Shown piece after piece: positions 1-24,072 of a DNA stretch of 24,072 nucleotides (within the stretch, counting starts at the first letter, position 1; the number at the start of each line of letters is the position of its first letter). A program made the translations under genes and the position numbers. The stretch is from a virus: the IMG/VR virus record IMGVR_UViG_3300044618_001302, positions 1 to 24,072 of that record, one strand, 5' to 3'. Under the pieces are notes generated by a model. That model was given only the letters and a program-made list of their open reading frames with translations. It was not told where the DNA came from and searched no databases.

Positions 1-2622
1 AAGGGCTATCAGAAGCTCACAGTGCCTATCACTTTGGATACGGCACAGCCTCTGTATGCCCGCCCGCTACTACCCCAGCAGGGTGCTCAAAAAAAGCTCG
101 TATACAGCGTTCTAGACGGTTCTGGAGCCCGTTATGACGAGAAGATGGCTGCACAAGGTGTGGTGCTGTATGAGTTGCGCACCCCTATTTCTGTAGGGGG
201 CAAGCGATATAAGACCATTGCTGCCCCCGCTTCTTCCGCCAAGGCGGAACCCATCACTACGGTAATTCCCTTCCGAGAAGGGGAGTTCAAGCGAATCTAC
301 AGCGATCAATATTTTGTTAAATATAAAAGTGCTGACACTGTAGATGGGGAGGTGCAAGATGTGTTGCATACTCACCGCACAGCTTACAACCGTAAGGAAG
401 GGGAAGAGTATGCCGCTTTGTTTAACTCTCTTACCAAGCTACACAGCACTGGTAAGCTCACTATTTCTGATGCTGCTAAAATGCAGCCCTATGGTTGGAA
501 ACCTCAAGAGTTTATTGATGCTCTTAATGAAGGGAAGTTTGGTGTAGACCCTAAAATGGAAGTGGTGTTTAACCGCACCGATGATGACTATGTAGATAGT
601 TTCCTATCCACTCGCCAAGGAGAATTCTACAGCGAGAGGAACGACCGCATTGTCAATGTGAATGGAGAGGATGTGCCAAACACCCTATCTCCATTGGATT
701 CCCTTGCCGCAGAAATTGGCAACACTGCATTCATGGTGCCACTAACAGAGTGGCGGGATGTAGCTGTCTACCGTTGGTTTAACACCGTACAAGATGTGCT
801 TCCCACTGCTGCTAAGAATATGTCCCCTGAAGATGCATATGAATATATGCGCCGCGAGAAGGGGGCCTACACTGGCAACGACCAAATGAAGTTGTTTGCA
901 CAGCGCCATCAAGAGTATGTAGCACATGAGTTGAATGCCACTACCCGTGATGAAATGGTGTGGGAGGGCAGTATGCGTGCCCTCATTGAGAAGGTGGAAG
1001 GGAAGTTTGACAATAAGATGATGGCTAAAACAGGCGCTGCACTACGCAATGCTGACCCAGCCACCTTTGCCCGTACCTTGACATTCCATGCGTTTCTAGG
1101 GGGCTTTAACCCTGTACAGCTATTTGTACAAGGTCTTAACGCTTTTAATGCATTTGCCATTTCACCAGTGCATGGTATGGTGGGAGTAAAGCAAGCCACT
1201 TCATTACGCCTTGCTCTAATGAGTGACAATCCGGAGGTGTGGAAACACATTGCCGGATTAGAGAAGTTGTCAACACTAGGCCTCACTGACGCGGAAGAGT
1301 TCGCAGATACGGTGAAGGCTATCCGGCGCAGTGGTTTGCTAGACTCCATTAACTCGACCTCACTCTATGGTGCTGAGACTGGTAAGTATGGCCTGTTTAA
1401 TAAGGTTTCTCGTAGGGCGGGTGAAGTTAGTGCATTTAACTTCAATCGAGGTGAAGAGTTTAGTCGCATTGTCTCTTTTGTCATTGCAAAGAGAGAATGG
1501 CAAGCGGCTAATCCGAGGGGCAATTGGAAAGGTGATGCTGCTTTGAATGCCATTCTAGAGCGGCAGGATGACTTGACACAGAATATGACGAGGGCTAACC
1601 AAGCCAAATGGCAAACTGGGGCCATGTCCATTCCCACTCAGTTTATGCAATATCAGGTTAAAATTGCCCTAAACCTTGCTGCTTCTCTGAGTGGTAATCC
1701 ACGGGCATTTAGTAAGAAAGAAGCCTTGCAGCTTCTAGTGGGCCATGCCATAGGATGGGGCACCGCTGGTGCTGGTTTGTGGATTGGTTTGGACGAAGTG
1801 TTTGGCAAGCAAACAGAAGAGTGGACACCTGAACAACGTCTCTATCTGAACCAAGGATTGTTTGCTGGCATCCTGAACACAGCTACTCAAGCTGTGACAG
1901 GGGAAGAAATGATGCTGGCACTTGGTACTCGCTTTAACTCGTTTGGCTATTGGTTTGACGCTGCTTTCGCGGTGGGGGATGCATTTACAGGGGGTGACCC
2001 CATTGATGCCTTAAAGTTACTTACAGGGGCCCCTGGCGGTGCTATTAGTAGGATGTATGGCAACACCAAGTTTGCCGTTGATGTTCTAACTGCCAATGGC
2101 ACAGACATTACTGGCTCTCAACTCACTGAAGCTGCCCGACACTTCTTCACTGGTACTTTCTCCTCACTAAGCAATGTAGAGAGAGCCTACCTTGCCAAGA
2201 ACTTCGGGGGGTACATTCAGAGTAAGGCAGGCGATCCACTCTACTATGCTAATGAAAATGAAATTGCTGCGCTGTTTGTGGGCATCCCCCCTGTAACAAG
2301 TGCCGACTATGAGAAGGCACTACTCTATCAAAAGGATAGAACCAGGATGGGTAAGAACCTAGCCCGCGAGAGTGGGCGCCTTGTCACCAGGGCTCTAGCA
2401 GCCCAAAAAGAAGGGGATACAGAAGCTGCTGAAATGTACCGTAGAATGTACATTGCTTTGGTTAGAAGTTATGAACAAGATCCACAACTAGCAGAAATTG
2501 TGCGTAAGGAATTTTATGCAGGGTGGAAAGATAGCAAACACCGTGAACTTGCTACACAAATTTTCACAGATGAAAACCCTGAAAAACCCTTCCTAGTAAA
2601 ACCTTTTGGAGAAGCTAAGTAA
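1..2622 (+). CDS. Giant internal virion protein, C-terminal part (5' end outside window)
   Basis: The frame is open from base 1 with no upstream stop. The GTG at 22 has no ribosome binding site and is probably an internal Val codon, so this is the C-terminal ~873 residues of a longer protein. It has no enzymatic motif I recognise. The region around 1570-1790 contains a pattern (NMTRANQAKWQ, then IPTQFMQYQ, then a Gly/Ala/Trp-rich hydrophobic stretch) that I associate with the C-terminal parts of large podovirus internal or ejection proteins such as T7 gp16-like proteins. The rest looks largely helical. It ends TAATG, overlapping the next virion gene by one base, and sits directly upstream of another large helical protein and the lysis genes, as late ejection proteins often do. 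The assignment to virion or ejection protein is inference from size, position and that pattern. Confidence 0.7.
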   Translation, partial: KGYQKLTVPITLDTAQPLYARPLLPQQGAQKKLVYSVLDGSGARYDEKMAAQGVVLYELRTPISVGGKRYKTIAAPASSAKAEPITTVIPFREGEFKRIYSDQYFVKYKSADTVDGEVQDVLHTHRTAYNRKEGEEYAALFNSLTKLHSTGKLTISDAAKMQPYGWKPQEFIDALNEGKFGVDPKMEVVFNRTDDDYVDSFLSTRQGEFYSERNDRIVNVNGEDVPNTLSPLDSLAAEIGNTAFMVPLTEWRDVAVYRWFNTVQDVLPTAAKNMSPEDAYEYMRREKGAYTGNDQMKLFAQRHQEYVAHELNATTRDEMVWEGSMRALIEKVEGKFDNKMMAKTGAALRNADPATFARTLTFHAFLGGFNPVQLFVQGLNAFNAFAISPVHGMVGVKQATSLRLALMSDNPEVWKHIAGLEKLSTLGLTDAEEFADTVKAIRRSGLLDSINSTSLYGAETGKYGLFNKVSRRAGEVSAFNFNRGEEFSRIVSFVIAKREWQAANPRGNWKGDAALNAILERQDDLTQNMTRANQAKWQTGAMSIPTQFMQYQVKIALNLAASLSGNPRAFSKKEALQLLVGHAIGWGTAGAGLWIGLDEVFGKQTEEWTPEQRLYLNQGLFAGILNTATQAVTGEEMMLALGTRFNSFGYWFDAAFAVGDAFTGGDPIDALKLLTGAPGGAISRMYGNTKFAVDVLTANGTDITGSQLTEAARHFFTGTFSSLSNVERAYLAKNFGGYIQSKAGDPLYYANENEIAALFVGIPPVTSADYEKALLYQKDRTRMGKNLARESGRLVTRALAAQKEGDTEAAEMYRRMYIALVRSYEQDPQLAEIVRKEFYAGWKDSKHRELATQIFTDENPEKPFLVKPFGEAK

Positions 2623-4982
2623 TGGCAACTAAATTCCAGGCCGACATTACACAACCCATGCAACCCTCGGCTGCTGACCCCTCTGCCCTTTCACGGCAAG
2701 AGCAGCTTAAAGCGTCTATGTTTGGGACAGTGGGCAGCTTAGTGACTCAGGGATTTGAGTTGTATAAGGATGCCTCTCTAGCCTCCATTGAGGAACAAGC
2801 TGCCGCACTTCCACGAGAGGCACTAGAGAGGGCACGAGCAGCTAGTGATGCCAAGCAGCAGCTAGTAAAAGTTGAGCAGGGAATGCAGCAGGAGTTGTCC
2901 TTTGTAGGGCCACCAACAACTGAAGAAGATGCTGCGATACGCAGCCGCATTGGTGGCTATGTAGAACAGGCGGAAAGGCTCAAGAGGGCAGCAGAAGGGG
3001 GTATGTCTCCGTCTGAATACACCATGCGGGTGCAGTCGCTAACACGGACGGCATTGGCTAAGTTTCCAGGGTTAAGCCGCGAGATTCGGCAAATGATTGG
3101 TGCAGCTACTGGGATGCCTTATGCCGATGACACGGCAGCTATGTGGTATGTGCGCAGCATGTTTGAACAGAAGCCAGAGCCTAAAGAGGGCTCTCCTGAG
3201 TTTGTTAAAAATGAAATTGAAACCATTGCCAAATACAATGGTATGTCACCAGTTGACATTAACTCACTACGCACAGCAAATCCTGCGGAATACCAACTCC
3301 TTAAGAATAAGGCGTTTGATGTGGTGTCTGTGCGACAAGCTACAGAGAATGCCAAGGTGCAAATTGATGCCCTCTATCAACAAGGTGGAGAGTCTGCCGG
3401 TAAGGCGGTGCAACTCCTTGCCAACTCTGCTGGCGCTAGGGCTGCTGTTGATATGGCTAAATGGCAAGCTGCCAATGCAGGAGTTATGGATCGCATTGCA
3501 CAAAGTGTAGCAAAAGGGGAATTGGGTGTAGCTGGTCGAAACGAAGCAGAGCTACAAATCTTGCAGGGGCAAGCCACTGCCATTATTAGCAAGTCTTATA
3601 GAGAAGCTGAGAGTGACTTGTTAAACCGCCTCACGGCAGGTACGATGGACCAAGCCACCTATGATGCACAGAAGAAAATCATTGCAGAGCACAAGACCCG
3701 TGCTCTAGGAATGTTTGATGGGAACAATCTTCTAGGCACTGCTACCGTCTTGTCTAAGTTCCGTGACAAAACCATCACCGAACAGACAAAGCAAATGGAA
3801 GTGCTCACCAGTGCTTTTGGTGTTTTTGGCGACGCTAAGGTGGCACAACGCTTCTTTGGTACCACTCCGGATAGTATGGAGCGCCGTAATATTAAGGACC
3901 AGAGCCCGGAGTTGTACAACTTACTTACCGCATATGAGGAGAGCTATAAGGGGGCATTTGGGACTGCCAACAATTTACTAGGTGCTGCGCCCATGCTAGA
4001 AGTGGGTAAGGTGCTGCGTGATGCGGTAGCCACTCCAAACGCTACACCGCCCATTGCAATGTCTCCCGGTGTCACCCCTAACGTAGCCAAAGCTGCCCTA
4101 CAGGCAGTGAAGGAGGAGGGTCAATCAGTGTGGGATAAGCTGCGCAAAGATCCTAACACCACATTGAAGACACCAGAAATTAACACCCTATCCACCATGC
4201 TTAACAATGGAGTGGAATATAATCAACCCATCATGGCAATTCGCCAAGGTGTTGCCGATGAAGCTGCCCTGTTCTTGAAGCTCCCTGAAATGGAGCGTAG
4301 TAAGGTTAAGGCCAGTGTATCAGCCACTCTAGAAGATAACAGTAGGAAAGTGGTGCGACGCACCAAAGACATTGAAACTATATTTGGAGCAAAGTTGGAA
4401 ATCGGCGTGCGTAGTGACGGCACCATTGGCGTTATTCCCCCGATGCACCTACTACGATCAACCCTACTAACCCCCACTTACGCAGCACGCAGTAGTGAGT
4501 TGTTTGGTATGTTTAATAAGTATGAGGTGATGAAGGGTAGGGATGTAATACCCGGCAAAGAGGAGGAGCTAAAAGCCTATGTCCGCGCTGCTGAAGAGTG
4601 GGAAAAGATGGAAGCCAACCGAGTGAACAACATGGTGCTAAGTCGTGCCATTACTAATAATGAGGACACACGGAATGTGGGTAAAGATATTGCTGGCCGT
4701 CTCAATAGTGGTCAACCTCTACCTAGCTTTTTTTCAATGGCCCCCGCTGCGGTAGCATTACCGGAGGTAACAGGGGGTTCCAGACCTATGCCTACAATTG
4801 GGCCTGTCCGCACTGAGAAGGCAGCCCTTAGTGCCATGCAAGTTGGCCTACAGGATTTAGCCGATCACATTGAGCAGCTAGAGCGTTCGCTAAAAGATGC
4901 CATTCCAGGAAGTGACTTGCATAAGAGATTGTCTAGTGACATTGCCATGGCTAAAAAGGAACTAGCAAGAGGAGGTCAGTGA
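2622..4982 (+). CDS. Large helical internal virion protein (786 aa)
   Basis: The ATG overlaps the stop of the upstream gene (TAATG). The protein is rich in Ala, Glu, Gln, Lys and Met, with long predicted helices, no signal peptide and no clear catalytic motif. Residues ~60-130 and the last ~50 residues (LQDLADHIEQLERSLKDA region) look like coiled coil. A low-complexity Pro/Ala stretch near residues 710-740 separates the C-terminal helix. Size, helical composition and position between another huge structural protein and the endolysin suggest an internal core or ejection protein, comparable in role to T7 gp15/gp16-type proteins. I cannot name a family. Its TGA overlaps the endolysin ATG (TGATG), so the late genes are translationally coupled. 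Confidence 0.7.
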   Translation: MATKFQADITQPMQPSAADPSALSRQEQLKASMFGTVGSLVTQGFELYKDASLASIEEQAAALPREALERARAASDAKQQLVKVEQGMQQELSFVGPPTTEEDAAIRSRIGGYVEQAERLKRAAEGGMSPSEYTMRVQSLTRTALAKFPGLSREIRQMIGAATGMPYADDTAAMWYVRSMFEQKPEPKEGSPEFVKNEIETIAKYNGMSPVDINSLRTANPAEYQLLKNKAFDVVSVRQATENAKVQIDALYQQGGESAGKAVQLLANSAGARAAVDMAKWQAANAGVMDRIAQSVAKGELGVAGRNEAELQILQGQATAIISKSYREAESDLLNRLTAGTMDQATYDAQKKIIAEHKTRALGMFDGNNLLGTATVLSKFRDKTITEQTKQMEVLTSAFGVFGDAKVAQRFFGTTPDSMERRNIKDQSPELYNLLTAYEESYKGAFGTANNLLGAAPMLEVGKVLRDAVATPNATPPIAMSPGVTPNVAKAALQAVKEEGQSVWDKLRKDPNTTLKTPEINTLSTMLNNGVEYNQPIMAIRQGVADEAALFLKLPEMERSKVKASVSATLEDNSRKVVRRTKDIETIFGAKLEIGVRSDGTIGVIPPMHLLRSTLLTPTYAARSSELFGMFNKYEVMKGRDVIPGKEEELKAYVRAAEEWEKMEANRVNNMVLSRAITNNEDTRNVGKDIAGRLNSGQPLPSFFSMAPAAVALPEVTGGSRPMPTIGPVRTEKAALSAMQVGLQDLADHIEQLERSLKDAIPGSDLHKRLSSDIAMAKKELARGGQ

Positions 4983-5362
4983 TGTTTAGATTTGGCACTA
5001 GGAGTCTTAGCAGGTTGCAAGGGGTACACCCTGACCTTGTGCGGGTAATGGAGAAAGCCATTACTAATAGCCCACACGACTTCTCCATTACAGAGGGCTT
5101 GCGTACACCTGAGAGGCAACGTGAGTTGGTATCTCAAGGAGCTAGTCGTACCCTTATGAGTAGACACCTTACAGGGCACGCTGTAGACATTGCCATCATT
5201 AAGGATGGTAAAGCTGTGTGGGATTTCCCCCTCTACCAAGAGGTGGCAGAGCACATTGAAAAGGTGGCTGTAGAGGAGGGGGGTTCCATTGTATGGGGAG
5301 GTCGGTGGCGTGGGTTACGCGATGGCGTTCATTTTGAATTGAACAGGAAAGTGTATGCCTAA
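4982..5362 (+). CDS. M15-family peptidoglycan peptidase (endolysin)
   Basis: 126 residues. Motifs of the M15 / VanY-like zinc peptidases are clear: a SITEGLRT-type strand (35-42), SRHLTGHAVDIA (60-71) giving the SxHxxGxAxD zinc motif with His62 and Asp69, and DGVHFEL (114-120) giving the catalytic Asp and third zinc ligand His117. Relatives are L-alanyl-D-glutamate peptidases such as the T5 endolysin; it would cut the stem peptide of peptidoglycan at lysis. No signal peptide or cell-wall-binding domain is present, as usual for small single-domain Gram-negative phage endolysins, so a holin must release it. The ATG at 4982 follows GAGGAGG at good spacing and is preferred over the GTG at 4979. 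It overlaps the following gene by 8 nt. Confidence 0.9.
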   Translation: MFRFGTRSLSRLQGVHPDLVRVMEKAITNSPHDFSITEGLRTPERQRELVSQGASRTLMSRHLTGHAVDIAIIKDGKAVWDFPLYQEVAEHIEKVAVEEGGSIVWGGRWRGLRDGVHFELNRKVYA

Positions 5363-5594
5363 GAAAAGCGTATCACTCCGCAAGGAGCATAAGAATCCTG
5401 AAGGGGGTCTTTCTGCCAAAGGCAGGGCCTATTACAACAGTAAGACAGGGAGTAACCTGAAGGCTCCTCAACCTGAAGGCGGGCCTAGGAAGCGCTCATT
5501 CTGCGCTAGGATGTCTGCTGTCAAGGGGCCTATGAAAGATGAGAAGGGTAGGCCAACACGTAAGGCATTGGCCCTTAAGAAATGGAAATGTTAA
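5355..5594 (+). CDS. Small basic phage protein of the lysis cassette (79 aa)
   Basis: A Lys/Arg/Gly-rich 79-residue protein. It carries the pattern NPEGGLSAKGRAYYN then TGSNLKAP then RKRSFCARM and a GRPTRKALALKKW tail, which I recognise as a recurrent small phage protein type (I believe DUF6321-like) found beside lysis or packaging genes; the function is unknown. The ATG is preceded by AGGAAA and lies 8 nt inside the end of the endolysin gene. The strong positive charge could suit nucleic acid or membrane contact, but that is only inference. The next gene starts two bases after its stop. Confidence 0.75.
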   Translation: MPKKSVSLRKEHKNPEGGLSAKGRAYYNSKTGSNLKAPQPEGGPRKRSFCARMSAVKGPMKDEKGRPTRKALALKKWKC

Positions 5595-5595
5595 T

Positions 5596-6033
5596 ATGAG
5601 TTTCTTTGGAAAACTATTTGGTACAGATGCAGCGGTAACATCCACCATCAACGCTGTGAAGGATGGTTTAGATGCGCTGGTGTACACAGACGAGGAGAAG
5701 GCTGCCGAAGCCTCTAAGGAGCGGGCTGCTGCCCGTGGCATGCTTGTTGAGTGGATGCAAGCCACTCAGGGGCAGAACCTTGCTAGGCGCCTTATCTCAC
5801 TAGCCATCACTGGCGTGTGGCTCTTGCAGTATGTCGTTGCGACTGCTGCATCGTCTTTGGCTGTCTTCTGGACTAGCCAAGCTGCCAACCTAACCAAGCT
5901 GGCAGAGATACAAATTAAAACGGCCGATCAAATGAACGGTCCTGTCATGCTCATCCTAGCCTTCTACTTTGCAGCCCCCCACATGGGGGACTTTGCACAA
6001 GCCATTATAGGGAAGTTTCAGAAGAAGGTGTAG
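5596..6033 (+). CDS. Holin (two predicted membrane segments)
   Basis: 145 residues from the ATG at 5596. The N-terminal half is amphipathic (FFGKLFG, then a Lys/Glu/Ala-rich helix to ~residue 58). A long hydrophobic segment follows at ~66-92, which could be one long or two short membrane passes, then another at ~115-130, and a basic tail (GKFQKKV). This layout, with a QGQNLARR-type lead-in before the first membrane segment, resembles the phage '3TM' holin family. It would form inner-membrane lesions that let the endolysin two genes upstream reach peptidoglycan. Its ribosome binding site is weak (GGAAATG), consistent with tight control of lysis timing, though that is inference. It is the last rightward gene and is followed by a terminator hairpin. 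Confidence 0.8.
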   Translation: MSFFGKLFGTDAAVTSTINAVKDGLDALVYTDEEKAAEASKERAAARGMLVEWMQATQGQNLARRLISLAITGVWLLQYVVATAASSLAVFWTSQAANLTKLAEIQIKTADQMNGPVMLILAFYFAAPHMGDFAQAIIGKFQKKV

Positions 6034-6054
6034 GGGATAGGCACAAGAATGAAG

Positions 6055-6076
6055 AAGGGGGCTCTAGGCCCCCTTT
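6055..6076. terminator. Bidirectional rho-independent terminator between convergent blocks
   Basis: Two A-T pairs, five G-C pairs and one C-G pair close a five-base loop (AAGGGGGC ... GCCCCCTT, loop TCTAG region). On the + strand it is followed by TTTGTTATTT, a good U-tract for the late transcript ending at 6033. On the - strand it is followed by a looser CTTCTTCATTCTT tract, so it may also stop the leftward transcript, whose last gene ends at 6082. Its place in the only gap between the converging blocks supports the call. Confidence 0.85.
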
Positions 6077-6081
6077 GTTAT

Positions 6082-6258
6082 TTAGATGTCTACCTCTTGC
6101 ACCTGAGACTTAGGCACCTCAAACCTCTTGTACGGCTTCAGCAGGGTGCATTCAATGCCCTCTCGTGCAACCTTGCGGGCATGCTCCAATACTTGCTTCT
6201 CATTGTCGTACTCATAATAGGTGGTACGAAAGTCACCTTCAATCTTTAGTAGAAACAT
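6082..6258 (-). CDS. Small hypothetical protein (58 aa), last gene of the leftward block
   Basis: A 58-codon frame beginning MFLLKIEGDFRTTYYEYDN and ending SQVQEVDI. The ATG follows AAGGAAATT at proper spacing and abuts the TGA of the upstream gene. The sequence reads as a natural small protein: a short N-terminal strand pair, a central Lys/Glu/Ala helix (EKQVLEHARKVAREG) and a C-terminal strand. No domain recognised. It is the most promoter-distal gene of the leftward transcript. Confidence 0.65.
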   Translation of the reverse strand: MFLLKIEGDFRTTYYEYDNEKQVLEHARKVAREGIECTLLKPYKRFEVPKSQVQEVDI

Positions 6259-6456
6259 TCAAATTTCCTTTGCAATGTATGCGGTTAGTGCTTTGGCTAG
6301 TGCAGGGGCACTAGTGCTATCACACCGAATGCGATTCTTACCATCTGTGTAGAAGTATGTCATAGCAGGATTACTTTGCACTTCTAACACACTCTTTAGA
6401 ACAACGGCAGCATCAGCTTTGTTAAGCCTCACTACCACTCCTTGCCATTCAAACAT
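6259..6456 (-). CDS. Small hypothetical protein (65 aa)
   Basis: 65 residues, MFEWQGVVVRLNKADAAVV at the start and ALAKALTAYIAKEI at the end. It looks like an alpha/beta domain: a strand, an Ala/Val/Lys helix, a strand pair (TYFYTDGKNRIRC) and a C-terminal Ala-rich helix. The C-terminal helix (LAKALTAYIAKE) loosely resembles the end of the small paralogues at 21464-22161. The start overlaps the preceding gene by 8 nt. No function can be assigned. Confidence 0.65.
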   Translation of the reverse strand: MFEWQGVVVRLNKADAAVVLKSVLEVQSNPAMTYFYTDGKNRIRCDSTSAPALAKALTAYIAKEI

Positions 6457-6646
6457 TCTTCTTAATGGTGAGAGGAAAACACAACAGGATGTAGGAGAGG
6501 CTAGGGTGCGTACTACGCTTAAAATCCTGCCCAGTCATTTTGCGGAAATAGCTGCGTAGAAATGCCCGCATTTCGTCATAGCTGAAGAAGCGCAGAGTGC
6601 GCTTGCCACCGGGGAAACTACCATTCTTACGTGTCACAGTGTACAT
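6449..6646 (-). CDS. Small basic hypothetical protein (65 aa)
   Basis: I chose the ATG at 6646 (MYTVTRKNGSFPGGKRTLRF) because it follows GAAGGAAAGTTAAT; the frame also runs further upstream but without a ribosome binding site. The protein is basic, with a strand-rich N-terminus and a helix around FFSYDEMRAFLRSYFRKMTG. Lys and Arg content would allow nucleic acid binding, but no domain is recognised. It lies 1 nt downstream of the DUF3310 gene and overlaps the next gene by 8 nt. Confidence 0.65.
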   Translation of the reverse strand: MYTVTRKNGSFPGGKRTLRFFSYDEMRAFLRSYFRKMTGQDFKRSTHPSLSYILLCFPLTIKKNV

Positions 6647-6647
6647 A

Positions 6648-6875
6648 TTAACTTTCCTTCCTATACAAATTATCGTAGTGTTCAATGGTGTAAGAGAGGA
6701 AGTGTTGCAACTTTAGCAAATCCTCTTTACCATTCTTGTTGCGGTGGCGTAGCAAATACTTCAACATTGTTCCTTCAAAGTAGTCAAGGCCATTACTAGT
6801 AATGACTTGCCAGGGTTGAATAGAACACCTTTCGTAGTGGTCGCCACCCACTTGGCGACTAGCTTCTTGTCCCAT
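6648..6875 (-). CDS. DUF3310-family protein
   Basis: 75 residues. The pattern QVGGDHY (8-14), IQPWQVI, LDYFEGTMLKYLLRHRNKNGKEDLLKLQHFL matches the small phage family DUF3310 (often labelled SaV-like or 'nucleotide kinase' without proof). Family members occur widely in phage early regions beside nucleotide metabolism genes; the biochemical role is not established. The ATG overlaps the upstream stop (TAATG). The usual core GGDHY...I.P...I........EGN..KY..R...K is complete, so it is probably intact. Confidence 0.85.
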   Translation of the reverse strand: MGQEASRQVGGDHYERCSIQPWQVITSNGLDYFEGTMLKYLLRHRNKNGKEDLLKLQHFLSYTIEHYDNLYRKES

Positions 6876-7099
6876 TAGAATGTAATTTTAGTGTCGTGGT
6901 GCGCCTCAGGTACTGAGGTGGGGAAGAAACGCTTGCTTGCCTTAAGAACTGCGTCCCACTTTTCCCACCCTTCGTCCCCAGTGGATTGGTTATAGTCGAT
7001 GGAAGGAAACTGCTCTTCCAACTCCTCCTTGGTATATTCAATGGTGGCCCAATAGGTGTCCACACGACCATTCTTCTTTTGAACCTTCACTACTTTCAC
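6875..7099 (-). CDS. Hypothetical protein (74 aa, GTG start)
   Basis: It begins with GTG at 7099 (MKVVKVQKKNGRVDTYWATI) after AAGGATGCGCT, and overlaps the preceding stop as GTGA. The N-terminus looks like a beta hairpin and is followed by an acidic helix (TKEELEEQFP) and a Trp-rich centre (GDEGWEKWDAVLKASKRFF). No domain recognised. Tight coupling on both sides supports it being a real gene of the leftward transcript. Confidence 0.65.
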   Translation of the reverse strand: MKVVKVQKKNGRVDTYWATIEYTKEELEEQFPSIDYNQSTGDEGWEKWDAVLKASKRFFPTSVPEAHHDTKITF

Positions 7100-7278
7100 A
7101 GCGCATCCTTTCGTAGAAGCGTAGGCACTTTCTTACTGTTTTCCAAGTCTTTTGCATACTCTTCTAGGAGGGTAACAAACCCCTTCTCCATGAGAAGTTG
7201 CACTTCATAAGGGGTGACGTCAGTAATTACAAGGTCTGCACCACCGCCGTCACGCTCAATTAGAGATTGAATTTTCAA
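7096..7278 (-). CDS. Hypothetical protein (60 aa, probable TTG start)
   Basis: The frame has no ATG at its start. The best initiation site is TTG at 7278 (MKIQSLIERDGGGADLVITD), which follows GAGGAAACCC; an upstream TTG at 7308 lacks a ribosome binding site. The product is helical in its second half (PYEVQLLMEKGFVTLLEEYAKDL) with a basic tail. The stop overlaps the next gene's GTG by 4 nt. The function is unknown and the start is uncertain. Confidence 0.55.
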   Translation of the reverse strand: MKIQSLIERDGGGADLVITDVTPYEVQLLMEKGFVTLLEEYAKDLENSKKVPTLLRKDAL

Positions 7279-7298
7279 GGGTTTCCTCGCATTCTTGC

Positions 7299-7490
7299 CT
7301 AGTTCCAAATAAACCCAATGGGTTTGGGTTGGTTATTAGTAAGGGGCTTGCCATCCGCATCTACAATTTCCTCATAAATGTGCCTGTCCCCGCTAATAGC
7401 ATAAGCTGTGCCCATTGAGGGCACTTGCCCCATGTCATACCAATAGTCATCGCACTGGACAAACGCCCGATTCACAGTCAGTTGCGTCAT
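7299..7490 (-). CDS. Hypothetical protein (63 aa) overlapping the RNR 3' end
   Basis: The ATG at 7490 (MTQLTVNRAFVQCDDYWYDM) is preceded by CGGAGTCGAAG and lies 44 nt inside the end of the ribonucleotide reductase gene, in another frame. The product looks strand-rich with several aromatic residues (DDYWYDMGQVPSMGTAY) and ends KPIGFIWN. No domain recognised. Because the overlap covers the reductase C-terminal redox cysteines, the two genes constrain each other there. Its 3' end contains a small perfect hairpin (AAACCC-ATT-GGGTTT) inside coding sequence. Confidence 0.6.
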   Translation of the reverse strand: MTQLTVNRAFVQCDDYWYDMGQVPSMGTAYAISGDRHIYEEIVDADGKPLTNNQPKPIGFIWN

Positions 7491-8330
7491 CTTCGACTCC
7501 GAAAGAAATGCCTGTAATAAGGCGTGTACTTGTAACCATTTCGTCGTGCTTTTCCTTGCTAATCTCCTCAAACGGAGCTTGCTTAAATCCATGGTCACTG
7601 TGCAGCAGGAAAGACAAACTCTTATGTCCTGTTGCATAATGGGTTGTCAAATACTCCTTAATGGCAGGTAGTTCCTCCTTTTTGTAATAGATAGTGCAGC
7701 TAACACTGTTATCACTCCAATTTTGCTGCAACTCCCGCACTACTTCCAACTGCTGTATCGCTGACATTTCTTTAGCCACCACTGTGTTGGCTGGATAAGA
7801 AAACGGGAACTCAGCGACAACAGTAGAGTAGTCAGGGCTACCATCAAAGTTTTCTTGAAACGCAACATTATACCCATGCTCCTTAATGGTGTCAACAAGT
7901 GGGTGATTAGATGCTACTCTGATACGCCGAATCATGTGCTGTGCATAGCCGGGGTGGCACCCCGGAGTAACGCCAGGAAGAAGAGATAGCGTACCGCTAG
8001 GCTTGACGGTAGTCAGCTTGACCGACTTGGGCCAACCATGCTTTGCACTATATTCTTCGTCAAAGGTACGAAGCTCCTTATACACATCACCCAACCAACT
8101 CTTTTGCTCTTTTGTAGCTTGTAGATAGCCCGTGATACCAATACCCATACGCATATTCTTATGCACTACAGCTTCCGTTTCTTTTAGATGGCACGGTAGG
8201 GCTAGAGAGTGCTTGTTAATGCGGTAGAGAAGCTGTGCTACATCACTAAGCTCTGCCTTACTAGTAATGTTAGGCAGGAAAATCTCAGCGAGGCAGCAAG
8301 TCTCATAGGGCTCTAGGGATTGTTCAGCGC
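7447..8330 (-). CDS. nrdJ: Class II ribonucleotide reductase, exon 2 (C-terminal half)
   Basis: Exon 2 starts with GCGCTGAACAA, which joins the T at 9147 to restore NPCAEQ. It encodes residues 341 (part) to 634. Visible features are Cys352 (YETCC, eleven residues after the catalytic Cys341, the same spacing as C408-C419 in the Lactobacillus leichmannii enzyme), the TTVKPSGTLSLLPG substrate loop, a WSDNSVSCTI block and the C-terminal shuttle cysteines Cys626 and Cys631 (CESGVCPVR), closely paralleling CEGGACPIK of the L. leichmannii enzyme. An in-frame ATG at 8394 lies inside the intron and is not a genuine start. It overlaps the downstream 63-residue gene by 44 nt. Confidence 0.93.
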
Positions 8331-9146
8331 CTTTATTGTTACTCCTCTTACGAGGGGATGTGTCATTTCTGCACACCTCTATGAGTTGCCCCATAGAACA
8401 GACTATATCACCACCTAAGTTTTCTTAGGGCTTATCGTCCGAGCTTATAACTGAAACTTGGAAGGACATAAGGACTTACAATTTCTTCAAACTTAGCACT
8501 GTCTTTCGCACGAAGCGACAAGTACCAATATTTACCATGGCGGTAGATGTTGAATTCCAAGTCAAGTTTTTCCTTGATGGCCTTCTTTAACAACCAGTTG
8601 TCACCGTAGCTGAATCCCTTAGTGTGGAGATTGTAGCTTGGTGTTGCATTGCATCGTTTATCCACATATCGTCCACCGTCTGCCATGAAGATAATAGCGA
8701 GTGCTTCTGCATCCAACAACGTTAGCATATGGGGATCGATTACTTTACGACCATCCAGATACACACGTTCCCAAATTGTAGTTAACTTAGGGTGCGCCTT
8801 TGACTCAAGGCGGACTTGTTCAGACCGGGTACACCCGTCTGTGTTGTAGTCCTTCCTGTCAGCAATGCGTGCACCAATGTCAGCTTCTTCCAATGTCTGC
8901 TTAGCCTTCTCCACGTAATCAATGTTGTCTTTACGCATATTCATAATGAATCGGGCGTTGACACATTTACCAGTGACGTATAAACCGCCGTCAAAGGTGG
9001 AAAAATAATACAGACGTTTACTCAGTTCTTTACTCATAGTCGTTGCACCTTCCATATCGGATTGGCACAGGATTGTCTCTGTAGAGAGTTTCCCTGTTTT
9101 TAGATAAGTTTTCCAGATAGTTTACACTATCAGGCCGCTACTGTCA
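8331..9146 (-). ncRNA. Group I intron in the RNR gene (816 nt)
   Basis: The 5' exon ends ...AACCCGT (9147) and the 3' exon starts GCGCTGAA (8330); joining them restores the Asn-Pro-Cys-Ala motif in frame. P1 is exon CCGU (9150-9147) pairing with guide GCGG (9138-9135), giving the obligatory U-G wobble at the splice site. P2 is GATAGT/ACTATC with a GTAA loop (9116-9131). P4 is ACAGG (9097-9093) with CCTGT (9071-9067), enclosing a P5 hairpin (TCTC/GAGA). P7 pairs GACTAT (9041-9036, R element GCAACGACTA) with ATAGTC (8406-8401, S element GATATAGTCTG). P9-type hairpins with GCAA and GTAA tetraloops follow, and the last intron base is G. The 5' half strongly resembles the T4 td intron, so subgroup IA is likely. 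An endonuclease gene fills the P8 region. Confidence 0.93.
8432..9037 (-). CDS. LAGLIDADG homing endonuclease inside the RNR intron
   Basis: 201 residues from the ATG at 9037 (MSKELSKRLYYF), which has GGAAGG ten bases upstream; an ATG at 9055 in the same frame lacks a ribosome binding site. The C-terminal half (from ~105) has LAIIFMADGG (113-122) as the second LAGLIDADG helix with acidic Asp120. SYNLHTKGFSYGDNWLLKKAIKEKLDLEFNI then WYLSLRAKDSAKFEEIVSPYV and PSFSYKL match the intron-encoded LAGLIDADG_2 type. The first motif is degenerate (YYFSTFDGGLYV, Asp16). It would cut intronless reductase alleles at the NPC codon and drive intron spread. Most phage intron endonucleases are GIY-YIG or HNH, so LAGLIDADG is less common here. 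The gene is intact. Confidence 0.87.
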   Translation of the reverse strand: MSKELSKRLYYFSTFDGGLYVTGKCVNARFIMNMRKDNIDYVEKAKQTLEEADIGARIADRKDYNTDGCTRSEQVRLESKAHPKLTTIWERVYLDGRKVIDPHMLTLLDAEALAIIFMADGGRYVDKRCNATPSYNLHTKGFSYGDNWLLKKAIKEKLDLEFNIYRHGKYWYLSLRAKDSAKFEEIVSPYVLPSFSYKLGR

Positions 9147-10167
9147 ACGGGTTATAGCCTTGCACAAGCGGATCAGGGTACTCAGTTTCACCTAGACGAC
9201 CAACCTTACGAGAGAGGTTCAGGTTAATGAGGCCATAGGGCTCACCCTTTCCAAGATAGCCGTCCCAAAACAACTCGTGCAAATCTGCAACGTCATTGCA
9301 TACAACGCTGTTGTTGGACATGGCACGCCAGGAGGGAATGTTACCCATATCCCACCGCTTTGCGAGCAAATACTCAATGTCGTCACAGTCCCCAATGGCA
9401 ATTTGTGCTGATCGGCGCACATTACCTGCTACAACAATAGAACCAATGATGTTCATAATGTCAAGGCAGTCAATTGGGCGCACGTTCTTGCCACTACGTT
9501 TTTCCAGAATATCAGAGATTTGTGCAATGCCATCACATAGAATCTCAGGACCACTAGCAACACCGCCAAACCCACGGATGGGAGCGCCCTTACCACGGAT
9601 GAGTTGCGGGCTGTAGGTAAAGGTACGGTCTTCCTTACGCTCGGCTAGGAATGCCGCTTTTAGCGTCTTACCCAGTAGCTTTACCCACCCTTCGCGGGTA
9701 TCAGGCACAATGAAGTCAGCACTAGCACTATCATTTCGTGTAGGGGCCTTGAAGCCACGCTTCACCTTTGGCAACTTATTAACATTCTCACGTTGAATGT
9801 TGTAGCCCACACCACTGCCGAGCATCAGCATATCCATGGCCCATGTGAATGGGCGCACGGGTTGGTCAACAACAGTGAAGGCGCAGTTTTGCAGGGAGGG
9901 TAGGCCCAAATCCTTCACTGTGCGGGTGCCAAGTTGCCAAAGAAATCGCCCTGCAACAGTGCCCTTTAGCGAGTGCATATAGCCCCGCATACGCTCTTTT
10001 TCTTCTAGCGTAAAGCCGACATTAAGTTGCTTATCAGAAGCAGTGAGGACACGATTAATAGTGTCATCCCATTCTTCAGTCGCAGAGGTGGGATCGGCGT
10101 CATTTAGGCGCCTAGCATAAGTGCGCTTGTAAGTTAAATAGCCAACAGTAGACCAAGGTGTCGTCAT
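9147..10167 (-). CDS. nrdJ: Class II (adenosylcobalamin) ribonucleotide reductase, exon 1
   Basis: It starts at ATG 10167 after AAGGAGAATAA. After splicing with 8330-7447 it gives a 634-residue enzyme (1905 nt including stop). It aligns along its length with the monomeric B12-dependent ribonucleoside triphosphate reductase of L. leichmannii (739 aa): VGYLTYKRTYARRL, LQNCAFTVV with redox Cys95, GSGVGYNIQRENV, PDTREGWV, IHGFGG-like IRGFGGVASGP, NIIGSIVVAGNVRRSAQIAIG and SNNSV. Catalytic Cys341 and Glu343 (NPCAE) form only after splicing. It reduces ribonucleotides without oxygen or a small subunit but needs adenosylcobalamin from the host. Without splicing, translation runs five codons into the intron and stops at 9130, giving an inactive 345-residue protein. 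Confidence 0.95.
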
Positions 10168-10176
10168 TTATTCTCC

Positions 10177-10491
10177 TTATCGGTTATCACCACTACCAGA
10201 AATAACACCGCGCTTCTTGCGGCTTTCCAGCTTATCTAGGTTTGTCTGGGCAACATCGCTGAGTGTCCATCCCCAGTAGTGTGCCATGCAGGATACAAAC
10301 CAAAGAATGTCACCAAGTTCCTTTTTAATATGCTCTACAGGTAATTCCTCCTCATCGCGGTAGGCTTTAGCAAATAGAGAAGAAAGCTCCCCAACTTCAC
10401 CTTGAATACCTGTGAGTAGGTAGTAATCATCTTGTGCGCTAGGTAATGCATAATCCCACGCTAAGTTTTGGTAGTTATTAAAATCACTCAT
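10177..10491 (-). CDS. MazG-like nucleotide pyrophosphohydrolase
   Basis: 104 residues. All-helical, with the metal-binding pattern of MazG/dUTPase-like NTP pyrophosphohydrolases: GIQGEVGEL (ExxE) followed by IKKELGDILWFV (ExxD), and a third helix (WGWTLSDVAQTNLDKLESRKKRG) with the usual NxxKLxxR end. Such enzymes hydrolyse (d)NTPs to the monophosphate and PPi; phage copies are thought to shape the nucleotide pool or alarmone levels. It sits next to the reductase with TAAGGAGAATAAATG between stop and start, so the reductase ribosome binding site overlaps its end. Start ATG 10491. Confidence 0.88.
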   Translation of the reverse strand: MSDFNNYQNLAWDYALPSAQDDYYLLTGIQGEVGELSSLFAKAYRDEEELPVEHIKKELGDILWFVSCMAHYWGWTLSDVAQTNLDKLESRKKRGVISGSGDNR

Positions 10492-10618
10492 CTTTCAATA
10501 CTTCTTCATCAGCTAGAAACACACGTAGGATAAGGAGGGTAATTACCACATGAAAACCATCCCCAGGAAATTCAATGCCAAGGCCAACACCTCGGACAAG
10601 TTCAAGCCCTAGTGCCAT
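10484..10618 (-). CDS. Small hydrophobic protein (44 aa)
   Basis: A 44-codon frame reading MALGLELVRGVGLGIEFPG then DGFHVVITLLILRVFLADEE. The ATG follows GGGAGGGTAGCA at ideal spacing. It overlaps the preceding gene's end by 17 nt and the MazG start by 8 nt. The central segment (HVVITLLILRVFLA) is hydrophobic enough for a membrane-associated strand or helix. No homologue recognised. Good spacing and coupled overlaps make it more credible than a chance frame. Confidence 0.5.
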   Translation of the reverse strand: MALGLELVRGVGLGIEFPGDGFHVVITLLILRVFLADEEVLKDE

Positions 10619-10961
10619 TGCTACCCTCCCTCACTGCAATTGTCAGGCCCATGAGTTCTACTCTCATCATGTTGCGCCAGATTTCCTTGGTTTCTTCGTC
10701 AAGGGATTTCCAGATGCGCGGGCCCCACTTGCCGCTTTTCGTGTAGGTTTCAACATCTTTGATGAAGAAGTAGAAGGAGGCTTCTGCCTCTTCTTCGGGG
10801 GTGGGGCTTGCATCAATGAAGCCGTCTTCGTCCATACGTTCTCCTTCTGGTGGTTGCCAACTTTCGCACTCACAGACATATCTTCCTTCGGAATGACTGC
10901 TACTTCTGTCAAATCCGTGAGGGGCTCTTGAATCTTCCTTACACGAGATTTCTTCTCGCAT
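10602..10961 (-). CDS. Acidic hypothetical protein, overlaps the HNH gene in another frame
   Basis: From ATG 10961 (MREEISCKEDSRAPHGFDRS), preceded by AAGGAGAAATCATT, it encodes 119 residues. The first 40 are Cys/His/Ser-rich with a SEGRYVCECESWQPPEGE stretch that I have an impression of having seen in other phage proteins. A second in-frame ATG at 10835 has an even better site (AGAAGGAGAACGT) and would give a 77-residue acidic protein (MDEDGFIDASPTPEEEAEA...). The second half is a helix-rich segment (SLDEETKEIWRNMMRVELMG). Two strong ribosome binding sites in one frame may mean two products. It shares 295 nt with the HNH frame. Confidence 0.6.
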   Translation of the reverse strand: MREEISCKEDSRAPHGFDRSSSHSEGRYVCECESWQPPEGERMDEDGFIDASPTPEEEAEASFYFFIKDVETYTKSGKWGPRIWKSLDEETKEIWRNMMRVELMGLTIAVREGSNGTRA

Positions 10962-11293
10962 AATGATTTCTCCTTGTGACAGGGGGTACACAATGTTTGC
11001 AGGTTTTCTACAGAGCAAAACAACCTACTAATAAATTCATCCCAGGTGGTGAAGCCCACGGCAGGGTCCACTACAGGGGCAATGTGGTCAATTTGAACAT
11101 CCTTACTAGTAAATTCCAAGGAACACGAGGCACAGCGATAGTGCGCCGCTTCCCTACCACTCTTGCCTTTCTTCTTCCCTACAAAAGAGTTTTTAAGGCA
11201 GGCCCACTTTGGCGGGTATCTACGCATCCCACTCCGTAGGGTTGAAGTGATAAAAGCGTTGTAACGCCCTTCTGTCCATCCTTCAACTGGCAT
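10667..11293 (-). CDS. HNH endonuclease
   Basis: From ATG 11293 (208 aa). Residues 1-36 (GWTEGRYNAFITSTLRSGMRRYPPKW) are the lead-in seen in a common class of phage HNH proteins. The HNH domain has CASC (54-57), VQIDHIAPV with His70, SVENLQTLC with Asn98, and CTPCHKEK (102-109) completing a treble-clef zinc site. It cuts DNA; roles in such phages range from free-standing homing to packaging, and the context does not decide. Relatives I know end soon after the CxxCH motif, but this frame continues ~90 residues as a Lys/Pro/Ser/Ala-rich tail across the next gene, so the tail may be disordered or incidental. The start overlaps the upstream TGA (TGATG). Confidence 0.8.
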   Translation of the reverse strand: MPVEGWTEGRYNAFITSTLRSGMRRYPPKWACLKNSFVGKKKGKSGREAAHYRCASCSLEFTSKDVQIDHIAPVVDPAVGFTTWDEFISRLFCSVENLQTLCTPCHKEKSLCEKKSRVRKIQEPLTDLTEVAVIPKEDMSVSAKVGNHQKENVWTKTASLMQAPPPKKRQKPPSTSSSKMLKPTRKAASGARASGNPLTKKPRKSGAT

Positions 11294-11490
11294 CACACAG
11301 ATTTCCTGCTAACCTCATTAGCACGGCACTCTAGTGCAAGGCGCCGGTCTAGGTAGAGGTTGCTTTCCTTGCACTCATTCACAATGAGTTGCTGCCGCTG
11401 GATGCCACCGAGGAAATGCCCCACAAAGAATGAGGCAATGCTGCACACTACAAAGGTGGTAATGACAACGACAGTTTCAAACTTATTCAT
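11293..11490 (-). CDS. Small single-pass membrane protein (65 aa)
   Basis: MNKFET is followed by a hydrophobic segment (~residues 7-29, VVVITTFVVCSIASFFVGHF) and a polar C-terminal half with ECKESNLYLDRRLALECRANE. It looks like an N-terminal anchor with a short helical soluble tail containing two Cys. The ATG follows TTAGGAGAACCAC. The topology recalls small inner-membrane phage proteins (superinfection exclusion, spanin-like), but it lies in the leftward block away from the lysis genes, and no family is recognised. Confidence 0.65.
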   Translation of the reverse strand: MNKFETVVVITTFVVCSIASFFVGHFLGGIQRQQLIVNECKESNLYLDRRLALECRANEVSRKSV

Positions 11491-11547
11491 GTGGTTCTCC
11501 TAAGGTTCCACAGCTATTAATGAGGGTAACACTAATTGGTGCTGTCT

Positions 11548-11790
11548 TCATTTCTTATACACCTTCTCTTTAATGTCTGTTAAAGCCCCGATGAGGTAGT
11601 CCAAATCTTCTTCTCTGACATACCAACCCGACCGATCCGGTTGGGCAGTTTCACCGGGGCCGAAGAATAGCTGAGCATATCCCATATCGTCCTGAACTAG
11701 CGTGCAGGTTAGGACGGCATCACTAGGTGTTTGTAAGCTGTATATGCCATCGCTATCTTTTACCCATTCAAAAGTGGTTTTTGTCGTCAT
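11548..11790 (-). CDS. Small paralogue, WYV/LDxL type, copy 1 (80 aa)
   Basis: I chose the ATG at 11790 (MTTKTTFEWVKDSDG) because AAGGAA is eight bases upstream; an ATG two codons earlier is too close to it. Strand-rich body, then GWYVREEDLDYLIGALTDIK as a C-terminal strand-helix unit. The same layout (GHWYVTKTCLDELVDALTHL) ends the gene at 12091-12306, so the two are diverged duplicates. No known domain or catalytic residues seen. The function is unknown. Confidence 0.68.
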   Translation of the reverse strand: MTTKTTFEWVKDSDGIYSLQTPSDAVLTCTLVQDDMGYAQLFFGPGETAQPDRSGWYVREEDLDYLIGALTDIKEKVYKK

Positions 11791-11935
11791 AAACATATTC
11801 CTTAATGGATTCCAAGCTCTCTCTATCTTTAGCCCTGTTAAGGGCCTTTCGCTTAATGGCCCTTCCCCTTTCTAGAAGGTCACTCTTCTTCAACGGAATA
11901 GCCCCGCCATGCGTCTTCTTCTTCGTCTTGCCCAT
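11768..11935 (-). CDS. Small basic protein (55 aa) nested between two overlapping genes
   Basis: A 55-codon frame beginning MGKTKKKTHGGAIPLKKSDL and continuing as a charged helix (ERGRAIKRKALNRAKDRESL, then ESIKEYVYDDKNHF). It is preceded by GGGGAAGATG. It overlaps the 77-residue gene by 56 nt and the 80-residue gene by 23 nt, and fills what would otherwise be an 89-nt gap, in a genome with almost no gaps. Very basic N-terminus and a helical body suggest nucleic acid contact, but this is inference. The amphipathic, Lys/Arg/Glu-patterned sequence looks coding rather than random. Confidence 0.5.
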   Translation of the reverse strand: MGKTKKKTHGGAIPLKKSDLLERGRAIKRKALNRAKDRESLESIKEYVYDDKNHF

Positions 11936-12113
11936 CATCTTCCCCGTCTGGAAACACCTTGTTAAACTTTTTCACTAATGCATCAGGGAAACATTTTATC
12001 ATATCTTCCAAGGTAATGTCAAACATTACACAAAATCCATCAATGCTGTCAATGTTCTCTTCAGCCCACTCCCTAACGGCAAGCAGCTTCTCATGGTAGG
12101 TTTCGTTTGCCAT
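11880..12113 (-). CDS. Small acidic protein (77 aa)
   Basis: ATG 12113 follows GAGAGGAAGTAT. The N-terminal two thirds is helical (YHEKLLAVREWAEENIDSID, then DITLEDMIKCFPDALVKKFN); the C-terminus is a strongly acidic tail (FPDGEDDGQDEEEDAW). Acidic tails of this kind occur in DNA mimics and in proteins that contact basic partners, but no family is recognised. It overlaps the preceding gene by 23 nt. The tail is encoded by the region where the nested basic frame begins, so the acidic and basic frames are read from the same bases. Confidence 0.65.
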   Translation of the reverse strand: MANETYHEKLLAVREWAEENIDSIDGFCVMFDITLEDMIKCFPDALVKKFNKVFPDGEDDGQDEEEDAWRGYSVEEE

Positions 12114-12306
12114 ATACTTCCTCTCTTAAATGGGTGAGGGCATCTACTAATTCATCAAGGCATGTTTTGGTCACGTACCAATGGCCTTCAGTAGTTATGT
12201 GGGCTACTTTACCATTAAATTTTATATGCAATTGTGCAGAGGCGGATGTGATGTATATCCACTCCCGAGGACTCATCTTCCTCCAAGTTCCTGTTTCAGT
12301 AGCCAT
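12091..12306 (-). CDS. Small paralogue, WYV/LDxL type, copy 2 (71 aa)
   Basis: ATG 12306 follows GCGAGGAAATT. MATETGTWRKMSPREWIYI leads into beta strands and then GHWYVTKTCLDELVDALTHL and REEVYGKRN, which matches the end of the 11548-11790 product (WYV....LD.L..ALT.....VY.K). The pair therefore arose by duplication and are now separated by the acidic gene. No known domain. The function is unknown. Confidence 0.68.
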   Translation of the reverse strand: MATETGTWRKMSPREWIYITSASAQLHIKFNGKVAHITTEGHWYVTKTCLDELVDALTHLREEVYGKRNLP

Positions 12307-12320
12307 AATTTCCTCGCTTT

Positions 12321-13085
12321 TTACCGCCCATGCTTTTTACGTAGGAAGTCAATACTAATAAAACTTTCATCGAAATGACCATCTTGCACTTCGTGGAGCA
12401 TAACTAACCCTCGCCAATACCTGTTGCTTGTTACGTCCATATAACTTTCATCGTGCAAATAAAACGAACCGGCGATAATACAGGTAATTGAACTACCATC
12501 GGCTCTCCGCCCGTAAGCTACCTGACGGCCTTGTTGATGGCCTACAACACAGCTTTGATGGCACTTAGATACCAAGGTAGCTGCGCTACCTGCTGGCCGA
12601 CCCATAAGGCCCACTGGCATGTAATGGTTAAACACCACACCTTCAATGGTGACAGGAGTGAGGAAAGGGTAGGTTTCCCAATGATCTTCATACCGTAGGT
12701 CTTTGGTTGAGACGGTGCCCTCTAGGATGGGTAGGTTGTTAATGGCTCTGTCAATGCGATTCTCGTGATTACCAAGTAACATCACCTTGCGAGGTTTGTA
12801 CACCTTCTCCTTGCTCTTCTTCTGCTGCGCTTGCAGTTCTAGCAAAGGGCCTAGCAGCTTTGCCATGCCCTCATGCGCTGCTTCAATGTCATCTTTATAG
12901 CGAAGCCCCTCGAAGTGTTTGCTACCTGCCTTGTCATGAGTGGATAGGGAGGGCATATCAGCAAAATCCCCTAAATTCACTATGACATCAGGCTTCTTAT
13001 CTACAATGTATTTCCCTGCCCACTCAAGGTGGTCAAGGGGCACTCCCTTTCTAACCTGTGCGTCAGGTATGACTAATAGCTTCAT
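12321..13085 (-). CDS. Calcineurin-like metallophosphoesterase
   Basis: 254 residues. The metal-site motifs are in order: VIPDAQ (5-10, Asp8, with Gln where His is usual), VNLGDFADM (36-44, Asp40), LLGNHENR (103-110, Asn106 and His107), FNHY (His154) and VVGHQQG (His183; usual GHxH reads GHQQ). This is the dinuclear-metal phosphoesterase fold that includes lambda phosphatase, Mre11 and many phage DNA-associated phosphoesterases. The two altered ligand positions (DxH to DAQ, GHxH to GHQQ) may change metal use or specificity. The substrate is unknown. The start overlaps the upstream stop as ATGA. An 18-nt piece of this gene recurs at 13778-13795. Confidence 0.85.
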   Translation of the reverse strand: MKLLVIPDAQVRKGVPLDHLEWAGKYIVDKKPDVIVNLGDFADMPSLSTHDKAGSKHFEGLRYKDDIEAAHEGMAKLLGPLLELQAQQKKSKEKVYKPRKVMLLGNHENRIDRAINNLPILEGTVSTKDLRYEDHWETYPFLTPVTIEGVVFNHYMPVGLMGRPAGSAATLVSKCHQSCVVGHQQGRQVAYGRRADGSSITCIIAGSFYLHDESYMDVTSNRYWRGLVMLHEVQDGHFDESFISIDFLRKKHGR

Positions 13086-13345
13086 AGGTTAAGTTCTTGA
13101 CCAATGGCAGAGATTTCTTCCAATGCTTTCTCACTCTTCAGCCGCTGCTTTAGTGGGGTGGCATTGTACCAGTCATGCACCCTCTCTATGCTACGCAGTA
13201 GCTTATCTACCTTTTTCTTTTCTTCTTCTTTGTCCATTGAGAAGATGGGAATATTGCAAGGATTCTCCTGCACATTACGGTAGGTATTTAACAGTGACTC
13301 GGCAACAACTTTATCTACTGCATCATCATCTATTTCAATAAGCAT
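13082..13345 (-). CDS. Hypothetical helical protein (87 aa)
   Basis: ATG 13345 follows AAGGAGTATTAAT. Starts MLIEIDDDAVDKVVAESLLN, with a Glu/Lys helix (MDKEEEKKKVDKLLRSIERV) and a C-terminal helix. The beginning is acidic. No domain recognised. It is translationally coupled to the metallophosphoesterase (ATGA). Its composition is like the rest of the phage and unlike the GC-rich gene immediately upstream. Confidence 0.7.
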   Translation of the reverse strand: MLIEIDDDAVDKVVAESLLNTYRNVQENPCNIPIFSMDKEEEKKKVDKLLRSIERVHDWYNATPLKQRLKSEKALEEISAIGQELNL

Positions 13346-13373
13346 ATTAATACTCCTTAATGTTAGCTCGAAC

Positions 13374-13571
13374 GTTAGGCGCTTTCAGGTGCGCCGCGTG
13401 TAGATCGCCGCGACGATGGCAGACACTCCGCCCATTGCAGCGGCTTGCCACCACTCAATCAGGCCCGGGTGCATCGTGCGCAGCGTCACCCACACGCAAA
13501 CCACGGCGGCGGTGTATTGCACAGCCACAAGCGCTCGCAACGCCCAATCGCTACGGCTACGCGCGCCTAAC
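13374..13571. repeat. 9-bp inverted repeat around the GC-rich membrane-protein gene
   Basis: GTTAGGCGC at 13374-13382 and its exact complement GCGCCTAAC at 13563-13571 flank most of the GC-rich gene at 13385-13594. On the coding (-) strand the order is GTTAGGC...gene...GCCTAAC, with GCCTAAC followed by GTTCGAGCTAAC. GTTAGGC and GCCTAAC each fit the integron core-site consensus (GTTRRRY and RYYYAAC). No full attC site is present, so the origin is unclear. Confidence 0.6.
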
Positions 13572-13594
13572 ACCTCGCTCAAGTCAGTCTTCAT
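13385..13594 (-). CDS. GC-rich two-pass membrane protein of foreign origin (69 aa)
   Basis: I take ATG 13594 (MKTDLSEVLGARSRSDW); a GTG two codons upstream is an alternative. Two hydrophobic segments (~18-40, ALRALVAVQYTAAVVCVWVT, and ~52-66, AAAMGGVSAIVAAIY) are joined by HPGLIEWWQ, like small holin or phage-borne inner-membrane proteins. Local GC is far above the surroundings: 39 of 60 bases at 13441-13500 against about 25 of 60 at 16921-16980. This composition, the flanking 9-bp inverted repeat and the absence of overlap with neighbours point to recent acquisition. Function unknown. Confidence 0.65.
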   Translation of the reverse strand: MKTDLSEVLGARSRSDWALRALVAVQYTAAVVCVWVTLRTMHPGLIEWWQAAAMGGVSAIVAAIYTRRT

Positions 13595-13611
13595 TTCCAC
13601 ACTCGCTCTTG

Positions 13612-13755
13612 TCAGTAAGTTTCTCCTTCTTCTTCTAAGGAGGTTGTGTAGTCTTCACTTTCACAAATACTCTTGTACAGTTGTGCTAGGGCAAACTCCC
13701 CCTCGGCATAGTAGTAGCGATAGGATTCTTCTGGTGTCATATTTCGGGGTGTCAT
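13612..13755 (-). CDS. Small acidic Tyr-rich protein (47 aa)
   Basis: A 47-codon frame from ATG 13755 with an excellent site (AAGGAGATCAA). It reads MTPRNMTPEESYRYYYAEGE, then a helix (FALAQLYKSICESEDY) and an acidic end (SLEEEGETY). Composition is like the phage, not like the GC-rich genes on either side, so it appears to be native sequence trapped between two insertions. No domain recognised. Confidence 0.6.
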   Translation of the reverse strand: MTPRNMTPEESYRYYYAEGEFALAQLYKSICESEDYTTSLEEEGETY

Positions 13756-13777
13756 TTGATCTCCTTATTAAAATGAA

Positions 13778-13813
13778 ATCACCTTGCGAGGTTTGGCTAT
13801 AGCTCAGTTAGGC
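13778..13813. repeat. Mosaic junction: 18-nt duplicate plus tRNA-like fragment
   Basis: Bases 13778-13795 (ATCACCTTGCGAGGTTTG) are an exact copy of 12781-12798 inside the metallophosphoesterase gene. They run straight into GGCTATAGCTCAGTTAGG (13795-13812), which looks like the 5' end of a bacterial tRNA (acceptor end, then TAGCTCAGTTAGG as in the D-arm A-box), but no matching D-stem or further tRNA follows. The GC-rich gene stop codon is at 13808-13810. This looks like a recombination scar. Confidence 0.6.
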
Positions 13814-14146
13814 CCCGAACTTCAGGCCGTGCTGGCGCTGCCAGACTTCCATATCTTCGGTGTGCCAGCCATGCAGCTCAATGCGCTTGCCGGCGATGGT
13901 GCCGCTCGCCAGCAGCCGCGGGGTCGGCAGGCGCGGCAGCGCGGCATGCATGGCCCGCAGGCGCTCAATTTCTCGCTCGGCCTTGATGAGTTCGTCGCGC
14001 TCGTTGCAGTCGCTGCCGCAAGTGGGGCACGCTTCGGCGTTGCGCTCAGCCTTAAACAGCAGCACAGAAAGCTCGTGGCTAAGCCCTGCGGCATCTGCGC
14101 AGGCGCGTAGCTCTTGCAACTCCTGGTCTGTAAGTGGTGTGGTCAT
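13808..14146 (-). CDS. GC-rich coiled-coil protein of foreign origin (112 aa)
   Basis: ATG 14146 (MTTPLTDQELQELRACADAA) follows AGGAGATTGT and overlaps the nuclease stop as ATGA. A helical N-terminus is followed by CPTCGSDC (possible zinc pair or chance), a short coiled coil (ERDELIKAEREIERLRAMHA) and a Trp-rich C-terminus (ELHGWHTEDMEVWQRQHG). GC is very high: 42 of 60 bases at 13861-13920 and 44 of 60 at 13921-13980. Proteins with an EIERLRA helix like this are common in Burkholderiales and Pseudomonas prophages, so I infer capture from a host prophage. The stop codon lies in GCCTAAC, shared with the end of the other GC-rich gene. Confidence 0.7.
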   Translation of the reverse strand: MTTPLTDQELQELRACADAAGLSHELSVLLFKAERNAEACPTCGSDCNERDELIKAEREIERLRAMHAALPRLPTPRLLASGTIAGKRIELHGWHTEDMEVWQRQHGLKFGA

Positions 14147-14964
14147 ACAATCTCCTGCACTCGTGGAACATCTACAATTTTAACTAAGAACACCGGGCCT
14201 GTCGAGTAGTTAAACACCCGCATATCAGGCCAACACTCCTTCTTGAAGCCGCAATAGGAGCACGTTGTACACAACTTCATATTCTTACTAGTATTACTCT
14301 GTGGCACCAGCCCTAAGCGAGGTAGCGTATTCTCTGTCAACTCTACAGCTTCCGTGGCAGCATGCGCCTGCTCTGCGAAGTGCACCTTATCCACTTCAAT
14401 GGGGAAGTAGGCAATGTGCCCTAGCTCCTTCTGTATTGTAAGAAAACCAGCAGCACTACTATCAGTAGCAACAGCATAGCCACTTAGCTGATGCTTGTAC
14501 CCAAATGGATCATCCTTCAACCCCTCTTCAAACTTGCGAATGCCGTTCTTTGTTGTACTCTTTACATCAACACAAACACCGTCAATGAAAGCATCAAGGC
14601 GGCCAGAAATAGTCCAGCCATTGCCGACATTATAAATGACCCTCTCTTGCTCTCTTTGTACATCATGGCCGCTCGCTTTAGTGAGAGATAGAACAAGAGA
14701 CTCCAACATATCGCCATATAGAAACTTAATTCGGAGATTCCCATCAACCTCCTCCTTATTAGTGGGGGTGTTTACCTCATACCAGAGTTGTCGGAGACAG
14801 GGCTTGCCAATTTCAGAAAAGGATAGGTGCTTCTCCTTCCGCACCCAAGGCTCACCCCACCACTTGCTGTAGTCGGTAGAGAATGAGAAGGTGTCACCAA
14901 AAGGGGCCGAAGCCCCGGAAGCCACCTTGTAGATGTCATCTACGAGAGTCTCGATGGATTTCAC
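14143..14964 (-). CDS. Cas4/RecB-like PD-(D/E)XK nuclease with Fe-S cluster cysteines
   Basis: 273 residues. LSFSEIGKPCLRQLWYE (47-63) gives the first cluster cysteine (Cys56). ISGRLDAFIDGVCVDVKST holds the nuclease core with Asp124, Asp133 and Lys135. HQLSGYAVA supplies the RecB-family QxxxY motif (Gln159, Tyr163). CTTCSYCGFKKECW (232-245) supplies the C-terminal cysteines in a CxxCxxxxxC pattern (235, 238, 244). This is the Cas4/AddB architecture of [4Fe-4S] exonucleases that resect DNA ends; in phages the gene stands beside polymerase and OB-fold genes and is thought to serve recombination or host DNA breakdown. No Cas genes or CRISPR repeats are nearby. Start ATG 14964 overlaps the upstream stop (ATGA). 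Confidence 0.88.
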   Translation of the reverse strand: MKSIETLVDDIYKVASGASAPFGDTFSFSTDYSKWWGEPWVRKEKHLSFSEIGKPCLRQLWYEVNTPTNKEEVDGNLRIKFLYGDMLESLVLSLTKASGHDVQREQERVIYNVGNGWTISGRLDAFIDGVCVDVKSTTKNGIRKFEEGLKDDPFGYKHQLSGYAVATDSSAAGFLTIQKELGHIAYFPIEVDKVHFAEQAHAATEAVELTENTLPRLGLVPQSNTSKNMKLCTTCSYCGFKKECWPDMRVFNYSTGPVFLVKIVDVPRVQEIV

Positions 14965-15485
14965 TCATCACCCTTCTCGGCAGCGCGGCGTTCCGCATCA
15001 CCCGCACTATATTCTTCAAACTCACGGGCAATTAAAAGGACACTCTCAATAAGCTCACTACTGGTCATCTTGATAATGGTATCCCCATCTGTGCTATCCG
15101 TAAATAGCTTTACAGCGTTGGTGAGGCTATTCTGCCGAATGATGGCACGGTCGCCATGCAGTAGGGGAATGGGGAAGGGACGGCTAGGGGGGCCATAGCT
15201 CCGACCTGCCGCCGCTGGTGCAGAAGGTCCGTCATTGGTCGGGGAGGGCGCTGCGGCTGGTACTCCAGGCGCTCCCTTGGCGATGACACGCACAGTGCCC
15301 TTCTCCACATCCTTACCATAGCTGCCCTCAGTGAACGTAAACTCAATGGTGTCACCCACCTTAAAGGCGGGTTTGTTGAAGCCAAGGTTGAACCTTTCAC
15401 CATTTGCCATGAAGGTGTAGGACAGCTTTTCGCCAAACTTCGTGTTAACCTTGCGGTCGTTGATAGCGGTAACAGTGTAGCTCAT
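14961..15485 (-). CDS. OB-fold, probable single-stranded DNA-binding protein
   Basis: 174 residues. Residues 1-70 read as a small beta barrel (AINDRKVNTKFGEKLSYTFM, LGFNKPAFKVGDTIEFTF, GTVRVIAKG) of OB type. Residues 70-105 are a Pro/Ala/Gly linker. The C-terminal part (HGDRAIIRQNSLTNAVKLF, helices, acidic end ERRAAEKGDE) resembles the RxxxIxRQxxxxxA element seen at the end of several phage OB-fold proteins. Binding of ssDNA and a partner role with the nuclease and polymerase on either side is inferred from fold, linker, acidic end and context. A T7 gp2.5-like function is possible but not shown. Confidence 0.65.
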   Translation of the reverse strand: MSYTVTAINDRKVNTKFGEKLSYTFMANGERFNLGFNKPAFKVGDTIEFTFTEGSYGKDVEKGTVRVIAKGAPGVPAAAPSPTNDGPSAPAAAGRSYGPPSRPFPIPLLHGDRAIIRQNSLTNAVKLFTDSTDGDTIIKMTSSELIESVLLIAREFEEYSAGDAERRAAEKGDE

Positions 15486-15488
15486 AGG

Positions 15489-17411
15489 TTATTCCATTTC
15501 TTCCATATCTTGCCAGTTCAAACCCATTGAAACACCAATACGCATGGTGTCAAATGGGAACGTAGGGTCTAAGAAACCCTTTACATACTTAGGTGAATTC
15601 TCCATAACATCTTTAACAACAGAGATAACATTATACACCTCTCTCTCCTTGCAGTCAACAAGGATGGAGTCATGCACTGTGTTAATTAAGAGACACTTGC
15701 CATGCAAACCCTCCGCCTCTAGACGTCGTTGCAAGATGCCCAGGATGAGGGGCACCATGTCACCTGTTGCACCGCCTTGCACTGGGTAGTTCTTTAGTTC
15801 TGTAGGTGATAGGGCATGCCCTCCTTTCCAATCTACATAGTAGCTATTAAAAACATATCTACGACCATAGGGAGTAGTATATGTATATCTATATTGTACT
15901 CCTGTTTCTTCTTCTTTATACACTACTTCCTTCTCTTTATCTGCTGTTCTTAGCATTGCATCATGCCACTCTTTGACACCCTTATAGCGAGTGTAAAACA
16001 CCTTGATGAACTTTTTAGCTTCATCAAATGGAATTTTACCCTGCTCTGCAATGGCCTTGGGGCCTGCCCCATAGATGAGTTGGAAGGAACGGGGCTTGAA
16101 TGCTTTACGTTCAGCTTTGGTAGGTGCCCTACCATACATTTCCTTGTACAGCTCAATGTGCATGTCAACGCCATGTTGAATGTCATGAATGAGTTGTTTG
16201 TCACCTGACAAGTAGGCAAGCCACACCACTTCTAGCTGGCTGTAGTCAAATTCAATAAGGCGGCCAGTAGAGCCCCACCTACTAATAAAGCTGCGCTTTA
16301 CATCCCCTGCATCAGTTTGATTTTGCAGGTTTGGGCTAGTGCAACTTAGCCGCCCGGTAGATGTTGCACAATGGTTTAGCTGCGGATAGATGTACCCCTC
16401 AGGAAAGCGTAGGTCTAGCAATCCTTGGTAATAGGTATCCTTAACCTTTGCAAGGAAACGCAAATCCTTAATGAGTTGGGCTACAGCCGCAGCCTTGCCA
16501 GTCTTGTCTGCCTCAATGATGGCATCCAGGGTGTCATCCCCGGTTGGATAGTAGCCACTAGAACCCCTCACCAAGGCCCCTAGAAGCCCCGTAGAGGCGT
16601 CAACGCGACCGGGTAGGTAGGTAGATACCTCCCGGGTCTTAAAACGCGGTTTCCCATTTTTGTAAAAGCCATCTAGCTCCTTCACCTTCTCCTTAACTTC
16701 ACCCCCAAAAAAGTAGAGGGAAAGCTGCTTAGGTGAGGCAGGGTCTAAAGCAGGAGCTAATGAATTGAGTGTTGCTAGAGAGTTGATATAGCCTTCTTCG
16801 TATATCTTCCGCTGCCTCTCTACAAATCCCCAATCCACTGCCATACCTGCCAGGGCCATATTAGTAGTGGCCCTTAGAGCGTCCATTTGCATTAGGAGTA
16901 GGTCTAGCTGCCCTTGTTCCTTAGCTACTTCCCACTGCTTGTAGAAGATGGCTTCCGTATTTAGAATGTCACCACTTAAGTAGGGCTCCAACTCTTCTTT
17001 GGGAATGTCTGTAGTGTCAATGCCCGCCTTCCAATATGCTTTAATCTTGTCATCCTTGAGGGCATGCTTGCCTACATACTTCTCTGTCAATTCGTCTAGA
17101 GAGGCATACTTGTGCTGCTGCCCTGTAAGGATGTATTCTGCAAGTTGAGTATCCCAAATGCGAGGCAGTGGCTCATCAGGGTAATTGCGCCATACGTAAG
17201 AGAGGTCAAACTTAATGTTGTGCCCTACCCACATGAAAGTGCCTGCGTCCGGTGCGCCGGTCGGTTTGTAGGCATACTCAATGCGCAGCTTACCTCCTTC
17301 TACCTTATACCCATACATTACAATGGAGTTGCCCCGCCACATGGGGTGGGCCTTGTTGTTGCCAACAGGGCAGCGAATTGTGGTTTCAGCATCGAAGAAT
17401 AAGGGTGTCAC
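15489..17411 (-). CDS. Family A (T7-like) DNA polymerase with 3'-5' exonuclease
   Basis: 640 residues, GTG start at 17411 after AGGAAACTAAT, overlapping the upstream stop (GTGA). Exonuclease: FDAET (Asp7, Glu9), GHNIKFD (63-69) and YLSGD (Asp148). Polymerase: ATSTGRLSCTSPNLQNQ (349-365), motif A FDYSQLE (Asp389), motif B ERKAFKPRSFQLIYG (434-448, with Phe443 at the position of E. coli Phe762 and T7 Tyr526), QGGATGD (545-551) and motif C NTVHDS (His580, Asp581). All catalytic residues are present. It replicates the phage genome with the helicase, primase and OB-fold protein encoded around it. Shorter than T7 gp5 (704 aa). Confidence 0.96.
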   Translation of the reverse strand: MTPLFFDAETTIRCPVGNNKAHPMWRGNSIVMYGYKVEGGKLRIEYAYKPTGAPDAGTFMWVGHNIKFDLSYVWRNYPDEPLPRIWDTQLAEYILTGQQHKYASLDELTEKYVGKHALKDDKIKAYWKAGIDTTDIPKEELEPYLSGDILNTEAIFYKQWEVAKEQGQLDLLLMQMDALRATTNMALAGMAVDWGFVERQRKIYEEGYINSLATLNSLAPALDPASPKQLSLYFFGGEVKEKVKELDGFYKNGKPRFKTREVSTYLPGRVDASTGLLGALVRGSSGYYPTGDDTLDAIIEADKTGKAAAVAQLIKDLRFLAKVKDTYYQGLLDLRFPEGYIYPQLNHCATSTGRLSCTSPNLQNQTDAGDVKRSFISRWGSTGRLIEFDYSQLEVVWLAYLSGDKQLIHDIQHGVDMHIELYKEMYGRAPTKAERKAFKPRSFQLIYGAGPKAIAEQGKIPFDEAKKFIKVFYTRYKGVKEWHDAMLRTADKEKEVVYKEEETGVQYRYTYTTPYGRRYVFNSYYVDWKGGHALSPTELKNYPVQGGATGDMVPLILGILQRRLEAEGLHGKCLLINTVHDSILVDCKEREVYNVISVVKDVMENSPKYVKGFLDPTFPFDTMRIGVSMGLNWQDMEEME

Positions 17412-17614
17412 ATTAGTTTCCTATACTTATAAAATGTGTTACTGGCAAATACAGCGGGGGAGTGCGCTGCACCTGCCCAACTCTTAACATTAAAACAAAA
17501 AGCTGATTGTGGATCATTGCGAGTAATAATCCAAGTTTTAGGTGATTCTCTGTTGTCTATGTATAGACCTGGATCCCTCAATGCCTCGACAGCACTAACC
17601 CATTTCTCTTCCAT
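17408..17614 (-). CDS. Small hypothetical protein (68 aa)
   Basis: I chose ATG 17614 (MEEKWVSAVEALRDPGLYID) because TTGGAGGGTACA precedes it. Strand-rich middle (KTWIITRNDPQSAFCFNVKS) with Trp and Phe, then a basic tail (FYKYRKLM). No domain recognised. It couples to the polymerase by GTGA. Confidence 0.65.
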   Translation of the reverse strand: MEEKWVSAVEALRDPGLYIDNRESPKTWIITRNDPQSAFCFNVKSWAGAAHSPAVFASNTFYKYRKLM

Positions 17615-17641
17615 TGTACCCTCCAATGCTCACTTTGTTCG

Positions 17642-17854
17642 TCAATGCTCTGCGGGCAGCAAATCCCGTAGCTCACTGCGGTGCTCGGATCGCAACTTAG
17701 CAAGACGGCCGTTACATTTATGTCCTACCATGTAACCGGCGTGCGTTACTACAACGCATTGACTATGGTCAGCCCAATTTATTTCTAGCCAGAAGATATT
17801 GGGCTGTGTCTCGTTAGATACGACTGACATACTAGTAATGCCGTGTTCGATCAC
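17642..17854 (-). CDS. Small hypothetical protein (70 aa, GTG start)
   Basis: GTG 17854 follows GGAGAGTAAA and overlaps the helicase stop (GTGA). The first 45 residues look strand-rich (NIFWLEINWADHSQCVVVTH); the C-terminal third is a basic amphipathic helix (NGRLAKLRSEHRSELRDLLP). No domain recognised. An ATG eight codons in is a weaker alternative start. Confidence 0.62.
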   Translation of the reverse strand: MIEHGITSMSVVSNETQPNIFWLEINWADHSQCVVVTHAGYMVGHKCNGRLAKLRSEHRSELRDLLPAEH

Positions 17855-20103
17855 TTTACTCTCCAGTGCGAAATATATCGAGCCTTGCTCGGCTCAATGG
17901 TTACTTGAAACTTCCCATGCCTATGTGCTTCCAGGGAATCAGGCCCGCCATGCAGCTTATTCTTTGCGATGGAAATGTAGCGATCAAGGGTGCCATCGCG
18001 CGGGTCACCAATAATGATGATGCCGTCTGCTTCTCCGGGCTTGTCTGTCTTACTTCCGCGAAGGTGGTCCATTGTCACCCATTTCTCACCTTCAGCACTA
18101 CCGTCTAATTGACTCACCGCAATGACTGGGCAATGAGTTTTAGCCAACTCTCTAGCCCATTTGTATAGAGCACCAATGCGCAAGTCATCGCGGTCGTTCT
18201 TAAACCCTTGCACCTTATCTAGCTGATCGAAGATGATGAGGCCGGGCTTAAACTCCTTGCACATTCTTTCTACGGTGTGGGGGGTTACCTTAGTCTCATC
18301 ATCAGTGATGAGGAAACGATTACCGCCCGAAGCCAGAAACGCAGTTTCGTACTTACTAATAGAGGCAAACAAGTCACCTGTAGTCACTTGATGGTGAGCC
18401 TGCACTACTCTACTCATCACCTTAGCACTACCTTCTTCGTTGTTAATCCACAAAATGTGTTCATCTTCTGCCATTTGTGGCATCATGTAAGAAGCTTCAG
18501 AAGCTATCATGGTGGTGTTGTGAGTAACTGTGTAATCCCCCAGTAAGAACAGGTGGTCTTGATCCACGCAAAATCCATAATAATCACCTTCTCCAATAGG
18601 TTGCACATCAATGCCAAAATGTAGCCCCTTGCGCTTAGGTACTACTTTCGAGCGACAAAACTTTTTGCGCTCTACTTTTACGGGGATTCTATGCACATCA
18701 CCATAAATAGACACTCGCCAATAACTTACTCCGTTAACAATTTTCTCACGCATAGTGGCGTGAAAGCCCAACCCACGCGCAAGATGAAGAATTTGTGTAG
18801 CTAATCCTTTTCGTACTTGTGTTATCTCATAACCATATCGCCCGCGACTACCATCTGTGTCCAGTAACCCTGCCAGTAAGCAAAGTCTGTTTTCCTTGCA
18901 ATCCACCATATATTCATGGGGGATATGCTTGTTATTTAGCAGATTTAGTCCCGCCAAAGAATCACGGACGTAGTTCTTTTTACCTCTACCATTGTTAATA
19001 ATAGCCGAGAGTGCTTTTCCTTGGTTTGTCCTAACTTCCTCACGATAGGACACACCTACGGTAGATACATACATACGTAACCACCTCAATACTTCACAGT
19101 CTGCGTTAGTAAGATTGCTGTTTTCTGAGGTTCCATCACCTAACCACAAACCCACAAAATATGGGTGCAAAGAATGCCGTGCTTCTGGATACTCTACAGC
19201 AGCCTTCCAGCCTTTGCACCGTGCTTTTGTGCTTTTGGGAAGTGCAAGGTAGTCTCGTACACTGATGTTTAGTACATCGCCATTCTTATGCTTACCCTCG
19301 GTTTTGGAGCGCTTCAAAGAAAGAATATGGTCTTCGTTCACCACGTAACTTTCTCCAAACCCGTAACTGACACGGTAGAGCATGCTACTACCCTTAGTCA
19401 CACCTGATACTAAGCGCGGTGCGTTACCTGGGCCAGCAACTACATCACCATTTTGCACATCCTGTACATTTTTAATAGTACCATTATGCATAAGAACGGG
19501 AGTGTCTTTACCTAGGCATTTACCCGCCTCGGGACGAGCGGCAAGGATGATGAAATCACCCTTCCTTAGCGGCCCAAGTGATACATTAAGCTCTGTAAGG
19601 CGCCACTGTAGTCCCTTACTTGCAACCACGCTGCTAATGTAGCTAAGAGAAGGGGGAACAAATAGCTTAGTCCTATCGAGTGTTGCCCCAATTTCCTTAT
19701 CACGCTCATCCATAAAGTTACGAACATTGTCCAGGCTAGTGCCAGTGCGTCCCACACTGACGCCCAAAACTTCGTCATAGATGAGTGTTGCATAGTGCTT
19801 CTCAATGAGGGCTTTTTCAATGGCTTCTAGGGGTGCCGTAGTGGTTGGTTTCTTCAGTAGGTCAAAGGCAGCTTCATATGCAGCAGGGTCTTTAAGTTTC
19901 TTGCCTCGGCAAATGTAGAAGAATGTGCGTAGAGTGTCAATGTCCAAGGCAGTGTGTGCGGGGTAGTTATCCCAATAGTCACCCACTACAGAGAAAATGT
20001 CACTTGTAATGGAAGAGACATTGCTCTTCTTAATAAGGGGGGCAAAGCGTGCCCACTTATCCTTATCTGCTGCTAGTCGAAGAATGTCAATGTCATAGCT
20101 CAT
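17851..20103 (-). CDS. DnaB/T7 gp4-type replicative helicase interrupted by an intein
   Basis: 750-residue precursor; removing the 334-residue intein leaves 416 residues. Residues 1-195 are an N-terminal helical domain plus the start of a RecA fold. The P-loop is ARPEAGK then, after the intein, TTMIASEA, together ARPEAGKTT (Walker A). GLIIFDQLDKV is Walker B, PVIAVSQLDGS the next RecA motif, and DHLRGSKTDKPGEADGIIII the region that in SF4 helicases holds sensor and Arg-finger residues. It lacks a primase domain; primase is a separate gene at 20652, so the T7 gp4 functions are split. ATG 20103 follows GGGAGTTTAG. Activity requires intein excision, because the P-loop Thr is otherwise displaced. 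Confidence 0.94.
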   Translation of the reverse strand: MSYDIDILRLAADKDKWARFAPLIKKSNVSSITSDIFSVVGDYWDNYPAHTALDIDTLRTFFYICRGKKLKDPAAYEAAFDLLKKPTTTAPLEAIEKALIEKHYATLIYDEVLGVSVGRTGTSLDNVRNFMDERDKEIGATLDRTKLFVPPSLSYISSVVASKGLQWRLTELNVSLGPLRKGDFIILAARPEAGKCLGKDTPVLMHNGTIKNVQDVQNGDVVAGPGNAPRLVSGVTKGSSMLYRVSYGFGESYVVNEDHILSLKRSKTEGKHKNGDVLNISVRDYLALPKSTKARCKGWKAAVEYPEARHSLHPYFVGLWLGDGTSENSNLTNADCEVLRWLRMYVSTVGVSYREEVRTNQGKALSAIINNGRGKKNYVRDSLAGLNLLNNKHIPHEYMVDCKENRLCLLAGLLDTDGSRGRYGYEITQVRKGLATQILHLARGLGFHATMREKIVNGVSYWRVSIYGDVHRIPVKVERKKFCRSKVVPKRKGLHFGIDVQPIGEGDYYGFCVDQDHLFLLGDYTVTHNTTMIASEASYMMPQMAEDEHILWINNEEGSAKVMSRVVQAHHQVTTGDLFASISKYETAFLASGGNRFLITDDETKVTPHTVERMCKEFKPGLIIFDQLDKVQGFKNDRDDLRIGALYKWARELAKTHCPVIAVSQLDGSAEGEKWVTMDHLRGSKTDKPGEADGIIIIGDPRDGTLDRYISIAKNKLHGGPDSLEAHRHGKFQVTIEPSKARYISHWRVK
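18517..19518 (-). mobile_element. Intein with LAGLIDADG endonuclease in the helicase P-loop
   Basis: 334 residues, precursor 196-529. Residue 1 is Cys (CLGKDTPVLMHNG, block A). Block B is VVNEDHILSL with His64; the usual TxxH reads NxxH. Endonuclease motifs are FVGLWLGDG (121-129) and LLAGLLDTDG (214-223), each ending in the acidic residue. Block F is YYGFCVDQDHLFLL; block G is DYTVTHN followed by Thr as the +1 residue. The insertion point, between Lys and Thr of the Walker A motif, is a known site for DnaB-type inteins. All residues needed for splicing and cleavage appear intact, so it is probably active. Codon usage is close to that of the phage. Confidence 0.95.
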
Positions 20104-20299
20104 CTAAACTCCCTAGTTTTGTCCACAAACCTGGGCCACACTGCTTGAAGGTATCTTCACTATAGTAGATAAGGTTGCCCGCGCCATTTCCCACCAAACA
20201 AACAACGTGCCACTTACTACCATCACTGCCCCTAGGTGCAGTGAGGAGGTAAACGATGCCATTTTTATGTTTGATGATATCTCCCGGCTTAAAGTCCAT
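20093..20299 (-). CDS. Small PGD-type paralogue, copy 3 (68 aa)
   Basis: ATG 20299 follows GGGGAATTTC. MDFKPGDIIKHKNGIVYLL opens a beta-barrel-like small domain (FKPGDII...G.VYLL), ending GPGLWTKLGSLDEL. It shares this frame (PGDI near the start, W.K.G..D near the end) with the two genes just upstream, so the three are a tandem family. The pattern recalls KOW/SH3-like small barrels, but no known family is assigned. It overlaps the helicase start by 11 nt. Confidence 0.7.
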   Translation of the reverse strand: MDFKPGDIIKHKNGIVYLLTAPRGSDGSKWHVVCLVGNGAGNLIYYSEDTFKQCGPGLWTKLGSLDEL

Positions 20300-20483
20300 G
20301 AAATTCCCCTACTTTTGTCCAGCACGATTGATCCGATGGCACGCATAAGATGCCATCGCCGCCAGCATCACTATGGCTAAGCCTTAGCCAATAAACAATG
20401 CCCATGTATTTGGTCACTAGGTAGTAGGAGTCAGACCGACCAGGAAGCCCCACAATGTCACCGGGTTCAAACTTAGATGCCAT
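20289..20483 (-). CDS. Small PGD-type paralogue, copy 2 (64 aa)
   Basis: I chose ATG 20483 (MASKFEPGDIVGLPGRSDSY), just inside the end of copy 1 and downstream of GGGGCAC. KFEPGDIVGLPG...YYLVTKYMGIVYWL is followed by CWTKVGEFHGL, matching copies 1 and 3 at both ends. Overlaps: 11 nt with each neighbour. The function is unknown. Confidence 0.7.
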   Translation of the reverse strand: MASKFEPGDIVGLPGRSDSYYLVTKYMGIVYWLRLSHSDAGGDGILCVPSDQSCWTKVGEFHGL

Positions 20484-20685
20484 CAAAGTGCCCCACTTTC
20501 TTCCATCCAGTAGTAATGTGGGTGTAAACACTACCCACCTTATCCACATCGACGCCCTTTTTAATACATAGCAGCTTATAAACCCTAGGCTCAGTGCCTG
20601 CCATTACCACAGTCATGAAGAGGCCACCATCACTAGCCTCGTAAATATCGCCTACGGTAATTTCATCAGTTCTTCCAGTGTCCAC
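20473..20685 (-). CDS. Small PGD-type paralogue, copy 1 (70 aa, GTG start)
   Basis: The only in-frame initiator is GTG at 20685 (MDTGRTDEITVGDIYEASDG), 34 nt inside the primase gene, with a poor ribosome binding site, so translation may depend on coupling. TVGDIYEASDGGLFMTVV parallels PGDI...YLL of the other copies, and GWKKVGHFDGI matches their W.K.G..D end. This is the most diverged member. Confidence 0.62.
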   Translation of the reverse strand: MDTGRTDEITVGDIYEASDGGLFMTVVMAGTEPRVYKLLCIKKGVDVDKVGSVYTHITTGWKKVGHFDGI

Positions 20686-21467
20686 GTCTTAGCTTCCTTT
20701 TCAAACATTGTTGACACATTAGAGTAGAGGGAACTAAGCTCCCTCACCATGTTTATAGCGCCCTTGTGTCCAGCAGCATCATTGTCTAGCCAAATGGTAA
20801 CTCTCTTGTAATCATGGGGCATATTAGTAGGGGTTTTGGTGCCCATCACTGCTAAAGCACTCTTACCCACTACATGCAGCTTGTAACAAGATAGGAGGTC
20901 TTCGGTAATGTATAAAGTGTCCCCGTCCTTAGGATGTTCCCGGCAAAGATAGCAATAACCAGAGAACTTTGAAGTTACTTCCGTGGTATATTTCGGCTTA
21001 CCTGTATAGTTTCGACGTTGCACGCCTACAACGTCCCCCAATGCGTCGTCATAAATGGGTAAATATATGCCTTTGGCATCCCACTTAATAGTGTAATAGC
21101 GGCAAGTTTCAGAGTCAAACCCATGCTCTAGTAGCCAAAGAGGCACGCTGCCCTCACATGCTGCCAAGGCCCACTCACCCTGTAACTTACGCGACGGGAC
21201 CACTCCCAAGGGTGCGGTCACTTCCCCTCTCAGCATGGAGGCACGCTCTTTAGGTCTATACATGCCATGCACGCCACAATTGTGGCACATGAACACATAG
21301 GCACCATCGGTGTATTTAATATAGAGCCTAGCCCTATGGTCCGTCATGCCTGTATCTTCACACCTATGGTGAGAGACATTCACTTGCTCTTCGTCAGCCA
21401 TGCTCTCCCACTCAGGGTGAGAGAGGGCCAGGGTTTCCATAGCCTTATGGCCGAATAGAGAAGTCAT
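20652..21467 (-). CDS. T7-type DNA primase (zinc ribbon plus TOPRIM)
   Basis: 271 residues from ATG 21467 (MTSLFGHKAMETL), which overlaps the upstream TGA as ATGA and has AGGA upstream. Zinc ribbon: HHRCEDTG (33-40) and MCHNCGVHG (60-68), giving Cys36, Cys61 and Cys64 plus a His. TOPRIM: YITEDLLS (Glu189) and IWLDNDAAGHKG (Asp228, Asp230). This matches the N-terminal half of T7 gp4; here it is free-standing, with the helicase three small genes downstream. It makes RNA primers for lagging-strand synthesis. The zinc ribbon appears to use one His among its ligands (His33 or His34 with Cys36), which differs from the usual four Cys. Confidence 0.9.
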   Translation of the reverse strand: MTSLFGHKAMETLALSHPEWESMADEEQVNVSHHRCEDTGMTDHRARLYIKYTDGAYVFMCHNCGVHGMYRPKERASMLRGEVTAPLGVVPSRKLQGEWALAACEGSVPLWLLEHGFDSETCRYYTIKWDAKGIYLPIYDDALGDVVGVQRRNYTGKPKYTTEVTSKFSGYCYLCREHPKDGDTLYITEDLLSCYKLHVVGKSALAVMGTKTPTNMPHDYKRVTIWLDNDAAGHKGAINMVRELSSLYSNVSTMFEKEAKTWTLEELMKLP

Positions 21468-21694
21468 TTTACCAGTCCTTTTTCTTTCGCATATGCAAGT
21501 ATTGCCGCATGCACATCGTTGATAGACATTACGACAACCTCGCCAGGGGTTACGGCCCACCCACCCACTTTAATGTGCTGCCCGCGCCCGTCATCTGCGA
21601 GGCGATAGTAGCCTCTATCGCCAGCTTCTGTATCGTAGAAGCGTATGTTATACTCTTCTGAAATAGTAACACTGCCTCTCTCATATTGGTCCAT
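21464..21694 (-). CDS. Tandem small paralogue, DxxxAIxxYA type, copy 3 (76 aa)
   Basis: ATG 21694 follows AAGAGGTAGAT, which overlaps the upstream stop. MDQYERGSVTISEEYNIRFY and a strand-rich body lead to GEVVVMSINDVHAAILAYAK. It shares the order 'strand IRxY ... PVVxxxxDLxxAIxxYAxxK' with the genes at 21697 and 21925. No known domain. The helix AILAYAKEKG ends the protein. The function is unknown. Confidence 0.7.
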   Translation of the reverse strand: MDQYERGSVTISEEYNIRFYDTEAGDRGYYRLADDGRGQHIKVGGWAVTPGEVVVMSINDVHAAILAYAKEKGLVK

Positions 21695-21696
21695 AT

Positions 21697-21912
21697 CTAC
21701 CTCTTACTAGTAGCATAAGCAGTGATGGCTTTGTGTAAGTCTTGTGTTGTGAGAATTACAGGCTCATCATCGGCTACGTCGTTACCCCCTTGCTCGGCGT
21801 AGGTACAAAACCCGCCAGGATTAATGTGGAAGTAACCACTAGGGCCACCCACATAAATACGAATGATTTTGTCAGCAATGGTTATCTGGCCCATTAGATA
21901 TCTGTCACTCAT
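21697..21912 (-). CDS. Tandem small paralogue, DxxxAIxxYA type, copy 2 (71 aa)
   Basis: ATG 21912 follows GCGAGGTATAC. IRIYVGGPSGYFHINPGGF then DDEPVILTTQDLHKAITAYA and TSKR. Its 3' end shares the exact 17-nt sequence CTTACTAGTAGCATAAG with the next gene's 3' end (21703-21719 and 21943-21959), showing recent duplication. The function is unknown. Confidence 0.72.
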   Translation of the reverse strand: MSDRYLMGQITIADKIIRIYVGGPSGYFHINPGGFCTYAEQGGNDVADDEPVILTTQDLHKAITAYATSKR

Positions 21913-21924
21913 GTATACCTCGCT

Positions 21925-22161
21925 TTAGTGTAGTGTTCGACCCTTACTAGTAGCATAAGAGAAAATTGCTTGGTATAAGTCATGTGATGACATCACCACT
22001 GGTTCCATCGGCGTTATTTCGCGGGCCGGATCGCCGGGTACGCACTTGGTTAGTGCAATACCTGCAGCGCCCAAAGTAATGTAGTGATCCCGCGTATAGA
22101 TGCGAATTAGTTCTTCTTCCCCTACTGTGCAAGTCACATCACACGCTGAATACTCTTTCAT
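21925..22161 (-). CDS. Tandem small paralogue, DxxxAIxxYA type, copy 1 (78 aa)
   Basis: ATG 22161 overlaps the deaminase stop (ATGA) and follows TTGGAGCATAC. GEEELIRIYTRDHYITLGAA then MEPVVMSSHDLYQAIFSYAT and SKGRTLH. Closest to copy 2 at protein and DNA level. The function is unknown. Confidence 0.72.
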   Translation of the reverse strand: MKEYSACDVTCTVGEEELIRIYTRDHYITLGAAGIALTKCVPGDPAREITPMEPVVMSSHDLYQAIFSYATSKGRTLH

Positions 22162-22457
22162 GTATGCTCCAATCTCTTGATGTTTGCCTTCTTAATAACT
22201 TCCATGCAAGAGGGGCAGGGCTTTGCCAGCATTGGTCTACCATCAGCAGACCAGCGTGAGACGAATAGGGAGTGGGCTTTAGACCAATCACATTTCAGCA
22301 ATGCCGCCACTTCAGCATGCAAGAATATTCGGGCAGGGGTGCCTACCTTCTTAGATGCCCATGCTTGAAGGGGGTGAGTTTTGACATAGGAGTTCTGCCC
22401 CACGGCCAACACCCTCCCCCTCTTATCCTTAACCACCGCTGTAATCACCGGGCGCAT
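22158..22457 (-). CDS. Cytidine/deoxycytidylate deaminase-fold protein (99 aa)
   Basis: Zinc motifs are complete: LHAEVAALLKC (46-56) supplies HAE (His47, Glu49) and KPCPSCMEVIKKANI supplies PCxxC (Cys81, Cys84). The N-terminus (ITAVVKDKRGRVLAVGQNSY) is the usual first strand pair. The protein stops soon after the PCxxC helix, as short phage deaminases do. The substrate (dCMP, cytidine or other) cannot be told. dCMP deaminases usually have an extra N-terminal zinc-binding region that is absent here. It would feed dUMP/dTTP supply or modify nucleotides. ATG 22457 lies 29 nt inside the upstream gene, with a poor ribosome binding site. Confidence 0.82.
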   Translation of the reverse strand: MRPVITAVVKDKRGRVLAVGQNSYVKTHPLQAWASKKVGTPARIFLHAEVAALLKCDWSKAHSLFVSRWSADGRPMLAKPCPSCMEVIKKANIKRLEHT

Positions 22458-22656
22458 CGCGTGCCATAGCCTTTAGGGCTGCTATTAGTTGGTAATGATT
22501 GATTGTGATAACGATGTCACAATCCCCGGGTTGGAGCCCAGTCGTGACAGGCGCCCCAGTTTCGCTAGAATAAATATACCTACGAAAACCATCATCACTA
22601 CTATACTCAATGAATAGTGCGTTATCTTCAGTGAGTGCAATTTTATAGCAGGGCAT
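22429..22656 (-). CDS. Small protein (75 aa), possible fourth member of the paralogue cluster
   Basis: ATG 22656 (MPCYKIALTEDNALFIEYSS) has only a weak AGG upstream. DNALFIEYSSDDGFRRYIYS, GLQPGDCDIVITINHYQLIA and ALKAMARDAPG resemble the order seen in the 21464-22161 genes (FIEY like IRIY; DIVITINHYQLIAALKAMA like PVVMSSHDLYQAIFSYA). I therefore regard it as a distant member separated by the deaminase. The function is unknown. Confidence 0.6.
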   Translation of the reverse strand: MPCYKIALTEDNALFIEYSSDDGFRRYIYSSETGAPVTTGLQPGDCDIVITINHYQLIAALKAMARDAPGDYSGG

Positions 22657-22700
22657 AGAGCGCCTATTAAGAAGAGGGCAGGGGCACAAGGCCCCCGTGG

Positions 22701-22802
22701 TTACCAATGCACGATGATTGCAATGAGGAGTGCCGTGATTGTGGCGGCTAGGCAAACCTCCACAAACAAAGACCATTTACGTGGCAGGAATAGGCGCCAC
22801 AT
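22701..22802 (-). CDS. Single-pass membrane miniprotein (33 aa)
   Basis: MWRLFLPRKWSLFVEV then CLAATITALLIAIIVHW. The ATG overlaps the AAA+ gene stop (TGATG), with GAGGAAGTGTG upstream. A positively charged, Trp-containing N-terminus and a ~20-residue hydrophobic helix indicate a cytoplasmic-side-in single-span peptide. Downstream, 22657-22700 has a hairpin GGGGC-CTTGT-GCCCC without a clear U-tract and no gene. The function is unknown. Confidence 0.55.
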   Translation of the reverse strand: MWRLFLPRKWSLFVEVCLAATITALLIAIIVHW

Positions 22803-23860
22803 CACACTTCCTCGCCAAACACCTTGCGGTAGATTTCCGAGACAGCTTTCTTGTCATCATCATGCAGCTTTTGCATGTAGGCTACCCGGAAGGCATGACC
22901 TTGCGAGTAACGCCCCATCTTGCGACCCCAATTGATGAGGGTACGAGGGCTCATGGTGAGGCCCAGTTTACCGCTGTCATACGCACTGCGCACTAGACCC
23001 GCCATCTTCACCATATCCTGAGCCAGTGCCTTCGGCACGCTGGTGCGGCTAGTGATGATGGATACTTCGTGAGTGGCACTCAGGTAGTCCAGCCGGATCG
23101 TATTAGTAAAGCGGTCAATGGTGGCAGTGTTTTGCACGCCTACACCATTGAATGCACCCGTGGTGTCACCCTGGCCCACCGTGTTACCGGCAAAGACAAG
23201 GCGGAAATTATCATGGGGGACGCATGTGCGGTCAGCACTGGTGCCCGGCTTCTCTTTCAGGTAGAGATAACCACCATCTTCCAGCAGGTTTTGCATGCCC
23301 ATTGCAATTTCTGCGGGCATCAGTTCCCACTCGTCAACAAGGCATACAGCACCATACTTGACAGCTTCAGTGATGGCACCATCGCGCCACACAGTGGCCC
23401 CGCCTTCGACAACAAGCGTGCCAAAGAGTGAGGCACTCTCCACATCACCGGACATATTGATGCGGATGAAGGGCCTATTCAACATGGCGCATACATACTT
23501 CACCATCGAACTTTTCCCGCTGCCCGTAGGGCCTGTGAGAAGAGTCTTGTCGTTATCCTCAATGCCAGCAACAAGTAGTGCCGCCTCCTCATTTTGCACT
23601 ACATAATCAGGATCAACAGTGGGCACAAGGCGGGCAATTTCGGGATTGCTATTAGTAGGTAGCACAGTGACAGCGAAATCACCGAATGATGGCACGTAAC
23701 CAAACACATCAGAAAACTTGGTAGCACCCTTCGGAATGCTAACCTTCGGCACTTCCGGTGCAGTCTTCTCTACCTTTTTCTTGGTGGCAGGTACCTCAGC
23801 AGCACCCTTGTCAGTAATCTCGCGGAGCTTTGCGAGGAGTTCAGCAGCGACTTCAGCCAT
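22802..23860 (-). CDS. AAA+ ATPase of the CobS/MoxR (AAA_5) type
   Basis: 352 residues. Charged, Lys-rich N-terminal ~45 residues, then LLTGPTGSGKSSMV (107-120, Walker A), VCLVDEWEL (172-180, Walker B, Asp176 Glu177), FAGNTVG (sensor 1, Asn226) and TMSPRTLINWG (sensor 2 region). This is the CobS-like / MoxR family that works with a VWA-domain partner; the next gene upstream encodes one. In cells CobS-CobT help insert cobalt into B12; in phages the pair is often annotated CobS/CobT but its role is unproven. ATG 23860 is preceded by AAGGAAATTTAATC. Confidence 0.85.
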   Translation of the reverse strand: MAEVAAELLAKLREITDKGAAEVPATKKKVEKTAPEVPKVSIPKGATKFSDVFGYVPSFGDFAVTVLPTNSNPEIARLVPTVDPDYVVQNEEAALLVAGIEDNDKTLLTGPTGSGKSSMVKYVCAMLNRPFIRINMSGDVESASLFGTLVVEGGATVWRDGAITEAVKYGAVCLVDEWELMPAEIAMGMQNLLEDGGYLYLKEKPGTSADRTCVPHDNFRLVFAGNTVGQGDTTGAFNGVGVQNTATIDRFTNTIRLDYLSATHEVSIITSRTSVPKALAQDMVKMAGLVRSAYDSGKLGLTMSPRTLINWGRKMGRYSQGHAFRVAYMQKLHDDDKKAVSEIYRKVFGEEV

Positions 23861-23862
23861 GA

Positions 23863-24072
23863 TTAAATTTCCTTATCAAGAATAGAAAGAATAGAACTAG
23901 ATAGGTCTTCGACCCTATTAAGAACAACATTCTTGGTGTAATATTTCTTGACATTGCTGTCTAGGATGCCCACACCATAGATGGATGCAGCTTTACCTTT
24001 CTCAATGGATTCCACTACATGCTTAGTGTAGCCCGTAACATCACCAGCCCAATCCCGGCCAGCGGGGCTACC
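23863..24072 (-). CDS. VWA-domain (CobT-like) protein, C-terminal end only (runs off window)
   Basis: 69 residues plus stop, open at the right edge. It reads GSPAGRDWAGDVTGYTKHVV ... ASIYGVGILDSNVKKYYTKN then VVLNRVEDLSSSILSILDKE. The block YGVGI..SNVKKYY....VV..VEDL...IL is the last strand-helix of VWA domains in CobT-type partners of AAA+ ATPases. The gene overlaps nothing and is separated by 2 nt from the AAA+ gene, so the two are an operon pair. The MIDAS residues lie upstream, outside the window. Confidence 0.75.
   Translation of the reverse strand, partial: GSPAGRDWAGDVTGYTKHVVESIEKGKAASIYGVGILDSNVKKYYTKNVVLNRVEDLSSSILSILDKEI

Follow-up and report, generated by a model that had tools for sequence, protein, structure and literature searches.

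A probable mobile group I intron with a LAGLIDADG endonuclease at the catalytic codon of a phage class II ribonucleotide reductase gene

In a viral sequence of 24,072 nt (IMG/VR record IMGVR_UViG_3300044618_001302, the whole of which we call the window), a ribonucleotide reductase gene on the minus strand is interrupted by 816 nt (8331–9146) within the codon for its catalytic cysteine. What is this insert, how could the gene still yield an active enzyme, and how did the insert come to lie in that codon? The original prediction held that it is a group I intron whose borders can be placed to the base. By Rfam cmscan, the window gave a single match, to the group I intron family RF00028 on the minus strand (8379–9155, 60.1 bits, E 3.6e-13), which passes the gathering score of 50. 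Removal of the 816 nt joins ...GGCTATAACCCGT, ending at 9147, to GCGCTGAACAATCC, starting at 8330 (AACCCGT-GCGCTGAA across the exon join in DNA), and produces one frame of 634 codons that reads QGYNP-C-AEQSLEPYETCCLAE across the junction. The positions of the exons and intron elements are collected in Table 1.

Table 1. Reductase exons and elements of the intron in the window, in transcript order
Feature	Positions	Strand	Support
Exon 1 of class II reductase gene: codons 1–340 and T of the Cys341 codon	9147–10167	-	
816-nt group I intron beginning with T and ending with omega-G (8331)	8331–9146	-	RF00028 60.1 bits, splice join, relatives
P1: exon CCGU (9150–9147) with guide GCGG (9138–9135), U.G at splice site	9135–9150	-	Covaries with exon in relatives
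P2 hairpin GAUAGU-GUAA-ACUAUC	9116–9131	-	98.1% paired vs 45.3% in control
P3 5′ strand CUUAUC	9103–9108	-	Pairs with GAUAAG (8431–8436), 99.4% vs 77.2% in control
P7 5′ strand GACUAU; last two bases open the endonuclease start codon (AUG 9037–9035)	9036–9041	-	
LAGLIDADG_2 homing endonuclease, 201 aa (207-aa in-frame form from ATG 9055)	8432–9037	-	PF03161 67.4 bits
P3 3′ strand GAUAAG; holds endonuclease stop UAA (8434–8432)	8431–8436	-	
P8 hairpin CCUAAG-AAAA-CUUAGG	8414–8429	-	98.1% vs 80.0% in control
P7 3′ strand AUAGUC	8401–8406	-	Invariant across relatives
P9 hairpin CUAUGGGG-CA-ACUCAUAG	8379–8396	-	100% vs 67.0% in control
Exon 2: GC of the Cys341 codon through stop; C-terminal end CESGVCPVR	7447–8330	-	

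The boundaries are fixed independently of the intron itself, because intronless alleles read straight across the site. We collected 80 close relatives by searching with exon 1 alone, a query that favours neither intron state, and 77 of them are unbroken there, mostly as [QM]GYNPCAEQSLA or a near variant. The three exceptions have almost the same sequence as the window. Of these, L125 and L127 have the intron, and the available part of L126 breaks off 17 bases after exon 1. The intron of the window itself turned up only in a few near-identical contigs. Comparison with intronless class II reductases, which had been put forward as a check, thus upholds both the intron and its base-exact borders.

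Judged by its sequence, the host gene product is a B12-dependent (adenosylcobalamin, class II, RTPR-type) ribonucleotide reductase. A phmmer search of the PDB matched the spliced protein to the Lactobacillus leichmannii RTPR (1L1L, E 6.5e-78). In the alignment, Cys341, whose codon is split, corresponds to Cys408 of that enzyme, with NPCAE facing NPCGE in the N-x-C-x-E motif. The best family by far was TIGR02505 (RTPR, NCBIfam) at 334.3 bits, slightly below its curated cut-off of 340.05, and exon 1 matches the Pfam RNR-II insertion domain. The spliced frame of 634 residues is intact, with conserved motifs up to the C-terminus. The reductase had been called a monomeric-type class II enzyme, split in the codon of its catalytic cysteine; both assignments, and the residue numbers given with them, agree with these alignments. 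In the unspliced transcript, the reading frame of exon 1 reaches a stop codon five codons past the splice site, and the frame leading into exon 2 gives GGC (Gly) in place of the catalytic Cys. Since exon 1 stops before Cys341 and the exon 2 frame has Gly, neither unspliced fragment could be active, as first argued.

The insert also encodes a protein. Its reading frame matches Pfam PF03161 (LAGLIDADG_2) at 67.4 bits against a cut-off of 25, and phrog_11023. Its relatives of solved structure, by sequence, are I-WcaI (6X1J) and I-SceI. An AlphaFold2 model of the endonuclease (pLDDT 92.8, pTM 0.89) superposes on these with TM-scores of 0.82 and 0.79, respectively, and shares their single-chain, two-motif LAGLIDADG fold; however, identity in the aligned structures is just 16–20%, and the target sites are different. 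The aspartates of the two LAGLIDADG motifs, D16 and D120, are invariant or nearly so across relatives. Between relatives, dN/dS is 0.05–0.26, and the endonuclease is therefore under purifying selection. The initial description of the intron was thus correct for the ribozyme and its borders but overlooked the LAGLIDADG frame and the lineage to which the intron belongs.

We assembled that lineage through relatives of the endonuclease. A search led in this way would miss same-site introns that have no endonuclease or a very different one, and distant relatives in other genes; it found 26 further distinct introns (27 in total, de-duplicated), and all 27 lie in ribonucleotide reductase genes. In 24 of these, the same catalytic-Cys codon is split after its first base in an NrdJ gene, within the motif NPC (RTPR-type) or NAC (NrdJ_Z-type). 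One intron, in Pseudomonas phage SPA01 (L096, OP875100), follows immediately on the NLC-motif Cys codon of a class I NrdA. The last two interrupt NrdB, in Pseudomonas phage FBPa8 (L097, ON857932) and on contig L123; the codon they split is that of the Phe immediately preceding a conserved Tyr, which is probably the radical tyrosine. The U preceding the 5′ splice site and the terminal G, both noted at the outset in the window, occur in every one of the 27, and in each the frame entering from exon 1 meets a stop within 11 codons of that site. SPA01 and FBPa8 are isolated phages; in GenBank, the pieces of the SPA01 gene are annotated as hypothetical proteins, FBPa8 has one NrdB fragment named, and the introns are unannotated.

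A matching endonuclease also occurs in HHBS10_2 (PQ287653). Contig L124 (JACGUG010000077.1) carries a lineage endonuclease and an NrdJ exon 1, with P7 altered to GACUGU/ACAGUC and GUG as the start codon. It was binned as part of an archaeal MAG, but we did not take it as good evidence of an archaeal host: the contig has only 4,359 bases, its nrdJ resembles viral NPC-type genes, and it is probably viral. A match in a crAss-like phage (L098) was left out of the lineage, as it lies between replicative-helicase fragments and is 28.5% identical.

Does the RNA have the anatomy of a ribozyme? We aligned the intron cores without the reading frame and used as a control two strands drawn from different sequences. 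P1 (exon with guide), P2, P3, P4, P6a, P8 and P9 were 98–100% paired, against 45–85% in the control, with many compensatory changes; pairing in P5 was weaker (83.3%). P7 is invariant among the aligned introns and, because it does not vary, gives no covariation support. In P1, exon and guide change jointly, as CCGU/GCGG, CCUU/GAGG, GCGU/GCGC, GCAU/GUGC and GCUU/GAGC. For the NrdA intron of SPA01, the guide by eye is GCAC, which pairs with exon GUGU, where the MAFFT alignment had GCGU. A P10 pairing was also sought by eye among the introns, and no consistent one was found.

The endonuclease frame is located between the 5′ strand of P7 and the 3′ strand of P3, such that the P3 partner comes after the frame. 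Its start codon overlaps P7 by two bases (GACUAUG), and the stop codon of the window's frame falls inside the 3′ strand of P3 (GAUAAG), an arrangement in which ribozyme folding and endonuclease translation may compete. In the Rfam alignment, the frame is drawn within L8 instead. We rejected this placement: the P3 partner that follows the frame covaries with the P3 5′ strand, and P8 is a local hairpin beyond it. In group IA introns, P7.1 and P7.2 are expected between P7 and the 3′ strand of P3; in the window's intron, the reading frame takes the position of this subgroup feature. One NrdJ gene of the lineage (L087) holds a second, endonuclease-free group I intron (4707–4941, Rfam 96.4 bits) 13 codons downstream of the first, with two small hairpins where the first has its reading frame, as P7.1 and P7.2 would lead one to expect. 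Introns L112, L113 and L114 have a shortened 3′ part, in which P9 alone is kept and the other 3′ hairpins are gone.

The relationships among the introns do not follow those of their host genes. Compared with the window, L085 has an intron 82% identical in DNA and an endonuclease 87% identical in protein, yet its host NrdJ is only 31% identical; the element has therefore moved between very divergent reductases. L119 and L120 show the opposite, with NrdJ proteins 67–68% identical to that of the window and endonucleases 48–50% identical. On the endonuclease tree, the AU test rejects a single clade for introns of window-type NrdJ (p 6e-98); host-gene labels require nine changes against a minimum of five. 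The sequences show transfers between divergent nrd genes to have taken place, by a route that we infer below. Among the 18 intron-bearing genes with Pro just before the split codon (16 NrdJ, 2 NrdB), 17 use CCG for it, against 3 of 149 intronless window-type loci, in a count whose rows are not independent and include some contigs twice. This bias fits either a pairing requirement of P1 or co-transfer of exon bases.

Taken together, these data make it very probable that the insert is a mobile group I intron in a phage RTPR-type class II reductase gene, predicted to self-splice and to home by way of its LAGLIDADG endonuclease at the catalytic codon. From its anatomy and covariation, the intron RNA would fold and cut after the U of the Cys341 codon, at the U.G pair of P1. 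The intron would then leave with its terminal G and the exons would be joined, restoring the thiyl-radical cysteine. Intronless nrd alleles are probably cleaved by the endonuclease at this codon, and the intron would be copied in as the break is repaired. Because its target encodes residues that cannot change, the same element could enter reductase genes that are otherwise very different. Where donor and recipient have little in common outside the active-site codons, the transfer could have gone through intermediate hosts, relied on very short homology or proceeded by reverse splicing. The presence of close relatives in one and the same codon of very different reductases suggests an element that spreads by targeting a stretch of gene that cannot change. 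With some reserve, we also lean towards a broader reading, in which a single lineage of group I intron and LAGLIDADG enzyme is specialised for codons of radical chemistry in ribonucleotide reductases of more than one class. Its sites would be the thiyl-Cys codon in class II enzymes of both the RTPR and NrdJ_Z types, the place immediately following the equivalent Cys codon in a class I NrdA, and the codon beside the probable radical Tyr in NrdB. Such a lineage would cross between genes whose divergence leaves no ordinary flanking homology, since the active-site DNA is itself the shared target, the guide changing with each exon.

Other explanations of the locus must be weighed against this one. 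The gene might be split without any splicing, its two fragments being translated separately and assembling as in the NrdA of Aeromonas phage Aeh1 (PMC3653736, PMC7344957); the frame of exon 2 is indeed open upstream into the intron, with an ATG at 8394. We rejected this on catalytic grounds and give it next to no credence. The upstream piece ends before Cys341 and the downstream piece has Gly (GGC) there, so the radical cysteine would come from neither half, and the covarying ribozyme core would be left unexplained. It is scarcely more credible that the intron or its endonuclease has decayed, leaving a dead insert and an inactive reductase in this phage, given that the core helices are intact, the endonuclease frame is intact and under selection, and the exon frame is open with its motifs conserved throughout.

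The intron might instead be a domesticated switch, retained for delaying or tuning reductase activity and not mainly for homing. Phage introns have been suggested to act as molecular on-switches (PMC11878797). With the catalytic codon interrupted, the enzyme can be active only after splicing, and the overlap of the endonuclease start codon with P7 may let translation and ribozyme folding interfere with each other. Even so, we consider this unlikely: occurrence is sporadic, 77 of the 80 near relatives being without the intron, and selection on the endonuclease and transfer among divergent nrd genes suit a mobile element better.

The mobile intron that we favour is of a kind already known, that of mobile group I introns in conserved replication genes, and the preference of such introns for conserved functional sites is established. 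Many readers will know group I introns from phage nrd genes; the cases listed in the surveyed papers belong to class I or III and have HNH or GIY-YIG endonucleases (PMC3653736, PMC1995217, PMC7344957, PMC11878797). Those of T4 nrdB and nrdD, Twort nrdE, SPbeta bnrdE and bnrdF, Bastillevirinae rNDPL and Pectobacterium phage CB7 are likewise ribozymes that interrupt a reductase gene close to conserved residues, and many of them encode a homing endonuclease. Unlike these, the window's intron is in a class II gene, encodes a LAGLIDADG_2 enzyme and splits the catalytic-Cys codon itself. A 2013 survey listed two split phage nrdJ genes, in phiYS40 and P60, and described an intron in neither (PMC3653736). 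A 2025 survey of Bastillevirinae has a single group I intron with a LAGLIDADG_2 endonuclease, in a Nitunavirus DNA polymerase gene (PMC11878797); that endonuclease belongs to the same PHROG (phrog_11023), but the host gene is different.

Cyanobacterial ribonucleotide reductases are usually class II. In the ribonucleotide reductase (RIR) gene of Nostoc punctiforme, a group I intron has been reported (Meng 2007). It resembles the window's intron in type and in kind of host gene, though it is chromosomal and, according to the title of the paper, carries an insertion sequence element. In the literature surveyed, we found neither this lineage described, nor its recurrence at the catalytic-Cys codon in several reductase families, nor an endonuclease frame placed between P7 and the 3′ strand of P3; earlier reports may exist elsewhere.

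The idea that mobile introns persist at sites their hosts cannot change becomes directly testable here, with the same catalytic codon occupied by one element in reductases only about 30% identical and the guide RNA altered to fit the exon. The lineage also provides a family of endonucleases whose targets vary naturally. Reductase genes that are split and lack annotation are found both in environmental phages and in named Pseudomonas phages.

Elsewhere in the window, two genes on the minus strand bear on the same phage. A CobS/MoxR-like AAA ATPase (22802–23860; phrog_249, porphyrin biosynthesis) accompanies the B12-dependent reductase. A DnaB-like helicase gene (17851–20103) has an apparent intein with Hint and LAGLIDADG_3 domains, which by eye breaks into the Walker A motif (AGK...T) and would give this phage another mobile element in an active-site codon.

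What the first reader, a model, noticed from the sequence alone, without database searches (positions are those of the whole stretch)
22802..24072. CobS/CobT-like pair encoded together with a B12-dependent reductase
The phage needs adenosylcobalamin for its reductase and also carries an AAA+ (CobS-like) and VWA (CobT-like) operon pair. One reading is support for cobalamin supply; another is a MoxR-VWA type chaperone acting on a phage or host protein, unrelated to B12. The co-occurrence can be tested across phages.
Basis: inference. Interest (0 to 1): 0.5.

Follow-up and report, generated by a model that had tools for sequence, protein, structure and literature searches.

The report
Phage motor-plus-metallopeptidase pair, not cobaltochelatase
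Two neighbouring virus genes usually labelled as vitamin B12 synthesis genes look instead like a motor protein paired with a metal-dependent protein-cutting enzyme, and they are not consistently found with the virus's B12-dependent enzyme.

Summary
The pair is real. window:22802-23860(-) encodes a CobS-like AAA+ ATPase; 23863-24072(-) is the last 69 residues of a VWA protein cut by the window edge. Relative L002 (identical AAA+ protein) gives the whole 565-aa partner. No CobN was found in 24 phage records. The partner is not CobT proper: it has an N-terminal HExxH...N-x-x-E-D domain (46 of 46 close relatives; invariant in 58 aligned rows), modelled at pLDDT 94, with weak fold matches led by small zincin metallopeptidases. 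Alphaproteobacterial CobT has 0 of 79 HExxH and sits in a separate clade; cellular CobS likewise. The VWA module is closest to NorD and Rea1/midasin. Most likely this is an ATP-driven MoxR-type remodelling machine with a built-in metallopeptidase, usually sited in replication gene clusters; substrate unknown, activity untested. Iyer et al. 2021 described this architecture in jumbo phages; linking it to phage 'CobST' appears new in the papers I could search.

The parts
22802..23860 (-). CobS-like (MoxR/CbbQ-type) AAA+ ATPase, 352 aa, complete
   Evidence: AAA_5 4.9e-20, CbbQ_C 9.6e-9; phrog_249 5.5e-63; TIGR01650 CobS 141.3 bits against cut-off 558.55; G110, G113, G115, K116, D176, E177, N226, R250, R306 invariant in 15 diverse phage homologues
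23863..24072 (-). C-terminal 69 residues of the metallopeptidase-VWA partner ('CobT'), cut by the window edge; whole protein in L002:8301-9998(+)
   Evidence: CobT_C 6.9e-5; full relative 565 aa with HETSH at 64-68, E94-D95, MIDAS D391-x-S393-x-S395
20652..21560 (-). Primase-like (Toprim) gene downstream of the pair: neighbourhood
   Evidence: phrog_47 DNA primase 1.5e-22
17851..20103 (-). DnaB-like helicase with an intein: neighbourhood
   Evidence: DnaB_C 2e-10, Hom_end_hint 8e-14; phrog_19 5.6e-44
15489..17411 (-). Family A DNA polymerase: neighbourhood
   Evidence: DNA_pol_A 1.9e-50
7447..10167 (-). Adenosylcobalamin-dependent (class II, RTPR-like) ribonucleotide reductase, split by a group I intron (8379-9155) carrying a LAGLIDADG ORF
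   Evidence: TIGR02505 1.9e-45 and 4.8e-49 for the two halves; RF00028 60.1 bits; LAGLIDADG_2 2e-18

Best explanation
The pair is a MoxR/CbbQ-type AAA+ ATPase (the 'CobS') and a partner (the 'CobT') built of an N-terminal zincin-type metallopeptidase domain, a low-confidence linker and a C-terminal NorD/Rea1-like VWA domain. It is not a cobaltochelatase. Shown here by sequence: conserved AAA+ motifs, conserved MIDAS residues, an HExxH plus N-x-x-E-D signature in nearly all phage partners examined, separation from the cellular CobS and CobT clades, and no consistent tie to a B12-dependent reductase. Inferred: the AAA+ ring works on the VWA domain as NorQ does on NorD; the MIDAS holds an acidic residue of a target protein; ATP hydrolysis remodels the target; the tethered metallopeptidase cuts it. 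The target is probably a phage or host protein met during genome replication, because the pair lies among replication genes in four of the five phage groups seen.
For: HExxH...ED in 46 of 46 window-clade partners, 19 of 19 readable N-termini of divergent homologues found with CobS alone, 75 of 76 of a CobT-retrieved (pattern-biased) set, 8 of 11 named phages; only P44, H64, E65, H68, N91, E94, D95, G108 invariant over 58 rows at 15-50% identity to the first. Metallopeptidase and VWA halves are separate neighbouring genes in six contigs. N-domain model pLDDT 93.9, VIA-align rows led by jannalysin, selecase and BlaR1. VWA module nearest NorD (Z 20.2) and MDN1/Rea1. Cellular CobT and CobS single clades. 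Replication genes nearby.
Against: No activity, metal binding or complex was tested. Fold matches of the N-domain are weak (best Z 5.0; Foldseek best E 1.4; unrelated TetR-family rows such as KstR score 4.6). BUCTxx99 and nickie have lost HExxH, and ICP2 lacks the E of E-D, so peptidase activity cannot be essential to every member. In the CRP-810-like clade the neighbours are integrase and terminase, not replication genes.
Confidence: 0.75

Rival explanations
1. Cobalamin supply: phage CobST joins host CobN (or a mosaic chelatase) and raises B12 output for a class II reductase, as proposed for viruses by Liu et al. 2021 (PMC8651126).
For: Homology to CobS and CobT. Pair and class II reductase occur together in 15 of 17 window-clade records and in T5S1 and G038. 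The Synechococcus elongatus control has a CobN/Mg-chelatase family gene, so some hosts could supply the third subunit.
Against: 14 of 49 pair-bearing records have class I and 15 no detected reductase, among them the ICP2 and CRP-810 genomes; 42 of 44 window-type class II records lack the AAA+ gene. No CobN in 24 phage records, and none in the E. coli control although E. coli phages carry the pair. Proteins lie outside the cellular clades and the partner has a metallopeptidase signature.
Confidence: 0.07
2. Virion assembly: a MoxR-vWA chaperone with peptidase that processes structural proteins, as proposed for jumbo phages by Iyer et al. 2021 (PMC7824862).
For: Same architecture described there. 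In the CRP-810-like clade terminase genes are among the neighbours.
Against: In the window, ICP2, SSU5-like phages, their divergent relatives and T4-like cyanophages the pair lies among replication genes.
Confidence: 0.2
3. Plain AAA+/VWA chaperone or metal-insertion factor: the HExxH domain binds metal or a partner but does not cut, as in NorQD- or CbbQO-type activation of a metalloenzyme.
For: VWA module nearest NorD; HExxH lost in BUCTxx99 and nickie and decayed in ICP2 while MIDAS stays; bacterial CobT keeps the fold without the motif.
Against: The catalytic-type glutamate E65 is as invariant as the two histidines over 58 divergent rows, which metal binding alone would not require.
Confidence: 0.25

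Closest known systems
MoxR AAA+ / metallopeptidase-vWA pair of group 2.2 jumbo phages (Iyer et al. 2021, PMC7824862; passages seen)
   Same: AAA+ gene beside a vWA protein with an N-terminal metallopeptidase domain.
   Different: There proposed for virion assembly and not linked to CobS/CobT (0 uses of either name counted); here in phages of ordinary size, mostly among replication genes. The proteins named there were not compared.
Aerobic cobaltochelatase CobS and CobT
   Same: AAA+ plus VWA gene pair; homologous N-domain (hhalign probability 98.6, E 8.3e-16, 205 columns) and VWA domain.
   Different: Bacterial CobT lacks HExxH (0 of 79); separate clades; gene order CobS-CobT in 79 of 79 cellular loci against partner-AAA+ in all 56 window-clade loci where both could be placed.
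NorQD (MoxR-type AAA+ with VWA partner) and Rea1/midasin MIDAS
   Same: VWA module: NorD Z 20.2, rmsd 6.3, 241 aligned; MDN1 Z 20.0, Rea1 19.8.
   Different: Sequence identity 15-18% in those rows; the metallopeptidase domain lies outside the main aligned region (314-565 in the top row).
Cyanophage 'peptidase' (phrog_459) with cobS
   Same: HExxH...ED and DWSGSM in S-RSM4, P-SSM2 and ACG-2014d; both genes within a few kb of each other.
   Different: Very divergent (longest end branch of the CobT tree); in P-SSM2 and ACG-2014d other genes lie between the two.

Membership tests
Aerobic cobaltochelatase (CobNST) | AAA+ subunit over the curated CobS cut-off (TIGR01650) | tested here: not met
   141.3 bits against 558.55
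Aerobic cobaltochelatase (CobNST) | Placement inside the cellular CobS and CobT clades | tested here: not met
   Cellular CobT 18 rows, SH-aLRT 100, without any phage row; cellular CobS 17 rows, SH-aLRT 100; quick trees, long branches
Aerobic cobaltochelatase (CobNST) | CobN catalytic subunit available | tested here: inconclusive
   0 of 24 phage records; E. coli control lacks it, S. elongatus has the family; the window's host is unknown
[quoted passage not shown]
   needs an enzyme assay
MoxR-type AAA+ / VWA systems | AAA+ ATPase of the CbbQ/NirQ/NorQ kind with conserved ATPase motifs | tested here: met
   CbbQ_C 9.6e-9; NorQ 1.8e-19 and CbbQ 3.2e-18 in the PDB sequence search; motif residues invariant (motif names recalled)
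MoxR-type AAA+ / VWA systems | Neighbouring VWA gene with an intact MIDAS | tested here: met
   D391, S393, S395, D470 invariant in 48 full-length rows; partner gene beside the AAA+ gene in 56 of 62 window-clade loci, the other six having no partner on the stretch held
MoxR-type AAA+ / VWA systems | VWA fold of the NorD/Rea1 kind | tested here: met
   NorD Z 20.2, MDN1 Z 20.0
HExxH zincin (gluzincin-like) metallopeptidase | HExxH plus a downstream glutamate, conserved | tested here: met
   H64, E65, H68, E94 invariant in 58 rows; 46 of 46 window-clade partners; role of E94 as third ligand is inferred
HExxH zincin (gluzincin-like) metallopeptidase | Zincin fold | tested here: inconclusive
   Model pLDDT 93.9 with the motif in helix 52-71 and E94 in helix 84-105; best Z 5.0 to jannalysin, Foldseek nothing under E 1
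HExxH zincin (gluzincin-like) metallopeptidase | Proteolytic activity and metal binding | not testable with these tools
   needs purified protein
Jumbo-phage MoxR / metallopeptidase-vWA pair (Iyer 2021) | Sequence relation to the proteins named there (ASV44728, ASV44729) | not tested
   Architecture matches the description; those sequences were not fetched

The most novel reading that the evidence does not exclude
Phage 'CobST' is an ATP-driven, VWA-gated metalloprotease machine serving genome replication, perhaps by clearing crosslinked or blocking proteins from phage DNA, as SPRTN with p97 does in eukaryotes (recalled), or by cutting a host replication or defence protein. Cellular cobaltochelatase CobT is a relative whose protease site decayed and whose scaffold was recruited to metal insertion. 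The B12 annotation of hundreds of phage genomes would then be wrong.
Probability: 0.2. Interest if true: 0.85.

Novelty: new variant of a known kind. Interest (0 to 1): 0.6.

Why it matters
CobS is a core gene of marine T4-like cyanophages (PMC3037559, passages seen) and phage cobS is repeatedly treated as a vitamin B12 gene (PMC8651126, PMC11705849, PMC5083919; passages seen). Here the partner 'peptidase' and cobS match the same numbers of cyanophage records by name, 450 each, and Liu et al. call the peptidase label a mistake, which the conserved HExxH...ED speaks against. If the pair is an ATP-coupled metalloprotease, B12 inferences drawn from viral metagenomes need revision, and a widespread machine becomes testable in culturable phages such as ICP2, SSU5-like phages and cyanophages.

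Tried and rejected
Rejected: a pair devoted to the class II reductase (counts above). Rejected: a plain CobT reading of the partner, since bacterial CobT lacks the metal-site residues and is a separate clade.

Led nowhere or gave little. Foldseek with the N-terminal model gave no match under E 1; the second look ranked metallopeptidases first, but at Z 5.0 or less and with TetR-type regulators and a myosin domain among the first eight rows. With the full-length model the VWA domain filled the list, so the N-domain was barely tested there; no row named cobaltochelatase is among those shown. Sequence searches of solved structures found CobT through its C-terminal part. I found no model coordinates in the Python box, so metal-site distances were not measured. 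Searches for papers on the metallopeptidase theme led to one description of the architecture (Iyer 2021). A Staphylococcus phage AAA+ protein of phrog_249 has two larger neighbours that matched no partner family in PHROGs; not followed further.

Limits. The 50 records were picked by me, mostly longer contigs, from 174 viral and phage loci then held; many are fragments, so 'none found' is not proof of absence, and 17 of the 49 with the pair are one clade. Class II calls for window-clade, G018, G023 and G026 records rest on TIGR02505 as best family, below its cut-off (L260 of G018 was not scanned). The reverse test covered 44 of 81 class II records, the others being shorter contigs; one of its two positives (G366) is the same contig as L058 of the window clade. 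One search used only the C-terminal half of the reductase. Rows of A3 and A4 were hand-picked, and the CobT scan used a pattern containing HE, which favours HExxH in that set; the CobS-retrieved sets do not have that bias. Trees are quick ones without bootstrap. In the CobS tree the cellular clade lies nearer the CRP-810-like phages than the window clade, and ICP2 falls on a long branch with a bacterial sequence. Overlap of the 1188 class II and 542 CobS records was judged from organism names only. My first profile alignment held five stray reading frames; one search repeats it without them and its numbers are the ones quoted.

Full report
Observation. The window is a 24,072-base virus record; its own assembly holds no more. 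On the minus strand, 22802-23860 encodes a 352-aa AAA+ protein (AAA_5 4.9e-20, CbbQ_C 9.6e-9; phrog_249 5.5e-63). Just upstream, 23863-24072 encodes the last 69 residues of a protein matching the CobT VWA domain (6.9e-5). The two frames are 2 bases apart. So the pair is real, but only about an eighth of the VWA partner is in the window.

The whole partner. A scan of viral contigs gave 57 loci encoding relatives of the AAA+ protein. L002 has an identical AAA+ protein and a complete partner of 565 aa. Its C-terminus matches CobT_C at 7.6e-23; no Pfam family matched its N-terminus. The N-terminus holds HETSH at 64-68 and NILEDNRID from residue 91. Of 5'-complete partners, 46 of 46 in the window clade have HExxH followed by ED. 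Divergent homologues retrieved with the AAA+ alignment alone show it in 19 of 25 reading frames; the other six are C-terminal halves of genes split in two (L236, L239, L240, L245, L247, L251), and in each the upstream half carries the motif. In the CobT-retrieved set 75 of 76 have it, but that scan's pattern contained HE. In an alignment of 58 N-termini at 15-50% identity to the first, the invariant columns are P44, H64, E65, H68, N91, E94, D95 and G108. HExxH with a downstream glutamate is the signature of gluzincin-type metal sites (recalled).

Exceptions. Of 11 named phages, eight have HExxH...ED. ICP2 has HECYH but V-V-D where others have E-D; BUCTxx99 and nickie lack HExxH. L207 has an extra residue in the motif. 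A DxSxSM MIDAS motif is kept in all 11.

Structure. The N-terminal 215 residues model at mean pLDDT 93.9: helix, two strands, the HExxH helix (52-71), a short helix (74-80), the E94 helix (84-105), then further helices. Foldseek found nothing under E 1. In the second look at 556 of its 558 candidates the first three rows are metallopeptidases, jannalysin (Z 5.0), selecase (4.8) and BlaR1 (4.6); an M48-like peptidase, abylysin, ArdC, SPRTN, Wss1 and IrrE also appear, but so do KstR regulators at 4.6 and 4.1 and a myosin domain at 4.2. These scores are weak; their agreement with the motif is what gives them weight. The full-length model (pLDDT 82.7) places residues 314-565 with NorD of the NorQ-NorD complex (Z 20.2, rmsd 6.3, 241 aligned) and near the MIDAS domains of MDN1 and Rea1 (Z 20.0 to 19.2).

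Not CobT. Of 80 alphaproteobacterial loci fetched with a CobT query, 79 gave a CobT frame and none has HExxH in its first 300 residues; the matching stretch reads D-(S/A)-x-A-L-(R/K) and the later ED reads EQ. Profile alignment of 38 bacterial CobT N-termini with the phage domain is significant (probability 98.6, E 8.3e-16, 205 columns) and lays these stretches over each other. So the domains are homologous and bacterial CobT looks like a form that has lost the metal site. In a tree built without the motif columns, cellular CobT is one clade (18 rows, SH-aLRT 100, branch length 1.63) and the window-clade proteins group with ICP2 (99). Cellular CobS is also one clade (17 rows, SH-aLRT 100), nearer to CRP-810-like phages than to the window clade. 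In 299 Pseudomonadota genomes 32 matched the N-domain profile; of the 20 given as loci, five have HExxH...ED, two (L355, L359) have broken variants and 13 are of the bacterial CobT type.

B12 test. In 50 chosen records, 49 with the pair, I searched the reductase barrel (PF02867), the class I small subunit (PF00268) and monomeric class II (TIGR02505). Class II: 20, namely 15 of 17 window-clade records, G018, G023, G026, and T5S1 and G038, the last two over the NrdJ cut-off. Class I: 14, including SSU5, nickie, RHEph10, V1VFA-S, BUCTxx99, pJN2-26, Cyrano and the cyanophage S-RSM4. None found: 15, including the ICP2 and CRP-810 genomes. In one starred clade of the CobS tree (96), L236 has class II by TIGR02505 while L061, L065 and L240 have class I: reductase class changes while the pair stays. 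In reverse, 44 of 81 records with a window-type class II reductase (plus ctYwJ313) were searched for the AAA+ gene: 2 have it, G042 and a window-clade contig already known. The circular 54.8-kb ctYwJ313 record has none. Among GenBank phages, matches to the C-terminal half of the window reductase occur in 1188 records, 686 of them Mycobacterium phages; the AAA+ gene is matched in 542, of which 450 bear cyanophage names. CobN was found in 0 of 24 phage records; the E. coli control lacks it while Synechococcus elongatus has the family; Escherichia and Klebsiella phages carry the pair.

Neighbourhood. In the window and ICP2 the pair precedes primase, helicase and DNA polymerase. In seven annotated phages of 103-118 kb a gene labelled DNA polymerase, in most DNA polymerase III alpha, follows the AAA+ gene within 1.5 kb. 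In 11 divergent contigs, ten of 60 neighbouring proteins scanned match the DNA polymerase family phrog_405; by size and position one lies in each contig except L235, which ends just past the AAA+ gene. In S-RSM4 and ACG-2014d the genes lie between g46/g47 and g45, and vB_OspM_OC has an endonuclease subunit and clamp genes around them. T5S1 has polymerase and primase/helicase genes downstream. The CRP-810-like set of nine contigs differs: integrase (7 proteins) and terminase (6) lead among 62 neighbours scanned, with a few polymerase or helicase matches. The neighbours scanned were 122 of the 180 listed.

Cyanophages. tblastn with the S-RSM4 'peptidase' and with its cobS finds the same numbers of records under the names Synechococcus (365), Cyanophage (61) and Prochlorococcus (24); the match was by name counts, not record by record. 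HExxH...ED and DWSGSM are present in the three cyanophage partners read: S-RSM4, P-SSM2, ACG-2014d.

Literature (passages seen by word search). Liu et al. [quoted passage not shown] Iyer et al. 2021 (PMC7824862) describe the MoxR and metallopeptidase-vWA pair in group 2.2 jumbo phages and suggest virion assembly. A 2016 review (PMC5083919) says cyanophage cobS is not actually homologous to bacterial cobS, yet keeps the B12 speculation. The CRP-810 paper calls the function uncertain (PMC11288001). I found no paper joining these threads in my searches of an open-licence library.

Verdict. The pair is a MoxR-type AAA+/VWA system whose partner is very probably a metallopeptidase-VWA protein; the cobalamin reading is unlikely. 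Proteolysis, the role in replication and the substrate are inference.

Noticed in passing
window:8379-9155(-): Group I intron (RF00028, 60.1 bits) with a LAGLIDADG ORF (8432-9055) splits the class II reductase gene.
   Followed up: partly
window:17851-20103(-): The DnaB-like helicase carries an intein (Hom_end_hint, LAGLIDADG_3).
   Followed up: no
L236, L239, L240, L245, L247, L251: Metallopeptidase and VWA domains are encoded as two abutting or overlapping genes instead of one.
   Followed up: partly
control genome Caulobacter vibrioides: Matches the CobT family PF06213 but not CobN PF02514: cellular CobT without a detected CobN, so cellular CobT may not always serve cobalt insertion.
   Followed up: no
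L370:3707-4825: A Staphylococcus phage AAA+ protein of phrog_249 (labelled porphyrin biosynthesis) whose two larger neighbours match only families of unknown function; one carries an HExxH without a recognised VWA.
   Followed up: partly
L347-L351: Five bacterial genomes encode the HExxH...ED type of protein; no CobS-like gene was found on the short stretches held, and whether these are prophages is untested.
   Followed up: partly
L355, L359: Bacterial relatives with broken HExxH variants (HEIVCH; HMAAH), possible intermediates of site decay.
   Followed up: no
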